Part shown: positions 1-64,000 of the stretch, one piece after another
Layout of the letters: every line of letters begins with the position of its first letter
Numbering within the stretch: position 1 is the stretch's first letter
DNA from: Gammaproteobacteria bacterium
GTDB taxonomy: Bacteria > Pseudomonadota > Gammaproteobacteria > Burkholderiales > Rhodocyclaceae
Direction: 5' to 3'
Assembly: GCA_029289235.1 (NCBI GenBank)
Contig: JARFTZ010000048.1
Coordinates: 1 to 64,000 of the forward strand
Length of the DNA: 64,000 bases
Notes under the pieces: model-generated
The model's input: the letters and a program-made list of their open reading frames with translations, nothing else
What the model was told of the DNA's origin: nothing
The model's database searches: none
Position numbers and translations under genes: made by a program

Positions 1-117
1 GTCCGAACGAAGGCCAAATTACATGCTGCAGCAACCAACCACATGGCTTTCATCGAAACAAATCCCGAACGCGTGAAATCCTACTTTCAGGATCCCCGCG
101 TCAAATACGCCGCATGA
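1..117 (+). CDS. C-terminal end of an unidentified protein (partial)
   Basis: An open frame enters from the left edge and ends at TGA 115-117, giving the last 38 residues of a protein that starts outside the window. The tail ends in YFQDPRVKYAA, with no motif I recognise. It lies inside the element bounded by the integrase and tRNA-Gly, so it is probably cargo or a conjugation gene of that element. The next frame-1 codons after its stop belong to a LysR fragment, so the frame could also be part of a rearranged junction. Function unknown. Confidence 0.4.
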   Translation, partial: VRTKAKLHAAATNHMAFIETNPERVKSYFQDPRVKYAA

Positions 118-393
118 AAACTTCTTACTGCCGGATCAATAGGGCAAGAGCCAAAGATCGTCGAGCACGTGGCCTCGTTGGATATGATGCATACGCTGGT
201 AGCAGCTGGCTATGGCGTTGGCTTTACAACTGCGACGAGAGTAGCGATCTGCCAATATCCCGACATTGTGATCCGGCCCCTGGCAATCGAGTCAGCAGAA
301 GTCACAACCTACTTGCTTAGGTTGGACAATGATAGGTCATCCATACCGTTGGAGCGACTTACAGCGCGCCTGCACTCCCAGAAGAAAAACTGA
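118..393 (+). pseudogene. LysR-type effector-domain remnant (C-terminal part only)
   Basis: The frame is open from the codon after the preceding TGA to the stop at 391-393, with no start codon near its beginning; the first usable one is GTG at 169. The translation carries LVAAGYGVGF and then DIVIRPL, the pattern of the last third of a LysR substrate-binding domain. The winged-helix DNA-binding part and most of the effector domain are absent. A related but longer effector domain is encoded at 821-1537 (VAAGYGIGI, GIVMRPF), so the two are probably paralogous leftovers in the accessory element. A short protein from the GTG is possible but unlikely to fold as a regulator. Confidence 0.5.
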
Positions 394-417
394 TCGCGTA
401 CTTGGCAGTAATGTGAC

Positions 418-714
418 TCACATCTTCTTCAGACCTAAGCGCAGATTGTTTTCTGTCGCGGCCATCAGGTCCGCAGCGCTCTTGTTCAAGGCCACGGCGA
501 TCCTGAGAATCAGCGCCAGCGTAGGCATATGCTCGCCACGCTCAATCTTCCCCAGATGTGAGCGCTCGATACCCGCGAGAGATGCCAATTCCTCTTGGGC
601 TATACCTTGCTCCATGCGCTCTGCACGTACCGCAAGACCGAAGGCCATTGCGGGCTCAGCTTCATAGGTAGTCGTACCTGCGGGGCGGCCTCGTTGGACA
701 GTGCGCTTTTGCAT
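418..714 (-). CDS. XRE-family helix-turn-helix regulator
   Basis: Encodes a 98-residue protein with one lambda-repressor-like HTH at about residues 22-78. Visible parts are AVRAERMEQGIAQEELA, the recognition-helix region RSHLGKIERGEHMP and the closing helix LALILRIAVALN. ATG at 714 is preferred over a TTG two codons upstream; neither has a clear ribosome binding site. The gene is divergent from the LysR-effector-domain gene at 821, and their shared 106-base region holds a perfect 12-base palindrome (752-763), a reasonable operator. Single-domain XRE proteins next to integrases usually control excision or transfer genes; that role here is inference. Confidence 0.75.
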   Translation of the reverse strand: MQKRTVQRGRPAGTTTYEAEPAMAFGLAVRAERMEQGIAQEELASLAGIERSHLGKIERGEHMPTLALILRIAVALNKSAADLMAATENNLRLGLKKM

Positions 715-751
715 CAGCAAAAGCGTCGAGCATCACCGGTATTTAAACCAC

Positions 752-763
752 GTTAAATTTAAC
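752..763. promoter_or_regulatory. Palindromic candidate operator
   Basis: GTTAAATTTAAC is a perfect 12-base palindrome in an AT-rich patch between the divergent XRE gene and the LysR-effector-domain gene. Its position fits an autoregulatory XRE site. No footprint or second copy was found in the window. Confidence 0.4.
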
Positions 764-820
764 TCTTGGTATGATATTTAGCCTACTTTCAACGAACAGC
801 TTATCTCCGATAGGGCGCCC

Positions 821-1537
821 ATGAACAACGCGTGTAGCCCCTTGATTCTCAAGCTTGCCGTTTCGTCTGCAGCCATGTCCCCGCAACTAGCAGCCCTGCT
901 TGCGCTACAACGTGCGGAAGAACCCGAGACGCGGGTTGTGATATCAGAGGGCTCCTCAATCGATCTATTTAGAGGCTTGGACAAGGGTGACTACGACGTC
1001 GGAATCACCAGTGAGACTTCAACGGCGTTCACCGTGAGCATTCAGCAGCTGTGGCGTGTTGAACTGGCCGTGGCCCTGCCGTTACGATCGCCGCTGCTTG
1101 CCCACCGCACAATTCCTTTGGAAGCGCTCCGGCCGGCCCCTCTGATCTACGGATTTCCCCCGACCTTAGAGGTACTGAGTCGATTAGCGGACACCGTCGT
1201 CGACAATCAAGATCGCGCATTCAGCAGAATCATGTCCTTCGAGCTGATGACCGGCATGGTTGCGGCAGGCTACGGCATAGGGATCGCTCCTCAAGCACGT
1301 ATCCTCCAAGCCCGAGGTTCAGGCATTGTGATGCGTCCTTTTGCGGAAGGCCCCATCGTGTTAGGAACGGGCTTGTTTCGAGCTGCTGGAAACACCGCAC
1401 CTGCCATCGAGCGCTTCGCTAGACGAGCGCATGCAGTCGCGGAATCTGATTATCGAAATACTCCTCTTTCGCGTGCAGCGCACCGCATACCAAATGAATG
1501 GCAACGTACAGATTCTCTGATGTCAGCGCCTCGATAG
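821..1537 (+). CDS. LysR substrate-binding-domain protein lacking the DNA-binding domain
   Basis: A 238-residue protein that begins directly in the effector domain of a LysR-type regulator (LKLAVSSAAMSPQLAALLAL) and runs through the two-lobed ligand fold: DLFRGLDKGDYDVGI, then LMTGMVAAGYGIGIAP. No winged helix-turn-helix precedes it. Upstream DNA holds the AT-rich intergenic region rather than a lost HTH, so the protein is probably made as a stand-alone ligand-binding domain or is a decayed regulator. Its last 119 bases overlap the 3' end of the convergent integrase gene, and the terminal 30 residues look unlike a LysR tail. A link to the adjacent XRE regulator is plausible but unproven. Confidence 0.6.
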   Translation: MNNACSPLILKLAVSSAAMSPQLAALLALQRAEEPETRVVISEGSSIDLFRGLDKGDYDVGITSETSTAFTVSIQQLWRVELAVALPLRSPLLAHRTIPLEALRPAPLIYGFPPTLEVLSRLADTVVDNQDRAFSRIMSFELMTGMVAAGYGIGIAPQARILQARGSGIVMRPFAEGPIVLGTGLFRAAGNTAPAIERFARRAHAVAESDYRNTPLSRAAHRIPNEWQRTDSLMSAPR

Positions 1538-3281
1538 GGGACTGCCCACCAAATAGCTCGTATGGCCGCACGAGCGCATGATAGATATCCCATGAATTCA
1601 CGCTACGGGTCGTCTCTTTAAGAATGGCCTGGACCAGATGTCGCTTGAGAGGGTCAAGTTGCCAATCAGGCACGCGCTGGCCCCGATTACCCAAGCTGAT
1701 CGAAAGCAGGTTGCCGGCTTGGATTTCGTAGGTGATCCAGCGGCGCGACTTGCCAGCCAACTTGGCATAGTCGGCAACAGACAGGTTGTGGGGAGCCTCT
1801 AGGATGTCGAGAAGGATCATCCGCTCGCGCTGGAAGTTTGAGATGGCTGGCTGTCGGGTAATTGGCGCTCGTACAGCAGACATGCGTTGCACCGAAGACA
1901 ACGCCATCGCGTTTTGGGGTTGGGACATAACCAGCGTTGGCGCGGCCGTGGCCGTTGCCGAGGACTGCCCGGTCCGCTCGCTAGTGGCCACAGAGCTACT
2001 ATCCAGATGTAGGGTCAGAAGCGTGCTGGCAGCTTCAACCTGCCCCTGCTCGAACAAGTCCAGTCGGTCAGCCCAGTCCTGCATCATGCGTCGGCGTTGT
2101 TCAATATACTCAGCGTGGTTGTAGGTCGCGCGAACCTGGTTGGGATCGACGTGTGAGAGCTGCGCATCAACCCACTTGTCGGGATAGCCTAGCTCGTGAA
2201 GGGCGGTCGAAATGGTGCCGCGGATGCCGTGGCCTGTCAGCCGCCCCTCGTATCCCAAGCGATGCAACGCCATGTTGAGAGTGTTCTCGCTGATGCGCTG
2301 CTTCAGGCTCTTTTCCCCCGGGAACAGGTACATCTGGGCTGGCTTGAACTGGTCGAGCATGTGTCGAACGATCTCGATCGCTTGCACAGATAGCGGCACG
2401 ATATAGGGAGGAATGTCCTCCGGCCGAATGTTCTCCTTCTGCATCTTCAATTCCAATTGTTTCACCACCTCCGGCGGGATGATCCACAGACCATCGTCAA
2501 GGTGGAACTGGTCTGGCGTTGCCAGGCGCAGTTCCCCGGTCCGCACGCCGGTTAACAACAGCAGGCGGAGGCCAAGTTGCGTTTTCAACTTGCCAGGGTA
2601 CTTGCGGAGAAACTTCAAGAACGCAGGCAATTCGGGCATGCGCAGAAAGGGGTTGTGGCGTACCGGCGGCTGGGGCATGGCGACCACATCCAGGTCGGAG
2701 GCCGGGTTCTGCTCCAGGCCCGGCACGATCACGAGGGCATACCGGAAGAGCTGGTTGAACCAGGTGCGCACCTTCTCGGCGATTGACGGCGCGCCGCGCT
2801 TCTCGATGCGGCCGACGATTTCAAGTAGGTCGGCGCGGGTGATCTCATAGATCGAACGCTTGCGTAGGCTCGGCAGGATGTCGTTAGTGAAGATGCGCGG
2901 AATCATCGACAGCGTGGTCTGCCGGCCTTTCTTGAGGCGCCCCTGCGCCCGGAAGACGAGCCACTTGTCGTACACCGCCTCAAACGTATTCTGCTCGGCC
3001 TGGGTGGCGATGCGCCGATCCTTCTTTCGCTGCCGCTGGGGGTTGATGCCCTTGGCCACCAATGCCCGCGCGTTGTCGCGGCGCTCGCGCGCTTCGCGCA
3101 GGCTGATCTCCGGGTACGTCCCCAGAGACATCCGCTTTTGTCGGCCCAGCCAAGTGTAGCGAAAGTGCCAGGACTTGGCGCCCTTGTCCGATACGGCCAA
3201 CGAGAGGCCATCGAAATCTGGGATCGTGTAGTCCTTTCCGGTGGCCTTGGCCTGCCGGACGAACATGTCGGTGAGTGCCAT
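1419..3281 (-). CDS. int: P4/ICEclc-type tyrosine integrase with long C-terminal extension
   Basis: A 620-residue site-specific recombinase. Residues 1-90 are the DUF4102 arm-binding domain (FDGLSLAVSDKGAKSWHFRY, then SLGTYPEISLREAR). The SAM-like core domain and catalytic domain follow, with the expected catalytic set R247 (TGVRTGEL), H351 and R354 (GHGIRGT), H377 (LSHVDP) and nucleophile Y387 (ATYNHAEY). About 210 residues extend past the catalytic domain; their end (PYELFGGQSPIEAL) resembles the Xre/MbcA/ParS (DUF2384) antitoxin fold. AGGAG sits five bases upstream of the ATG. The gene points away from the tRNA-Gly 3' end, the standard arrangement for elements integrating into tRNA genes; length and target match the ICEclc/PAGI-2 integrase group. 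The 3' end overlaps the convergent LysR-domain gene. Confidence 0.92.
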   Translation of the reverse strand: MALTDMFVRQAKATGKDYTIPDFDGLSLAVSDKGAKSWHFRYTWLGRQKRMSLGTYPEISLREARERRDNARALVAKGINPQRQRKKDRRIATQAEQNTFEAVYDKWLVFRAQGRLKKGRQTTLSMIPRIFTNDILPSLRKRSIYEITRADLLEIVGRIEKRGAPSIAEKVRTWFNQLFRYALVIVPGLEQNPASDLDVVAMPQPPVRHNPFLRMPELPAFLKFLRKYPGKLKTQLGLRLLLLTGVRTGELRLATPDQFHLDDGLWIIPPEVVKQLELKMQKENIRPEDIPPYIVPLSVQAIEIVRHMLDQFKPAQMYLFPGEKSLKQRISENTLNMALHRLGYEGRLTGHGIRGTISTALHELGYPDKWVDAQLSHVDPNQVRATYNHAEYIEQRRRMMQDWADRLDLFEQGQVEAASTLLTLHLDSSSVATSERTGQSSATATAAPTLVMSQPQNAMALSSVQRMSAVRAPITRQPAISNFQRERMILLDILEAPHNLSVADYAKLAGKSRRWITYEIQAGNLLSISLGNRGQRVPDWQLDPLKRHLVQAILKETTRSVNSWDIYHALVRPYELFGGQSPIEALTSENLYVAIHLVCGALHAKEEYFDNQIPRLHALV

Positions 3282-3286
3282 GTTTG

Positions 3287-3306
3287 CTCCTGAACAGATT
3301 CAGGAG
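3287..3306 (-). promoter_or_regulatory. Hairpin sequestering the integrase ribosome binding site
   Basis: CTCCTGAA-TCTG-TTCAGGAG, read on the minus strand, forms an 8-bp perfect stem with a 4-base loop. The 3' arm contains AGGAG, the only Shine-Dalgarno sequence of int, and ends five bases before its ATG. In a transcript starting upstream the site would be paired, which would damp translation. Confidence 0.5.
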
Positions 3307-3385
3307 TCAGATGCTCATCCCGGCACCCGCTCGGTCCCAGGAACAATCCGGACTCGAACCCAACCGCTTTGATGGACTGCCGGAT

Positions 3386-3490
3386 GGACTAATTTAGTCC
3401 AGCAGTGGGTGGATTTCGGCGGATCTCACTGGAACGTTGCCTAGCGAAAGACTCTTTGCTGACAACGGCTTATGGAACTCAGTGGATTTC
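3386..3490. repeat. Small inverted and direct repeats between int and tRNA-Gly
   Basis: GGACTAA-T-TTAGTCC (3386-3400) is an inverted repeat with 7-base arms. GTGGATTTC occurs twice in direct orientation (3409-3417 and 3482-3490), and GATGGACT also repeats just upstream (3371-3378 and 3383-3390). Clusters of short repeats near an attachment site commonly serve as recombinase arm or excisionase sites. That role is inferred from position only. Confidence 0.35.
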
Positions 3491-3504
3491 CATGGAAGCT
3501 AAAT

Positions 3505-3524
3505 TGGAGCGGGTGAAGGGAATC
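3505..3524. other. Presumed attachment site (att) at the tRNA-Gly 3' end
   Basis: Integrases of this family recombine within the last roughly 18-20 bases of tRNA-Gly. This stretch is the 3' end of the tRNA with its CCA, so one end of the element should lie here and the repeat copy beyond the left window edge. No second copy is present in the window, so the exact core cannot be fixed. Confidence 0.5.
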
Positions 3525-3578
3525 GAACCCTCGTATGCAGCTTGGGAAGCTGCCGTTCTACCATTGAACTACACCCGC
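3505..3578 (-). tRNA. glyU: tRNA-Gly (anticodon CCC)
   Basis: The reverse complement folds as a complete 74-base tRNA: acceptor GCGGGTG/CACCCGC, D arm GTTC/GAAC, anticodon arm GCAGC-TTCCCAA-GCTGC, a 4-base variable loop, T arm GAGGG-TTCGATT-CCCTT, discriminator T and an encoded CCA. Loop positions 34-36 are CCC, so it reads GGG codons. Its 3' end faces the integrase gene. ICEclc/PAGI-2-type elements use tRNA-Gly genes as target. The tRNA is intact because the element supplies or keeps an identical 3' end. Confidence 0.97.
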
Positions 3579-3588
3579 GAAGGCGCAC

Positions 3589-3617
3589 ATTTTATGCGTT
3601 TGAGCGCAAGTCTTCAA
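3589..3617 (-). promoter_or_regulatory. Sigma-70 promoter of tRNA-Gly
   Basis: On the minus strand TTGAAG (3617-3612) and TAAAAT (3594-3589) are separated by 17 bases, and the -10 lies about ten bases before the mature tRNA 5' end. Transcription from it runs through the tRNA toward int, so it may also feed integrase expression. Confidence 0.65.
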
Positions 3618-3804
3618 TCCGGATCGGAAAAATAAAGGCTCATGCGATCGCCGCTCGAGAAAACGCGGAACAGCACTTGGCTGAGAAGGCATAAAGCGTA
3701 GAATGAAACCGTTGTGTTGGATCATGCGTAATCGGTAGCTCGACTCAGGGTATTGCCGTATTTGCACCCCACGTCGAGCATTTTCAAAAGAACTGGGGGA
3801 AAAC

Positions 3805-5862
3805 ATGGGTCAGAACAACACGGTCAACCTTCGTACTGTAGCCATTGTCGGCCATGGCGCTGCCGGCAAGACTTCACTTGTCGAAACACTGCTCGCCGCG
3901 GCCGGCGCGATTCCCAGCAAAGGCTCTGTAGAAAAAGGAAACACAACTTGTGACCATGACCCGCTGGAACGGGAACTCGGTCACTCCATCCAGTCCGCGA
4001 TCGCCTCCCTGAACTGGCTTGATGCACAAATCCATGTAATCGACACGCCGGGATACCCCGACTTCGCAGGACAGGCCATCGGCGCGCTGGCCGCCGTCGA
4101 TACCGCGCTCGTTGTGATCAACGCGCAAAACGGCATCGAACTGTCGACCGAGCGGATGATGAAACTGGCGGCCGCGCGCAATCTGTGCCGGATGATCGTG
4201 ATCAACAAGATCGACGCGGAAAACGTCGACCTCCCGAAGCTTGTCGGCGAGATCCGCGAGCGCTTCGGCCGCGAGTGCATGCTTCTCGATTTGCCCGCGC
4301 ACCACGGCCAGGATGTCGTCGAAGTGCTCGGACACGATGACGGAGAAAGTGATTTCGAATCGGTCGCCGCGATGCATCGCGCGCTGATCGACCAAATCGT
4401 CGAAGAGGACGAGGATCTGCTCGCACGCTATCTGGATGAAGGCACCGACCCTTCCGTCGAAGAGCTGCATGCCCCCTTCGAAAAAGCGCTGCGGGCCGGC
4501 CACCTGATTCCGATCCTGTTCGTCTCGGCGAAAACCGGCGCCGGGGTTCCGCAATTGCTCGACGCCCTGGCCAGACTGGCACCGAACCCGGCGGAGGGCA
4601 ACCCTCCCCCGTTCTTCAGCGGCGAACCCGACGATCCGGAGGCTGCAGGGTTCGATTCCGTTCCCGATCCCGGGAAGCACGTGCTGGCACACGTGTTCAA
4701 GATCGTCAGCGATCCGTTCGTCGGAAAGCTCGGTATTTTCCGCGTGCACCAGGGAACGATCCGGAAGGACACGCAACTCTTTGTTGGCGATGCGAAACGT
4801 GCGTTCAAGGTCGGGCACCTTTATCGCCTGCAAGGCAAGGAGTACGTCGAGGTCGACACCCTCGTTCCAGGCGATATCGGCGCCGTGGCCAAGGTGGACG
4901 AAATCGAATTCGACGCGGTGCTGCACGATTCGCACGATGAAGACCACATTCATCTGAAGCCGCTCGAGTTCCCCGAACCGATGCAGGGCCTGGCGGTAGA
5001 GACCAAGCGCAAGGCTGACGAGCAGCGGCTTTTCGACGTGTTGCACAAGCTCGAGATTGAAGACCCCTGCTTCAAGGTCGAGCGTCACCCGACCACGAAT
5101 GAAACCGTCATTCGCGGCTTGGGTGAGATTCACCTGCGCACCAAACTGGCCCGACTGGCACAGCAATACAAGATTGAACTGGCGACACGGCCGCCGCAAA
5201 TCGCCTACCGGGAAACGATCACCAAGAAAGCCGAAGGACACTGCCGCCACAAGAAGCAAACCGGCGGCGCCGGTCAGTTCGGAGAGGTGATGCTGCGCGT
5301 GGAGCCGCTGGAACGCGGGAGCGGGTTCGAATTCGTCGACATGGTCAAGGGCGGCGTAATCCCCGGCGTATTCATGGCCTCGGTCGAGAAGGGCGTCCGC
5401 CAGGCGCTCGCCGACGGCGTCGTCGGCGGATTCCCGGTGCACGATATCCGGGTTGTTGTCCATGACGGGAAATCCCATTCGGTGGACAGCAAGGATATTG
5501 CCTTCTTCACCGCCGGACGGAAAGCAACGATTCAGGCCATCCAGGCCGCAACGCCGATCATCCTCGAACCCGTGGTCGATATCGAAGTCCTGGCTCCGGA
5601 AGACAGCGTAGGCGACCTGTCGGGAGACTTGTCCAGCAAGCGCGGTCAGGTCACGGGAACCCAGCCTCGCGGCTCAGGGACAATGGCTATCAACGGCAAG
5701 GTGCCGCTCGCCGAACTCGACGATTACCAAGGCCGCTTGAAGTCACTCACAGGTGGCCAGGGTTCATACAGCATCGCGTTCTCGCACTACGCCGCAGTCC
5801 CGCCCGGCACGCAACAGCAACTGGCAGCGCAACACAAAACGGTCGGACTGGAGGACGATTGA
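3805..5862 (+). CDS. fusA2: Elongation factor G paralogue (EF-G-like translational GTPase)
   Basis: A 685-residue translational GTPase with the five-domain EF-G layout. The P-loop GHGAAGKTS is at residues 16-24, G3 DTPGYPDF at 80-87 and G4 NKID at 134-137. The beta-barrel domain II is around residues 290-380, and the EF-G domain IV region follows (GGAGQFGEV). The P-loop differs from the AHIDAGKT of housekeeping EF-G, and the switch I RGITI motif is replaced by ELGHSIQS, marking the second EF-G-like class rather than the essential fusA. No rpsL/rpsG/tuf genes flank it, which agrees with a paralogue. GGGG precedes ATG 3805. It is the first gene outside the integrated element, and its role (translocation, recycling or stress) is not known from sequence. 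Confidence 0.85.
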   Translation: MGQNNTVNLRTVAIVGHGAAGKTSLVETLLAAAGAIPSKGSVEKGNTTCDHDPLERELGHSIQSAIASLNWLDAQIHVIDTPGYPDFAGQAIGALAAVDTALVVINAQNGIELSTERMMKLAAARNLCRMIVINKIDAENVDLPKLVGEIRERFGRECMLLDLPAHHGQDVVEVLGHDDGESDFESVAAMHRALIDQIVEEDEDLLARYLDEGTDPSVEELHAPFEKALRAGHLIPILFVSAKTGAGVPQLLDALARLAPNPAEGNPPPFFSGEPDDPEAAGFDSVPDPGKHVLAHVFKIVSDPFVGKLGIFRVHQGTIRKDTQLFVGDAKRAFKVGHLYRLQGKEYVEVDTLVPGDIGAVAKVDEIEFDAVLHDSHDEDHIHLKPLEFPEPMQGLAVETKRKADEQRLFDVLHKLEIEDPCFKVERHPTTNETVIRGLGEIHLRTKLARLAQQYKIELATRPPQIAYRETITKKAEGHCRHKKQTGGAGQFGEVMLRVEPLERGSGFEFVDMVKGGVIPGVFMASVEKGVRQALADGVVGGFPVHDIRVVVHDGKSHSVDSKDIAFFTAGRKATIQAIQAATPIILEPVVDIEVLAPEDSVGDLSGDLSSKRGQVTGTQPRGSGTMAINGKVPLAELDDYQGRLKSLTGGQGSYSIAFSHYAAVPPGTQQQLAAQHKTVGLEDD

Positions 5863-5882
5863 ATTAGTCGCCTGGTCGAGAA

Positions 5883-5913
5883 GCCAGCCTGCCCTCATGA
5901 GGGGCGGGCTGGC
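5883..5913. terminator. Strong hairpin between fusA2 and the convergent transglycosylase gene
   Basis: GCCAGCC pairs with GGCTGGC and the stem continues through GCCC/GGGC with two wobbles, giving about 13 bp and a 5-base loop. No T run follows on either strand, so it may be an attenuating hairpin rather than a classical terminator. Confidence 0.5.
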
Positions 5914-5933
5914 GGAGTCGGCCAGCGCGGAAT

Positions 5934-6638
5934 TCAGGCGCTGGATTCCGGAGTAGTGCGCTGGCGGACCGCCTTTTCCATGCGTGCCTTTTCCGCCAAT
6001 ACCTTGTTCGCGTAACCGCTCTCAGGATCGGACGAGCCGGCATATTGTTGCAGTCCCGGAACCAACCCGCCACGGCGCTTGATCGCCTCCTCGAGCACGC
6101 CAACGCCAACACGGATATTCACTGCCGGGTCGAAAAGATGGCGACTACCCAGCCCGGCCGGGAATTTGTCCATGTGGAAACGCGGGATAACCTGCATCAG
6201 CCCGCGTGCGCCCAACGAACTCTCGGCGAACGGGTTGAACCCCGATTCGATGCCGATGATCGCCAGAATCAGCAAGGGATCGATACGACGCTCCCTGCCG
6301 ATCAATTCCGCGACCTCGACGATGGGCATGACTGCCTCGGGCGAAACACGGTAGCGACGCTTCAAGTAGTCAAGAACAGCCGCGAACTGAGGCTTGGCCT
6401 CGGGGACAGCACGACGCGCAAGACTGTCGCCCGCCAATGGAACGACGGCGGAAACGGAAGCATCCGCAACTGGCGCAGGAACCGGTGTGTCAACCGACTC
6501 GCCCTGCTCGTCAAGAAAATGACCGACGGTGCCGAGGACAAACAACAACCCGACAATCATCACTGCGTACTGGGTAAAGCTGGAGACGGCATCCAGACTG
6601 CGTGCCATCGATTTTTTGAGCGTTACAGCGACAGACAT
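5934..6638 (-). CDS. Membrane-anchored lytic transglycosylase (SLT domain)
   Basis: A 234-residue protein with one N-terminal membrane segment (about residues 23-42), a proline-rich linker and a goose-type lysozyme/SLT domain at about 110-220. The catalytic glutamate is E131 in IGIESGFNPFAESSLGARGL, followed by MQVIP. It should cleave the peptidoglycan glycan strand between MurNAc and GlcNAc in the periplasm. ATG 6638 was chosen because AAAGGAGAG lies directly upstream; a longer reading to 6752 adds residues with no family match. It is close to the MltC/Slt-like solitary transglycosylases common in betaproteobacteria. Confidence 0.85.
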   Translation of the reverse strand: MSVAVTLKKSMARSLDAVSSFTQYAVMIVGLLFVLGTVGHFLDEQGESVDTPVPAPVADASVSAVVPLAGDSLARRAVPEAKPQFAAVLDYLKRRYRVSPEAVMPIVEVAELIGRERRIDPLLILAIIGIESGFNPFAESSLGARGLMQVIPRFHMDKFPAGLGSRHLFDPAVNIRVGVGVLEEAIKRRGGLVPGLQQYAGSSDPESGYANKVLAEKARMEKAVRQRTTPESSA

Positions 6639-6982
6639 GCTCTCTCCTTTCACTGTTGTCATCGCGCAAACAGAAAAACTTGCCGTGCGACAAACGGTTA
6701 TAGGCGGGTGCATTGCCCGGAAGCGGCGAGAGGAAGGAGTGCCGCAGGGCAAAACTACTTCAGGAACTGAACGTCGTCAGTAGTAGAGTCAAAGAAACAA
6801 GACAAGTTCCGCGCTGCGCCGCTCCTGAACAACGGCCTCTGCAGCGCGGGAGAGCCCGAACTCTATTCATCGAGACAAATTTTGTCAACCTCATGACTTT
6901 TCTGGGAAAAATTCATGACGACGGCCTCCGCCGAGGTTTGGCAAAGATAGAATCACTTCTACTCGACATTCCACGCACGACA
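6639..6982. other. Divergent intergenic region
   Basis: This 344-base stretch separates the transglycosylase gene from the VanZ-like gene. It holds the Shine-Dalgarno of the former (6641-6650), an inverted repeat GACAAA-T-TTTGTC (6874-6886) and two copies of TCATGAC (near 6890 and 6914). The VanZ frame is open through its second half, so an earlier start there cannot be excluded. No RNA gene is recognisable. Confidence 0.4.
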
Positions 6983-8077
6983 ATGGCCGCAGGAAAACCA
7001 TCCACTCACGCATCTGCGGAGTCCTCTTCACAAGCCCCGCCCTGGCGCTTGCCGCGCTATCTGGCAGGCTGCTACCTCCTTCTTGTCGTCTACGCCAGCC
7101 TTCACCCTTTTTCCGGCTGGCAGTCGCCGGGACTCTCGCCGTTCGTCTTTCTGGAGGCCGCCTGGCCCCGTTACTGGACGGGTTTCGATCTGGCGATCAA
7201 TATCGCTGCCTACCTGCCGCTCGGGTTTCTTCTGGCCCCTGCGCTCAAGACCAGACACGGCCAGGCCTTCGCCGCGCTGCAGGCCTTCATGTGGGGAACG
7301 CTCACCAGTTTCAGCATCGAAACCCTGCAGTCGTTCCTTCCGAGCCGCGTTCCTTCATCCCTCGACCTGCTCTGCAACGCGATCGGAACCGGCCTCGGCG
7401 CCATTCTGGCAACGTGGTATGGCGCAACATTTTTCGCGTCGACCAACAACCTTCAGAGGCAATTCCTGGCGCGCCTCCCCCTCAGCGAGTACGGTCTCGT
7501 CTTGACCGGCCTGTGGATGATTACCCAGCTATCTCCGGAAACCGTCCTGTTCGGTTCAGGGGATTTGCGCCAGCTATTCAGCATCGTTCCACCGGTTCCG
7601 TACGCCGCCCGCTCCTTCTTCGCCATGGAAACCGGGATCATCATCTGCAACATGCTCGCGGTCGGTCTGCTGATACGCACCCTTCTCTTGCCAAAAGCCA
7701 ACGCCTATCTGGCCATGCTCGGGTTTTTCCTCTGCGCCCTGTTCATCCGCACGTTGGGCGCCATCATCCTGATCGGGCCTCAAAGTGCGTTTGCCTGGCT
7801 GTCACCCGGTGCCGGCCTGGGCCTCATGCTCGGCGGAGCCCTGCTGCTGGGATCTCAACTTCTGCCACGTCCTGCGCGCATTGCGCTTGCCGGACTCGCA
7901 CTCATGGCGGGAACGGTGCTTGTGAACATTACCCCGTTCAATCCTTACTCTGTCGCCGCGCTGACTGCCTGGCGCCAGGGGCACTTTCTCAATTTCAACG
8001 GTCTCACTCGATTGACCGCCAGTTTCTGGCCGTTTTTGTCGCTTCCTTACCTGATTCTGCTCGGGCGGCGCATTTAG
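6983..8077 (+). CDS. VanZ-family integral membrane protein
   Basis: A 364-residue hydrophobic protein with about nine membrane segments. The first third matches the VanZ pattern: YLAGCYLLLVVYASLHPFSGW, then FDLAINIAAYLPLGFLL and SIETLQSFLPSRVPSSLDLLCN with the conserved asparagine, followed by GTGLGAILA. The remaining two-thirds is an extra membrane region seen in the longer VanZ proteins of betaproteobacteria. The biochemical role of this group is unknown; VanZ itself lowers teicoplanin binding in Gram-positives, and that function should not be transferred here. ATG 6983 is chosen where the conserved part begins; no good ribosome binding site is visible, and ATG 6893 is an alternative. Confidence 0.75.
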   Translation: MAAGKPSTHASAESSSQAPPWRLPRYLAGCYLLLVVYASLHPFSGWQSPGLSPFVFLEAAWPRYWTGFDLAINIAAYLPLGFLLAPALKTRHGQAFAALQAFMWGTLTSFSIETLQSFLPSRVPSSLDLLCNAIGTGLGAILATWYGATFFASTNNLQRQFLARLPLSEYGLVLTGLWMITQLSPETVLFGSGDLRQLFSIVPPVPYAARSFFAMETGIIICNMLAVGLLIRTLLLPKANAYLAMLGFFLCALFIRTLGAIILIGPQSAFAWLSPGAGLGLMLGGALLLGSQLLPRPARIALAGLALMAGTVLVNITPFNPYSVAALTAWRQGHFLNFNGLTRLTASFWPFLSLPYLILLGRRI

Positions 8078-8110
8078 CCCGACGAGAAATACTTACCGGA
8101 GGATCGGATC

Positions 8111-8419
8111 ATGAGCTATTTCAAACACCATGTCTTTTTTTGCTGCAACCAGCGGGAAAATGGTGAAAGTTGCTGTAATAACCTTGGCGCAAGCAACGCG
8201 CAGACTTACGCGAAAGACCGGATTGCCGAACTGAAGCTCAAGGGGAAAGGGAAAGTTCGCATCAACAAGGCGGGGTGTCTGGATCGGTGCGACGACGGCC
8301 CCGTTCTCGTCGTCTATCCAGAGGCGGTGTGGTATCAGTACGTTGACACCGACGATATCGAGGAAATCATCCAGGAACACCTGATCCATGGGCGTGTCGT
8401 CGAACGCCTGAAGATCTAG
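8111..8419 (+). CDS. Thioredoxin-like [2Fe-2S] ferredoxin
   Basis: A 102-residue protein of the Shethna-type/thioredoxin-like 2Fe-2S family. Cysteines C11, C12, C21, C22, C56 and C60 are present; the ligand set is expected from C12, C22 or C21, C56 and C60 in KAGCLDRCDDGP, and VVYPEAVWY is the family's beta strand. It should be a small soluble electron carrier. GGAGGATCGGATC directly precedes the ATG. It sits 11 bases before an alpha/beta hydrolase gene and probably shares its transcript. Partner enzymes are not evident from the context. Confidence 0.85.
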   Translation: MSYFKHHVFFCCNQRENGESCCNNLGASNAQTYAKDRIAELKLKGKGKVRINKAGCLDRCDDGPVLVVYPEAVWYQYVDTDDIEEIIQEHLIHGRVVERLKI

Positions 8420-8429
8420 CCCCGACCGC

Positions 8430-9068
8430 ATGAAGCCAAGCACCCGAACGATCGCCATCGACGGCCCGGCAGGCGTTATCGAGACACGCGTCGATTCGCC
8501 GGAAAATCCGCTGGGCATCGCCTTGGTATGCCATCCGCACCCGCTTTTCGGTGGCACCAACGAAAACAAGGTGGTACGCACCGTAGCCAATACACTGACG
8601 CGGCTCGGATATGCCGTGTTCAGCCCGAATTTCCGCGGGACAGGCGCCAGCGAAAGTGTCCACGACGAGGGGCGCGGAGAAACCGAGGACATGCTGGTGG
8701 TCCTCGATGAGGCCAGACGTGCCTTCGGCGAACTGCCGGTCGTGCTTGCCGGCTTTTCGTTCGGCGCCTACGTCCAATCACGCGTTGCCGAAGCACTGGC
8801 CAACGCTGGCCAGCCGGCCCGAAGGCTCATCCTGATCGGCACCGCCGCCGGCCATGTAGAAGGCGCCCGGCACTATGCCACGGCCGCGGTCGCCAAGAAC
8901 ACGCTGGTCATCCATGGCTCGGCAGATACCACGGTTCCGCTCAGCAACGTTCTCGCCTGGGCCGAGCCACTCGATCTTCCGGTCGTCGTCATTCCCGGCG
9001 CAGACCATTTCTTCCACCGCAAGCTGCATGTCATTCGCGACATCATCCTGCGTGCATGGGGTGACTGA
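8430..9068 (+). CDS. Alpha/beta hydrolase (CHPHPLFGGT family)
   Basis: A 212-residue single-domain alpha/beta hydrolase. The nucleophile elbow GFSFG gives S110. D166 (HGSADTTVP) and H193 (GADHFFH) complete a catalytic triad. CHPHPLFGGTNENKV near residue 34 is the hallmark oxyanion-side motif of this small family, which is widespread in proteobacteria and often annotated as a hydrolase or dienelactone-hydrolase-like protein. Substrate unknown. It follows the ferredoxin gene closely and is the last gene before the cobalamin riboswitch. Confidence 0.85.
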   Translation: MKPSTRTIAIDGPAGVIETRVDSPENPLGIALVCHPHPLFGGTNENKVVRTVANTLTRLGYAVFSPNFRGTGASESVHDEGRGETEDMLVVLDEARRAFGELPVVLAGFSFGAYVQSRVAEALANAGQPARRLILIGTAAGHVEGARHYATAAVAKNTLVIHGSADTTVPLSNVLAWAEPLDLPVVVIPGADHFFHRKLHVIRDIILRAWGD

Positions 9069-9127
9069 AAACATGACGGCAGCACCTTGACCCGCCCCGG
9101 ACGGTCGAGGACAATGTGCGCTCCATT

Positions 9128-9290
9128 CGGTTCGACGAAACGGAACACGGTGCAAATCCGTGGCGGGCCCGCCGCTGTATCCGGGGACGAACGCTGCACG
9201 GTCGGCAACGACCAGCCACTGACGGAGATCACTCCGCCGGGAAGGCGCGGCGCTTAGGCTGATCCGGGAGCCAGAAGACGTGTCGAACTG
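9128..9290 (+). promoter_or_regulatory. Cobalamin riboswitch aptamer
   Basis: The stretch carries the conserved cobalamin-aptamer boxes in order: GGAACACGGTGCAAATCC (9142-9159), GGGCCCGCCGCTGTAT (9165-9180), GCCACTG with CCGGGAAGGCG (about 9215-9247), and the B12 box AGCCAGAAGACG (9269-9280). The closing stem P1 pairs CGGTTCGAC (9128-9136) with GTCGAACTG (9282-9290). It sits 96 bases upstream of the cbpA start codon. Such aptamers normally bind adenosyl- or methylcobalamin and lower expression of downstream genes. Confidence 0.92.
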
Positions 9291-9307
9291 AAGCGGAGCT
9301 TTGGCAG

Positions 9308-9364
9308 GGGCTCCGGCTGAAGGCATGCACCCGCGTGCCTTCAGCCGGAGCCCTTTGTATTTTT
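9308..9364 (+). terminator. Intrinsic terminator forming the riboswitch expression platform
   Basis: Positions 9308-9325 pair perfectly with 9336-9353 (18 bp), and three further pairs lead to an ACCC loop. TTTGTATTTTT follows. It lies between the aptamer and the cbpA ribosome binding site, so termination here would switch off the pair. CGGAGC (9294-9299) can pair with GCTCCG (9310-9315) and could act as a short antiterminator. Confidence 0.8.
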
Positions 9365-9385
9365 CATTTTCCCGAGGAGAGGATC

Positions 9386-9532
9386 ATGTCGCAAACCATT
9401 CAAACGCAACCCCGGCAAGCCGCCCGGCCCGCTCAATCAGCCGCCCCGACCATCGCCCTCCGCAAGAGCTGCAACCCGGACGGCATCGGCCTGTCGCACT
9501 ACGTGCTGATGGACAGAAAAGCGGCCAAGTAA
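9386..9532 (+). CDS. cbpA: Modified-peptide precursor (CbpA type)
   Basis: A 48-residue peptide read from ATG 9386, with GAGGAGAGG five bases upstream. The N-terminal half is low-complexity and Q/A/P-rich, as in a leader. The C-terminal half is distinctive and likely the modified core: LRKSCNPDGIGLSHYVLMDR, with one cysteine (C29), one histidine and one tyrosine. The gene ends one base before the radical SAM gene and is preceded by a cobalamin riboswitch. This matches what I recall of the CbpA/CbpB precursor-maturase family defined by comparative genomics. The modification and the function of the product are unknown; a role in cobalamin or cobalt economy is inferred from the riboswitch only. 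Confidence 0.85.
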   Translation: MSQTIQTQPRQAARPAQSAAPTIALRKSCNPDGIGLSHYVLMDRKAAK

Positions 9533-9533
9533 G

Positions 9534-10913
9534 ATGACCGACGCCACTTTCGCGCGGGCCGCTTCCGCCGGCCCGCTGATTCCCGTGGACATCGGCCACG
9601 ACATCTACGCCGCCGTCACCGACCCCAACACCGCTTTCTGGGCGCTTGTCGACAAGACGCGCATCGCCGAATCGACAGCCGAGAGCACGCCGCTGATGCA
9701 GGACTTCCGTACCAAGGCCGAAAGCTTCGCCCGCGAGCTGCACGCATTGCGCTTCGGGTTGACGCCGTCCGGCGTCTACCTCAATCCGACCGAACGCTGC
9801 AACCTCAATTGCACCTACTGCTACCTGCCAGACAAGCAACGCAGCGGCGGCCAGCACATGTCGGAGGACCGGCTGATCGGCGCGCTCGGCAAGCTGCGCG
9901 ACTATTTCCGCTCGGTGATGCCGGAGGGCCGCACACCGCGCGCCATCTTCCACGGCGCCGAACCGCTGATGAACAAGGCGGCGGTCTTCGCGGCGATCGA
10001 GGCGTTCGGCGACGACTTCGCCTTCGGCATCCAGACCAACGGCACGCTGCTCGACCGGGAAGCCGTCGATTTCCTGACGTCGCGCAACGTCAGCATCGGT
10101 CTTTCGCTCGACGGCCCGGTCGCCGGCATCACCGATGCCACGCGCCTGACGTGGGGCGGCAAGAGCGTCCACGACAAGGTCCTGAAGGCGATGGACGCGC
10201 TGCGCGGCTACGGTTCATGGAGCGTGATCACCACCTGCACAACCGAGAATCTGGCGCACCTGACGCGGATGGTCGAACTGTTCCACGCGCATGAAGTACC
10301 GACCTGCATGCTCAATACGCTGCGCTGCACGCTGCCCGGCGCGCGCGGCGTCAAGCCGGCCGACGCCGACATGGGCAAGGCCCTCTTCGCCGCGCTCGAC
10401 CGCACGCACGCGTTGTACCGCGCAACCGGCCGCAAGCTGGTGGTCGCCAACTTCGCCAACATCCTGCTCGCCATCCTGGCGCCGACGGCGCGACGGCTGA
10501 TGTGCGATATCTCGCCGTGCGGTGGCGGACGCGCCTTCTTCGCCCTGGCCGCCGACGGCAGCCTGTATCCGTGCAGCGAGTTCATCGGTCTGCCACGCTT
10601 CAACGGTGGCAACCTGTTCGACGAGGGCGGCGTCAATGCGGCGCTGGCATCCGGCGCTTTCCGCACCGTCACCGCGCGCGACGTCGACACCTTCGCCCCG
10701 TGCGACGACTGCGCGATCCGCCATTTCTGCGGCTCGCCATGCCCGGCCGAAGCGCACGAGATGAACGGCGGCATGGACAGGATCGGCGCCTTCTGCGAGT
10801 TCTACAAGGAGCAGGTCAACTACGCCCTGCGCCTGATCGCCGACGGCAAGGCCGACGATTTCCTGTGGGATGGCTGGGACGCGGACACCGAGACCACCTT
10901 CCTGATGCAGTAA
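9534..10913 (+). CDS. cbpB: Peptide-modifying radical SAM/SPASM enzyme (CbpB type)
   Basis: A 459-residue radical SAM enzyme that should act on the adjacent 48-residue peptide. The SAM-binding cluster motif CNLNCTYC supplies C89, C93 and C96, and the GGEP-like motif is GAEP (141-144). A SPASM-type C-terminal domain carries C324, C329, C347, C390, C393, C399, C403 and C421, enough for two auxiliary 4Fe-4S clusters. The 80 residues before the radical SAM core are a likely peptide-recognition region. The gene starts one base after the cbpA stop with no independent ribosome binding site, so translation is probably coupled. It lacks a B12-binding domain, so the riboswitch link is not because the enzyme itself uses cobalamin. 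Confidence 0.92.
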   Translation: MTDATFARAASAGPLIPVDIGHDIYAAVTDPNTAFWALVDKTRIAESTAESTPLMQDFRTKAESFARELHALRFGLTPSGVYLNPTERCNLNCTYCYLPDKQRSGGQHMSEDRLIGALGKLRDYFRSVMPEGRTPRAIFHGAEPLMNKAAVFAAIEAFGDDFAFGIQTNGTLLDREAVDFLTSRNVSIGLSLDGPVAGITDATRLTWGGKSVHDKVLKAMDALRGYGSWSVITTCTTENLAHLTRMVELFHAHEVPTCMLNTLRCTLPGARGVKPADADMGKALFAALDRTHALYRATGRKLVVANFANILLAILAPTARRLMCDISPCGGGRAFFALAADGSLYPCSEFIGLPRFNGGNLFDEGGVNAALASGAFRTVTARDVDTFAPCDDCAIRHFCGSPCPAEAHEMNGGMDRIGAFCEFYKEQVNYALRLIADGKADDFLWDGWDADTETTFLMQ

Positions 10914-10923
10914 GGCTACATTC

Positions 10924-10961
10924 AAAAAAAAACGGGGCAGTGACTCGCGTCACCGCCCCGT
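10924..10961 (-). terminator. Terminator of the oxidoreductase operon, shared with cbpAB
   Basis: ACGGGGC and GCCCCGT flank GTGAC-TCGC-GTCAC, giving a 12-bp stem with one mismatch. On the minus strand the hairpin is followed by nine T residues, a textbook terminator for the operon ending at 10982. In the plus direction the stem could also stop cbpAB transcripts, but only two T follow. Confidence 0.85.
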
Positions 10962-10981
10962 TCAACTTCACGCAACGAGGA

Positions 10982-12604
10982 TCAGTTGTTTTCCGGCACC
11001 ATGTTGATCGCGCCGCACGGGCATTCCGACACGCAGAGGCCGCAGCCCTTGCAGTAGTCGTAGTTGAACTGGAAGCCCTTGCCCGGGCCGAGCTTGATCA
11101 CCGCATTGTCCGGACAGACGCCGTAGCAGTTGTCGCACTCGAAGCAGTTGCCGCATGACAGGCAACGGCGTGCCTCGAACAGCGCATTGGTTTCGTCAAG
11201 CCCGCCCTGGACTTCCTCGAACGTCGATTGACGACGGATGATGTCAAGCATCGGCCGCACGGTTTTCGGCGCATCCGAGTAATACCAGGTATTGAGGCGT
11301 TCGAATGTGGCAACCGGCGGCTTCGGCGGCGCGACGTAGGTGATCCCGCGCAGCCAGGCGTCAATGTTCTTCGCCGCTTTCTTGCCGTGGCCGACGCCGA
11401 CCGTGATGTTGCGCTCGGTCGGCACCATGTCGCCGCCAGCGAAGATGCCGGCATGACCGGTCATCATGTTGGCGTCGACCTTGACCACGCCGTCGGTAAC
11501 CTCCAGGCCCGGGACGCCTTCAAGCAGTCCGAGGTCGACGTCCTGACCAAGAGCCAGAACGACCGAGTCGGCTTCGAGCGTCTCGATTTCGCCGGTCGGC
11601 TGCGGGAAGCCGTTGGCGTCGAGCTCCATCTTCTCGACGGTGATCGAAGCGTCGCCGGCTTTCTTGATCGTGGACAACCACTTGATCATCACACCCTCCT
11701 GCATCGCCTCTTCGACCTCGAAGTCGTGTGCCGGCATCTTGTCGCGGGTGCGGCGATAGACGATGATCGGCTCGGCGCCCATGCGCTTGGCCGTACGCGC
11801 CACGTCGATGGCCGTGTTGCCGCCGCCGTAGACCACCACGCGGCGGCCGAGCATCGGCTTCTCTTCGCCTTCCATGCTGCGCAACACCGAAACCGCGTCG
11901 ACGATCTTCGAGACCGCGCCGGCCGGGATGTTGGTCCGCTTGCCGATATGCGCGCCGACGGCCAGGAAGGCCGCATCGAAGTTGCCGGCCTTCATCGTTT
12001 CCTGGATGTTATCGACCTTGGCATTGAGCTTCACCTCGACGCCCATCTCGACCACGCGCTGCATTTCAGCGTCAAGCACTTCACGCGGCAGGCGGTACTT
12101 GGGAATCCCGAAGCGCATCATCCCGCCGAGCATCGGCCCGGCTTCATACACGGTCACGCGGTGGCCGAGACGGCGCAGGTGGTAGGCCGCCGACATGCCC
12201 GACGGGCCGCCGCCGACGATCAGCACGTGCTTGCCCGATTCGGCAGCAGGTTGGACCAGTTTCCACTTGCGCTTGATTGCCTCGTCACCGAGGAAGCGCT
12301 CGACAGAGTTGATCCCCACCGCCGAATCGAGGTTGGCGCGGTTGCAGGCACCCTCGCAGGTGTGATAGCAGACCCGGCCCATGATCGCCGGGAAGGGATT
12401 GTCCTTGGTCAGATGCTGCCAGGCTTTTTCATAGTTGCCTGACTCGGCGTGGAACAGCCAGCCCTGGATATCTTCGCCCGCCGGGCACTGGTTGTTGCAG
12501 GGAGGCAGGCGGTTCACGTAAACCGGCCGCTCGGTACGCCACGTGCCGGTACGGTTGGCGAGCGACGAGCCCGGGTCCAGGGTAATGGCAAAAGGCTTGT
12601 TCAT
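10982..12604 (-). CDS. NAD(P)H-linked FeS/FAD subunit of a 2-oxoacid:acceptor oxidoreductase
   Basis: A 540-residue flavoprotein of the GltD/PadH type fused to a ferredoxin. Residues 36-87 hold C36, C40, C79, C83 and C87 for the N-terminal clusters. GGGPSG (131-136) is the FAD-binding fold, and YGGGNTAIDVART further on is the NAD(P)-binding fold. The C-terminus carries two 4Fe-4S sites, CLSCGNCFECDNC...CP and CKGCGLCVSECPC. It should pass electrons between NAD(P)(H) and the thiamine enzyme encoded upstream. Its ATG overlaps the beta-subunit stop by one base (TGATG), so the four genes form one operon. The arrangement recalls phenylglyoxylate:NAD oxidoreductase (PadH); the true electron partner is not shown by sequence. 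Confidence 0.85.
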   Translation of the reverse strand: MNKPFAITLDPGSSLANRTGTWRTERPVYVNRLPPCNNQCPAGEDIQGWLFHAESGNYEKAWQHLTKDNPFPAIMGRVCYHTCEGACNRANLDSAVGINSVERFLGDEAIKRKWKLVQPAAESGKHVLIVGGGPSGMSAAYHLRRLGHRVTVYEAGPMLGGMMRFGIPKYRLPREVLDAEMQRVVEMGVEVKLNAKVDNIQETMKAGNFDAAFLAVGAHIGKRTNIPAGAVSKIVDAVSVLRSMEGEEKPMLGRRVVVYGGGNTAIDVARTAKRMGAEPIIVYRRTRDKMPAHDFEVEEAMQEGVMIKWLSTIKKAGDASITVEKMELDANGFPQPTGEIETLEADSVVLALGQDVDLGLLEGVPGLEVTDGVVKVDANMMTGHAGIFAGGDMVPTERNITVGVGHGKKAAKNIDAWLRGITYVAPPKPPVATFERLNTWYYSDAPKTVRPMLDIIRRQSTFEEVQGGLDETNALFEARRCLSCGNCFECDNCYGVCPDNAVIKLGPGKGFQFNYDYCKGCGLCVSECPCGAINMVPENN

Positions 12605-13617
12605 CAGTTCGCCTCCTTCTCAAGCAAATCGTATTTGCGGATGTTCTTGTCGGCTATCGCTTGCAGCCGGGCGATGGTATCGACGGCCGGCGTCTTGCCG
12701 AACAGGTGGGCAAAGCGCTTCTGCGGCCGCAGATATTCTTCAACCGGCAGCAAGCGGCGGATCTTGGTCGAGTGGGTCAGTTCGCCCCGTTCGGCTTCGA
12801 AGACCGGGAACAACCCGGTTTCCTTGGCGAGACGCGACATGCGCAGCGTCTCGTCGGACGCGGTTCCCCAGCCAAGCGGGCACGGCACGAGGATATGAAT
12901 GTAGCGCGCGCCGCGGAAGGTCATCGCCTTGCGCACCTTGTATTCGAGATCGCGCAGGTCGGCCACCGTCGCCGTCGCCACGTAGGGAATCTCGTGCGCC
13001 ATGGCGATCGCCGGGACGAACTTGCCTTGCCCGAACGGGTTGCCGGGCTCCGGGCCGACCGGCATGGTCGTCGCCGTGCGCGCCGCCGGCGGCGTCGCCG
13101 AGCTGCGCTGGATGCCGGTGTTCATGTAGCCGCCGTTGTCGTAACAGATGTACAGCACATCGTCGTTGCGCTCGAACATCCCGGACAGGCAGCCGAAACC
13201 GATGTCGGTCGTGCCGCCGTCGCCGCCCTGGGCGACGACACGCACATCGCCCGAGACGCCCTTCTGACGCTTGACCTTCAGCGCGGCCGAGACGCCCGTG
13301 GCCACTGCAGCTGCGTTGCCGAACAGCGAGTGAATCCAGGGCACCTGCCACGAAGTTTCCGGATACGGGGTGGAAAACACCTCCAGGCAACCGGTGGCGT
13401 TGACGGCGACCATCTGCTTGTCGGTCGCGTGCATTGCCGCATCGATCGCGTAGCGTGCACCCAGCGCCTCGCCGCAGCCCTGGCAGGCGCGGTGGCCGGA
13501 GTTCAGGGAGTTGGTCCGCTCCATGTTGGCTTGCACGCTGCGCTGATCCGGCGCCAGCAAACGGTTGCCGACAGTGAAGGTACCGGTCTGGTAGAACTTG
13601 ACGGGTTGAAAACTCAT
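12604..13617 (-). CDS. porB: 2-oxoacid:acceptor oxidoreductase, beta (thiamine-binding) subunit
   Basis: A 337-residue protein that binds thiamine diphosphate and a 4Fe-4S cluster. Cluster cysteines are visible in HRACQGCGE (C45, C48), NATGCLEVF and VPCPLGW. The thiamine motif is GGDGGTTDIGF followed by YDNGGYMNTG. Together with the alpha and gamma subunits it forms the heteromeric enzyme oxidising a 2-oxoacid and CoA to acyl-CoA and CO2, or the reverse reductive carboxylation. ATG 13617 was chosen because the family-like sequence starts there (MSFQPVKFY). Pyruvate, 2-oxoisovalerate and phenylglyoxylate are all possible substrates. Confidence 0.85.
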   Translation of the reverse strand: MSFQPVKFYQTGTFTVGNRLLAPDQRSVQANMERTNSLNSGHRACQGCGEALGARYAIDAAMHATDKQMVAVNATGCLEVFSTPYPETSWQVPWIHSLFGNAAAVATGVSAALKVKRQKGVSGDVRVVAQGGDGGTTDIGFGCLSGMFERNDDVLYICYDNGGYMNTGIQRSSATPPAARTATTMPVGPEPGNPFGQGKFVPAIAMAHEIPYVATATVADLRDLEYKVRKAMTFRGARYIHILVPCPLGWGTASDETLRMSRLAKETGLFPVFEAERGELTHSTKIRRLLPVEEYLRPQKRFAHLFGKTPAVDTIARLQAIADKNIRKYDLLEKEAN

Positions 13618-13627
13618 GGTCGTGTCC

Positions 13628-14884
13628 TCAGCTGTGTTGGGCGACATGGCTGCTGCCGACGTCGCGCAGGATGTTCTCGGCAACCGGGCCGGAACGGCGC
13701 TTCTGGCGCTCGCGTTCCAACTGCTTGTTGACGATGTTCCAGTCCAGGTCAAGGAAGGTCAGCGGCGGAAGCTCGTCGCCCAACGCCTTGTCGAAGATGG
13801 CCCGCAGGGATTTCTTGAGGATCGGACGCCCGCCCAGGCCGGCGATGACCGTGTAATCCTTGACGCTGAGACCATCCATCGCCGTCCGAACGTCGGTCGC
13901 AACGACACCGCCGATGCCGACCGAAAACGCCTTCTCGACGACGACGATGCGCTTGGCACCTTTCAGGGCCTCGCGCACCGCTTCCAGCGGGAAGGGACGG
14001 AAGGAGATGATGCCGAGAACGCCGATCTTCACGCCCTGCTCGCGCATTTCGTCGACGGTGTCCTTGATCGTGCCGAGCACGGAGCCCATCGCGATGACGA
14101 CCGTTTCCGCGTCCTCGAGACAGTAGCCGCGCACCAGACCACCGGAGTCGCGGCCGAACCCCGCCTTGAATTCCTCGGCGATTTTCGGGATCAACCCCAG
14201 GGCGCGGAGCTGCTTCTCGTGCTCCAGATAGCGCACTTCCGCGAACGCTTCCGGCCCGACCATCGCCCCGATCGACACCGGATCGGCCGGGTCGAGCACC
14301 TGACGCGGTTCGTACGGCGGCAGGAAGGCATCGACCTGCTCCTGCGTCGGGATATCGACACGCTCGTAGGCGTGGGTGAGGATGAAACCGTCCATGCACA
14401 CCATCACCGGCAAGCTCAACTCCTCGGCCAGCTTGAAGGCCTGGATGTGCAGATCGAGCGCTTCCTGGTTGGTCTCGGCAAAAAGCTGGAGCCAGCCACT
14501 GTCGCGCTGCGAGATCGAATCCGAATGATCGTTCCAGATGTTGATCGGCGCGCCGATCGCCCGGTTGGCCACCGTCATCACGATCGGCAAACCGAGACCG
14601 GACGCGTTGTAAACCGCTTCGACCATGAACAGCAAACCTTGCGACGCGGTGGCGGTGTAGGTTCGCGCACCGGCGGCCGAGGAACCGATCGCCACGCTCA
14701 TGGCCGCAAATTCGGATTCAACGTTGATGAATTCGCAATTCTGCACCTCGCCCGCCTTGACCATCTCGCCGATGCCTTCGACGATGTGCGTCTGCGGGGA
14801 AATCGGATAGGCGCAGATCACTTCCGGCCGGCACAGCGCGACCGCCTCGGCAACGGCGTGCGAGCCCTCGATTTGCTTAAGCAT
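13628..14884 (-). CDS. porA: 2-oxoacid:acceptor oxidoreductase, alpha subunit
   Basis: A 418-residue subunit with the pyrimidine-binding thiamine domain at the N-terminus: SHAVAEAVALCRPEVICAYP, then the catalytic region VESEFAAMSVAIGSSAAGAR and TATASQGLLFMVE. It has a central domain and a transketolase-C-like domain (VLGIISFRPFPLEAVREAL). It pairs with the beta subunit to complete the active site. ATG 14884 overlaps the gamma-subunit stop by eight bases; the region further upstream is not family-like. Ten bases separate its stop from the beta gene. Confidence 0.87.
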   Translation of the reverse strand: MLKQIEGSHAVAEAVALCRPEVICAYPISPQTHIVEGIGEMVKAGEVQNCEFINVESEFAAMSVAIGSSAAGARTYTATASQGLLFMVEAVYNASGLGLPIVMTVANRAIGAPINIWNDHSDSISQRDSGWLQLFAETNQEALDLHIQAFKLAEELSLPVMVCMDGFILTHAYERVDIPTQEQVDAFLPPYEPRQVLDPADPVSIGAMVGPEAFAEVRYLEHEKQLRALGLIPKIAEEFKAGFGRDSGGLVRGYCLEDAETVVIAMGSVLGTIKDTVDEMREQGVKIGVLGIISFRPFPLEAVREALKGAKRIVVVEKAFSVGIGGVVATDVRTAMDGLSVKDYTVIAGLGGRPILKKSLRAIFDKALGDELPPLTFLDLDWNIVNKQLERERQKRRSGPVAENILRDVGSSHVAQHS

Positions 14885-15470
14885 TGGCAACCTCCTTGCT
14901 GAGGTCCTTGGCACGCGCCAGGACCATGTTGAACGCCTCCGTCGCCGCTGCGACGTTGCCTTGCGCGACCTTTCCGGAGAATTTGGCGTTGATCGCCTTG
15001 CACACCGATTCCAGCTTCAGCATCCCGGAAAGCGCGGCGAACCCGGCCAGCAGCGGCACGTTCGGCACGGGGCGGCCGACGTGCTTGAGCCCCAAGTCGA
15101 TCGCCGGCAGCGTGCACAGGCGATTGGCAGGGAAGTCACGCACCAAGTCCGCGATGCCCAATTCTTCAAACGTGTGCTTGGTGTTGATCAGGACGAAACC
15201 ATCCTTCTTCAGGCCGGCGAACACATCGATCTGACGAAGCAAGGTCGGATCCTGGATGATCAAGGCATCCGGCATCATGATCGGCTCACGCAAGCGGATC
15301 TCGCGATCAGCGACACGGCAGAAAGCCACCACCGGCGCTCCTGTCCGCTCCGAACCAAAACTCGGGAAGGCTTGTGCATGACGCCCTTCCTCGAATGCGG
15401 CGATCGACAACATTTCCGCCGCCGTCACCACCCCCTGGCCTCCGCGGCCGTGAATACGCACTTCGAACAT
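14877..15470 (-). CDS. porG: 2-oxoacid:acceptor oxidoreductase, gamma subunit
   Basis: A 197-residue gamma subunit beginning MFEVRIHGRGGQGVVTAAE, the family hallmark, with FPSFGSERTGAPV following. It is the first gene of the operon gamma-alpha-beta-NAD(P)H subunit; GGAGAGTGT precedes ATG 15470. No separate delta (ferredoxin) gene is present, and the ferredoxin domain at the end of the NAD(P)H subunit may replace it. A good sigma-70 promoter is found about 100 bases upstream. Confidence 0.9.
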   Translation of the reverse strand: MFEVRIHGRGGQGVVTAAEMLSIAAFEEGRHAQAFPSFGSERTGAPVVAFCRVADREIRLREPIMMPDALIIQDPTLLRQIDVFAGLKKDGFVLINTKHTFEELGIADLVRDFPANRLCTLPAIDLGLKHVGRPVPNVPLLAGFAALSGMLKLESVCKAINAKFSGKVAQGNVAAATEAFNMVLARAKDLSKEVANA

Positions 15471-15563
15471 ACACTCTCCGATCCGTTGATTATCGAAGCC
15501 ACCCCACCCACAACCCACCGACTTGATGAGTTAATGGAACTAAACGATGATGGTTAAGAACTA

Positions 15564-15592
15564 ATTGTACAACTGGAATTCCGAATTGTGAA
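15564..15592 (-). promoter_or_regulatory. Sigma-70 promoter of the por operon
   Basis: On the minus strand TTCACA (15592-15587) and TACAAT (15569-15564) are 17 bases apart, in the AT-rich gap before porG. This is the best promoter match in the region; the leader would be about 85-90 bases long. Confidence 0.6.
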
Positions 15593-15659
15593 ACGATATT
15601 TCAATTATCAAAATCCGATCGAAACAGTGCGGTATTTCGTGGCGCCACGCGCATAAAAA

Positions 15660-15685
15660 GACGCCCCGGCCATGGCCGGGGCGTC
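15660..15685 (-). terminator. Terminator of the pilT-pilU operon
   Basis: A perfect 26-base palindrome (GACGCCCC GGCC and its complement) lies 28 bases past the pilU stop and is followed on the minus strand by a T-rich run. Confidence 0.85.
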
Positions 15686-15712
15686 TTAGCGGAGAAACGA
15701 AAAACTGGCGGG

Positions 15713-16849
15713 TCAGACGACTTCGAGGTGACCAATCCCCGAATTGAGGTCGCGGTCCTTCGATTCCTTGCTGTGCAGCTTGATCTGCAGGCGCAGGTCG
15801 TTGATCGAATCGGCGTTCCGCAGCGCATCCTCGTAGGTGATGCGCCCGGCCTCGTAAAGATCGAAAAGAGCCTGATCGAACGTTTGCATTCCGAGTTCGC
15901 GGGAACGCTTCATGACTTCCTTGATTTCGTGCACCTCCCCCTTGAAGATGAGATCGGAAATCAGCGGCGAGTTGAGCATGACTTCGACAGCCGCCACGCG
16001 CCCCTTGCCGTCCTTTTTCGGCAACAAGCGTTGCGAAACAAGCGCGCGAAGGTTCAGCGAGAGGTCCATCAACAGCTGATGGCGGCGTTCCTCAGGGAAA
16101 AAGTTGATGATCCGGTCGATCGCCTGGTTCGTGCTGTTGGCATGCAGCGTGGCAAGGCACAGATGCCCCGTCTCGGCGAAGGCGACTCCGTAGTCCATGG
16201 TGTCCCGGTCCCGGATTTCACCCATCAGGATGACGTCCGGCGCCTGCCGCAGGGAATTCTTCAGGGCGGCTTCCCAGGAATCGGTATCCACCCCTACCTC
16301 GCGTTGCGTGACGATGCAGCCCTTGTGCTCGTGGACGAATTCGATCGGGTCTTCGACCGTGATGATGTGCCCCTGGCTGTTCCTGTTGCGATGATCGACC
16401 AGGGCGGCCAGCGATGTCGTCTTACCCGTCCCGGTGCCGCCGACGAAAATCACCAGTCCGCGCTTGGCCATGGCGATGTCCTTGAGCACCGTCGGCAAGC
16501 CGAGTTCATCGAGCGTCGGAATCGTCTGGTTGATGGTCCGGCAGACCACGGCCACCCGCCCTTGCTGGATCAGCGCATTGACCCGGAAGCGCCCGATCCC
16601 CGACGGCGAAATGGCGAAGTTGCATTCTTTCGTCGCCTCGAACTCCGCCGCCTGACGATCGTTCATGATCGAGCGGGCCAACTCGGCCGTATGCTGCGCC
16701 GTCAGCGCCTGGTTCGAGACCGGCGTCACCCGCCCATCGACCTTGATTGCCGGCGGGAAATTCGCCGTGATGAAGAGGTCCGACCCGTTTTTCTGCGTCA
16801 TCAGACGCAGCAGGTCTTGCATGAATTTCAAAGCCTGATCGCGTTCCAT
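15713..16849 (-). CDS. pilU: Type IV pilus retraction ATPase PilU
   Basis: A 378-residue hexameric secretion-type ATPase. The Walker A is GGTGTGKT; the Asp box (ITVEDPIEFVHEH), Walker B (DVILMGEIRD) and His box (GHLCLATLHANS) are all visible. The long C-terminal tail after QTFDQALFDLYEAGRI distinguishes PilU from PilT. It works with PilT at the inner membrane to power pilus retraction and twitching. It lies 21 bases after pilT and is followed by a strong terminator. Confidence 0.95.
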   Translation of the reverse strand: MERDQALKFMQDLLRLMTQKNGSDLFITANFPPAIKVDGRVTPVSNQALTAQHTAELARSIMNDRQAAEFEATKECNFAISPSGIGRFRVNALIQQGRVAVVCRTINQTIPTLDELGLPTVLKDIAMAKRGLVIFVGGTGTGKTTSLAALVDHRNRNSQGHIITVEDPIEFVHEHKGCIVTQREVGVDTDSWEAALKNSLRQAPDVILMGEIRDRDTMDYGVAFAETGHLCLATLHANSTNQAIDRIINFFPEERRHQLLMDLSLNLRALVSQRLLPKKDGKGRVAAVEVMLNSPLISDLIFKGEVHEIKEVMKRSRELGMQTFDQALFDLYEAGRITYEDALRNADSINDLRLQIKLHSKESKDRDLNSGIGHLEVV

Positions 16850-16870
16850 GGTGTTCCTCTATGCAGATGT

Positions 16871-17917
16871 TCAAGCGCCCGGGAAGGAATCCTTGTTCGC
16901 CGCGCGCGCGCGCGCTTCGGCGCCCGAAACGACATTGCGGCGAACAAGTTCGAGAAGGCTTTGATCAAGCGTTTGCATGCCGAGTTGCGCGCTGGTCTGG
17001 ATCACCGAATACATCTGCGCCACCTTGTTCTCGCGGATCAGGTTGCGGATGGCCGGGGTGCCGATCATGATCTCGTGCGCCGCCGTCCGGCCCATGCCGT
17101 CCTTGGTCTTGAGCAGCGTCTGCGAAATGACCGCGCGCAGCGACTCGGAGAGCATCGAGCGCACCATTTCCTTCTCCGCCGCCGGAAACACGTCGACCAC
17201 CCGGTCGATGGTCTTGGCCGCGCTGGAGGTATGCAAGGTGCCGAAGACGAGGTGGCCGGTTTCCGCGGCCGTCAGGGCGAGGCGGATCGTCTCCAGATCG
17301 CGCATTTCGCCGACGAGGATGACATCCGGATCCTCCCGCAGCGCCGAGCGCAAGGCATTGGCGAACGACAGGGTGTGCGGACCGACCTCGCGCTGGTTGA
17401 TCAGGCACTTCTTCGACTCATGCACGAATTCGATCGGATCCTCGACCGTGAGGATGTGCGCGTGATCGTTCTCGTTGATGTGATTGATCATGGCGGCCAA
17501 GGTCGTGGACTTGCCCGAACCTGTCGGCCCGGTCACCAGAACGACCCCGCGCGGATACTCCGAAATCTCCTTGAAAATGCGCGGACAACCAAGATCCTCG
17601 AGGGTGAGCACCTTGGACGGAATCGTCCGGAAGACAGCACCGGCACCGCGATTCTGCACGAAGGCGTTAACCCGGAAACGCGCAAGGTTGGGAATCTCGA
17701 ACGAGAAGTCGCACTCCAGCGTTTCCTCGTAATGCTTGCGTTGCGCATCGTTCATGATGTCATACACCATGGCGTGCACATCCTTGTGCTCCATCGCCGG
17801 CAGGTTGATCCGGCGAACGTCGCCATGCACGCGGATCATCGGCGGCAACCCTGAGGACAGATGCAGGTCGGAAGCCTTGTTCTTGACGCTGAAAGCGAGC
17901 AGTTCGGTAATGTCCAT
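16871..17917 (-). CDS. pilT: Type IV pilus retraction ATPase PilT
   Basis: A 348-residue ATPase with Walker A GPTGSGKS, the Asp box (ITVEDPIEFVHES read as LTVEDPIEF), Walker B DVILVGEMRD and the PilT-specific C-terminal AIRNLIRE motif required for retraction. It starts MDITELLAFSVKNKASDLHL, as in typical PilT. It is the first gene of the pilT-pilU pair and divergent from yggS, 66 bases away. The Pil-Chp chemosensory genes that would control it lie 15 kb away on the same strand. Confidence 0.96.
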   Translation of the reverse strand: MDITELLAFSVKNKASDLHLSSGLPPMIRVHGDVRRINLPAMEHKDVHAMVYDIMNDAQRKHYEETLECDFSFEIPNLARFRVNAFVQNRGAGAVFRTIPSKVLTLEDLGCPRIFKEISEYPRGVVLVTGPTGSGKSTTLAAMINHINENDHAHILTVEDPIEFVHESKKCLINQREVGPHTLSFANALRSALREDPDVILVGEMRDLETIRLALTAAETGHLVFGTLHTSSAAKTIDRVVDVFPAAEKEMVRSMLSESLRAVISQTLLKTKDGMGRTAAHEIMIGTPAIRNLIRENKVAQMYSVIQTSAQLGMQTLDQSLLELVRRNVVSGAEARARAANKDSFPGA

Positions 17918-17983
17918 CAGGGTGCATCCTCAAGGGAAATCGGGGGGTGTTATACTTCCGGGCCGCTCCGAGCGAAGCCGATT

Positions 17984-18673
17984 ATGACAACAATCTCTGC
18001 CAACCTGCAAGCCGTTCTGGCACGGATCCGCAGCGCCGCGCAGTGTTGCGGACGGTCGCCCGACGACGTGCGTTTGGTCGCTGTCAGCAAGACGCAGCCC
18101 GCCGCGTTCGTGCGCGAGGCAGCGGCGGCTGGCCAGCTTGCCTTCGGCGAGAACTACGTGCAGGAAGGCGTGACCAAAATCACCGCGGTCGGCTTGCCCA
18201 ATCTGGAGTGGCACTTCATCGGCCCGTTGCAGGGCAACAAGACACGCCCGATCGCCGAGGCATTCCACTGGGTACACTCGGTCGACCGTCTCAGGATCGC
18301 GGAGCGTTTGTCAGCGCAGCGCCCCGAAACGTTGCCACCGCTGCAGGCATGCCTGCAAATCAACATCAGCGGAGAAAAGACCAAGAGCGGAATTGCGCCC
18401 GACGACGCCCTGTCATTGGCCACACGGATTGCTCAACTGCCCCGCCTCAAACTGCGCGGCCTGATGACAATCCCCGAGGCCTGCGACGATTTCGCGCAGC
18501 AGCGGCAACCCTTTCGACAGTTGCGCGAATTGTTCGACCATCTCAACAATCACGGTCTTGCACTGGACACGCTCTCCATGGGCATGTCAAATGATCTTGA
18601 AGCCGCCATCGCGGAAGGCGCCACACTGGTCCGCGTGGGAACGGCACTCTTTGGGGAAAGACACACATCATGA
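17984..18673 (+). CDS. yggS: YggS-family pyridoxal-5'-phosphate homeostasis protein
   Basis: A 229-residue PLP-binding alanine-racemase-fold protein (PLPBP/PROSC family). The PLP lysine is in VAVSKTQP; FGENYVQEG, WHFIGPLQGNK and the phosphate-binding SMGMSNDLEAAI are all present. It has no known catalytic activity and buffers PLP pools. ATG 17984 begins the family-like sequence. Its stop overlaps the proC start (ATGA), the conserved yggS-proC pairing. Confidence 0.95.
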   Translation: MTTISANLQAVLARIRSAAQCCGRSPDDVRLVAVSKTQPAAFVREAAAAGQLAFGENYVQEGVTKITAVGLPNLEWHFIGPLQGNKTRPIAEAFHWVHSVDRLRIAERLSAQRPETLPPLQACLQINISGEKTKSGIAPDDALSLATRIAQLPRLKLRGLMTIPEACDDFAQQRQPFRQLRELFDHLNNHGLALDTLSMGMSNDLEAAIAEGATLVRVGTALFGERHTS

Positions 18674-19482
18674 AAATCACCTTCCTTGGCGGCGGCAACA
18701 TGGCCACCGCCCTTATTGGCGGCCTTCTGAACAATGGCTTCCCGGCCAATGAAATCGCCGTCATCGAGATCAACGAGGAAAACCGCGCCAATCTCGAACG
18801 CTCGTTCAGCATTCGCGCCCATGCCAAGGCGGATGCCGCCGCGCTCAGCTGCGACGCCCTGCTGCTCGCGGTCAAGCCCCAGCACATGCGCGAAGCGTGC
18901 ATTCCGCTGCAACCGTTCATCGACCAGCAGCTTGTCATCAGCGTCGCCGCCGGCCTCCGGCTCAGTGATCTGTCTCGCTGGCTCGGCGGGCATGATCGCC
19001 TGATCCGCGCGATGCCGAACACCCCGGCCCTGATTGGCGCCGGTGTCACCGGACTCTACGCCCTGCCCGGCGTTTCCGAAGCGGAGCGCCTTGGCGCAGA
19101 ACGCATCATGCACGCCGTCGGCAGCACGGTCTGGGTGAACGAGGAGTCGCAAATCGATGCGCTGACGGCGATTTCCGGCAGCGGCCCGGCCTATGTCTTC
19201 TACTTCATCGAATCGCTGTACCAGGCAGCGACCGAACTCGGCTTCACCCCGAAACAAGCCCGCCAGTTATCGATCGAAACCGTCCTCGGGGCAGCGCGGC
19301 TCGCCGCCCTCTCGGAAGAACCCGCCAGCGTCTTGCGCGAGCGTGTCACCTCGAAAGGCGGGACGACCGAGGCAGCGCTGCGCACCATGGCCGAGCATGG
19401 ACTGAAAGAGGCAATCATCGCGGGCACCAAGGCAGCCAACGCCCGGGGCGGTGAACTCGCCGACCTGCTGGGCAAGGACTGA
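18670..19482 (+). CDS. proC: Pyrroline-5-carboxylate reductase
   Basis: A 270-residue enzyme that reduces pyrroline-5-carboxylate to proline with NAD(P)H. The Rossmann motif ITFLGGGNMATALIGGL is at the N-terminus; the substrate-binding part includes SGSGPAYVFYFIESLYQAA and the C-terminal SKGGTTEAALRTM. It overlaps yggS by four bases and is followed by yggT after one base. Confidence 0.96.
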   Translation: MKITFLGGGNMATALIGGLLNNGFPANEIAVIEINEENRANLERSFSIRAHAKADAAALSCDALLLAVKPQHMREACIPLQPFIDQQLVISVAAGLRLSDLSRWLGGHDRLIRAMPNTPALIGAGVTGLYALPGVSEAERLGAERIMHAVGSTVWVNEESQIDALTAISGSGPAYVFYFIESLYQAATELGFTPKQARQLSIETVLGAARLAALSEEPASVLRERVTSKGGTTEAALRTMAEHGLKEAIIAGTKAANARGGELADLLGKD

Positions 19483-19483
19483 G

Positions 19484-20032
19484 ATGGCCGGCCCCTTGAT
19501 CCAGGCACTGCTGCTGATCGTAAACTCCGTCGTCGGTTTTTTCTCGATTATTCTGCTGGCGCGATTCTTCATGCAGATGCGACGCGTTCCGTTCAACACG
19601 CCGGCCGCCTCTTTTGTGCTCAAGCTGACCAACTGGCTGGTTCTGCCGCTGCGCAAGGCCATTCCCGCTGTCTTCGGACTCGATTCGGCCAGCCTGGTCG
19701 GCGCGTACCTCCTGCAGATTCTTGCGCTTTCTGTCCTGCTGCTTCTCCAGTCAAGGCTGATCCCTCCCAACCCGGCCGAAATCGCCATCTTCATTCTTTT
19801 TCAGGGAATGCTGTCCGTCCTGCGCCTCTGCGTTTATTTGTTCATCGGATTGCTTATTGCGCAGGCCATTCTGTCCTGGGTCAATCCGTATTCGCCCCTC
19901 AGCCGCCCGATCGGTGCGATGACCGATCCGCTTCTGCGGCCGCTGCGACGAATCATTCCTCCGATCGCCAACGTCGACCTGACACCGCTGATCGCCATCC
20001 TCGCAGCCCAAGTGGTGTTGCTGTTCCTCTGA
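19484..20032 (+). CDS. yggT: YggT-family membrane protein
   Basis: A 182-residue integral membrane protein made of two YggT repeats, each with about two hydrophobic segments. LLARFFMQMRRVPFNTPAA in repeat one and SWVNPYSPLSRPIGAMTDP followed by LLRPLRRIIPPI in repeat two are the family motifs. YggT proteins have been linked to osmotic tolerance and, in Gram-positives, to division placement. The exact function here is unknown. Part of the conserved yggS-proC-yggT-DUF167 operon. Confidence 0.9.
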   Translation: MAGPLIQALLLIVNSVVGFFSIILLARFFMQMRRVPFNTPAASFVLKLTNWLVLPLRKAIPAVFGLDSASLVGAYLLQILALSVLLLLQSRLIPPNPAEIAIFILFQGMLSVLRLCVYLFIGLLIAQAILSWVNPYSPLSRPIGAMTDPLLRPLRRIIPPIANVDLTPLIAILAAQVVLLFL

Positions 20033-20039
20033 CACGGCT

Positions 20040-20333
20040 ATGCCCGAGTGGCTTCATCACCACGGCACGCGCACGACGCTGACGCTGCACGTCCAGCCGG
20101 GAGCGAAGAAAACGGAGATCGCCGGCCCCCATGGCGACGCGTTGAAAATCCGCCTCCTGGCGCCACCCGTCGACGGCAAGGCCAATGCAGCCCTGCTGGA
20201 TTTCCTGGCAAAGCGACTTGGCGTGGCCAAATCGAAAATCGCGCTGATCAGCGGCCAAGCCTCACGACGAAAAGTGGTCGAAATCGACGAAAACGTCGCC
20301 GATCTGGAAAAGCTCCTGCTCGCCCGAGCCTGA
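20040..20333 (+). CDS. DUF167/YggU-family protein
   Basis: A 97-residue protein of the UPF0235/DUF167 family, with the conserved VQPGAKKTEIAG, LAPPVDGKANAALLDFLA and SGQASRRKVV. The function of the family is unknown. It is the last gene of the yggS operon, seven bases after yggT, and its stop is four bases from the stop of the convergent pyrC'. Confidence 0.9.
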   Translation: MPEWLHHHGTRTTLTLHVQPGAKKTEIAGPHGDALKIRLLAPPVDGKANAALLDFLAKRLGVAKSKIALISGQASRRKVVEIDENVADLEKLLLARA

Positions 20334-20336
20334 CGC

Positions 20337-21593
20337 TCAGATTGAGAAGACGACGCGCCCGCCCACGAGGGTTGTGCGCACCCGCCCGGACAATTCCCAG
20401 CCGAGGAACGGCGTATTTTTCCCCTGGCTGTGCAGTGCCTCCGGCCTCACGCACCAGGGCTCTTCGGGGTCAAAGACGCAGATATCGGCGCGCTGCCCGA
20501 CGCCAAGCGAACCGGCATCGACACCCAGAGCCACGGCAGGATCGCTGGTCACGCGGGCAATCGCCGCAGCCAATGGAACACCGTCCTCAGCCGCCCATTT
20601 GCAAACCAGAGGCAACAGCAATTCCAGTCCGACGGCGCCGGGCGTCGCTTCGGCGAACGGCAACTGCTTTCCATCCTCGTCAACCGGCGTGTGGTCGGAA
20701 CAAACCGCCGCCACCCCTTCGGCAACCGCAGCGCGCAGTGCAGCACGGTCGCTACTGGCGCGGAGCGGGGGATCGAAGCGGGCGTGGCTATCGAAATAGC
20801 CGACATCCGTCTCCGAAAGATGCAGGTGGTGAATCGCCACGTCGCAGGTGACGTTCACGCCGCCCGCCCTGGCCTCGCGAATCAACGCAATTCCGGCCGC
20901 CGAGGAGATCTTGGAAAGATGCAGGCGCACCCCGGTCTCGCGCGCGAGATGCAGCGCCGTAGAAATCGCCAGCGTTTCCGCGCACACCGGAATGGCAGCC
21001 AAGCCAAGCCGCGACGCCACTTCGCCGTCATGCGCGACGCCGTTGAGCGCGAGGTAATGATCCTGAGGCTGCAGGCGGATCGCGAAACCGAAGGTTGCCG
21101 CATATTGCATGGCGCGAAACAGGATCTGGGTATCGAAAATGGGGCGGGTGGCCTGCGAGAAGGCGATACAGCCCGCCCGCGACAACCCCGCCATTTCCGC
21201 GAGTTTTTCGCCGGCAAGTTGCTGCGTCAGCGCACCCACCGGAAATACGCGGGCAAGGCCGATCGACTCGCTGCGCTGCACGAGCCGCTCGACGAGACTG
21301 TGCTCATCCAGCGGCGGCTTTGTGTCTGGGGGACAGGCAACCGACGTCACACCCCCGGCGACTGCCGCGAGAAGCTCCGCGTCGAGATTGGTCAATCGCG
21401 CGGAAAGATCGACCAAGCCGGGACACACGATACAACCGGCGGCATCGATCGTGCTGTCCGCGGCAAAACCCAGCGGAGCATCTCCGACCGCGCAGACCAC
21501 CCCGTTGGCCACGAACACATCGGCTTGCGCATCGATGCTGTTTCGCGGATCGATCAGCCGGCCGCCTTTGATATGGATGCTTTGCTCTTGCAT
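20337..21593 (-). CDS. pyrC: Dihydroorotase-like protein (PyrC'), probably non-catalytic
   Basis: A 418-residue amidohydrolase-fold protein of the dihydroorotase family. The canonical metal-binding DxHxH at the start of the barrel is replaced by VDLSARLT, with no histidine. The later conserved DHTPVDEDGK loop remains. Such PyrC' or PyrX proteins form the scaffold of the class A aspartate transcarbamoylase dodecamer of pseudomonads without dihydroorotase activity; the adjacent pyrB (three bases away) supports that role. A separate catalytic dihydroorotase should be encoded elsewhere in the genome. Confidence 0.85.
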   Translation of the reverse strand: MQEQSIHIKGGRLIDPRNSIDAQADVFVANGVVCAVGDAPLGFAADSTIDAAGCIVCPGLVDLSARLTNLDAELLAAVAGGVTSVACPPDTKPPLDEHSLVERLVQRSESIGLARVFPVGALTQQLAGEKLAEMAGLSRAGCIAFSQATRPIFDTQILFRAMQYAATFGFAIRLQPQDHYLALNGVAHDGEVASRLGLAAIPVCAETLAISTALHLARETGVRLHLSKISSAAGIALIREARAGGVNVTCDVAIHHLHLSETDVGYFDSHARFDPPLRASSDRAALRAAVAEGVAAVCSDHTPVDEDGKQLPFAEATPGAVGLELLLPLVCKWAAEDGVPLAAAIARVTSDPAVALGVDAGSLGVGQRADICVFDPEEPWCVRPEALHSQGKNTPFLGWELSGRVRTTLVGGRVVFSI

Positions 21594-21596
21594 TGC

Positions 21597-22556
21597 TCAG
21601 TTCCCCGCCAGAATGCTCATCACTGCCATACGCACGGCAATGCCGAAGGTTACCTGCGACAGGATCACCGCCTGCGGCCCGTCCGCCACTTCAGAATCGA
21701 TCTCCACCCCACGGTTCATCGGCCCCGGGTGCATCACGATGGCATCCGGCCTGGCCAGCGCGAGCACCTCGGGCGTCAGGCCATAGGACCTGAAATACTC
21801 CTTGGCCGAAGGCAACAGCGCCCCGTTCATTCGTTCGTTCTGCAGACGCAGCATGATCACCACATCGCAGTCGCGGACACCTTCGCGCAAATCGTAAAAC
21901 ACGCGCGCGCCCATTTGCTCGATATCCGTCGGCAACAAGGTTCTCGGCCCAACGGCACGAACTTCCGCCGCGCCGAGAGCCCCAAGCGCCTGGATATCCG
22001 AGCGCGCAACCCGGGAATGCAGGATGTCGCCGACAATCGCCACCTTCAGCCCCGAAAAATCCTTCTTGAAGTGACGGATCGTGTACATGTCCAGCAAGCC
22101 CTGCGTCGGATGGGCATGTCGCCCGTCGCCCGCGTTAACCACGTGCACATCGTCACGACCGGTCCGCCGCAGGTGGTCGGCAATCAGGTAAGGCGCGCCG
22201 GACGACGCATGCCGCACCACGAACATGTCCGCATGCATCGAAACGAGGTTGTCGACGGTATCGAGCAGCGTTTCGCCCTTGGCCGTCGACGAACGCGCCA
22301 CGTCCAGATTGATGACATCGGCGGAAAGGCGCTTGGCGGCGATTTCGAAGGTCGTGCGCGTCCGGGTCGAGTTTTCGAAGAACAGGTTGAACACGCTTTT
22401 CCCGCGGAGCAGCGGCACCTTCTTCACGTCCCGGTCGGAGACCTCGAGAAAGCTGGAGGCCGTATCGAGAATGTGCACCAGCACATCGCGCGGCAACCCG
22501 TCGATCGACAGCAGGTGGGTCAACTCACCGTGGGCATTGAGCTGCGGGTTATGCAT
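21597..22556 (-). CDS. pyrB: Aspartate carbamoyltransferase catalytic subunit
   Basis: A 319-residue enzyme catalysing carbamoyl phosphate + aspartate to carbamoyl aspartate, the committed pyrimidine step. The carbamoyl-phosphate loop [30 protein letters not shown] and the C-terminal [12 protein letters not shown] are intact. ATG 22556 is chosen because GGAGG lies about ten bases upstream; another ATG nine bases earlier sits directly on the Shine-Dalgarno. It overlaps the pyrR stop by eight bases. Confidence 0.95.
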
Positions 22557-23055
22557 GATCGACATACCTCCATTGCAGACGACCGGAAGCGTCGGGCTCA
22601 AGCACCAGTTCCCGGGAATCGGCCAACTCGACCTGCCACGCGCAGAACTCCGCGTAGATGGGCAATTCGCGCCCGCCCCGGTCTGCCAGAACAGCCAGGC
22701 GAACACTGGCCGGGCGACCGTAATCGAACAGCTCGTTGATCGCCGCCCGGGTCGTCCGCCCCGTGTAGAGCACGTCATCGACAAGAATCAGTGGCCGCCC
22801 TTCGACTTCGAATGGAATGCTTGTCGGCTTGACCTGCGGATGCAGCCCTTTCTCGCCGAAGTCGTCACGATAGAACGAGACGTCGATCAACCCGATCTCG
22901 CCCGGCAGGCCGAGCAGTTCGCTCAGCCGGCGAGCGATCCACGCCCCGCCGCTATGAATACCGACCAGCATGGTTCCGGGTTGCAGGTTCGGGCGAATCA
23001 TCTCCGCAAGCGCAACGCATTGCGCTTCGGCATCAGGTAAGGTCGGGAGAGACAT
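22549..23055 (-). CDS. pyrR: PyrR-type regulator/uracil phosphoribosyltransferase
   Basis: A 168-residue phosphoribosyltransferase-fold protein with the PRPP loop [20 protein letters not shown] and the N-terminal [10 protein letters not shown]. In Gram-positives PyrR binds pyr mRNA; in proteobacteria it sits first in the pyr operon, where its regulatory role is less clear. I saw no PyrR-type attenuator before it: its start overlaps ruvX by 23 bases. Confidence 0.93.
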
Positions 23056-23515
23056 GGCAAGAGGAATCCGTAGGGTTTTCAGAAATTCTTTGGAAGAAGG
23101 ACTGCAGAATGACCTGCGCGGCCACGGCATCCAGGTGCTCCTTGGCACCCCTCGCATTGTAGCCACTTTCACGCAGCCTTTCCTCGGCCTCGGCCGAGGA
23201 AAGGCGCTCGTCGGCGTAATCGACGGGAATCCTGAAGCGGCCGCGCAACTGGTTGGCGAAGCGGGTACAGCGAGCCGTCATCGCATGCGGCGAACCGTCG
23301 AGCGCAACCGGGAGCCCGACGACCAGCCCCGCCGGCTTCCATTCAGCGATCAGCGCGGCGATGGCCGAAAAGCGCTCGTCGGTGCGTTCGCTGCGGATCG
23401 TTTTCAACGGGTGCGCCAATCCGAGCGGCCACTCGCCGACTGCGACGCCGATCCGTTTTTCTCCGAAATCGAAAGCCAGGTACGTGCCGCGCCTGGACGC
23501 GCCGCCCTCAGGCAT
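23033..23515 (-). CDS. ruvX: RuvX/YqgF-family Holliday junction resolvase-like nuclease
   Basis: A 160-residue RNase H-fold protein. The first acidic site is in [28 protein letters not shown] and [13 protein letters not shown] are the other family motifs. YqgF/RuvX proteins are implicated in pre-16S rRNA 5'-end processing and possibly junction resolution. ATG 23515 overlaps the algH stop by eight bases; ATG 23524 is an alternative. It lies in the widely conserved algH-ruvX-pyrR-pyrB order. Confidence 0.93.
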
Positions 23516-24068
23516 GACCCGCATGACCGGCCAGGTTGGCCGGATCGATTCCGAGGAGCTGGAGTGCCGAAGAAAATTTCTGCTCGTGCGGCAATTCGAA
23601 AAGAATCCGCGGATCGGCGGGAACGGTAAGCCAGGCATTCTGGGCGAGTTCATGTTCGAGCTGCCCCGCCCCCCACCCGGAATAACCCAGCGTGATCACC
23701 ATATCGCGCGGCGAGCCCGCCAGCCCGAGCGACTGGAGAACGTCGCGCGAGGTCGTGAGCCCGATATCGCTGCTGACCGCGAGGGTAGACTGCCAGGTTC
23801 CCAGCGGACGGTGGAGGACAAACCCCCGGTCCGTCTGCACCGGTCCGCCAAAAAGCACGGGCGAATCGCCGAGCCCTCCCGCGTCCAGCGGCACATCAAT
23901 CTTCCGGAACAAGGTCGCCAGGCTCATGTCGATCGGTCGATTGACAATCACGCCGAGCGCGCCTTCATCGTTATGTTCGGCCACGAACACCAGCGATTTG
24001 GCAAAATAGGGATCCTCCATCGTCGGCATGGCGATGAGGAAATGATTGGTTAGACTCAGGCTGGCCAT
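23508..24068 (-). CDS. algH: AlgH/YqgE-family protein
   Basis: A 186-residue protein with the conserved start [28 protein letters not shown] and [14 protein letters not shown]. The molecular function of this family is unresolved; the name comes from an alginate-production locus in Pseudomonas. First gene of the algH-ruvX-pyrR-pyrB-pyrC' run, divergent from the photolyase gene 57 bases away. Confidence 0.92.
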
Positions 24069-24125
24069 GGTGGCGCGTATTTTATCGCTCTATCGCTGCA
24101 ACCTGATGCAAAAAAGGGGACGTTC

Positions 24126-25574
24126 GTGCTCGATTCCGTTCTGGTCTGGTTCCGACGCGATCTGCGGGACAACGATCATGTCGCGCTCGCCGAAGCCACA
24201 CGGCGCGCGCGCAAGGTCTATTGCGCGTTCGTGTTCGACCGGCAAATCCTCGACCCGCTGCGCGGAACCACCGACCGCCGGGTCGAGTTCATTCGCGAGT
24301 CACTCGTCGAACTCGATTCCGCCTTGAAGAAGAAGGGCGGCGGAGTGATCGTTCGGCACGGATTCGCCACGGAAGAAATTCCGCGCCTGGCGAGAGAGCT
24401 CGGCGTTGCAGCGGTGTTCGCCAACCGCGACTACGAACCGGCCGCCAAGCACCGGGACTCGATGGTCACGACGAGGTTGCGCGAGCACGGGATCGCTTCC
24501 GAAACCTTCAAGGACCAGTCGGTGTTTGAGCACCCCGAAGTACTCACCGCCACCGGCCGTCCCTTCGGCGTCTACACGCCCTACAAGAACGCCTGGCTAA
24601 AACGACTGACCGAGGAGGATATCGGCTGTTTCACGCCCGCGCCGGGAAAGTTCGTCCCGACACGGGCCCCCGACCCGGTTCCGACACTCGACGAACTGGG
24701 GTTCCTGCCGACCAATCTCCACCAACTCGGCATCGAGCCGGGGATGGGCGGGGCGCATCGCTTGCTCGACGATTTTCAGCAACGCATGGCGCAATACGCA
24801 ACCGCTCGTGACTACCCGGCGGTCAAGGGGGTCTCCTACCTGTCCGTGCATCTGCGCTTCGGGACGATCTCGATCCGTGAATTGATCAGGGCCGCAACGA
24901 CGGCCAGTGCGCGGACGGGGGACAGCGGCGCCGCCATCTGGCTGTCGGAACTGATCTGGCGGGATTTCTATTTCATGATTCTCGATTGCTTCCCGCACGT
25001 GGCGGAACGCGCCTTTAAAGCCGAGTTTGACCGCATCGAATGGGAAAGCGGCGAACTCGCCGAGGTCCGCCTCGAGGCCTGGCGAAACGGCACGACGGGC
25101 TACCCGCTGGTCGATGCGGCCATGCGTCAGCTGAACAGTACGGGATACATGCACAACCGGCTTCGCATGGTTGCCGCATCATTCCTGATCAAGGATCTGG
25201 GCATCGACTGGCGTCGCGGCGAGGCCTTTTTTGCCCGTCAATTGAACGACTTCGACCTGTCCGCCAACAACGGGGGCTGGCAATGGGCTGCGTCGAGCGG
25301 TTGCGATGCGCAACCCTATTTCCGGATATTCAACCCGGTCACCCAATCGGAACGCTTCGATCCGCAAGGAAAGTTCATCCGGCGCTATCTTCCGGAACTG
25401 GCCGCGGTTCCGGACCGCTTCATTCATGCCCCCTGGCGAATGACCCTGCAGCAACAAAGGGCCTGCAAGGTCATTGTTGGCAGCGACACCCCGGCGCCCA
25501 TCGTCGATCACGATGAGGCGCGGCGCCGGACACTGGAACGTTACGCGGTCGTCAAGAAACCTGGCGGCGCCTAG
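24126..25574 (+). CDS. phrB: Deoxyribodipyrimidine photolyase
   Basis: A 482-residue class I CPD photolyase. The N-terminal photolyase-homology domain starts VLVWFRRDLRDNDHVALAEA. The C-terminal FAD domain has GYPLVDAAMRQLNSTGYMHN and the diagnostic NNGGWQWAASSGCDAQPYFR. It repairs cyclobutane pyrimidine dimers using blue light. The start is GTG 24126. Its last 23 bases overlap the 3' end of the convergent chpA. Confidence 0.95.
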   Translation: MLDSVLVWFRRDLRDNDHVALAEATRRARKVYCAFVFDRQILDPLRGTTDRRVEFIRESLVELDSALKKKGGGVIVRHGFATEEIPRLARELGVAAVFANRDYEPAAKHRDSMVTTRLREHGIASETFKDQSVFEHPEVLTATGRPFGVYTPYKNAWLKRLTEEDIGCFTPAPGKFVPTRAPDPVPTLDELGFLPTNLHQLGIEPGMGGAHRLLDDFQQRMAQYATARDYPAVKGVSYLSVHLRFGTISIRELIRAATTASARTGDSGAAIWLSELIWRDFYFMILDCFPHVAERAFKAEFDRIEWESGELAEVRLEAWRNGTTGYPLVDAAMRQLNSTGYMHNRLRMVAASFLIKDLGIDWRRGEAFFARQLNDFDLSANNGGWQWAASSGCDAQPYFRIFNPVTQSERFDPQGKFIRRYLPELAAVPDRFIHAPWRMTLQQQRACKVIVGSDTPAPIVDHDEARRRTLERYAVVKKPGGA

Positions 25575-28500
25575 CCACGTGATCGGCAACAAGTTTCAGG
25601 AGTTCCTCTTCCTGGTACGGCTTGCCGAGGTAGTGGTTCACGCCGATCTCGAAGGCGTAGCTGCGGTGCTTTTCCGCGGTTCGTGACGTGATCATGATGA
25701 TCGGCACATCCTTCAAGCGCGCGTCAGCGCGGATGTTGCGGGTCAGGTCGAAACCGTCCATGCGCGGCATTTCGATATCCGCCAGGATCACGTCGGGCAC
25801 GACATCAAGCAGTTGTTCCAGGGCTTCGACACCATCCTTGGCGACAAGCACCTGATACCCCTCCCGCGCCAACAAACGCCCGGTGATCTTGCGCACGGTC
25901 AGCGAGTCGTCGACGACCATCACGGTCGGCAAGGTCGCCTGCGCCGCTTCTCCCGGCTGCGCTTCCAATGGAGGCTCGTCCGGCGCCGGCTGCGCCGGGA
26001 TCGCTGCGTCCACCACGGCACGCGTGCTCAGGGCCACAGGATTCAGGATCAGCACGACCTGGCCATTGCCCAGAACGGTTGCGCCATCCACCCCAAGAAC
26101 ACGGGCAAGCTGCGGGCCGATGTTCTTGACAACGATTTCCTCGTTGCCGAGTAACTCATCCACCTGGACCGACAGGCGCCTTGCCCCGCTGCGCAGCAAC
26201 AGGGTCCAGTACTGGCGATGCTGTTCGGGAAGCGCCTGGCGCTCGCCGAGCAGGTGAGGAAGGTAGCTGAACGGATAACGGTGGCCCATCCACTCGGCGC
26301 TGCCGGCATCACGGATCCGCTTGAGGGCCGGCTCCTTCAGGTCAAGTACCTGTTCGATCATCACCGACGGGATAGCGTAGGTCTTGCTTCCGGCACGGAC
26401 CAGCAAGGCTTTGGTGACGGCCAGCGTCAGCGGAATGATGAGCCTGAATTCGCTGCCACTCCCCGGGGTCGAGAATATCTCGACACGCCCGCCGAGGCTA
26501 TTGACCTCCGTTTTCACCACGTCCATCCCGACGCCGCGACCGGCAATCTGCGAGACCTCCTCCGCCGTCGAGAAGCCCGGCGCAAAAATCAGTTCGGCCA
26601 AGCTCTCCGGAGAAACATCGTCCGCCGCCTTGATCAAACCGGCGGCAATCCCCCGCGAACGGATGCGTTCGTAATCAAGCCCGGCGCCATCGTCCGCGAG
26701 CGCCAGGACGATTTCATTGCCCTCCTGCTTGAGGGACAGGGCAATATCCCCGATCTCGGGCTTGCCCCTGGCGCGCCGGGTTTCGCGATCTTCCAGACCG
26801 TGGGCAATGGCGTTGCGAAGCATGTGTTCAAGCGGTGCGGCGATTTTCTCCAGCACACTCCGATCGAGCTCGACCTGCCCGCCCTTGATCTCAAGGTTGG
26901 CACGCTTGTTCAACTCCTTCGACGTCTGCCGGACGATCCGGTACATGCGGTCGGCCAGACTGTTGAACGGCACCATGCGCACCGACATCAGCTCCTGCTG
27001 CACTTCGCGGTTGAGGCGCGCCTGGGCAATAAGCGCCGCGTTGGCATCGTCGAGATTCTTGAGCAGGTTCTGCTGGACCGTAGCCACGTCGTTGACCGAC
27101 TCCGCCATCATCCGGGTCAGTTCCTGGAACTGGGTAAACCGGTCAAACTCCAGTGGATCGAAACCTGCATGCCGCGCATCCGCCAGGGCTTCGCGTGACT
27201 GCATCTGCGACTCGGCTTGGATCTCGATGTCCCTGAGCTGCCGACGCAAGCGAATGACGTTCTCGGTCAGATCGAGCAGGGAGTCTTTCAGGCTGCGCAT
27301 TTCCCCTTCGATACGCGAACGGGCAATCGCCAACTCCCCCGCCTCGTTGACCAGGCGATCGATGACCCCGGCGCGAACGCGAAGGATTGCCTGCTGCGGT
27401 GCTGCGTCGCTTTCAACATCAACCGGACCCTCACCAAGCCGTGAACAGTCGGCACGGCGCTCGACAAACCCCTGAGCCGGTGGCTTGCCCGTCGACTCCG
27501 GTTGTTGCCAGGCAGGCGCGACCGGCACGGCAGGCGCCGAAGCGTCGGAAGCCATGTCGCGCTCAGCACCAAGATCTTCGCCTCGCTCCAGACGCTCGAC
27601 AATTTGTCTGATCGCCTCGAAGGCACTCTCGATCTCGTCAATGGTGTCGGCCGAAGCCCCCCCTGTCTTGGCCACTTCGCCAATCCGGGTCTCCAGCGCG
27701 TGGGCGATCTCGCCGAGCGTCATGGCCCCCGCCATCCGCGCACTGCCCTTCAGGGTATGCATCTGGCGGGCGAGTATGCGTACGATCTCGGCACTCTCGG
27801 GATCATCGCGCCACGCACGCAATTGCGCAGAAATTCCCTGATTGAGCTCCGCCGCTTCCTCGAGGAAGATCGGCAACAGTTGCTCGTCAATCTCGTCATT
27901 CAGCAAGGGAACCGTCGGAAGCAGGGAAGCTCTCGCCTCCGGCACGGCAGCCAAGACCGGCGCCTCGGGCGATGCGTCCTGGGCCGGAGGAGGCGACTCA
28001 CCCGATTCGCACGGGGACTCGACAGGAGACTCCGATGGTACCGCCGCAGTAACGACGCTGGCGGCAAAAAGCCCGTCGAGATCGTCGATCAACCCGGGGG
28101 GAGCACTGATTTCCTGCCGCTGAGCAAGGGCGGAAAGCATCAGTTCCAGTTCTCCCACCGCTCTTCTGATGACCCCCAGCGCTTCCGCACTACCCGGGTT
28201 CTCTGAATGGTCGCGCCGCAACAAGGCATGTTCCAGCGCGTACCCCAACTGGTTGATCGGGGTGAGACCAACCGTGGCAGAAATTCCCGCCAGGGTATGC
28301 GCGGCACGGTACATGTTTTGCGGCGTCGGAACCGTATCCGCACTCTCCAGGGCCGGCAGTTCCCGACGCAGGGTCTGCAGATGAGTTTGCGCCTCTTCCG
28401 AGAAAATCTCGAACAACGCCGGAGAAATACTGAGGCGTTGCTGAGGCTTTGCCACCTCGGGACTGCCCAATTCGGGCTGCCCACCTGCGGCTACCTCAGG

Positions 28501-31206
28501 GGGTTCGCCGACGCCGGACGCCGGCTGTTCGCCCGTATCAGAAGCTTCGCTCTCCGGTTCCTCGCTGGGCATGAAAGCAGGTACTTCTTCCAGCGCAACA
28601 GGTGCCGCGGAGGAAAAATCAACATGAATTATCTCTGCCGTTGAATCCGGTGAGTTCCTCGGCTCCGTCTCTGCCGGCAAGCCTTCTTCGACCGGAACGA
28701 GTTCAATGGCCTGGCTTTCTCCGACCTCCGCGTCCGTCGTTGCCGCTACAGGCAACTCCTCCGGCTCTTTCTGCGCGGCACTTTCAGTCCCTGATCGCAA
28801 CGCCTCCGCGCGGGCAATCATCTCGGCCGGATCCGGGGCACACCCCTCGCCGGTCTCCAGATAGCGAACCCATTCCGAGAAAACGCCGGACGCCTGATCG
28901 AGCAAATCGAGCAATCCCCCGCTGACAGGCATTTCCAGGCGCAACCAGAGGTTGAGCGTCTGTTCGATCGCCCATGCCGCCTCTCCCACATCCTTGAGGC
29001 CGACCATCCGGCCACTCCCCTTGAGTGTGTGGAACGACCGGCGAATGACCGTCAAATGCTCCTGGTTGTGCATTTGCGCTTTGAGCGCGGTCAGATTCTC
29101 CCTGATGGTGCCGAGAACCTCGTTCGCCTCTTCCAGGAAGATCCCCAGCAACTCGGCATCGATCTCCTCGTTGCTGGCCTGTGACAGTTGCACGGTGTCT
29201 TGCGAAGGCTGCAGATCATCTGCGGCAGGCGCCAGCATGGCCATCGCCTGCTCGATCTGCGGCGCGGCCTCGGCATCTCCGTCGAGCACCGACAGGATCG
29301 CCTTGGTCTGCTCCCCCAACGCGGAATCGGCGACAAGATCGGCGTCGTTTCTCAGTGTGACGAGACTCTGCCGGAGTTCCTCGCGCAACCCCGCATCCTG
29401 CGGCTGTTCCTTGAGCGCGCTCAGCAAGGCCTGGGTTTCGCGCTTGCTCTGCTGGACCTCTTGCTCGACAGAAAGCTCATGGGCGCATTCCTCGCTCTCG
29501 GAAGCATCCTCTGGCGTCCTCGACTGCATCCGGCGGACGAAGCCATCGTAGTCGCTCTCGCCTTGCGGCAGGGCCTCGACGAAGAACCCGAGCATCGACA
29601 GACGCCCCGCCAGGCTTTCGAAGTCCGCTTCCTGAGGCGTGTAATCCTGCGACGAAAACCGCCGGACATCCTCCAGGCATTCCTCCAGCACGGCGACAGC
29701 TCCGTCATGGCGCAGCATGGTCAACACGCCGATGATCTGCTTGAACGGGGTATCCAGGCTGGCCAGATCCTGGCGCCGCTCGACGTCGCGGAAAAAACCA
29801 TCGAGAACCTGCTCGATCTGAACCAGATTGCTCTGGATTTCCTTCGCCACTTGCGCAACCAGCAGTTTTTCCTGAGCCTGCCGCGACATTTCGTCGAGAA
29901 GAGGAATCTCGGATCCCGCCTGTGGCGGCCTGCCTGCGATACACGCATGTATCCGTTCGACGGTCACATCGACCTGATGCGCGAAATCCTGACCGAGACG
30001 ACCGATATTTTTCGCAGCACTCTGTGTCAACAGGATCGCAGTGGCGATCTCCATGGCCAAGGCGTCCGAATGGCGTCCGGCATCCTCGGCCAGCCAATTT
30101 GCCGCGGCGACGATCGACTTTACCAGGCGGCGGAAATCCGTGCTCCCCAGCGGCTCCACGAGCCCGGACAAGGCACCGGCTTTTTCTGTAAACGCCTCGA
30201 TGGACGACGGGCTTCCCGCGCAGTACTTGTTCCACGCCTCTTCGAGTGCCTCGATGACATCGCGCAATCGCCCCGACACCGCGAAATCCGTCTCGCCATC
30301 ATCCGCGCCAGCCGCGGCCGGCATCGACTCGTCCAGACGGTAAACCCTCTTGATCTGCCGGATCGACGGACTGTCGCTTTCGGCGCTGCCAATCAGGAAC
30401 AAGGCATCACGCATCAAGCGCTCAGCCACATTCCTTGACCCTTCGAGCAGGCGACGAATTTGCAGGTCAATCCGCGCGCACAGTTGCCGGGCGGCCGCTG
30501 TGTCGAAGACAACCCCGTCGGACAAAGCAGCGAGCAGGCCGGCCGCAACCCACCAGAACGAGCGCGCAGAACTCGTCTCTTGCGTCGCTTCGATATGCTG
30601 GACAGCGGCGAGCATTTCCCTGGGGCCGGCACGATCGTCGGGAACGCGCAGCCACGTCAGGAGTCCTTTCTGGAAACGGACACGCTCGTGCTTCAAAAAC
30701 TGCGGGTAGTCCTCCGGAGCAAACCTTTTCACCTGCCCCGCCGGCCGGGGGGGGCGCACCGACAGATCAGGAAAAAACAGATCAACCGCGGCAACGCGCT
30801 CGACACCGCGCGCCGACTGAATCTCCTGATAGAGCGGCAACAACCGCAAGGGCTGATTCGGCTGTCCGTTGATCAACCCTTCGAGATAGCGTCCAATCGC
30901 CCCCAGCCCCCGCTTTGCCAGAGCGACAGCAACCTCGGCACCGGGACAATCCCCTTGCTCGATTCTCTCCAGCAGCCCTTCGAGGGCTTCCGCGAAGCGG
31001 GTTACTCCGTCAAGGCCGACGATGGTCAACGCACCGTGGACTTGATGCAGGTGCGTCCGGCAGAACTTGACCTGAGTGGAATCCCCCTGCCCAGCGGGGG
31101 CCGACGCATAGTCATCAAGCGCTTTAACGGCGCGCGCCAGCGCAAGGTCAATCTCGCTTTTGACCCAGGTCAGCGGGCCGGTATCAAATTCGGTCACGAC
31201 ACTCAT
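25552..31206 (-). CDS. chpA: ChpA/PilL-type hybrid CheA histidine kinase of the Pil-Chp system
   Basis: A 1,884-residue multi-domain CheA. Phosphotransfer domains are visible at about residue 724 (FHTLKGSGRMVG), 968 (AHTLAGISATVG) and 1150 (MHTLKGSARMAG). A degenerate one near residue 50 (LHQVHGALTIVG) opens the PilL-type N-terminal region. The CheA dimerisation helices, an HATPase domain (EHMLRNAIAHGLEDRE, about 1465; GRGVGMDVVKTEV), a CheW-like domain and a C-terminal receiver (MVVDDSLTVRK, DVILADIEMPRMDG) follow. It should relay PilJ signals to PilG and PilH and so control pilus extension, retraction and cAMP or surface responses. ATG 31206 has GGAGAT upstream. Last gene of pilG-H-I-J-chpA. 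Confidence 0.95.
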   Translation of the reverse strand: MSVVTEFDTGPLTWVKSEIDLALARAVKALDDYASAPAGQGDSTQVKFCRTHLHQVHGALTIVGLDGVTRFAEALEGLLERIEQGDCPGAEVAVALAKRGLGAIGRYLEGLINGQPNQPLRLLPLYQEIQSARGVERVAAVDLFFPDLSVRPPRPAGQVKRFAPEDYPQFLKHERVRFQKGLLTWLRVPDDRAGPREMLAAVQHIEATQETSSARSFWWVAAGLLAALSDGVVFDTAAARQLCARIDLQIRRLLEGSRNVAERLMRDALFLIGSAESDSPSIRQIKRVYRLDESMPAAAGADDGETDFAVSGRLRDVIEALEEAWNKYCAGSPSSIEAFTEKAGALSGLVEPLGSTDFRRLVKSIVAAANWLAEDAGRHSDALAMEIATAILLTQSAAKNIGRLGQDFAHQVDVTVERIHACIAGRPPQAGSEIPLLDEMSRQAQEKLLVAQVAKEIQSNLVQIEQVLDGFFRDVERRQDLASLDTPFKQIIGVLTMLRHDGAVAVLEECLEDVRRFSSQDYTPQEADFESLAGRLSMLGFFVEALPQGESDYDGFVRRMQSRTPEDASESEECAHELSVEQEVQQSKRETQALLSALKEQPQDAGLREELRQSLVTLRNDADLVADSALGEQTKAILSVLDGDAEAAPQIEQAMAMLAPAADDLQPSQDTVQLSQASNEEIDAELLGIFLEEANEVLGTIRENLTALKAQMHNQEHLTVIRRSFHTLKGSGRMVGLKDVGEAAWAIEQTLNLWLRLEMPVSGGLLDLLDQASGVFSEWVRYLETGEGCAPDPAEMIARAEALRSGTESAAQKEPEELPVAATTDAEVGESQAIELVPVEEGLPAETEPRNSPDSTAEIIHVDFSSAAPVALEEVPAFMPSEEPESEASDTGEQPASGVGEPPEVAAGGQPELGSPEVAKPQQRLSISPALFEIFSEEAQTHLQTLRRELPALESADTVPTPQNMYRAAHTLAGISATVGLTPINQLGYALEHALLRRDHSENPGSAEALGVIRRAVGELELMLSALAQRQEISAPPGLIDDLDGLFAASVVTAAVPSESPVESPCESGESPPPAQDASPEAPVLAAVPEARASLLPTVPLLNDEIDEQLLPIFLEEAAELNQGISAQLRAWRDDPESAEIVRILARQMHTLKGSARMAGAMTLGEIAHALETRIGEVAKTGGASADTIDEIESAFEAIRQIVERLERGEDLGAERDMASDASAPAVPVAPAWQQPESTGKPPAQGFVERRADCSRLGEGPVDVESDAAPQQAILRVRAGVIDRLVNEAGELAIARSRIEGEMRSLKDSLLDLTENVIRLRRQLRDIEIQAESQMQSREALADARHAGFDPLEFDRFTQFQELTRMMAESVNDVATVQQNLLKNLDDANAALIAQARLNREVQQELMSVRMVPFNSLADRMYRIVRQTSKELNKRANLEIKGGQVELDRSVLEKIAAPLEHMLRNAIAHGLEDRETRRARGKPEIGDIALSLKQEGNEIVLALADDGAGLDYERIRSRGIAAGLIKAADDVSPESLAELIFAPGFSTAEEVSQIAGRGVGMDVVKTEVNSLGGRVEIFSTPGSGSEFRLIIPLTLAVTKALLVRAGSKTYAIPSVMIEQVLDLKEPALKRIRDAGSAEWMGHRYPFSYLPHLLGERQALPEQHRQYWTLLLRSGARRLSVQVDELLGNEEIVVKNIGPQLARVLGVDGATVLGNGQVVLILNPVALSTRAVVDAAIPAQPAPDEPPLEAQPGEAAQATLPTVMVVDDSLTVRKITGRLLAREGYQVLVAKDGVEALEQLLDVVPDVILADIEMPRMDGFDLTRNIRADARLKDVPIIMITSRTAEKHRSYAFEIGVNHYLGKPYQEEELLKLVADHVARRRQVS

Positions 31207-31240
31207 CCAGGGAAATATCTCCGATCCGGGCAGAGAACGA

Positions 31241-33406
31241 TCAGCCGACCTTGAAGCCCGCGACGGATCCTTTGAGTTCCGTCGCAAGACTCGCCAGTTC
31301 GCCGACCGCCAACGCGGTCTTCTGCGTACCCACCGTGGTTTGTTCAGTCACACGCAGAATATCCTGCATCTTGCCGGCGACGCCGGTAGCGGCATCGGCC
31401 TGTTTCCGCGTCGCGTCGGAGATGTTCTCGATCAGTTCCGCCAGGCTCTGCGACACGTGCCCGATCTCGGCAAGCGCCTGCCCGGCCGCGTCGGACAGCT
31501 TCGCACCTTCGACCACCCCGCGCGTCGATTCTTCCATCGCGGAGACAGCCCCCTGCGTATCCGTCTGAATCGTTTTCACAATGGCGGCGATCTGCTTGGT
31601 CGCCTCGGCGGAACGTTCTGCCAGCCGCTGCACCTCTTCGGCAACCACGGTGAAGCCGCGCCCCGCGTCTCCCGCCGAAGCCGCCTGAATCGCCGCATTC
31701 AAGGCCAGCACGTTGGTTTGCTCGGTAATGTCGGAAATCAGTTCAACGATTTCACCAATCTCCTGCGAGGACTCGCCAAGGCGCTTGATCCGCTTGGAGG
31801 TTTCCTGAATCTGCTCGCGGATCTCGTTCATGCCCTTGATCGAATCCTGCACCGCCTGCGTACCCTTGCCCGCGGCGGCAAGCGATTGACGCGCCACCTG
31901 CGCCGACTGGTCCGCTTCGCCCGAGACCCGGGTCATCGAGCTCGCCATTTCCAGGACCGAATGCCCCGCTTCCTGGATTTCGCGCGACTGACGCTCCGCG
32001 GCGTCAAGCAGCTCTTCGGAAGTCTGCTGGGCGATTTCGGTTGCCGAAGTCACGCGCCCCGCCGCGTCATTGATTCGTCCGACCAGGACGCGCAGTTCCT
32101 CAACCGTGTAGTTGATCGAATCCGCGATAGCGCCGGTAATGTCTTCGGAAACCGTTGCCATGACCGTCAGGTCACCATCCGCCAGGTCACCGAGTTCGTT
32201 CATCAGCCGCAGAATGGCATCCTGATTCTGCCGATTGATCGCCTCGGTATCCCGTCGGCTCTGCTCGGCCAGCGCGGCCTGCCGCCGCGTATCGTCGAGA
32301 TAGACCTTGGCCATCATGGCCAGCACGGCCAGCGCGAGAACGATGAAGACAGTCAGCGAGACCACATATACCGTCCGCTCGGTTGTACCGCCCTGGTAGG
32401 CGCTCGCCAGCGAGTCGGCGGCATCGAGGAGGGCCTCGTTATCGACGAAGATTCTCGCGCCGGCCTGCTTGGCGAAGACCAGTTCCTGCATCCCCGAGAG
32501 AATGTCACCGACAGCGCCCTGATAGTCCTTGAAGGCCGTTTCCAGTTCGCCGACGACACGCCGCGTCTCGCCATCGGCCGCCGGCATGATGCGCAGTTCT
32601 TCGCTACCCTTGGCGAAGGCCGTCAGGAACTCGCGAAAGGTGTTGGTATCCTTGCCGAGCTGGAACGCGATTTCCGGACTGATGGCATCACCGATCCGCA
32701 ATGCGGCAACGTTCTTGGCGATTCGCTGGGTCAGCATCACCAACTGGTTTGCCGCGGCGATCTCGCGGACGTTCGCGCCTGTCTGCAACTTGTGCGCCGC
32801 CAGCTGCTCGGTGAGATCGAGCAGCAACGCGTTGTTCTCACCAATGGAGAAAGTGCGCATCCCGAAGATCACCATCTTCTTTTCCAGCCCGAGCAGCTGG
32901 GTCGTGTTGCGGTCGGTCACCTCCCAGTTGGTTTCCAGGTTGCGAAGCTGCGGCCCCACGCGCTCCGGCGACGGAGGAACGTTCAACCCGAACAACTCGC
33001 CACCGTTTTTCAGGCGATCCATGTTGAACGCGAACTTGCCATGCGAATCGCGAAGCAGCATGAAAGCGAATGGATCCCCTTGGAGGGCAAGGCTGGACGC
33101 CTTGGCGAGACGCTGCGAGAGCATGCGTAACTCACCCGCCGTCGCAACATAGGCCGTGTTGTAGGCCGATGCCCGGTTGTCCTGATACACCAGACCCGCG
33201 ATAACGCCCATGAGCAGAACCAGTGTCAGGCCGAGAATCTGCAACTGCCGGGTAACCGGATACTTCGCCAGAAAACCGAACCCCACGGCCTCCGGTACCC
33301 TGGCTGGGGAATCCGGAACACCCGAGGGGGACTGAATGGTTACAGTCTGATCGTCAGAACTCCCACTGCCCCTCTTGAACTTGGGCAGACTCAACTTGAA
33401 AGACAT
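31241..33406 (-). CDS. pilJ: Type IV pilus methyl-accepting chemoreceptor PilJ
   Basis: A 721-residue membrane chemoreceptor. Membrane segments lie near residues 55-75 and 345-368; the periplasmic part between them contains the two PilJ-type modules ([33 protein letters not shown]). A HAMP region and an MCP signalling hairpin with [18 protein letters not shown] follow. It is the sensor of the Pil-Chp system. CCGGAGAT precedes ATG 33406. No pilK methyltransferase gene follows it, unlike Pseudomonas. Confidence 0.95.
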
Positions 33407-33481
33407 ATAAATCTCCGGTTTCAACCACTTGATGAGACGGGTTGTCGACAGCACTCACAAAGACCAGAAACCAACTCAACC

Positions 33482-33997
33482 TCAGCCAGACAGACCGATA
33501 TCCATAAACGCCTCGTCTGCCAGCAACGCCTTGACATCAAGGAACTTCCAGCGGCGACCTTCCTTGTCCGTAAAGGCCTGCGCGGCCCATTCCGGGGCAC
33601 CGACGTCAGGCGCAGCCGATGCCAGGTCGTCCCTGTTGCGCAGACCCAGCATGCGGTTGACCAACAATGCCGCATTGTTCCCGTATCGCGTCCCGATCAG
33701 CAGCAGACGGGAAGCGGCATTCTGCGGCGTGCTTTCCTTGCCTTGAAAGGCCGAGAAGTCAGTCACCGCGTAAAGATTCCCGCGAATGTTCGCCATGCCG
33801 ACGAACCATGGTTTCGTCAAAGGCACTTCCGTCAACGGCGGCAGGGGAACCACCTCACCGGAATCGGCAAGGTTGATCAGCCAGTATTCGGCCCCGGATT
33901 GCACACCAAGCAATCCCGCGGCGCTACTACCCGCCACGCCGGCGAGACGCGCCGCCAGATGCGCCTGAAACTCCCGCAAACGTCCTTTGGTGGCCAT
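33482..33997 (-). CDS. pilI: CheW-like coupling protein PilI
   Basis: A 171-residue CheW-domain adaptor (VPLTKPWFVGMANIRGNLYA, then VTDFSAFQG and SRLLLIGTRYGNNAALLVNR). It should couple PilJ to ChpA. It lies between pilH and pilJ in the canonical pilGHIJ order, 14 bases after pilH. Confidence 0.93.
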   Translation of the reverse strand: MATKGRLREFQAHLAARLAGVAGSSAAGLLGVQSGAEYWLINLADSGEVVPLPPLTEVPLTKPWFVGMANIRGNLYAVTDFSAFQGKESTPQNAASRLLLIGTRYGNNAALLVNRMLGLRNRDDLASAAPDVGAPEWAAQAFTDKEGRRWKFLDVKALLADEAFMDIGLSG

Positions 33998-34011
33998 GAG
34001 CTATCCGCGGG

Positions 34012-34374
34012 TCAAAGCGCGGCGATTTTCGCCAGAAGATCCTCGCCGTTGACCGGCTTGACGATGTAGTCGAGAGCCCCCTGCCGCAGCCCCCAGATCC
34101 GGTCGGTTTCCTGCCCCTTGGAAGTGCAGACGATGATCGGAATGTGCTTGGTCGTGTCGTCACGAGTCAGCGTCCGGGTCGCCTGATAGCCGTTAAGCCC
34201 CGGCATGACGACATCCATCAAGATCAGGTCGGGCAATTCCCGCCGCGCTTTCTCGATCCCTTCCTCTCCATTCTCGGCGGTAATAACCTGATAGCCGTTC
34301 CTGCTGAGAAGTTCGACGAGAACATGTCGTTCGGTCGGCGAATCATCAACGACGAGAACTGTTTTAACCGGCAT
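34012..34374 (-). CDS. pilH: CheY-like response regulator PilH
   Basis: A 120-residue single receiver domain: acidic pocket VVDDS, phosphoacceptor in LILMDVVMPGLNGYQATR, and the conserved lysine in YIVKPVN. In Pseudomonas PilH drains phosphate or promotes PilT-linked retraction. Order and sequence both fit PilH rather than PilG. Confidence 0.92.
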   Translation of the reverse strand: MPVKTVLVVDDSPTERHVLVELLSRNGYQVITAENGEEGIEKARRELPDLILMDVVMPGLNGYQATRTLTRDDTTKHIPIIVCTSKGQETDRIWGLRQGALDYIVKPVNGEDLLAKIAAL

Positions 34375-34431
34375 GATATCTACTCCCTTATTGCTTCAAT
34401 TCAATTCAAAAACAACAGATCGTCGGACAAC

Positions 34432-34827
34432 CTAGGCGCGTTGAGCCGCCAGCGTGGCGACCGACTGCAGCAGGCTGTCCTTGGTGAAAGGCTTGGTCAG
34501 ATACTGATCGGAACCCACCATGCGCCCCCGCGCACGGTCGAACAAACCGTCCTTGGATGACAGCATCACGACGGGCGTGGCGCGGAATCGCGGGTTCTTC
34601 TTGATCAGGGAACAGGTTTGGTAGCCGTCAAGACGCGGCATCATGATGTCGCAGAAAATGATATCCGGCTGATGATCCGCGATCTTGGCCAAGGCATCGA
34701 ACCCGTCTTCGGCAAGGATCACCTGACAACCGGCCTGCACGAGGAATATCTCCGCGCTGCGCCGGATCGTGTTGCTATCGTCGATGATCATCACCTTGAT
34801 GCCGCCCAGGCTTGCAACATTCGCCAA
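34432..34827 (-). CDS. pilG: CheY-like response regulator PilG
   Basis: A 131-residue receiver domain: MIIDDSNTIRRSAEIFL, phosphoacceptor in IIFCDIMMPRLDGYQTC, lysine in YLTKPF. The start is most likely TTG 34827, because GGGAGG lies six bases upstream and no ATG in frame gives a full-length PilG; the ATG at KVMIIDD would remove part of the first strand. First gene of the Pil-Chp operon; in Pseudomonas PilG acts with the extension motor PilB and adenylate cyclase. Confidence 0.92.
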   Translation of the reverse strand: MANVASLGGIKVMIIDDSNTIRRSAEIFLVQAGCQVILAEDGFDALAKIADHQPDIIFCDIMMPRLDGYQTCSLIKKNPRFRATPVVMLSSKDGLFDRARGRMVGSDQYLTKPFTKDSLLQSVATLAAQRA

Positions 34828-35179
34828 TCGCCACCTCCCGAGTATTTGCGGAAAGAGCACTCCGCAGACCATTGAACTGCGCACGTCTCCGCTTATTCCG
34901 CGGAGCACTATACATCAATCACATATATTTCAACCACTTCTGCCGACCTCCTGAGGCTTTGATTCAAAAAGCCGAACCCGACCGCGCCAGGCGATCCCGT
35001 CACTCCTGGACCGTATGACACCGCAGCATTTCGGTTAGAATCCGGCGAAGACAAGCGCCCGATTCTAGCCAACGCCAGTTGAGGATGCCAAGCGTTTCTT
35101 GCTATGGGCATGCGTATTCCATGACACGCACCAATTCATAGCGGTTAAGCCGAACAGGCCAGGAGTGAGAAAAAACAGC
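34828..35179. other. Divergent intergenic region between pilG and thiE
   Basis: About 350 bases, more AT-rich than the surroundings near pilG (around 34,890-34,960). It should hold the Pil-Chp operon promoter and the thiE promoter. AGGAGTGAG (35161-35169) is the likely thiE ribosome binding site. I looked for a TPP riboswitch before thiE and saw none, and no RNA gene is recognisable. Confidence 0.4.
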
Positions 35180-35827
35180 ATGGCACGCAGATCGTTTTCC
35201 GGACTATATGCAATCACGCCAGACGGGCTTGACGAGCGCGACTTGCTTGCCCGGGTTGAGGCATCGTTGCGCGGCGGCGTGCGGATTCTCCAGTATCGCG
35301 ACAAGAGCGGCGATGCCCAACGGCAATCCCGCATTGCGCGGGAATTGCGCGCGCAATGCACACAGTTTGGAGCCTCCCTGATCATCAACGACAACGTCCC
35401 GCTCGCCATCGCCGTCGACGCCGACGGAGTCCATCTGGGCGCGACGGACGGCGACCTCGCGGCCGCCCGGGCAGCCCTTGGTGCGGACAGGATACTGGGC
35501 GCCTCATGCTACGCCAGCTTTGACCTCGCCGTTGCTGCGGCAAAAGCCGGAGCCGACTATGTTGCGTTCGGCGCCGTCTTCGCATCGCCAACCAAGCCCT
35601 TCGCCGTTCGGGCCGACCTGGCGCTGTTCGAACGCTGCAGGAAGGAATTGTCGATCCCGGCGTGTGCGATCGGGGGAATCACCCTGACGAACGCGCCGGC
35701 CGTCGTCGCCGCCGGCGCAGACCTGCTGGCTGTCATTACCGACCTTTTCGAGGCAGCCGACATCGAAGGTCGCGCCCGCGATTTCCAGGCCATCTTTCCG
35801 GAGGGACCATCCCGTGAACACTCGTAG
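35180..35827 (+). CDS. thiE: Thiamine-phosphate synthase
   Basis: A 215-residue TIM-barrel enzyme joining the pyrimidine pyrophosphate and thiazole phosphate moieties to thiamine phosphate. The start [45 protein letters not shown] and the phosphate loop [11 protein letters not shown] are intact. The ATG was placed at 35180 from the conserved N-terminus. Its last 14 bases overlap hemL. Confidence 0.94.
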
Positions 35828-37097
35828 CGAAGATTTATTCGAACGTGCCCAGCGGCACATCCCCGGCGGGGTCAACTCACCGGTCCGCGCGTTCCGCTCG
35901 GTCGGCGGAACGCCCTGTTTTTTCGCCAGCGGCAATGGCGCCAGGATCACCGACGTCGACGGCAAGGCGTATCTGGACTACGTCGGATCATGGGGACCGC
36001 TGATTCTCGGACACGCGCATCCCGAGGTCGTGGCCGCGGTCCGCGAGGCCGCCGGCAAAGGCCTCTCCTTCGGCGCCCCGACCGAGATGGAAGTCGAAAT
36101 GGCCGACCTGCTGTGCAAGCTGTTGCCGTCGCTCGACATGGTCCGACTGGTCAGTTCCGGAACCGAGGCGACGATGAGCGCCATCCGCCTGGCCCGGGGC
36201 TACACCGGGCGGGATCTCCTGATCAAGTTTGAAGGTTGCTACCACGGGCACAGCGACAGCCTGCTGGTCAAGGCGGGGTCGGGATTGCTGACGTTCGGCA
36301 ACCCCAGTTCCGGGGGCGTCCCGGCCGATCTCGCGCAGCACACCCTCGTCCTCGACTACAACGACGCCGAACAAGTCGAACAGGCCTTTGCCCGTCACGG
36401 CGACCGCATCGCCGCGGTGATCGTCGAGCCGGTGGCCGGAAACATGAACCTGGTCGCGCCGGACGCCGAGTTCCTGCAGACACTGCGCACCGAATGCACC
36501 CGGCATGGCAGCGTGTTGATCTTCGATGAGGTGATGACCGGATTCCGCGTCGGCCCGACCTGCGCGCAAGGCCTCTACAGCATCACCCCGGACCTGACCA
36601 CCCTCGGCAAGGTCATCGGCGGCGGCATGCCGGTCGCCGCGTTCGGCGGCAAACGGGAGATCATGGAAAAAATCGCGCCGCTCGGCCCGGTTTATCAGGC
36701 AGGAACGCTGTCCGGCAACCCGGTCGCAGTCGCCGCCGGCCTGGCGACGCTCAAACTGATCCAGACACCGGGCTTGTTCCCGGAACTCGAACGCAAGACC
36801 GAACTGCTCTGCGACGGGCTGAGCGCTGCGGCCGTGAAGCATGGCATCGCCTTCTCCGCCCAGTCGGTTGGCGGGATGTTCGGCCTGTACTTCCGGGCGC
36901 ATTGCCCGCGCAACTTCGGCGAAGTCATGCAGTGCGACACTGCGGCATTCAACCGATTCTTCCACGCCATGCTGGCGGCCGGGCATTACTTCGCGCCATC
37001 GGCCTACGAGGCCGGGTTCGTTTCGGCGGCGCACAGCGAAGCGGACATCACGGCGACGATCGACGCCGCCGCAGCGGTTTTCCGCAACTGGCAATAG
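35814..37097 (+). CDS. hemL: Glutamate-1-semialdehyde 2,1-aminomutase
   Basis: A 427-residue PLP enzyme converting glutamate-1-semialdehyde to 5-aminolevulinate in the C5 haem pathway. [17 protein letters not shown] at the N-terminus, the substrate-loop region [16 protein letters not shown] and the PLP lysine in [16 protein letters not shown] are present. The start is GTG 35814 inside thiE. The thiE-hemL pair is common in betaproteobacteria. Confidence 0.96.
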
Positions 37098-37103
37098 CCG
37101 CAG

Positions 37104-37148
37104 CCACAAGAAGGGCTGCCGGATCAGCGCAGCCAGCCCTTCTTGTGG
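37104..37148. terminator. Inverted repeat shared by hemL and corA 3' ends
   Basis: A 15-base left arm (37104-37118) pairs perfectly with 37134-37148 across a 15-base loop. The right arm also encodes the last CorA residues (FHKKGWL). It lies seven bases after the hemL stop and is probably a hairpin limiting read-through between the convergent genes; no T run follows. Confidence 0.6.
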
Positions 37149-38416
37149 AAGAACCAGAACGGCACGGCAATCGAAACCAGCATCAGGCCAAGCGAGAACG
37201 GGTAGCCGTACTTCCAGTGGATTTCCGGGAACCACTCCTGGAAATTCATCCCGTAGATACTGGCAATCAGGGTCGGCGGCAACATGGCTACCGAGGCCAC
37301 CGAGAAGATCTTGATGATCTTGTTCTGGTTGATGTTGATGAAGCCGACGGTTGCATCCATCAGGAAGTTGATTTTCCCGAACAGGAAGGACGTGTGCCCG
37401 TCGAGCGATTCAATGTCGCGCAGGATCTGGCGCGCATCATCGAGCTGGTTGGGCGTTAGCGATTTACCCCGGATCAGGAAGGAAACCGCCCGCCGTGTAT
37501 CGTGCACGTTGCGCCGGATCCGCCCGTTCAGATCCTCCTCGCTGGCGATGTCGGCAAGAATCTTCGCCGCCTCGGCATCGGTGATCTGCGTTCCGAGCAC
37601 GCGCCGGCTGGCCTGCTCAAGCGACGCATAGACGTCTTCGAGCGCATCCGCCGAGTATTCCGCGTCCGCGGCATAGAGGTCCAGCAGCACGTCCTTGCCG
37701 TCGGTCACGTAACCGGGCTGCGTGCGGGCCCGCAAACGCTGCAGGCGGAATACCGGCAATTCCTCGGTCCGCACCGAGAACAGCACGTCGCGATGCAGGA
37801 TCAGCGCCACCGCGACGTTGCGCGACTCCTCCTTGGTGTCCAGCAGGAAGTCCGAGTGCAGGTGGATTTCGCCGTTGTCCTCGACGTAGAAGCGCGCACT
37901 GGCCTCGAGGTCGGTCAGGCTGCTGGGATTCGGCAATTCGACATCGTAGAAGCGGCCGACCCAGGCACGAATCTCCGGCGTCGGTGCGACGAGGTCGATC
38001 CAGATAGGCTTCAGGCATTTCAGGTCGTACGGCGTCGTCACGCTGATCTGGCTGAGGCGGCCGTTGCGCAATTCGAAGGCGGTGACCGACGTTTTTTCGT
38101 TGCGCAAATGGCTGTCGCAGATCAGGTCTTCGCGAATCTCGTCGGAGAGAATCTCGAGGATGGCCTCGCCACGCTCCTCGCGCACCTCGTACCAGGCGAC
38201 CAGCCGTTCCTCGGGCTCAAGCACCTCGAGAATCTTGGCAATCTCCGCCAAAGGCACCCGCTCAAGCAGACTGCGCAGGTCGGACAGGTGTTGCTTGTGC
38301 AAATCCCCGTCGCCGGAGTCCTCCGATCGCGGCGCCTGCTCTTCCACGAGCTTTTGTTTGGCGAGCAGTTCACGCACGCTGCCCAGATAATCAGGGCTGT
38401 TTTTTTCTTCGCTCAT
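37124..38416 (-). CDS. corA: CorA-family magnesium/cobalt transporter
   Basis: A 430-residue divalent-cation channel protein. The N-terminal part before the CorA domain includes a helical segment resembling the MgtE N-domain (LRSLLERVPLAEIAKILEVL). The CorA core follows, with two C-terminal membrane segments and the signature YGMNF. The C-terminus WFFHKKGWLR is typical. It should form an inner-membrane pentamer importing Mg2+, possibly Co2+ or Ni2+. With a cobalamin-controlled locus elsewhere in the window a cobalt role is tempting but not supported by linkage. Confidence 0.9.
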   Translation of the reverse strand: MSEEKNSPDYLGSVRELLAKQKLVEEQAPRSEDSGDGDLHKQHLSDLRSLLERVPLAEIAKILEVLEPEERLVAWYEVREERGEAILEILSDEIREDLICDSHLRNEKTSVTAFELRNGRLSQISVTTPYDLKCLKPIWIDLVAPTPEIRAWVGRFYDVELPNPSSLTDLEASARFYVEDNGEIHLHSDFLLDTKEESRNVAVALILHRDVLFSVRTEELPVFRLQRLRARTQPGYVTDGKDVLLDLYAADAEYSADALEDVYASLEQASRRVLGTQITDAEAAKILADIASEEDLNGRIRRNVHDTRRAVSFLIRGKSLTPNQLDDARQILRDIESLDGHTSFLFGKINFLMDATVGFININQNKIIKIFSVASVAMLPPTLIASIYGMNFQEWFPEIHWKYGYPFSLGLMLVSIAVPFWFFHKKGWLR

Positions 38417-38535
38417 CGGGAGTCTCTCCCCAGGACCAGGTGTTCACGATCGGGCCGGCGGAATGCGCAAGCACCCGGCCGCGCACAAAAACCGGGGGCG
38501 ATTCTAGCACGCCGGCGCGCTACGGCAGGTGGACC

Positions 38536-39255
38536 TCAGGGGATTCTGGCGGCCGGCATCCGCGACAGGATCAGCGCCGACTTGCGCGCCAGCCCGGGCG
38601 CGTCGCGATGGCGATCATAAAAACGCGGGCTGGGCACCATGCCGGCCAGACGGGCAGCCTGTTCAGGCGAGAGTTGCCCTGCACCAATGCCGTAGTAATG
38701 ACGGGCCGCGGCCTCGGCGCCGAACACCCCGTTCCCCCACTCGATCACGTTCAGATAGACCTCGAAGATGCGCTGCTTGCTCCACACCGTCTCGATCATC
38801 AACGTCACCACGGCTTCCTGAAGTTTGCGCCACGGCGTCTTTTGCGGCGACAGGAAAAGATTCTTCGCCAGTTGCTGGGAGATGGTCGACCCGCCCGCGA
38901 CGATCTTGCCGCGCCGCAAGTTTTTCTCCATCGCCCGCTGGATGCCATCCCAGTCGAAGCCGTCGTGCTGGGTGAACAGGTCGTCCTCGGCGACGATCAG
39001 AGCCCGCTTAAGATGCGCGGAAATTCGCGGATAGTCGAGCCAGCGCTTCTTCAATTGCGCGCGCGGCTCTTTGACCTGCAGTTCGGCCAACCGGATTTCC
39101 ATGAACCGGGTCATGTCCGGATTGACCCAGTTCCACAAGACGACCCAGCCGAACAGCCATAGCTGGTAGAGCAACAGCAGGCCGACCAGGGCCGCCAGCC
39201 CCCGCTTGAGCCAGCGGAGAAAAAAAGCGATCGCTGCGCGCGCCGCGCCGGTCAT
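38536..39255 (-). CDS. mtgA: Monofunctional peptidoglycan glycosyltransferase
   Basis: A 239-residue GT51 enzyme with one N-terminal membrane anchor (about residues 20-42). The catalytic glutamate lies in VAEDDLFTQHDGFDWDGI, and the second motif GGSTISQQLAKNLFLS and third VWSKQRIFEVYLNVIEWG are intact. It polymerises lipid II into glycan strands. ATG 39255 overlaps the aroE stop by four bases (ATGA), so it is co-translated with aroE. Confidence 0.95.
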   Translation of the reverse strand: MTGAARAAIAFFLRWLKRGLAALVGLLLLYQLWLFGWVVLWNWVNPDMTRFMEIRLAELQVKEPRAQLKKRWLDYPRISAHLKRALIVAEDDLFTQHDGFDWDGIQRAMEKNLRRGKIVAGGSTISQQLAKNLFLSPQKTPWRKLQEAVVTLMIETVWSKQRIFEVYLNVIEWGNGVFGAEAAARHYYGIGAGQLSPEQAARLAGMVPSPRFYDRHRDAPGLARKSALILSRMPAARIP

Positions 39256-40070
39256 GCCTTCTTCTGGAGCAACTCCGCAACCGGCCGAACGTCGGGACGC
39301 ACCCCGCGCCACACGTAGAACGACTCGGCGGCCTGTTCGAGCAGCATGCCCAGCCCCTCGGAGATCATCCCGGCGCCCTGATTGCGCGCAAAGACGCGGA
39401 ACGGCGTGTCGCCCAGGCCATACATCATCTTGTACGCCAGGCTTCCCGGCGCGAAGATACCTTCCGGCAACGGCGGCATCGTGCCGCTGAGGCTGGCCGA
39501 GGTGGCATTGATCACGACGTCGAAGACCTGGCCGGCCAGATCCTCGTAGCCGCAACCGCTGACCGGCCCGAGCGAGGCAAAATGCTCGGCCAGCGAGCGG
39601 GCGCGCACCACGGTACGGTTGGCGATGACCAGCGTCGCCGGATGCTCGCCAAGCAACGGCCCGACGACGCCGCGCGCCGCACCGCCCGCCCCCAGCAGCA
39701 GGATGCGCTTGCCCCTGATCGGATAGTTCAGGTTGACCATGATGTCGCGCAGCAGACCGACGCCGTCCGTGTTGTCGCCCACCACTTCGTTATCGTTGAA
39801 CACCAGGGTATTCACCGCACCGGCCTGCTCGGCGCGCAGGGTCAGCCGTGTTGCCAGCTGGAAGGCTTCCTGCTTGAACGGCAGCGTCACGTTGGCGCCC
39901 TTGCCGCCCTCGGCAATGAAGGCGTCCACGGCATCGGCAAACCCGTCCGTCGGAGCAAGGATCGCGCGGTACTCGATGTCCTGTCCGGTCTGGCGGGCAA
40001 ACGCCATCTGGATGATCGGCGACTTGCTGTGGCCGATGGGGTTGCCGAAAACGCAGTATTTGTCGGTCAT
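39252..40070 (-). CDS. aroE: Shikimate dehydrogenase
   Basis: A 272-residue NADPH-dependent enzyme of the shikimate pathway. FGNPIGHSKSP binds shikimate, KGANVTLPFKQEA carries the catalytic lysine, and GAGGAARGVVGPLL is the dinucleotide loop, followed by NRT. ATG 40070 begins the conserved N-terminus. Confidence 0.96.
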   Translation of the reverse strand: MTDKYCVFGNPIGHSKSPIIQMAFARQTGQDIEYRAILAPTDGFADAVDAFIAEGGKGANVTLPFKQEAFQLATRLTLRAEQAGAVNTLVFNDNEVVGDNTDGVGLLRDIMVNLNYPIRGKRILLLGAGGAARGVVGPLLGEHPATLVIANRTVVRARSLAEHFASLGPVSGCGYEDLAGQVFDVVINATSASLSGTMPPLPEGIFAPGSLAYKMMYGLGDTPFRVFARNQGAGMISEGLGMLLEQAAESFYVWRGVRPDVRPVAELLQKKA

Positions 40071-40104
40071 TTCAATTGCCTCGGGGTGATGAAAGCGGTG
40101 AAAG

Positions 40105-41004
40105 TCAGTTGGTCGTAGCCACCTGACTGCCTTTGGTAAACGTCCAGGTCCGGGTGATTTCGAGAATGTCGAAATCACGGGCGATATCGGGCGGAAAGTT
40201 GGCAAAGGGTTCCGCCATGCGCACGACGCGCCGCGCGGCATCGTCCAGTACCCGGCTGCCCGAAGAACGATCGATCTCGATCCGTTCGACACTGCCATCT
40301 TTCCTTATCCGCACGGTCAGCACCAGATTGCCGTAGATCTTCCCGCGCGCGGCCTCGGGGTAGTTCAGCGTTCCAATACGCTCAATCTTTTCTCTCCAAG
40401 CATCAACGTAAGGAGCAAACCGATACTCCCTGACGCGCGCGCTGGTCAGGCGCCCCACGCGCGGACGCTTGTTGTATTCCTCTGTTTGCCGCGCGATCTC
40501 CCCCTCCAGGCGCGCCATCTGCAGCGACTTGCTCACCAGGTCCAGCCCGCTCGGCTCGGCTTCCGCAACCGGTGGCGCCTCGACCTCGGCGGATTCCTTG
40601 ACGGCGGCCTTCGGCTTGCCCTTGGCCTGGGCGATCAGCTGCTTTTGCCGGGCTTCCAGGGTCCGCACGCGCTTCTGCGCCTGTTCAAGGTCGTTGCCCG
40701 CCTGCTGACGATTCGATGGCGGCAGCGGCGTCTTGACCCGGCGATCCTGCTCGCTGTTGCCGCCGCCGTCCAGATTGGCCTGAGCCAAGGCCTGGGCATC
40801 ATTCGGTTTTCTTGCCGACTTGGCGTTGACCAGGATGATGTCCAGCGCTTTTTCCTGAAACGCCCGCGAGGCGTCCGGATATTTGAAGTGCAGCGACAAC
40901 AATACGGCGTGCAGGGCCAGGGAAATGCCCAGTGCGATCGCGAAATTGCGCTCGCTCGACGACGGCATCGCCGTCGTCATTCTCAACGCCATCGCCCCGC
41001 TCAT
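40105..41004 (-). CDS. tonB: TonB-like energy transducer
   Basis: A 299-residue protein with an N-terminal membrane segment (FAIALGISLALHAVLLSLHF), a long charged and Q/A/P-rich periplasmic linker with coiled-coil character, and a C-terminal TonB domain (IGTLNYPEAARGKIYGNLVL, then RIRKDGSVERIEID). It would transmit proton-motive force from an ExbB-ExbD complex, not seen here, to outer-membrane transporters. The start is uncertain; ATG 41004 follows the nuclease stop immediately, with ATG 40992 and 40980 as alternatives. Confidence 0.85.
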   Translation of the reverse strand: MSGAMALRMTTAMPSSSERNFAIALGISLALHAVLLSLHFKYPDASRAFQEKALDIILVNAKSARKPNDAQALAQANLDGGGNSEQDRRVKTPLPPSNRQQAGNDLEQAQKRVRTLEARQKQLIAQAKGKPKAAVKESAEVEAPPVAEAEPSGLDLVSKSLQMARLEGEIARQTEEYNKRPRVGRLTSARVREYRFAPYVDAWREKIERIGTLNYPEAARGKIYGNLVLTVRIRKDGSVERIEIDRSSGSRVLDDAARRVVRMAEPFANFPPDIARDFDILEITRTWTFTKGSQVATTN

Positions 41005-41005
41005 T

Positions 41006-42970
41006 TCAACTGGCCGTTCCTGCGCTTTCCGCGCTTTCAGCACTTTCCCCTTCTTGTTCTGTTGCTGCGTCTTCATCGAACTCGCCATCCTGCATCAAAA
41101 CCGTTTCCAGTGTTTCGAGATAGCGGCAGCCAAGTTCGAGCGTCAGCAAGTCGATCGTCTCCACCGACAGACGCACACGCTGACCCGGCGCCAGGTCGGG
41201 CACGGAAGGCACCCGCTGCAACAAGGGCAGATGGTCGAGTTTAACCAGATTCTCCCGGCGGAGGGTGGCTTCGATCGTCTGCACGCCCTCCTGCTGCAGC
41301 CAGCGCAGGCACCAGTAGCGCTCCATCTGGCGCTGGAAGTCGGCGTAGGCGCTGTAGGTCAGGTCGAAGTCGCGCATCGCGGCGAACAGCAGCTCGGACT
41401 TGGGCTTGAACGGCGGCGCGACGCCTTCGAGGCAGGCGATCAGCTGCCACTGGTTGATCAGGTCGACATAACGGCGCAGCGGCGACGACGACCAGGCGTA
41501 CTGTTCGACGCCGAGTCCGTCGTGCGGCAGCGGCGAGGTGGTCATGCGCACCTTGCCCCCGGTCTGCGCCCGGTAGATCGCCGGAACGCCCTTCTCGGCC
41601 AGCAGGCCGCCCCACGTGCTGTTGGCGACAATCATCAGTTCCGAGACCAGCTTGTCGAGCGGACTGCCGCGCTTCCTTTCGCTGATTTCCACCCGGCACT
41701 TCTCCGGGTCGGCCAGGTCACCGTCGATGGAGAAATTGTAGTCGTTGACGCCCTGGACGGCCGAGGGCTTGCCACGCCGCCCTTCGCAGGCGTTCGCCAG
41801 CTGCCACAGGGTCTTCAGCTCGTCGCGAAACGGAAACTCGGGCAGCCCGTCGGCCAGCGTCTGTTCGTTGAACACCGGCTCGACATCATGGTGGCGCAGG
41901 TTGGCGGCGATCGGCACGATTTCGACGCGCGATTCGTGCGCGGTGATCTCGTACTCCGGCGTCACTGTCAGGTACAGCGACACGGCCGGACAGTCGCGCC
42001 CCTCGGCCAGGGTAAAGTTGGCCACGGCCGCGTCGGGCAGCATGGTGATCTTGTTGCCCGGCATGTAGACCGTCGACAAGCGCGCCCGGGCAATCAGGTC
42101 GAGCGGCGAATGCAAGGCAAAACCGAGCCCCGGCGCGGCGATGTGGATGCCGACCCGCCAACCGATGCCCGGCAGCTCCTGCAGCGAAAAGGCGTCGTCG
42201 ATTTCGGTGGTCGCCGCGTCGTCGATCGAAAATGCCCGCACGTCCGCCCGCGGCAGATCGTCGGGAATGGCCGGCGCGTCGACTTCGGGGAAGGCGATAC
42301 CACGCGGGAACTGTTCGCGCAGGAAACGCTGATAGTGAAAGGCGTACGCCGACGGGATGGCGCCGCACTTTTCCAGCAGATGCGGCGCCGACAGTCCGGT
42401 TTCCGCACACGCGGCTTCGAGCGCCTTGGTCTCCGGCCGGTTGCGGTCGGGCTGGTAAAGCAGCTGGTCGAGCAGCGGCATGAACTCTTGCGGCAGGACG
42501 AACGCCTTGAGTTCGCCGACCATGCGCTCGACGGCTAGCGCCTGCTGACGCTTCTTTTCAAGACCGGCCAGAGCGGCTGCGAGAATGTCGGGAGGCGCCT
42601 TGCGGAAGCGCCCTTTGCCTTTGCGATGAAAATAGACGGGCGCTGCGTGCAGGGCCAGCAGCAGCGCAGCCGCCTCGCCCGCGGAAGCCTTCTGTCCGCT
42701 GCCGCCGAAGTAGTCGTCGGCAAGATCACAAAAAGAAAACTCGCCATCGGCCGCGCACTCCCAAAGGAATTCGGTTTCGACCCCCGCCGCCAGTTCTTCG
42801 GCGCGCGCCAGCAGTTCGCTCGGCGCCGGCTCCTTGAAGCGCAGCAGGACATTCGACGACTTGATCTTGGCGCGCTTGCCGGAGGCCATCTCGACCTGCA
42901 ACGAGGTGTCGTTGTCGGCCAGAACCGTCCCTGCCTTGAAGGCGCCTTCTTCTTCAAACAATACGTGCAT
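41006..42970 (-). CDS. RNase II/R-family 3'-5' exoribonuclease
   Basis: A 654-residue protein with the RNB catalytic domain: SIDDAATTEIDDAFSLQ supplies the conserved aspartates, and the downstream SSPLRRYVDLINQWQL is the second catalytic region. A C-terminal S1-like part (VPDLAPGQRVRLSVETID) follows. The N-terminal cold-shock domains are shorter and more divergent than in RNase R, so it is closer to the RNase II-like proteins of betaproteobacteria. It should degrade single-stranded RNA. The C-terminal tail is acidic and Ser/Glu-rich. Confidence 0.88.
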   Translation of the reverse strand: MHVLFEEEGAFKAGTVLADNDTSLQVEMASGKRAKIKSSNVLLRFKEPAPSELLARAEELAAGVETEFLWECAADGEFSFCDLADDYFGGSGQKASAGEAAALLLALHAAPVYFHRKGKGRFRKAPPDILAAALAGLEKKRQQALAVERMVGELKAFVLPQEFMPLLDQLLYQPDRNRPETKALEAACAETGLSAPHLLEKCGAIPSAYAFHYQRFLREQFPRGIAFPEVDAPAIPDDLPRADVRAFSIDDAATTEIDDAFSLQELPGIGWRVGIHIAAPGLGFALHSPLDLIARARLSTVYMPGNKITMLPDAAVANFTLAEGRDCPAVSLYLTVTPEYEITAHESRVEIVPIAANLRHHDVEPVFNEQTLADGLPEFPFRDELKTLWQLANACEGRRGKPSAVQGVNDYNFSIDGDLADPEKCRVEISERKRGSPLDKLVSELMIVANSTWGGLLAEKGVPAIYRAQTGGKVRMTTSPLPHDGLGVEQYAWSSSPLRRYVDLINQWQLIACLEGVAPPFKPKSELLFAAMRDFDLTYSAYADFQRQMERYWCLRWLQQEGVQTIEATLRRENLVKLDHLPLLQRVPSVPDLAPGQRVRLSVETIDLLTLELGCRYLETLETVLMQDGEFDEDAATEQEGESAESAESAGTAS

Positions 42971-42978
42971 CGCGTGGA

Positions 42979-43548
42979 TTATAACCGGCAAAATTCAATG
43001 AGTTGCGGCAAAAATTCGGGGAACCGCGAGAAGCTGTGATCGCCGCCGTCGAGCACGATCTGGCGGCACCCGGCGTAGCGCGCCACCGCCTGCCGGTAGT
43101 CGAGCACCTCGTCGCCGGTCTCCACCAGCAGCAGATAGCGCGACGGCGTTACCTCCGGCACCTCCAGCGCACGCAACCGGTCGATGTGCTCGGTGGTGAA
43201 CTCGAACGATTCACCCGTATGCAGGTTCGTCTGCGTGCCGAGGTACTTTTCCAGCGAGATCGGTGCGACGACCGCCGGATTGACCAGCACCGCGCGCAAG
43301 TCGAACTTCTCGGCCAGCCAAGTGGCGTAAAAGCCGCCGAGCGAACTGCCGACGACGGTCAGCGGCCCGGTTTGGCGCGCAATGATCGCCTCGGCCTGGC
43401 GGATGGCCTCGTCCGGTACCGGCGAGAGAAAGGGGCAGAACAGCCGTTCGCTTTGCCCTCTGGCAGCAAGGGCATCGGCCAGCAGCCGCGCCTTCCACGA
43501 CTGCGGCGACGAGCAGAAGCCGTGCAGATACAGGATGCCGGCACTCAC
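42979..43548 (-). CDS. YqiA-like esterase (alpha/beta hydrolase)
   Basis: A 189-residue esterase: [20 protein letters not shown] at the N-terminus, nucleophile serine in [17 protein letters not shown], and the histidine in [11 protein letters not shown]. YqiA-type enzymes cleave short-chain esters; the physiological substrate is unknown. The start is GTG 43548, overlapping the uppP stop; an upstream open stretch is antisense-like filler. Confidence 0.87.
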
Positions 43549-44375
43549 GAGACGGTCCACTCGACCAGGTCGAACTGCCAGGTCAGCAGGACGACGATGC
43601 CGAAGGCGATCCGGTACCAGGCGAACGGCGTGAAATCGTGCGATGAGATGAAGCGCAGCAGCCAGCGCACGCAGAGGAACGCCGAGACGAATGCCGCGAT
43701 GAAGCCGACCGCCCACATGGCGAGGTCATCGGCGCTGAGCAGTGCGCGTTCCTTGTAGAGCTTGTAGAAGGTCGCCACGATCAGCGTCGGAATCGCCAGA
43801 AAGAAGGAAAATTCGGTCGCCGCCCGGCGCGACAAGCCGAAGAGCAGGCCGCCGATGATCGTCGCCCCCGAACGCGAGGTGCCGGGAATCAGCGCCAGCG
43901 CCTGCGCGAAACCGAGCTTGAGCGCATCGAGCGGCGTCATGTCGTCGACCGATTGCACCCGGATCACATGCTCGCGCCGCTCCGCCCACAAAATGAGCAA
44001 CGCACCGATGATGAACGCCGCGGCCACCGGCAGGGGTTTGAACAGATGCGCCTCGATGGCCGACTTGAACAGCAGCCCGAGGATGGCCAGCGGCAGGAAG
44101 GCGATGAACAGGTTGAGGACGAAACGATTGGCTCCGGGGTCGCGCCCGAACCCTCTGGCCACGCGGGCGATCCGTTCGCGATACTCCCAGACGACGGCGA
44201 GAATGGCGCCCGACTGAATCACAATCGAAAACAGTTTCCCCCGATCGTCATTGAAGTCGAGCAGGTCGCCGACCAGAATCAGGTGGCCTGTGGAGGAAAT
44301 CGGCAGGAACTCGGTCAGTCCTTCGACGATACCGAGAATCAGGGCCTTGAGGAGAAGCAGCGCGTCCACGGGCAC
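43545..44375 (-). CDS. uppP: Undecaprenyl-diphosphate phosphatase
   Basis: A 276-residue BacA/UppP membrane phosphatase with about seven or eight membrane segments. [17 protein letters not shown] and the second motif [17 protein letters not shown] form the active site. It recycles undecaprenyl diphosphate for peptidoglycan and O-antigen synthesis and can confer bacitracin tolerance. Confidence 0.95.
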
Positions 44376-44517
44376 ATCCGGAAAAAAGATGACGATTCTA
44401 TCAGGCTACGCCACGCACACTTCCAACCGCTAAAAACACGGCCCGGCAATCATCATCGTACGGGTGCCCCGGACGGTATACTGGGTTCCTTCCCGCCGCC
44501 CTATCGAGAGCCGATTC

Positions 44518-44967
44518 ATGAAAGTTCCTTCGTTCGCCCTGGCCGCGCTTCTCGCCAGCCTGTTGCCTCCCGCGGCTTACGCCGAAGTCATCAACATCGA
44601 CAACGCCGAACTGGCCCGCCTGACGGCCAAGGGCGTGCCGGTCATCGACATCCGCACCGCCGGCGAGTGGAAGAGCTCCGGCGTCATTCCGGGCGCCAAA
44701 CTGCTGACCTTCTTCGACGAACGCGGCAACGCCGACCCGACGCAATGGCTGGCCTCGGCCAGGGGCATCGCCAAGCCCGACCAGCCGGTGATCCTGATCT
44801 GCCGCAGCGGCAACCGCACGCGCGCCGCCACCCAGTTCCTCTCCGAGCAGGCCGGCTACAAGACGGTCTACAACGTCACCCACGGCATGAACGGCTGGAT
44901 GGCGGAGAAGCGCGCGATCGTTCCGCCGACGCAGACGATGACCTGCGCGCCGGGACTCCCCTGTTGA
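44518..44967 (+). CDS. Periplasmic rhodanese-like protein
   Basis: A 149-residue protein with a cleavable signal peptide (residues 1-22, ending AAYAEV) and one rhodanese domain. The active-site loop is ICRSGNRTRAATQFL with the catalytic cysteine, and HGMNGWM is the C-terminal motif. It probably transfers sulfane sulfur or handles thiosulfate or cyanide in the periplasm; the acceptor is unknown. Its stop overlaps the TTG start of the downstream transporter. Confidence 0.88.
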   Translation: MKVPSFALAALLASLLPPAAYAEVINIDNAELARLTAKGVPVIDIRTAGEWKSSGVIPGAKLLTFFDERGNADPTQWLASARGIAKPDQPVILICRSGNRTRAATQFLSEQAGYKTVYNVTHGMNGWMAEKRAIVPPTQTMTCAPGLPC

Positions 44968-46187
44968 ATTCGACCGAGGCGCCGGCCTCCTTCGCCCACC
45001 TCCTCGCCCAGCGCCCCTTCGTCCTCTTCTGGCTGGCGCGCCTGTTCGGCACCCTCGCCAACCAGATGCTGATGGTCGCCGTTGCCTGGCAGATGTACGA
45101 CATCACCGGCAGCGCCTGGGATCTCGGGCTGGTCGGGCTGTTCCAGTTCGTGCCGCAGCTGGCGATGACCCTGCCGGCCGGGCATCTTGTAGACCGGCTG
45201 CACCGCGGCCGCGTCTTCGCCGCGTGCATGGCCGCCCAGACGCTGGTTGCCCTCCTGCTGCTCGCGGCCATTCCCGGCGGCTTCGCCACGCGCGGCCTGC
45301 TGCTCGGCATTTCGATCGTCTTCGGCATTTCCCGCGCGTTCCAGATGCCGGCGCAACAGGCGCTCATCCCGCAACTGGTCCCGCCCCTGCTCCTCGTGCG
45401 CGCGATCGCGCTGTCGACCAGCGGCATCCAGGCCGCGATCATCTGCGGCCCGGCATTGGGAGGCGTGCTGTACACCGTCGGCGTGATCACCGTCTACGGC
45501 ACGGGAGCCGCCCTGCTGGCGCTCGCCTTCGCGCTCACGCTGGCAGTGCGCTACGAGCACCGGCCGTCGAACTCGGCGAATACCCTGCGCAGCGTCTTCG
45601 CCGGCGTGTCCTTCGTCTGGTCGCACAAGATCCTGCTTGGCGCCATGTCGCTCGACCTCTTCGCCGTGCTGCTCGGCGGCGCCACCGCGCTGCTGCCGAT
45701 CTTCGCCCGCGACATCCTGCACACCGGACCGGTCGGGCTGGGACTGCTGCGCGCCGCCCCCGCGGTCGGTGCGCTGACCATGTCGCTGGCGCTGGCCCGC
45801 TGGCCGCTGGAGAACCGCGTCGGCTTCCGCATGCTGGCCTGCGTCGCGGCTTTCGGCGTGTGCATGATCGTTTTCGGCCTGTCGTCGAACTTCACGCTCT
45901 CATTGCTGGCGCTGGCGATTTCGGGGGCGGTCGACAACGTCAGCGTGGTGATCCGCCTGACCCTGATGCAGCTCGAAACGCCGGACGAGATGCGCGGCCG
46001 CGTCGCGGCCGTCAACACCATCTTCATCGGCGCCTCGAACCAGCTTGGCGAATTCGAATCCGGCGCCACCGCCGCGCTGTTCGGCCCGGTCGGCTCGGTG
46101 GTTCTCGGCGGCATCGGCACCCTGCTCGTCGCCGCCGGCTGGATCCGGCTGTTCCCGGCGCTGGCGACGCGGGACAGGATGAAATAG
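44964..46187 (+). CDS. MFS transporter (EntS/DUF894-like exporter)
   Basis: A 407-residue major-facilitator protein with about ten to twelve membrane segments. FWLARLFGTLANQMLMVAVA, then LPAGHLVDRLHRGRVF (MFS motif A) and ISRAFQMPAQQALIPQLVP place it in the enterobactin-exporter-like DUF894 group. The start is TTG 44964, overlapping the rhodanese stop (TTGA); no ATG is in frame before the first membrane segment, and the long open stretch further upstream is antisense to uppP. Substrate unknown. Confidence 0.87.
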   Translation: MNSTEAPASFAHLLAQRPFVLFWLARLFGTLANQMLMVAVAWQMYDITGSAWDLGLVGLFQFVPQLAMTLPAGHLVDRLHRGRVFAACMAAQTLVALLLLAAIPGGFATRGLLLGISIVFGISRAFQMPAQQALIPQLVPPLLLVRAIALSTSGIQAAIICGPALGGVLYTVGVITVYGTGAALLALAFALTLAVRYEHRPSNSANTLRSVFAGVSFVWSHKILLGAMSLDLFAVLLGGATALLPIFARDILHTGPVGLGLLRAAPAVGALTMSLALARWPLENRVGFRMLACVAAFGVCMIVFGLSSNFTLSLLALAISGAVDNVSVVIRLTLMQLETPDEMRGRVAAVNTIFIGASNQLGEFESGATAALFGPVGSVVLGGIGTLLVAAGWIRLFPALATRDRMK

Positions 46188-46217
46188 CTCCCTCTCTGCC
46201 CGTTAGCAGGCTGTTGA

Positions 46218-46430
46218 AATTCTCCGACGAGCGATGACAAATCCGGCGAAAACGTTTTCGAATCACTGACAGAGGCACAAACCGAGTCGCTCAAGTGGCT
46301 TGTAAGCGAGATACGAGAAACACTGAACGTCCCGTTAGCCGAGATATACAGGCACCCGGTCGTCTCCTACAAGAACAAGACAGAGGCGCAGTCGGCACCA
46401 TGGCAAGACGCTCCCATTTCGTCCCGTTGA
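46218..46430 (+). pseudogene. C-terminal remnant of a peptidoglycan amidase-like protein
   Basis: A 70-codon frame without a start codon encodes SLTEAQTESLKWLVSEIRET, then IYRHPVVSYKNKTEA. The TEAQ...L..L pattern followed by HPxVSxKNxTEA is what I recall from the end of N-acetylmuramoyl-L-alanine amidase/PGRP domains. The zinc-site N-terminal part is missing; a stop precedes it at 46215. It begins 30 bases after the MFS stop and overlaps the next gene out of frame, so it looks like the truncated edge of an inserted segment. Confidence 0.45.
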
Positions 46431-46852
46431 TACTGAGCAGCTTGATCTTCAGCGCTTGCGCGACCAGAGAAGCGAGAATTGCTGACACGCGAGTGGCTGT
46501 GAAAACTGTCCTTATCCAAGAAAACGCGGCCTGGGCAGATGACGTCAGTTCGGACGAGCCACCCGAGTCGGGTTCGGATTTCATCCTTGAGGAAAAGGAC
46601 GTTCGGGAATTCTTCAAGGTTGCTCGCAAGGCAACTCACACCGAGTACAACCACGACCTGCTGATGTCCCGATGCTACGCCGGAGGCCTGGTGATACTCC
46701 AGGATGGATCTGAAGGCTTTTGGCGGATTGACAGGGCTCGTCGCGGAAAAATTGTATTCCCCGACAAAAGCGTCCTGTTCTTCTTTTGCGCGGAGTGTCG
46801 CAGCGAAGCGTACGGAGAAGCCTGCGATATCGACTGCATCCATGCAGACTAG
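46400..46852 (+). CDS. Putative lipoprotein of unknown function
   Basis: A 150-residue protein with a lipoprotein signal: LILSSLIFSACATR, lipobox LFSAC-like with the cysteine near residue 19. The mature part is acidic and has several cysteines near the C-terminus (FFFCAECRSEAYGEACDIDC), suggesting disulfides or metal binding. Base composition is more AT-rich than the neighbours. ATG 46400 is used because the signal begins there. The gene follows an amidase remnant, and the two may have arrived together. I do not recognise the family. Confidence 0.65.
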   Translation: MARRSHFVPLILSSLIFSACATREARIADTRVAVKTVLIQENAAWADDVSSDEPPESGSDFILEEKDVREFFKVARKATHTEYNHDLLMSRCYAGGLVILQDGSEGFWRIDRARRGKIVFPDKSVLFFFCAECRSEAYGEACDIDCIHAD

Positions 46853-46951
46853 CAGCGCATTGAGGCGGGCAGGACTGATTCTCCTGCGAGCAACCGAGAA
46901 CTAGCGACCATCGGTCGTCCCGAGGTTACCGAAAGGTGCGACGCCGGCCTA

Positions 46952-48316
46952 TCACCCCGGCCAGCGCAAGCGCACTTCGAGACCGCCGCCTTCGCGGTTG
47001 GCAAGTTCGAGGAGGGCGCCGTGCAGTTCTGCGATGCGACCGACGATGGTCAGGCCAAGGCCGCTGCCCTCGGCGGAAACCGACGAACCGCGGTAGAAGC
47101 GTTCCAGCAGGCGCGGCAATTCGTCGGCGGGAACGCCGGGGCCGTTGTCCTGCACCGACAGCACCCGCCCGCCAACGCTTTTCTCCACGACCACGCGCAC
47201 TTCGCTGCCGGCCTGCGAGTAGCGGATGGCGTTGTCGAGCAGGTTGCGCAAAGCCACTTCCAATAATTCAGGATCGCCGTCAACAGGCGGCACGTCGTCC
47301 GCCAGCAGGAGCCTAACTCGAGCCGCGGGCATCGCGTCCTGCACACCAGCGGCGACGCGCTGCGCCAGTTCGACGAGGCTGACCGGCCGGGACTGCGGCA
47401 ACTGCCCGAGCGGATCGAGGCGGGCGAGGCGCAGCATCTGTTCGACGAGACGCGTGGCGCGGTCGAGGCCGGCGACGGTCTGCGCCAGCGCATGCGCCCG
47501 CTGCTCCGGCTTTTCCGCGATCTGCGCGACTTGCGCCTGAATACGCGCGGCGGCGAGCGGCGTGCGCAGTTCGTGCGCCGCATCCGCGGTGAAGCGCCGC
47601 TCGTTTTCGAGCGCCGAATCGAGGCGGTAGAAAACCCGGTTGATCGCCGCGACCAGCGGCTGCGCTTCGCGCGGGACGGCGCGCGCGGCCAGCGGCGAAA
47701 GGTTGTCCGGCGAGCGGGTGGCGACTTCCGACGCCAGATCGTCGAGCGGCTTGAGGCCGCGCCGCACGGAAAAATAGATGGCCAGCAGCAGCAGCGGCAG
47801 GGTCAGCCACAGCGGCTTGGCGGTCTTGACCGCGATCTCCAGCGCTTCCTTGTCGCGCACGGGGATCGACTCGGCGATCTGCACGCGGATCGTCCGGTCG
47901 GCGGATTCGAGCGTCAAGGTCCGCCAGCTCTCGCCCTCGGCACCGAATGTGGCATAGCCGAGCGGCCCGCTCACCACCGCGGCGGGTGCGTTCGGCGAGC
48001 GTGCCAGCACGACGCCGTCCGCCCTGGCGATCTGATACTCGAGCGTAAGCTGGTTGCGCCGCGACTTCAGCCCGCGGATGCCGGCGATCCGTGCCGGCAG
48101 GTCGGACAAATGATCATCCCCGGTCTGGGCCTGGGCAAGTACCAGCTGCGCGGTCTTGGCCAGCTGATCGTCCATCAGCTCCTGCACTTCGTGGCGCGCA
48201 CGCCGGTAACTCATCGCTGACGCCAGGACCAGAACGACCAGCGAGGAAATCGAAACCAGAAGCAGGAGCCGCCAGCGCAGCGACGGCGCGCGACTGCTGT
48301 TGAGGGCTGCGTTCAA
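46952..48316 (-). CDS. QseC/TctE-like sensor histidine kinase
   Basis: A 454-residue membrane kinase: a first membrane segment at about residues 15-37, a periplasmic 2CSK_N-like sensor domain, a second segment near 170-185 and a HAMP-like linker. HisKA follows with RFTADAAHELRTPLAAARIQ, and HATPase with NLLDNAIRYSQ, DNGPGVP and GSGLGLTIV. It forms a pair with the response regulator encoded just upstream (four-base overlap). It is the last gene of the operon that begins with the hemolysin-family gene at 53169, so its signal may relate to that pathway. Confidence 0.93.
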   Translation of the reverse strand: MNAALNSSRAPSLRWRLLLLVSISSLVVLVLASAMSYRRARHEVQELMDDQLAKTAQLVLAQAQTGDDHLSDLPARIAGIRGLKSRRNQLTLEYQIARADGVVLARSPNAPAAVVSGPLGYATFGAEGESWRTLTLESADRTIRVQIAESIPVRDKEALEIAVKTAKPLWLTLPLLLLAIYFSVRRGLKPLDDLASEVATRSPDNLSPLAARAVPREAQPLVAAINRVFYRLDSALENERRFTADAAHELRTPLAAARIQAQVAQIAEKPEQRAHALAQTVAGLDRATRLVEQMLRLARLDPLGQLPQSRPVSLVELAQRVAAGVQDAMPAARVRLLLADDVPPVDGDPELLEVALRNLLDNAIRYSQAGSEVRVVVEKSVGGRVLSVQDNGPGVPADELPRLLERFYRGSSVSAEGSGLGLTIVGRIAELHGALLELANREGGGLEVRLRWPG

Positions 48317-48975
48317 ACTCCGTCCCCCAGTTGGTAGCCGAGGCCGCGCACGGTGCGGATGAAGTCGGCACCGAATTTCTTGCGCAGGTGGTGGACGTAC
48401 ACCTCGACGGTGTTGCTGCCGGTTTCCTCGCCCCAGGCGTAGAGCCCTTCCTCCAGCTGGGCGCGGGTGCGGATGTGGTTTTTGTGGCGCAGGAAGTCTT
48501 CGAGCAGGGCGAATTCGCGCGCCGAAAGCGCCACTGGCTGGCTGTTGAAGGTCACTTGCCGGGCGCCCGGATCGAGGACGACACCGGCATGTTCGAGCGT
48601 CGGCCGTGCCTCGCCCGCTGCGCGCCGCACCAGCGCCCGCAGTCGGGCCAGCAATTCTGGCAGATCGAAGGGTTTGGTCAGGTAATCGTCGGCGCCGGCG
48701 TCGAGCCCGGCCACCTTGTCGGCGCTGGCGTCGCGCGCCGTCAGCACCAGCACCGGCAGGCGACTGCCGCGCTCACGCAACGCCTTGAGTACGGAGAGGC
48801 CGTCGCGCTTCGGCAAGCCGAGGTCGAGGACGCACGCGTCATACTCGTGATCGAGCAGCGCGAGATGCGCCGCCTCGCCGTCACGCACCCAATCCACCGC
48901 ATGGTCCGCCAGTTTCAGTCCGGCATGGATGCCGTCGCCCAGCAGGGCATCGTCCTCGACAAGCAACAGTCGCAC
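48313..48975 (-). CDS. OmpR/QseB-family response regulator
   Basis: A 220-residue regulator: receiver with LLVEDDALLGDGIHAGL and phosphoacceptor in ACVLDLGLPKRDG, lysine in YLTKPFDL, and a C-terminal winged helix (ALSAREFALLEDFL, TVEVYVHHLRKKFGADFIRT). GTG 48975 is the start; it follows the stop of the TPR gene without a gap. It is expected to bind DNA upstream of its own operon. Confidence 0.94.
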   Translation of the reverse strand: MRLLLVEDDALLGDGIHAGLKLADHAVDWVRDGEAAHLALLDHEYDACVLDLGLPKRDGLSVLKALRERGSRLPVLVLTARDASADKVAGLDAGADDYLTKPFDLPELLARLRALVRRAAGEARPTLEHAGVVLDPGARQVTFNSQPVALSAREFALLEDFLRHKNHIRTRAQLEEGLYAWGEETGSNTVEVYVHHLRKKFGADFIRTVRGLGYQLGDGV

Positions 48976-49626
48976 TCAGTTCGCCTCTTTGTTCAGTCGT
49001 TCGAGCAGCGCCCGAATCTCTTCGCGACGGCCCTTGTCCGCCAGTTCGCGGCCGGGACGCGGCGCGGCCTTCAACGCCTTTTCCAGGAATTGACGCGCTT
49101 CCGCGTTGCGGTCGCGCTCGGCCAGATACTCCGCATAAAAGAAGTTCGGGTCAATCCCGTCCGGATTGATCGCCAGCGACTTCCTGAAATACGTTTCCGC
49201 CTTTTCCTTGTCGCCGAAGCCGATCGGCCAGCCCGGAACCTTGGCGTACAGCGTCGCGAGGCTGGTGTAGGCCGAGCCCTGCAAGGCCTTGTCGTTGATC
49301 TTCAATGCCTCTTCGAAGCGCTGTTTTGCATCCTTGGCCAGCGACAGCGCCCCCAGGCCGCCGCGTGCGCCGGCCTCGCTGGAGAGCACGATGCCGTCCC
49401 AGACCAGCACTTCCGCCACGCCGGGATTGGCGTCAACGAGTTGACGGCTTTTCTGCGCCAGTTGTTCATAGCGGTCAGCCTGCTGCTTTTCCGGAACGCG
49501 GTATTTGATTTCGGCCCACTGATCCTGCACCGGGCGGATCACCTCGTCGGGCGTCGCGGCAAGCAGCGGCGAGGAAAGCAGAAGGGCAAGGACAAGACTC
49601 GAAAAAGTTTTCGTGAGTGAGCGCAT
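48976..49626 (-). CDS. Exported TPR-like protein
   Basis: A 216-residue protein with a signal peptide (residues 1-23, cut near LLAATPD) and helical repeats (KDAKQRFEEALKINDKALQG; KAETYFRKSLAINPDGIDP) of the tetratricopeptide type. It has no catalytic motif and probably acts as a periplasmic scaffold. AAAGGAATTCCC precedes ATG 49626. It lies between the SDR gene and the two-component genes in one operon. I recall such a TPR gene in related hemolysin-family loci, but its function is not known. Confidence 0.75.
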   Translation of the reverse strand: MRSLTKTFSSLVLALLLSSPLLAATPDEVIRPVQDQWAEIKYRVPEKQQADRYEQLAQKSRQLVDANPGVAEVLVWDGIVLSSEAGARGGLGALSLAKDAKQRFEEALKINDKALQGSAYTSLATLYAKVPGWPIGFGDKEKAETYFRKSLAINPDGIDPNFFYAEYLAERDRNAEARQFLEKALKAAPRPGRELADKGRREEIRALLERLNKEAN

Positions 49627-49637
49627 GGGAATTCCTT

Positions 49638-50432
49638 TCAGGCAGGTTGACGGTACGCCGCGTGGCGCTTGACGATCGGCAGCTTGCCGGCCAGACCGCG
49701 ATCGATCAGGCCGGGAGCAAAGCCGTTGAGCCAGGCGAAGAAGCGCTCGGGAAAGCCGAGATGCACTTCGCGCGCGTTGCGCACCAGCGCCGCGACGATC
49801 TCGCAGGCCACGGCGTCCGGAGCGTCGCTCTCGCTCTTCAACGCGCGATTGAGCGCGGTAACGGCCTCCCCGTTCATCGCCGTGTCGATCGCCCGTGGGG
49901 CGATGTGCACCACCGCCACGCGAGTATCGGCCAGTTCGCGGCGCAAAGCCTGCGAGAAGGCGCGCAGCCCGGCCTTGGCGGCGGAGTAGGTGGTGAAGCC
50001 GGCGAACGGCAGGCTGCCGAACATCGAGCCGACATTCACGATGACCGCCTCCGGCAAGGCCTTGAACCACGGCAGCAGCGCCTGTGTCAGGCAGATCGGC
50101 GCTTCCAGGCAGGTCGCCAGAACCTGCTCGATGCTCGCCCGCGGCTGGTTTTCGAGCAAGCCGAAGGCGCTGGCGCCGGCGTTGTTGATCAGCACGTTGA
50201 CCTTGAAGTCGCGCGCGACGCGCGCGACCAGCGCGACACCCTCGGCACGGGTCAGGTCGGCGGCGACCACCGCGCAGCGCGGGCCAAGCGTGGCGCGCAA
50301 CGCTTCGAGCTTCGCCACGTCGCGTCCCGCGAGCAACAGCGATGCGCCAGAGGCGTGGAGCTGCTTCGCCAGTTCGTGCCCCAGACCGCCGGCCGCGCCG
50401 GTAAGCAGGATGCGGGCATTTTCGAGTTTCAT
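49638..50432 (-). CDS. Short-chain dehydrogenase/reductase
   Basis: A 264-residue classical SDR: cofactor loop TGAAGGLGHELAKQL, NNAGASAFG, and the catalytic serine and YSAAK motif (FTTYSAAKAGLRAF). The C-terminal part ends in a hydrophobic stretch, suggesting membrane association or a lipid substrate. ATG 50432 has GAGGAGGT four bases upstream. It sits ten bases after the diiron-protein gene and probably reduces or oxidises the product of the ligase/diiron step; this is inference. Confidence 0.9.
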   Translation of the reverse strand: MKLENARILLTGAAGGLGHELAKQLHASGASLLLAGRDVAKLEALRATLGPRCAVVAADLTRAEGVALVARVARDFKVNVLINNAGASAFGLLENQPRASIEQVLATCLEAPICLTQALLPWFKALPEAVIVNVGSMFGSLPFAGFTTYSAAKAGLRAFSQALRRELADTRVAVVHIAPRAIDTAMNGEAVTALNRALKSESDAPDAVACEIVAALVRNAREVHLGFPERFFAWLNGFAPGLIDRGLAGKLPIVKRHAAYRQPA

Positions 50433-50442
50433 AAGCACCTCC

Positions 50443-51087
50443 TCAAAGCGGCAAGGCGCGGAAGATTTCGGCGTAAAGACGGAAGAAGACCCGGGCGCAG
50501 CGGATTACTTCCTGCTGATCGTCCGGCGTCATCTTCTCCAGCAAATCGGCCAGATGGCGCGTGTGCTCCTGGTCAAGCGTGCCGTGCGAGCGCAGATAGG
50601 AGAACGCCGCGTCGGGCAAAGCCAGCGCCTGCTGGATTCTGTCGGCGGCGTTCAGCGCCATGGCCACGCTCGTCCCTTCGAGCACAAAGACCATCCCGAA
50701 AAACCCGGCGGGATTGCCACGATTAACCAGATCGTAGGCATACGCCACCATCACCTCGGCGGGCAGATCGGGGCGGCTATTGCGTACCGCCCCGGCGTCG
50801 CCACCGGCCGCGGCGATGTCGTTGAGAATCCACTCCTCGTGGCCGATTTCCTCTTCGATGTACTCGGCCACTGCCCGACGCAACCAGGCCAGCCGCTCGG
50901 GCAGGCGTCCACCCAGCAACATCAGCAGCGGCGTGGTGTGACGCACGTGATGGAAGGCCTGGCCGAGGAAGGCTAGGTAGCTCGCTCGCGTCACTTCACC
51001 GCTCATGCATTTGGTGATGATCGGCGACGACAGCAGGTAGTCGCGTTCGCTGGCCGTCGCTGCGGCGAGTTGTTCATGGAAGGACAT
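50443..51087 (-). CDS. Haem-oxygenase-like (TenA/PqqC-fold) diiron protein
   Basis: A 214-residue helical protein with the haem-oxygenase-like fold. Potential metal ligands form the pattern of diiron oxidases/oxygenases of this fold: E79, E80 and H83 (EYIEEEIGHEE), E137 (VFVLEGTS), H168, D172, H175 and H178 (LRSHGTLDQEHTRHL). The group includes UndA-type fatty-acid decarboxylases and N-oxygenases. ATG 51087 has GGAG upstream. It overlaps the ligase gene by 14 bases, suggesting a joint product. The substrate is unknown; an activated or free fatty acid is plausible. Confidence 0.8.
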   Translation of the reverse strand: MSFHEQLAAATASERDYLLSSPIITKCMSGEVTRASYLAFLGQAFHHVRHTTPLLMLLGGRLPERLAWLRRAVAEYIEEEIGHEEWILNDIAAAGGDAGAVRNSRPDLPAEVMVAYAYDLVNRGNPAGFFGMVFVLEGTSVAMALNAADRIQQALALPDAAFSYLRSHGTLDQEHTRHLADLLEKMTPDDQQEVIRCARVFFRLYAEIFRALPL

Positions 51088-52561
51088 CGGTGGTCTCCTT
51101 GTCGGGATGGCGTTCATAAAGCGACGCCAGGACGGCGCCGTAGCGCTCGAGGATGGCGGCGCGGACGGGCCGGCCGTTGCCGGTCAACGTGCCGCTCTGC
51201 GGCGAAAAAGGTTCGGCCTCGATCCAGCCGGCGAGGCGCGCGTAGTCGGGCAGCGCGGCAGTCGCCCGCCCGACCGCCGCGGCGAGTTGCTTGCGGCCAA
51301 CGCCCGGAAACGGCACGAGTACCGCCGCCAGCGCCGGACGGCCGTCGCCGACGACGACGGCCTGGGCAATTTCCGGCTGCGCGAGCAGCAACGATTCGAC
51401 CCACTCCGGCGACACGTTGCGGCCGAACGAGGTAATCAGCAGGTTCCTTTTCCGGCCGGCGAGATGCAGATGGCCGTCAGCATCAAAATGGCCGAGGTCG
51501 CCGGTGGCGTAGTCGGCAGCGGAGCGCGTGCCGGCGTCGCCGAGGTAGCCGAGGAAGGCTCGCGAGCGGACGACCACCTCGCCGTCGTTGATGCTCACCG
51601 CGACGTGCGGCAGCGGCCGCCCGACCCCGTCCCGGTCGTCACCCGGCACGTTCAGGCTCACCACCGAACCGCATTCGGTCAGGCCATAGCCCTGATACGC
51701 CGGCAGCCCATAGTCACGAGCGGTAGCCAGCAACCCCGGCTCGACGCGCGCACCGCCGACGGCGGCGAAACTTAGGCTCTCCGGAGCGCGCATGCCCGAG
51801 TGTTCAATCAACAGTGTCCACGCCTTGAGCAGTTCCGGTACGAGGATGACGCTGTTGGCGCCAACCGCCGCCACCTGCTGCTGCAACAGACACGGATCGA
51901 AGCCGCTCATGCCCTGCCAGCCAAGTTCGGCCAACCCCGGAAGATGCACCTCCGCACCGCGCAGCAGCGGCGCATAAATGCCGGCGCTGTTCTCCAGCAG
52001 CAGCGACAACGGCAGGACGCAGAGATGGCGTTCGATGGGCAAATCGGCCAGTCGCGACTTCAGCGCCCGCGCCGTATCGAGCAGCCCCTCCGCTGACAGG
52101 CAGACGCCCTTCGGTGCGCCTGTGCTACCCGAGGTGAAGGATATCTTCGCCGTCCCCGCCGGCAGCGCCACCGGCTTGATGCCGCGACCCAGCCAGACCA
52201 GGCCGCGCCGTTGCTCGCCAATTTCAAAACCGAGACCGAGTCCCAGAATGCGCTCAGGCTGGTCGGTCAGCACCGTATCGGCACCGGTCTGCTCCAGCGC
52301 GTGGGCCAGTTGCGCGGCGGTGAAGAACGGCGGCAGCGGCAGGACCGGCGTTCCGGTACGCAGCGCGGCCAGATCGGCCATCGCCCAGTCCGGCGAATTG
52401 TCGGCGAGGATGGCAAGGACACGCACCTCCGCCAGGCGCTGCGCGAGCGATGCCACTTCTTCGGCCACGTCCCGCGCGCGCCATTCGAACGACGAACCGT
52501 GAAATACGACACTGTCGGGATGGCAGGCGGACAGCGCCGAGAACAGGGCCTCGGTACTCAT
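51074..52561 (-). CDS. AMP-dependent synthetase/ligase
   Basis: A 495-residue ANL-superfamily enzyme. The ATP loop ISFTSGSTGAPKGVCLS, YQGYGLTECGSVV and ATGDLGHFDADGHLHLAGRK followed by RNLLITSFGRNVSP are intact. The final A10 motif, normally with a catalytic lysine, reads LTGNGRPVRAAIL, with no lysine at the expected place. It should adenylate a carboxylic acid, probably a fatty acid; lack of the A10 lysine may mean a changed second half-reaction. It overlaps the hemolysin-family gene by four bases and the diiron gene by 14, so all three are co-translated. Confidence 0.87.
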   Translation of the reverse strand: MSTEALFSALSACHPDSVVFHGSSFEWRARDVAEEVASLAQRLAEVRVLAILADNSPDWAMADLAALRTGTPVLPLPPFFTAAQLAHALEQTGADTVLTDQPERILGLGLGFEIGEQRRGLVWLGRGIKPVALPAGTAKISFTSGSTGAPKGVCLSAEGLLDTARALKSRLADLPIERHLCVLPLSLLLENSAGIYAPLLRGAEVHLPGLAELGWQGMSGFDPCLLQQQVAAVGANSVILVPELLKAWTLLIEHSGMRAPESLSFAAVGGARVEPGLLATARDYGLPAYQGYGLTECGSVVSLNVPGDDRDGVGRPLPHVAVSINDGEVVVRSRAFLGYLGDAGTRSAADYATGDLGHFDADGHLHLAGRKRNLLITSFGRNVSPEWVESLLLAQPEIAQAVVVGDGRPALAAVLVPFPGVGRKQLAAAVGRATAALPDYARLAGWIEAEPFSPQSGTLTGNGRPVRAAILERYGAVLASLYERHPDKETTDVLP

Positions 52562-53169
52562 GCCGCCACCCGCTCAAGCCCGAGACGGATGCGCCCGGCG
52601 ACCACCACCGGTTGCGTATCGTAATACCGCCCCCACGCCGCCGCCTCGTCGCCCAGACGAGCCGGATCGGCCTTGGCCAGCGCCAGCAGCGGCAAGCCGA
52701 GGCGGGTAAACAGCCGCACCAGTTCGCGCGTCGCCGTGAACACCACCCACTCGTAGCCGGCCTGCGCCAGATGACGCGCCAACGCGACGATGACGTGCAG
52801 GCTGGCGCCGGGCTTCTCCGAGGCCAGATGTCCCACTTCGACGACACGCTCGCGCGAGAGAGACTGGCCGGTCAGCCGTGCCAGCAGCACGTCCACCGGC
52901 TCGTCGAGATAGCGCTCGAGAAACAACGGCTGCTCGCCGGCACCGCGCCAGCCGGCGGCAGCCAGTACCTGCCCCGGTGTCTCGACCAATAGCAGTTGCG
53001 GCGCAAAGGAACTCACGCGAGCCGCATGGTGACGCAGAAAAACGGAATGAATGAACTCTTCCGCCTCGTCCCGACGTGGCGAGTCCGTGTCGACCTGCAC
53101 GGCGCGGACAGCGCCCGTTACAACCTCTGTTGCGGCGGAATCCAGAAAATGCTTGGCAGCAAGCGGCAT
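52558..53169 (-). CDS. Thermostable-hemolysin-family protein
   Basis: A 203-residue protein of the family named after the Vibrio thermostable delta hemolysin. Characteristic stretches are EFIHSVFLRHHAARVSSFAP, LFLERYLDEPVD and VVEVGHLASEKPGASLHVIV. The fold is probably related to acyltransferases and autoinducer synthases (GNAT/LuxI-like), so a haemolytic role should not be assumed. First gene of the seven-gene operon; ATG 53169 begins the conserved part. Confidence 0.8.
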   Translation of the reverse strand: MPLAAKHFLDSAATEVVTGAVRAVQVDTDSPRRDEAEEFIHSVFLRHHAARVSSFAPQLLLVETPGQVLAAAGWRGAGEQPLFLERYLDEPVDVLLARLTGQSLSRERVVEVGHLASEKPGASLHVIVALARHLAQAGYEWVVFTATRELVRLFTRLGLPLLALAKADPARLGDEAAAWGRYYDTQPVVVAGRIRLGLERVAA

Positions 53170-53256
53170 GCGCGCTCCATCAACGTTATCGATGGAACGC
53201 AGTATCGCGACGTTCTCTTAAGCGGGCCTTAACTCAACCAGGCGAGGCGGACCGGC

Positions 53257-53901
53257 TCAATTGTCCCGCAATAATCCTTCGCGGATCGCATAGCGGGTGA
53301 GGCCGGCCACCGTGAAAATCTGCAGCTTGCGGCGGATGTTGCGGCGATGCACTTCGACAGTGGCCAAGGCGATGCCGAGCCTCTCGGCGATTTCAGCGGA
53401 ACGCTCTCCTGAGACGATTCGCAGGAGCACTTCCTTCTCACGCGGCGTCAGGCGCGGTCCGTTCTCGTCAACGCCATCCGTTGCGCTGCCGGCCGTGACG
53501 GCCAGGCTGGTCACTTCGGGTGAAAGGAAGACATGGCCGGCATTGACCGCGCGGATGGCGCGAATGAGTTCCTTCGAGCCGGACGACTTGAGGACGAAGG
53601 CCCTGGCGCCGGCCTTGAGCGATTCGACAACGAAGGAGCGGTCGGCGAAGCCTGACAGCACGACCATCCTGATGTCCGGATACGCCCCGCCAATCCGGCG
53701 GGCGACTTCGATACCGTTGAGATCGGGCAAGGCCACGTCGAGGAGCAGGATATCCGGCCGGATTTCTTCGACGAGGCGCAACGTCTCCTTGCCGCTGCCC
53801 GACTCGGCGACGACTACCAGATCAGGCTGCTTCTCCAGGATGACCCGCAGGGCCTCGCGGAACATCTGGTGGTCGTCGGTCAGCATGATGCGCAGCGGCA
53901 T
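53257..53901 (-). CDS. NarL/LuxR-family response regulator
   Basis: Receiver domain (IMLTDDHQMFREALRVIL; phosphoacceptor in DILLLDVALPDLNGIEV) plus a C-terminal LuxR helix-turn-helix (LTPREKEVLLRIVSGERSAE, then VEVHRRNIRRKLQI). Length 214 residues from ATG 53901, chosen because GGGGGA lies six bases upstream. GTG 53934, which overlaps the kinase stop as GTGA, would add 11 residues and give translational coupling. It is the output of the kinase encoded immediately upstream. Confidence 0.92.
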   Translation of the reverse strand: MPLRIMLTDDHQMFREALRVILEKQPDLVVVAESGSGKETLRLVEEIRPDILLLDVALPDLNGIEVARRIGGAYPDIRMVVLSGFADRSFVVESLKAGARAFVLKSSGSKELIRAIRAVNAGHVFLSPEVTSLAVTAGSATDGVDENGPRLTPREKEVLLRIVSGERSAEIAERLGIALATVEVHRRNIRRKLQIFTVAGLTRYAIREGLLRDN

Positions 53902-53930
53902 TGGCATTCCCCCGGTTTCGTACGGTGCGG

Positions 53931-55070
53931 TCACGCGACACCGCTTCCTGCGAGTTCGCCCAGCAGCGGCAGGAGAAACTCGACTCGGAAGCCGCCACGG
54001 CGCGACTCATCGACCCGGAACAAACCGCCAAGCAGCAGCACGCGCTCGCGCAGGCTGCTCAAGCCGAACCCTTTGCCGCCTGACACCGTCGCAACGGGAG
54101 ACGTGCTGCCGCCACCGCCGTCCTCGACGACAACCTTGACGAAACTGCCGTTCGAGCGCACGAGGAGCAACGCCTGGTCGATCCTCGCGTGCCGCGTCAC
54201 GTTGATCAGCAGTTCTCGAATGCCGCGAAACAGGACCGAATCCACCGCTGACGGCAACCCGGAAGGCAGGGAATCGATGTCGGCGGTGACGGCGAGGCCG
54301 TACCCCCGTTCCATCTCGTCGCACAGCCAGCGCAGGGCGTTGCACAAGCCGAGTTCTTCAAGAACGCGCGAGCCGAGCTGACTGGTCAGGGTGCGAACCT
54401 GCCAGCTCGCGTGATCAAGCATCGCATCGATTTCCTGCAGTTCACCGGCGTCACCCGCCTTCACCGCTTCGATCTTCAACTTCATGACGTGCAGCAACTG
54501 GCCGAGATCGTCGTGCAGATCGTGGGCGATTCTCCGCCGTTCCCGATCTTCGGAAACGGTGATCTGCATCGCCAACTGCCGCAGCTCGCGCGTTCGCTCG
54601 GCAACACGGAACTCGAGAAACTCCTGGGCATGTTGCGATGAAACCTCGATGCGCCGGCGGTCATCAACGTCACGGGCAACCGTCTGGAACTCGGCCAACC
54701 GGCCGTCGGCATCGAAAACGCCGGTCACCGCGCATTGCATCCAGACCCGCGCCCCATTCGCCGCGCGCAGGTGGCGTTCGCCGGTCACGCGCGGCCGCTC
54801 GGGGGTCAGGGCGGAAACCAGGTCGTCCAGCGACTCGTCGTCGGACGGCGTCTCGGGAGATTGCGGCCGCCCTGTGCTGCCGGGCAGTTCTTCGACGCGG
54901 CGACCGAAAAACCGGCAGTACGCCACGTTTGCGAACAGGATGCGTCCGTCGTGCCGCCGCCGGCACACGAGGTCGCTCTGCCGATCGAGGATGTCGCGCA
55001 GCAGGCTGCCGCCATCCTGGCTCAGCAGGTCATCTGTCTCGTTTACCAGTTCTTCGCTACACAACTGCAT
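53931..55070 (-). CDS. PAS-domain NarX-type sensor histidine kinase
   Basis: A cytosolic kinase of about 379 residues: PAS domain (RDILDRQSDLVCRRRHDGRI), HisKA_3 with RERRRIAHDLHDDLGQLLH, and HATPase with GFGLSSLRERVLLLGG. No membrane segment is seen, so it senses an internal or PAS-bound signal. ATG 55070 is preferred over GTG 55091. Upstream of it is a 150-base gap to the next kinase gene, which lies on the same strand. Confidence 0.9.
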   Translation of the reverse strand: MQLCSEELVNETDDLLSQDGGSLLRDILDRQSDLVCRRRHDGRILFANVAYCRFFGRRVEELPGSTGRPQSPETPSDDESLDDLVSALTPERPRVTGERHLRAANGARVWMQCAVTGVFDADGRLAEFQTVARDVDDRRRIEVSSQHAQEFLEFRVAERTRELRQLAMQITVSEDRERRRIAHDLHDDLGQLLHVMKLKIEAVKAGDAGELQEIDAMLDHASWQVRTLTSQLGSRVLEELGLCNALRWLCDEMERGYGLAVTADIDSLPSGLPSAVDSVLFRGIRELLINVTRHARIDQALLLVRSNGSFVKVVVEDGGGGSTSPVATVSGGKGFGLSSLRERVLLLGGLFRVDESRRGGFRVEFLLPLLGELAGSGVA

Positions 55071-55220
55071 GCGGCACGTCACTCCACTCAACGGTGTAAA
55101 TCAATCCGCCCGGATCGCCCCGCCGGGACCCCGGCACCGTACGTGAGGAAAAGAGCGATGGTAACGGAAAGTGATAGCCGGAAAGACGAATCGCTCGCAT
55201 ATACACACGCGCTTCCACCC

Positions 55221-57572
55221 TCACGCCAGCCACCTCAGGATCGTTGCGAAAAAGACATCGAAGTCAAACGGTTTGGCAATGAAATCGTTCATTCCGGCGG
55301 CGAGGCAGCGACCACGATCCTCGGCAAAGGCATTCGCCGTCAGGGCCAGAATCGGCGTATCCCGATGCCCGGGCAATTCGCGGATCATCCGCGTTGCGCC
55401 AAGGCCGTCAAGACCGGGCAGACGGATATCCATCAGGATCAGCGCATAGGCCGATGCCCCGGCCCGGCGCACCGCCTGCTCGCCATCGGCCACGGCGTCG
55501 ACGAGCAGGCCGGCGTCTTCGAGCAGAAAACGGGCGATCTCCAGATTGGCAGGATCATCGTCGACCAGCAACACGCGCCGTCCGCCATGCACCTCGCGCA
55601 GCAGGCGTTCGGCGTCGGCCACCGCGGCAATCGTCGCATCGTCGCCCGCATTGGCCCGCTTGCGCAGACGGGCGGTCAACCAGAACAGGCTGCCGAGTCC
55701 CGGCGTACTCTCCACGCCGACGTCGCCGCCCATCAGCTCAGCCAACTTCCGGTTGATCGACAACCCGAGGCCGCTGCCACCGTGGGTTCGCGCCGTCGCC
55801 GGACTCCCCTGTTCATAAGCCTGGAACAGGCGCGGCAGGACGGCAGGCTCGACGCCGACCCCGGTATCCTCGACCTCAAAACGGATCACGCCCCAGGTAG
55901 CGGCCTCCTCCTGGAGCCGCGCGCGCAAGGTCACGCTGCCGCGTTCCGTAAACTTCACGGCATTGGCGGCGTAGTTCAGCATCGCCTGCTGCAGCCGTCC
56001 GGGATCGCCGTACAGACCGGCAGGAAGGCCCTCGGTCTCGACACGAAGGGCCAGCCCCTTCGCCCTGGCCCGCTCGGATACGATCGTGCAAACGTTTTCC
56101 AACAGCGTGGCGATGTCGACCGGCACTTCCTCCAGCACGAACTTCCCCGCCTCGGCCCGCGAAAGATCGAGCACGTCATTGACCACCTCGAGCAGGTGCG
56201 CGGCGGCGGTATCGATCTTGTTCAGATACTCCGATTGCAGCGGCGTCAGGCCGGCGCGCCGCAGCAGGTTGGCCAGCCCCAGCACGGCATGCATCGGCGT
56301 GCGGATCTCGTGGCTCACGGTCGCCAGGAAACGGCTCTTGGCCAGGCTCGCCGACTCGGCAGACTCCTTCGCCGCCGCGAGTTCCGCGGTCCTCCGAACG
56401 ACGAGATCGGCCAGGTGATGGCGATACTCGGCGAGTTCCTGCTCCGCGCGCAGCCGCTCGCTGAGATCGAGGCCGATCCCGATCAGATAGCGTCGCCCGC
56501 CCTGTTCGAAGCGGATGCCGCTCAGCGCAAAGGGGATGCGGCGCCCATCACGGGCGAGCAAGCGCTCCTCCAGCAACGACTGACCGCAAGCCATCGCCTC
56601 GTCCACGGCGGCGAGCACCTGCGCGCGCGCTTCCGGCGCAAACCATTCGGCGAGGTGACGCCCCTTGAGATCCTCGGCGGCGTAGCCGAGCAGATCTTCG
56701 TGCTGCCGGTTCCACAACTCCAGCCGCAGCCCGGGGTAGCTGTACAGATAGAAAATGCCGGGAAGGTTCTCGATCAGCAACCGGAAGAACTGCTGTTCCT
56801 GGCGCAGCGCCGCATCGCAGCGACTGCGCTCGGAGACGTCGTCGAGCATCAGGGCGATACGGGCGGCGGACAGGCGAAAGACTCGCGCCTCGAACCGGCG
56901 ATCACTGTCCCCGAAGGGAACCTCGAAACGCATCGCGCAACCGCTGCGCGCAACGTCGGTCAACTGTGCAAAGACCGCGCAGCCGAGCCGCGGCAACGCT
57001 TCCCGCAAACGCCGCCCGGCCAGCGTTCCGCCGGCCGCCTCGAACAGCGCCTCGAACGCAGGATTGACTGCAGCCAGCACAAAATCCGTCTCCGCCGACG
57101 GCGTTTCGACGGCTTCGAGGAGCGCCAGCCCCTGGTGCATTTCGCTGAACAAGGCGCGGTATCCGGCGGCACCATCCTCCAGACGCCGGCGGGCCGATGC
57201 CAGCTCATCGAGCACGCCGTCAAGGCCGCTGGCGAGTTCGCGCAGGGCGCGTCCGGCACCCTCCGTCCGAGGGACGAAGCGCCCGCAGCACTCCCCGGTG
57301 CGCACCTGAGCGGCTCCCCGGGCAGCCGCTTCGCTCAAGCGACGCACGGGCTCGATGAAACGGCGTCGAAAAAGCCTCGCCAGCACGGTGACATACACCA
57401 GCCCTGCGACCAGCGACACGCCCCACGGCACGACCCCGGGCCAACGATGGCCGACAAGCAGGGCGAGGAGCAACGGCAGCATGCTCGCAGCCACGAGGAG
57501 CTCCGCACGCCAGCCGACCGGGATGCCGGAAGCGGCAGTGCTCGCACCGGGCAGCCCGGAATCGTTCGACAT
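55221..57572 (-). CDS. Membrane hybrid histidine kinase with PAS domains and receiver (A)
   Basis: About 783 residues: two N-terminal membrane segments (residues about 22-66) with almost no periplasmic part, two PAS-like domains, HisKA (ATVSHEIRTPMHAVLGLANL), HATPase (GGSGLGLSINRKLAELMGG) and a C-terminal receiver (RVLLVDDDPANLEIARFLL; LILMDIRLPGLDG). No phosphotransfer domain is fused, so an external Hpt protein is needed to pass the signal on. ATG 57572 is chosen before the first membrane segment; ATG 57617 is possible. Confidence 0.9.
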   Translation of the reverse strand: MSNDSGLPGASTAASGIPVGWRAELLVAASMLPLLLALLVGHRWPGVVPWGVSLVAGLVYVTVLARLFRRRFIEPVRRLSEAAARGAAQVRTGECCGRFVPRTEGAGRALRELASGLDGVLDELASARRRLEDGAAGYRALFSEMHQGLALLEAVETPSAETDFVLAAVNPAFEALFEAAGGTLAGRRLREALPRLGCAVFAQLTDVARSGCAMRFEVPFGDSDRRFEARVFRLSAARIALMLDDVSERSRCDAALRQEQQFFRLLIENLPGIFYLYSYPGLRLELWNRQHEDLLGYAAEDLKGRHLAEWFAPEARAQVLAAVDEAMACGQSLLEERLLARDGRRIPFALSGIRFEQGGRRYLIGIGLDLSERLRAEQELAEYRHHLADLVVRRTAELAAAKESAESASLAKSRFLATVSHEIRTPMHAVLGLANLLRRAGLTPLQSEYLNKIDTAAAHLLEVVNDVLDLSRAEAGKFVLEEVPVDIATLLENVCTIVSERARAKGLALRVETEGLPAGLYGDPGRLQQAMLNYAANAVKFTERGSVTLRARLQEEAATWGVIRFEVEDTGVGVEPAVLPRLFQAYEQGSPATARTHGGSGLGLSINRKLAELMGGDVGVESTPGLGSLFWLTARLRKRANAGDDATIAAVADAERLLREVHGGRRVLLVDDDPANLEIARFLLEDAGLLVDAVADGEQAVRRAGASAYALILMDIRLPGLDGLGATRMIRELPGHRDTPILALTANAFAEDRGRCLAAGMNDFIAKPFDFDVFFATILRWLA

Positions 57573-57768
57573 TCGGTTCGTGCTCCACTGTTCGCCCGCG
57601 GCCGAACCGGCGGGCATCGCTATTGTTCTTGTCCTGAGGCCAGACGAAACGGGAAATGCGCAAAACTGTTGCGCCCGTCCGACAATCGGCAAAAATACGA
57701 CAAAGTGCACCCTGGCGATATTCCCGAAGATCAGTACCCGGACTACCGGTAAACAGGTACCTTCTCGA

Positions 57769-60357
57769 TCAGGCGGCAGTGGCGTCAGCGGCCTGTTGCG
57801 CGCCGGCGCGCAGCCAGTGCAGGATCACGGCGTACAGCCGCGCCTCGTCGACAGGCTTGGCGATGTGCTCGTTCATCCCGGCCTCGAAGCAGCGCTGCCG
57901 GTCCTCGGCGTAAGCGTTGGCCGTCAGTGCGACGATCGGAACAGCCGCCATCCCGGGCAGGCTGCGGATCGCCCGCGCGGCATCGAGCCCGCCCATCACC
58001 GGCATCTGCAGATCCAGGAGAATCAACGCACAGTCGCCCTGGCGCGCACGCCTGACGGCATCCCGGCCGTTGTCGACGACGACAGGAGACAGGCCGGCCG
58101 CGTCCAGCAGCAGGCGGACGACCTCCTGGTTCATCGGATCGTCCTCGGCGACGAGCACCCGCGCGCCGGCAAAGTCGCGCAGTCCTGCGACAGCCAGCTC
58201 TGCCGACATGCCGTCGACCGGTTCGCGCGCGGAGGAACGCGTCATCCGTTTCAGGCTCACGCACGCCCAGAACGTGCTGCCGCGGCCAACCTCGCTGTCC
58301 ACCCCGGCATCGCCGCCCATCAGCAGCGCCAGGCGCCGCGAAATGAACAGGCCAAGGCCGGAGCCGCCGAACTTGCGCGTCGACGAGTCATCGACCTGGG
58401 TGAAGGCGGAAAACAAGCGTGCCTGCTGTTCGCGCGGGATGCCGATCCCCTGGTCGGCCACCTCGAGGCGCAGCCGCACCTGCTCGCCATCGTCCTCTTC
58501 CGCCAGAACGCGCACGGCAATGGTCCCGCGCTCGGAGAACTTCACGGCGTTGCCGAGGAAATTGAGCAGAATCTGCTTGACGCGCAACGCATCGCCGACC
58601 AGCTCGTCGGGCACCGCCGGGTCGATGCTCGACTCAAGGACCAGCCCTTTGGCCCGCAACGCTTCGTTGTGCATGGCGACACCGTCCTGCACCAGCTGCC
58701 GGAGCGAGAACGGCGCGTCGTCGAGGACCAGCCGGTCGGCCTCGATCCGGGCAATGTCGAGAATGTCGTCGATCAGCCCGAGCAAATGCTGCGACGCCCT
58801 GATCGCCTTGGCGAGGTAGTCGCTCTGGTGCAGGTCGCTGGCTTGGCGCTGCGCCAGGGTGGTCATCCCGAGGATGGCGTTCATCGGCGTGCGCAGTTCG
58901 TGGCTCATGTTCGCCAGGAAGGCGCTCTTTGCCCGGTTGGCGGCTTCCGCCGCGTCGCGCGACGCCGCCAGTTCGGTCGTGCGTTCGACCACCAGGTCCT
59001 CCAGGTGGGCGCGATACTCGGCGAGTTCCAGTTCCGCACGCTTGCGCGCATCGATGTTCCGGGCGATCCGCCGATAGCCGCCCGTCTTGCCTGCGCCGAG
59101 AAGCTCCGGCGTCGCCAGAATCTCCATCCACAGCGGCGAGCCCTCCTTGCCGACCAGCCGCGCCTCGATCAGGTGCGCGTTGTCCGGCCCTGCGGCATCG
59201 AACGCAGCGGCGCCCTCGGCAGCGAGCAGCGACGCCAGCGGCCGCCCGACGACATCGTCAGGCGCGAAGCCGGTCACCTTCGAGAAGGCCGGATTGATCG
59301 AGACGACCCGGTTCGCCGCGTCGGTGACCAGGATGGCCTCGTTGCTGGCGTCGAAGACCGTGGCGTTGATCCGCTGCAGGCGGTCCGCCTCGGCTGCCTG
59401 GGCGATCGCCTGCCGCTGGCGTGCATAGAACGCGACCGCCAGGATGCTGAGCGCCACCAGCGCCAGCGCCACATTGCCGGCCAGCGTCCGGGCCTCCGCC
59501 TGCCAATGGCGCAGGACGCCGGCACGCTCCAGGCGCACGACGACGACCAGCGGATAAAGGCGCGAGGTGCGGAACGCCGTCAGTTCGACGCGCCCGTCGG
59601 CCGCTCGCTCGAAGCGGCCGATCTCGGTTTCAGCCAGGCGCTCGCCGCCCGTGGCATTCCGTCGCAGGATGCCCGGCGCAAGTTCCGGGTCGCTGGACAG
59701 CAGCAGGGTCCCGTCGTAACGCAGCACATCAACTGCCCCGGCGGACGGATCGATTTGCTGCGCCAAATGATTGATGAAGTAATCCGGATTGAGCGCGACG
59801 AGCAGATCCACGCGGCGATCGCCAACTGCTTGCGAATACACCACCGGGACGAACCCCGGCGCGTCGGGCGCGGCCGGCTGTTCCGGGCCGGCCGGGCGGC
59901 CGCTGGCGAAGTCGCGTCCGCTCCATGGCCGGCCGATGCGCAGACTCTCCAGAGCGGGGAGCGCCGGCGGCAGATAGTCGTCGACCGTGACGGACAGGCC
60001 GACGTTGCGCGGATCCGAACTGGCGACGATGCGTTCCCGCGCGTCGAGCAGCGAAACCGAGCGCAGGTACGGTGCCCGCCCGAGCGCGGCCCTGAACGCC
60101 CGTTGCAACAATTCAGCACTGTTTCGTTCCGCTGCCAGCTCAACGCTGTTGTTCGCCAGCAGTTCCGTCACGTGCAGGCTCTGGGTGAGCAGGTCCTCCA
60201 CCGCGTGGGCGTGCATCGCCGCGGTCTCCAGGCCGTTGGCGATGGCGTCGGCCCGCAGCCGCGACAGCGTATAGGCAGTAATCGCCAGAAGGATGCCGGC
60301 GAGCAGCAGCACGGCAACCAGGAGGGTACGACGCAGCCGGCGGGGATCGTTGATCAT
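57769..60357 (-). CDS. Membrane hybrid histidine kinase with extracytoplasmic sensor (B)
   Basis: 862 residues: membrane segment at residues 9-29, a large periplasmic Cache-like sensor region to about 290, a second membrane segment (VALALVALSILAVAFYA), PAS, HisKA (LANMSHELRTPMNAILGMTT), HATPase (GGSGLGLFISRRLALLMGG) and receiver (RVLVAEDDPMNQEVVRLLL; LILLDLQMPVMGG). Its ATG overlaps the stop of the binding-protein gene by four bases, which strongly suggests joint function: the binding protein may present ligand to this kinase. Confidence 0.92.
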   Translation of the reverse strand: MINDPRRLRRTLLVAVLLLAGILLAITAYTLSRLRADAIANGLETAAMHAHAVEDLLTQSLHVTELLANNSVELAAERNSAELLQRAFRAALGRAPYLRSVSLLDARERIVASSDPRNVGLSVTVDDYLPPALPALESLRIGRPWSGRDFASGRPAGPEQPAAPDAPGFVPVVYSQAVGDRRVDLLVALNPDYFINHLAQQIDPSAGAVDVLRYDGTLLLSSDPELAPGILRRNATGGERLAETEIGRFERAADGRVELTAFRTSRLYPLVVVVRLERAGVLRHWQAEARTLAGNVALALVALSILAVAFYARQRQAIAQAAEADRLQRINATVFDASNEAILVTDAANRVVSINPAFSKVTGFAPDDVVGRPLASLLAAEGAAAFDAAGPDNAHLIEARLVGKEGSPLWMEILATPELLGAGKTGGYRRIARNIDARKRAELELAEYRAHLEDLVVERTTELAASRDAAEAANRAKSAFLANMSHELRTPMNAILGMTTLAQRQASDLHQSDYLAKAIRASQHLLGLIDDILDIARIEADRLVLDDAPFSLRQLVQDGVAMHNEALRAKGLVLESSIDPAVPDELVGDALRVKQILLNFLGNAVKFSERGTIAVRVLAEEDDGEQVRLRLEVADQGIGIPREQQARLFSAFTQVDDSSTRKFGGSGLGLFISRRLALLMGGDAGVDSEVGRGSTFWACVSLKRMTRSSAREPVDGMSAELAVAGLRDFAGARVLVAEDDPMNQEVVRLLLDAAGLSPVVVDNGRDAVRRARQGDCALILLDLQMPVMGGLDAARAIRSLPGMAAVPIVALTANAYAEDRQRCFEAGMNEHIAKPVDEARLYAVILHWLRAGAQQAADATAA

Positions 60358-61145
60358 GGCACGACAATCGCTTCCAGCTTGTTGCGCCGTGCCGCCTCGC
60401 GCAGGCGGCCATCGCGCTTGATGTCGGCGACGAAGCGCTCCAGGCGCGCGTGCCATGCGTCATCGCCCGGCTTGAGCGCGTAGGCATAGGGGGTGACGTG
60501 GTAGCTCACCGACGGCGCGACCAGGCGCGCCCAGTCGACATTGGCCAGGAAGCGCTGGCTGTAGGGGTAGTCGGTGATGAACACATCGGCTCGTCCCGAC
60601 TGGACTTCCTGCTCGCGGGCGAAGGGGGTGTCGAGCAGCACCAGCTGCGCCGCCTTGAGCCGTTCGCGCATCACCGGTTCGTGCAAGGTCCCCTTGGCCA
60701 CCGCGACCACCGTCCCGGGCGTGTCGATGTCGTCCCAGTTCTTGATCCGGCGATTGGTCCGCGAGGTCACGGCGTAGATGTCGCTGGCCAGGTGCGGCGC
60801 GGTGAAGCGCAGTTTTTCCGCTCGCGCCGGGGTGATGCCGATGGCGAACATCGCCACGTCGCACCGCTCGCCGGTCACGTCGTCGATCAGCCGTGAGAAG
60901 GCGCTGTCGACGAACTGGACGGCCACCCCGAGATCGGCCCCCAGCGCGTTCGCCATGGCGATGTCGATCCCCGCCAATTCCTGCGTCTTGGGATTGCGGA
61001 AGGTGATCCCGTAATAGTCCGGCCAGATGCACACGCGCACCAGCTGGTCGGCCAGCACCCGGTCAAGCCGGCTGCCCTCGGCCGTGGCGCCACCGACGAA
61101 TCCGATCACGCCCGCCAGCACCATCACTCCCTTTCTCCAGCACAT
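60354..61145 (-). CDS. Amino-acid-type periplasmic binding protein (SBP family 3), orphan
   Basis: A 263-residue protein with a signal peptide (residues 1-22, ending GGATAEG) and a family 3 solute-binding domain (FRNPKTQELAGIDIAMANAL; GERCDVAMFAIGITPARAEK; KGTLHEPVMRERLKAA). No ABC permease or ATPase gene is near; instead it is four-base-overlapped with a hybrid kinase and flanked by another. It therefore probably works as a soluble co-receptor rather than in transport. Ligand unknown. Confidence 0.88.
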   Translation of the reverse strand: MCWRKGVMVLAGVIGFVGGATAEGSRLDRVLADQLVRVCIWPDYYGITFRNPKTQELAGIDIAMANALGADLGVAVQFVDSAFSRLIDDVTGERCDVAMFAIGITPARAEKLRFTAPHLASDIYAVTSRTNRRIKNWDDIDTPGTVVAVAKGTLHEPVMRERLKAAQLVLLDTPFAREQEVQSGRADVFITDYPYSQRFLANVDWARLVAPSVSYHVTPYAYALKPGDDAWHARLERFVADIKRDGRLREAARRNKLEAIVVP

Positions 61146-61164
61146 CGACCCCTCCCTTTTCCCC

Positions 61165-63756
61165 TCACGCGTGCGGCACGGTGAGCGCCTGCAAGACTGC
61201 CCGGAACAACTGCCCGGCCAGCACCGGTTTGAGCAGGATACCGTTCATCCCGCCCCTCGTGCACTCCGCCCGTGTCGTTTCCGAGGCGCTGGCCGTCAGC
61301 ACGAGGATCGGCGTCCGGGCATGACGCGGCAGTTTCCGGATACGCCGCGCAGCCTCGATCCCGTCGAGCCGCGGCAACAGCATATCCATCAGGATCAGGT
61401 CGAAGTCGGCCGCCTCGGCCTGCTCGACGGCGACCTGGCCGTCGCCGGCGAACACCGGGACCAGCCCGGCTTCGGCGAGCAGTCCCATGACGAACTCGCG
61501 ATGGATCGGCTCGTCCTCGACCACCAGGATGCGCGCACCGGGAAAACGCCGGCGCAGTTCAGCCTCGTCATCAACCGCCGAAGCCTCCAGCGGCTGAGCC
61601 TTCCACGCGACCGACGGCGACCGGTCGGACGGCGCCAGCCGCACCGTAAACCAGAACACGGCACCGCGCCCCGGCGCGCTTTCGACACCGACCTCCCCGC
61701 CCATCAACTCGATCAACCGCTTGCTGATCGCCAGCCCCAGACCGATGCCGCCGTAGCGGCGGGACAGCGACGCGTCGGCCTGCCCGAAGGCGGTGAAGAG
61801 GCGCTGCTGCTCCTCCGCGGCAATGCCGATCCCTGTATCGCGCACGGCGAAGCGAACGGTGACACTCCCTGGAGTCTCGCCGATGAGCTCCGCCTGCACG
61901 TCGATGCTGCCGGCGGAAGTGAACTTGATGGCGTTGCCGGTCAGGTTGAGCAGAATCTGTTCAAGACGCACCGGATCCCCGTACAGGGTGCGCCGGGCGA
62001 GCGCCGGCGGCACGTCGATGCTCAGCGCCAGCCCCTTCTCCCGCGCCGCATCGCCAAGCAGCCCGCGCAGCGAGTCAACCAGCGCCTGCAGGGTGAACTC
62101 GGTCTCTTCGAGGACGATCCTGCCGGCTTCGATGCGGGAGATGTCGAGCAGGTCGTTGATGATCGCGCGCAGATGCCGCGAGGCCTGCATGACTTTCTCC
62201 AGCCGCGCGCGCAGCGCCGGGTCCGGCAGCTTGCGCTGCACCAGCTGGGTCATGCCCATGATGCCGTTGAGCGGCGTGCGCAACTCGTGGCTGACGTTGG
62301 CCAGGAAGGCATCCTTGGCACGGTTCGCCGCTTCCGCCTGGCGCGCACGGAAAGCCAGTTCGTCGTTGAGCTTGCGATGCTCGCCGAGCATGAATTCGAG
62401 CATTTCGACCGTCCGCTTCTTCTCGGTAACGTCTCGCGCCGAGGCCACGACGAATTCCTCGCTGCCCAGCCGGAACCGGGACAGGTTGACATCGACGTCC
62501 CGCATCGCGCCGTTGGCCTGCCGGTAGCGCGTGGCAAACTGCCGCACCTGCCCGGGCGCGCAGCCGCCAGCCGCGGCGCCGGTAACCATGCCGGCCTCCG
62601 TGCCAGGATCCCAGTCGCCAACCCGCAGGTTTCCGCCATCATTCTCGTCACGCCCGATGAGCGCGAAGAACGCCGGATTGGCAAGCACCAGCCGCCCCTG
62701 CCGGTCGAGCACATGGATGCCGTCGGCCGATGTGCGCAACACCGTCTGGAAACGCTCCGCCTCGGCTGCCAGCGCCTGCCCGACCGCCGCCTGCTGCCGC
62801 GACAGGCGGTAAAGTGCCGCCAGGACAAGCAACACGGTGAGCAGCAGTGCGCCGGAAAAGACGCCGATCAGCGCGGTATTGCGCCGCCAGTCACCGAGGA
62901 AGTCCTCGGTGGCCATGCCGACCAGCACGTAGAACGGATAGCCTTCGACGGGGCGATAGGCGTTGCTGCGCTCGATGCCGTCCAGCGCCGTCGACGCGAC
63001 GAACTCGCCTCCGCCGGGAGCCTCTGCAGCGGCCCGGCGCAATTGATCGGAAACATTGCGGCCGCCAATATCCGCCAGTTCGGGGCGGGGGTTGCGATAG
63101 ACCAGCGCCAGATCGGCGGTGCGGACGGTCGCGGCGCCGTGTCTGCCGAGATCGGCGCGCGTCAGCACGCCGTGGAAATACTCTGACGACAATGCAGCGA
63201 AGACCACCCCGGCGAACCGCCCGTCTGCGTCGCGCAGAGGATAGGAAAAGACGACGACCGGGCGCTGACTCAAACGAGAGCGGAACGGGCCATCGACGAT
63301 CAGGCCGCGATGCGGGTTTTCCCGGGCGGCCGTGAAATACGTCCGATCGGAAAAGTCGCCGCCACGCCCCGAGGGAAACGGCCGGGCCTGCTGCAGCACG
63401 CCCTGATGATCGAGCACACCGAGACTCTCCAGCTCCGGAAACAAGGCACCCAAGAGGTCGACCGCGCGTTCGAGGCGCGCGCTCGAAACGCCCCCCTGGC
63501 GCGCGTCGCGCATGTACTCGACGGCAAAATTGGCGATCGCCAGATCGACCCGGCGAAAGTCGCCGGCCAGTTTTGCTTCGAGCAGCGCGGTGACGTTCTG
63601 CGTCGCGACGCGCGCCCGCTCCCGGTAACGATCACGTTCCAGGAAAAACGACACCGACGCCAGCGCAACGACCGCCACCACTACCAGCAACGCCGAGGCG
63701 ACGAACAGACAGCGCCCCTGAGCACAGCGCCGGAGCAGCCGCTCGAGCCGCGACAT
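61165..63756 (-). CDS. Membrane hybrid histidine kinase with dCache-like sensor (C)
   Basis: About 863 residues: membrane segment at 16-39, a periplasmic dCache-type sensor ([40 protein letters not shown]), a second segment near 290-310, PAS, HisKA ([20 protein letters not shown]), HATPase ([19 protein letters not shown]) and receiver ([32 protein letters not shown]). ATG 63756 is placed just before the first membrane segment; ATG 63789 is an alternative. First of the block kinase C - binding protein - kinase B. Confidence 0.91.
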
Positions 63757-63953
63757 GACGGGGGGTACCCCGGGATCAGCGGCCGGCATAATCACCAAGG
63801 GGAAGAGCGCGCGCGTCCAAAGCAATCGACTCCTGTCCGAGAACAATGCGCGGCGAATGCGTCACGACGGGCCGCATCGTTTCAATGACGGTGATTTGCG
63901 CGTCGGGAACGCTTCATTCCAAGGCCGGGCGTACCGGCCGGGCCATTCTTGCT
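63757..63953. other. Intergenic region upstream of kinase C
   Basis: About 197 bases that should hold the promoter of the kinase C - binding protein - kinase B operon. A short hairpin GGCCGG-GCGTA-CCGGCC (63923-63939) lies 15 bases past the stop of the partial upstream gene and may be a weak terminator; no T run follows it. Nothing else is recognised. Confidence 0.35.
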
Positions 63954-64000
63954 TCAACTCTGCCGCACGGCATCGATGGCCAGCACGCCCGCATCCTCCG
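63954..64000 (-). CDS. C-terminal end of an unidentified protein (partial)
   Basis: On the minus strand an open frame enters from the right edge and ends at TGA 63956-63954 with EDAGVLAIDAVRQS. Only 15 codons are visible, so the family cannot be named and the reading is uncertain. Confidence 0.3.
   Translation of the reverse strand, partial: EDAGVLAIDAVRQS

Follow-up and report, generated by a model that had tools for sequence, protein, structure and literature searches.

The window, i.e., the whole stretch of 64,000 nucleotides that was analysed, carries a cobalamin riboswitch aptamer followed, in this order, by a terminator-like hairpin, the gene of the precursor peptide CbpA and the gene of the enzyme CbpB (Table 1). 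The gene pair belongs to two NCBIfam families, TIGR04164 ('modified peptide precursor CbpA') and TIGR04163 ('peptide-modifying radical SAM enzyme CbpB'), as an earlier note on this DNA had suggested, both proteins scoring over the cut-offs. The arrangement is confirmed as real and goes beyond chance, because both families lie far above their curated cut-offs and it recurs across 10 phylum labels. The locus is very probably a riboswitch-repressed peptide/maturase cassette.

Table 1. Features of the cbpAB locus and its flank (window positions)
Feature	Position	Strand	Basis
Cobalamin riboswitch aptamer (RF00174)	9111-9302	+	covariance model, full model 1-189
Putative antiterminator hairpin, 9294-9302 with 9307-9315	9294-9315	+	fold prediction only
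Intrinsic-terminator-like hairpin, 20-bp stem, then T-rich tail TTTGTATTTT	9308-9353	+	
cbpA, 48-aa precursor peptide	9386-9532	+	TIGR04164
CbpA conserved core, residues 22-46: strand-forming TIALRKS, C, then NPDGIGLSHYVLMDRK	9449-9523	+	
cbpB, 459-aa radical SAM/SPASM peptide maturase	9534-10913	+	TIGR04163
CbpB N-terminal strand-and-helix region, residues 16-74, presumed peptide-recognition domain	9579-9755	+	
CX3CX2C motif for the SAM-binding [4Fe-4S] cluster, Cys 89/93/96	9798-9821	+	
SPASM region, Cys 329, 347, 390, 393, 399, 403, 421	10518-10796	+	
Terminator-like hairpin past cbpB, end of convergent gene; + strand without reported T-run	10930-10963	-	

Leader, precursor peptide and maturase

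The search with the RNA model accepted the aptamer over the full length of RF00174, with 84.6 bits against a gathering score of 31.5 (E 2.1e-19), in agreement with the earlier claim of a complete aptamer, although it starts 17 bases ahead of the claimed position 9128. Between the aptamer and cbpA lies the terminator-like hairpin, a feature absent from the earlier note; the region 9290-9370 has a folding energy of -54 kcal/mol (z -8.2 against 200 shuffles). In the predicted fold of the full leader, the base of P1 is formed by GCUCC 9120-9124 with GGAGC 9295-9299 and the terminator is formed, while in the predicted fold of a transcript ending at 9316 the segment 9294-9302 re-pairs with 9307-9315, occupying the 5' arm of the terminator. 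The antiterminator is thus predicted to compete both with the outer P1 pairs and with this terminator arm. From the sequence, we infer the usual layout of a ligand-off switch and its direction of control: bound adenosylcobalamin would hold the P1 stem and free the terminator arm, so that transcription stops, and when B12 is absent the 9294-9315 hairpin would counter the terminator and cbpAB would be expressed. The anatomy of terminator and antiterminator is consistent with cbpAB being wanted at low cobalamin. A GAGGAG-type ribosome site precedes the ATG of cbpA at 9386.

As had been claimed, the open reading frame of CbpA encodes 48 residues with a single Cys, a single His and a single Tyr, and one base separates its stop, ending at 9532, from the cbpB ATG at 9534. 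The peptide matches TIGR04164 with 56.3 bits (cut-off 35) over all 25 profile positions, and no hydrophobic signal segment was found in it by eye. When 80 distinct cores drawn from 117 loci were compared, R(-6), C(-3), G(1), G(3), L(4), S(5) and H(6) were invariant, position 7 was Tyr in 78/80 and Phe in two (L135 and L148), and position 8 was I or V in all 80, the stretch from R..C onward being near invariant, as the earlier note had expected of it. Meanwhile, the N-terminal part differs in length and composition among relatives. The residue preceding G(1) is D in 50/80 and E in 11/80 cores, and a ranthipeptide-type Cys-X2-Asp thioether was rejected as the defining chemistry because this acidic position is not conserved. 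Judging from these alignments, the core is probably under strong purifying selection. In addition, two Sedimenticola precursors (L118, 9479-9965; L119, 2077-2464) hold two complete cores each, pointing to the core as the functional unit.

CbpB matches TIGR04163 with 715.8 bits (cut-off 375) over profile positions 3-428 of 428 and TIGR04085 with 48.6 bits (cut-off 27), while the Pfam SPASM model gives 17.4 bits, under its cut-off of 21.5. Over 65 aligned rows, the cysteines of the CX3CX2C motif and the seven of the SPASM region are invariant; the three SAM-cluster cysteines of the earlier note therefore stand, while its eight SPASM-type cysteines give way to nine invariant ones past residue 260 (265, 324, 329, 347, 390, 393, 399, 403 and 421). 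That note had also described the enzyme as devoid of a B12-binding domain, and a Pfam scan with E up to 1 returned only Radical_SAM and the sub-threshold SPASM match, so that the cobalamin-binding domain by which B12-dependent radical SAM methylases are recognized was not found.

Regarding the structure, the closest solved fold to the CbpB model is that of CteB (PDB 5why, 5wgg), a SCIFF-type peptide maturase with approximately 21% identity, and model residues 60 onward line up with CteB from CteB residue 1, so that the N-terminal region of CbpB (residues 16-74) matches the beginning of CteB. The likeness to sactipeptide/SCIFF (CteB-type) maturases, as judged from the model, would be one of fold only. 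In two AlphaFold fusion models the CbpA segment before the Cys is predicted to dock as a strand, and past the Cys the models are of low confidence, with residues 31-57 at pLDDT <50. After TIGR04163, the next best NCBIfam models for CbpB are those of the ranthipeptide maturase PapB (NF047865, 113.2 bits, cut-off 340) and of the dynobactin maturase DynA (NF041298, 109.6 bits, cut-off 450).

The surroundings of the locus can be described briefly. A thioredoxin-like 2Fe-2S ferredoxin and an alpha/beta hydrolase (8111-9068) end just before the aptamer, the hydrolase (cluster 27) recurring near the pair in a few relatives. Convergent to cbpB, an operon on the minus strand (10982-15518) looks, from its translations, to encode a FAD/ferredoxin oxidoreductase subunit and subunits of a 2-oxoacid:ferredoxin oxidoreductase. 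A tRNA gene lies at 3508-3578 on the minus strand (72.9 bits).

Relatives and riboswitch linkage

Relatives were taken as the best 80 of at least 390 contig stretches encoding a CbpB relative, a closest set and not a census, with 58-87% identity. In all of these 80, cbpA adjoins cbpB (79 loci by script and L114 separately), so that homologues lacking the peptide are not the rule, and the peptide gene is missing from just one of the 121 loci examined, L064, which is truncated at a contig end. The tree of the best 80 carries 10 phylum labels, taken from submitters' titles, with 13 label changes against a minimum of 9; some labels may be wrong, as many relatives are metagenome bins. The window's row is grouped with Propionivibrio soli (98/87 support). 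The cut-off of TIGR04163 is exceeded in 1/369 genomes of the class sample, the window's own genome, and, with this genome included, in 28/297 genomes of the host family and 11/398 genomes of the phylum sample.

Two cbpAB copies per genome were seen in Azoarcus sp. Aa7 (L104, L106), SKS4.bin46 (L099, L102) and BE2011_69_25 (L101, L107), the last having one copy next to cobalamin genes and a second copy preceded by an aptamer of its own. On a Methylovirgula plasmid (L156, 14807-19756), cbpAB is found a few kb ahead of pqqA, pqqD and pqqE and adjoins another radical SAM gene, with no aptamer upstream.

Whole-genome RF00174 matches were placed on the loci, 2 of the best 80 being too short, and an aptamer lies directly upstream of the pair in 67/78 testable loci, bearing out the expectation that the pair follows a cobalamin riboswitch. 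A GCCACTG box within one mismatch is present in 67/67 mapped aptamers, and the aptamer was also found in 20/20 additional loci scanned directly with Rfam, several of which come from the same genomes. In five more loci (L096, L097, L101, L115 and L154), where cobalamin-synthesis genes adjoin the pair, an Rfam-confirmed aptamer lies 3-6 kb upstream on the same strand; by crude ORF picking, the same-strand gene chain from aptamer to cbpA is unbroken in L115, L097 and L154, barring small overlapping ORFs, and not clear in L096 and L101. In L101, a match to group II intron D1-D4 (5104-5242, 94.1 bits) was observed just upstream of the aptamer. No aptamer was found upstream in 6/78 testable loci (L083, L126, L128, L131, L133 and L141) or in the plasmid locus, L083 being counted here as its coordinate-mapped match was unconfirmed by the direct scan; a permissive scan of L083, L128, L133, L131 and L156 also found none. 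L141 has no upstream aptamer, yet it lies beside cobalamin genes. By a lenient pattern run without shuffles, a terminator-like hairpin precedes the peptide core in 59/67 relatives with an adjacent aptamer, 49 of these 59 hairpins having at least 15 stem pairs, and it was not seen in the other 8/67.

The aptamer of the window has a median identity of 0.59 to the cbp aptamers of distant relatives (27 loci), compared to 0.46-0.50 to the remaining five aptamers of the host genome. Because it is closer to the former, these values fit a transfer of switch and genes as one cassette. The Actinomycete cbp copies (0.48-0.53) do not follow this pattern.

No papers on CbpA/CbpB, their product or function were found in the searchable literature: in the available portions of the text, the 'CbpA' matches of PMC5682303 trace to journal DOIs and the radical SAM mentions of PMC9600662 are references. 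The family itself was already named, and what is new here are the counts for adjacency, riboswitch linkage, core conservation, B12 neighbourhood and cbiD profile, together with the docking models and the likeness to the CteB fold.

Cobalamin genes around the pair and in carrier genomes

Neighbouring genes were clustered and the cluster representatives named by NCBIfam. The recurring neighbours are mostly corrin-synthesis genes, comprising cobB, cobT, cobQ, cbiF, a cbiX-like chelatase, cbiET and cobA, as well as cobU, cobC, cbiD, cbiB, cbiC and bluB, and cbiX comes immediately after cbpB in four loci. A B12-synthesis gene lies within 9 kb in 24/72 loci with more than 4 kb of flank, a raw count without chance control, and on the same strand in 19/72; over all of the best 80 relatives (of at least 390), the count is 25/80. 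Other recurring neighbours, such as an ABC ATPase and GGDEF proteins, look incidental, and among the neighbour clusters no exporter, protease, immunity or metal-transport gene recurs beside the pair. In the window, no cobalamin-synthesis gene lies within 9 kb of the pair; the five other aptamers of the host genome precede genes for a BluB-like nitroreductase, CbiQ with an ABC ATPase, CbiM, CbiZ and a TonB-dependent receptor.

Carriers of the host family (28 of 29, the contig-end fragment G531 being omitted) were compared to 40 of its 268 non-carriers. With p values that ignore kinship, as carriers and controls are not phylogenetically independent, CbiD is present in 24/28 carriers compared to 12/40 non-carriers (p 6e-6), or in 9/11 compared to 8/34 when counted by genus, the non-carriers then excluding the host genus (p 0.001); CobB, whose matches can include related amidases, is present in 28/28 compared to 25/40 (p 0.0002), and MetE shows no difference, with 0/28 compared to 4/40 (p 0.14). 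There was also no difference in CobN, the late-insertion protein, with 1/28 carriers (below cut-off) and 4/40 non-carriers. Outside the host family, the carriers of the phylum sample have CbiD in 8/10 and CobB in 4/5 tested. Among 39 named carrier genomes, mostly bins, CobB was found in 30/39 and CbiD in 24/39, and both are missing in 7/39, where the bins are possibly incomplete. Most carriers thus make corrins by a pathway of the early-cobalt type, and the exceptions may or may not be due to incompleteness. As non-carriers also make corrins (12/40 with CbiD, 25/40 with CobB), the pair is dispensable for the pathway.

Proposed role and alternatives

CbpB is likely to modify CbpA covalently, acting as a SPASM radical SAM maturase. 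Its N-terminal domain would hold the IAxRKx segment before the Cys as a strand, and the enzyme would introduce one or more radical crosslinks into the invariant C-x3-GxGLSH part of CbpA, most likely a thioether at the Cys or a bond that involves the His. The finished peptide would stay intracellular, bind Co(II) or a corrinoid, and aid B12 synthesis or salvage when B12 is short. Since such pairs are found repeatedly in distantly related bacteria, at times with genes for making B12 around them, the peptide may help to obtain cobalt or build B12. That the peptide serves the supply of cobalt or corrinoid, and not some other process, seems slightly favoured, whereas direct binding of Co(II) or a corrinoid by the peptide itself is doubtful, and the reading as a whole, a radical-SAM-modified peptide made at low B12 and serving cobalt/corrinoid supply, stands at an even chance. 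The interpretation of the earlier note is in this way partly supported: the carrier of cobalt or a corrinoid is still a candidate, now backed by the neighbouring B12-synthesis genes and the genome profile, while its other candidate, a substitute cofactor, is weakened, as can be seen below.

Known systems offer parallels to parts of this reading. Short precursors and a SPASM radical SAM enzyme give rise to intracellular redox cofactors in the PqqA/PqqE and mycofactocin systems, and CbpA/CbpB likewise joins a short precursor to such an enzyme; however, among the best 80 of at least 390 loci the pair has no recurrent PqqD, protease or oxidase partner at its side. Dynobactin is an exported antibiotic with a crosslink at a His, which parallels the invariant His of CbpA, the export being a difference from the role proposed here. 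The substrate and regulation of CteB differ in kind from those of CbpB. As described in the portions available of PMC7689651, the cobalt chaperone CobW serves CobNST, the late-insertion cobalt chelatase, and the early chelatase CbiK is itself both the supplier of cobalt and the enzyme that inserts it, which on this description removes the need for a separate chaperone. CobW, although a GTPase, would be a candidate functional parallel for CbpA, namely in cobalt supply to a chelatase.

It is unlikely that modified CbpA is a cofactor or carrier replacing a B12-dependent function at low B12, as MetE replaces MetH. Cobalamin riboswitches do control B12-independent isozymes, and carriers, with MetE in 0/28, would profit from another bypass, but the non-carriers of the family are also mostly without MetE (missing in 36/40, p 0.14 with kinship ignored), which makes the bypass argument uninformative, and the pair is neighboured by genes of B12 synthesis rather than by B12-dependent enzymes. 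A PQQ- or mycofactocin-like cofactor would need the Tyr, which is not invariant, being Phe in 2/80 cores; this disfavours a Tyr-derived cofactor and speaks against a tyrosine-derived quinone. Quite unlikely, too, is a conversion of CbpA by CbpB, through cleavage or remodelling, into a small molecule for corrinoid synthesis, such as a part of the lower ligand or nucleotide loop: the lower-pathway genes cobT, cobU, cobC and bluB are among the neighbours, and PQQ and mycofactocin show peptides as precursors of small cofactors, yet the host genome already has a BluB-like gene under its own aptamer, approximately 25 residues are conserved between variable ends, both Sedimenticola precursors carry two complete cores, and no protease recurs beside the pair.

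Export of the product, as a cobalt-scavenging metallophore or a bacteriocin, is very unlikely. Against the frequent export of radical SAM-modified peptides as antimicrobials, and the riboswitch-controlled TonB-dependent receptor of the host genome, stand the lack of a hydrophobic signal segment in CbpA by eye, the lack of a recurring exporter or immunity gene in the neighbour clusters, and a core near invariant over 10 phylum labels, unlike an arms-race peptide. Strong purifying selection on the core and the repeated placement inside or beside cobalamin operons make it highly improbable that the pair is a mobile passenger with an incidental B12 switch and a function unrelated to B12, even though its spread is patchy (28/297 family and 11/398 phylum-sample genomes, own included), the tree of the best 80 mixes labels across phyla (13 changes, least 9) and one copy is plasmid-borne.

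Within the preferred reading of cobalt/corrinoid supply, a more specific version is rather doubtful, in which CbpA, a Cys/His peptide crosslinked by the radical SAM enzyme, would be the first known ribosomal peptide dedicated to handling cobalt or a corrinoid, delivering Co(II) to an early cobaltochelatase or holding a corrinoid intermediate, induced by B12 shortage and passed between phyla with its own riboswitch. The parts of this biology are ordinary, and their combination is unexplained, conserved and simple to test; owing to the 25-residue core, the one-gene enzyme and the known predicted inducer, the system is tractable in cultured Propionivibrio, Aromatoleum and Azospira. Should the reading be right, B12 physiology would have a missing peptide part, undescribed in the searchable literature, in B12-makers labelled from ten phyla, and a radical SAM peptide would be kept for internal metal or corrinoid handling, not for antibiotic export.
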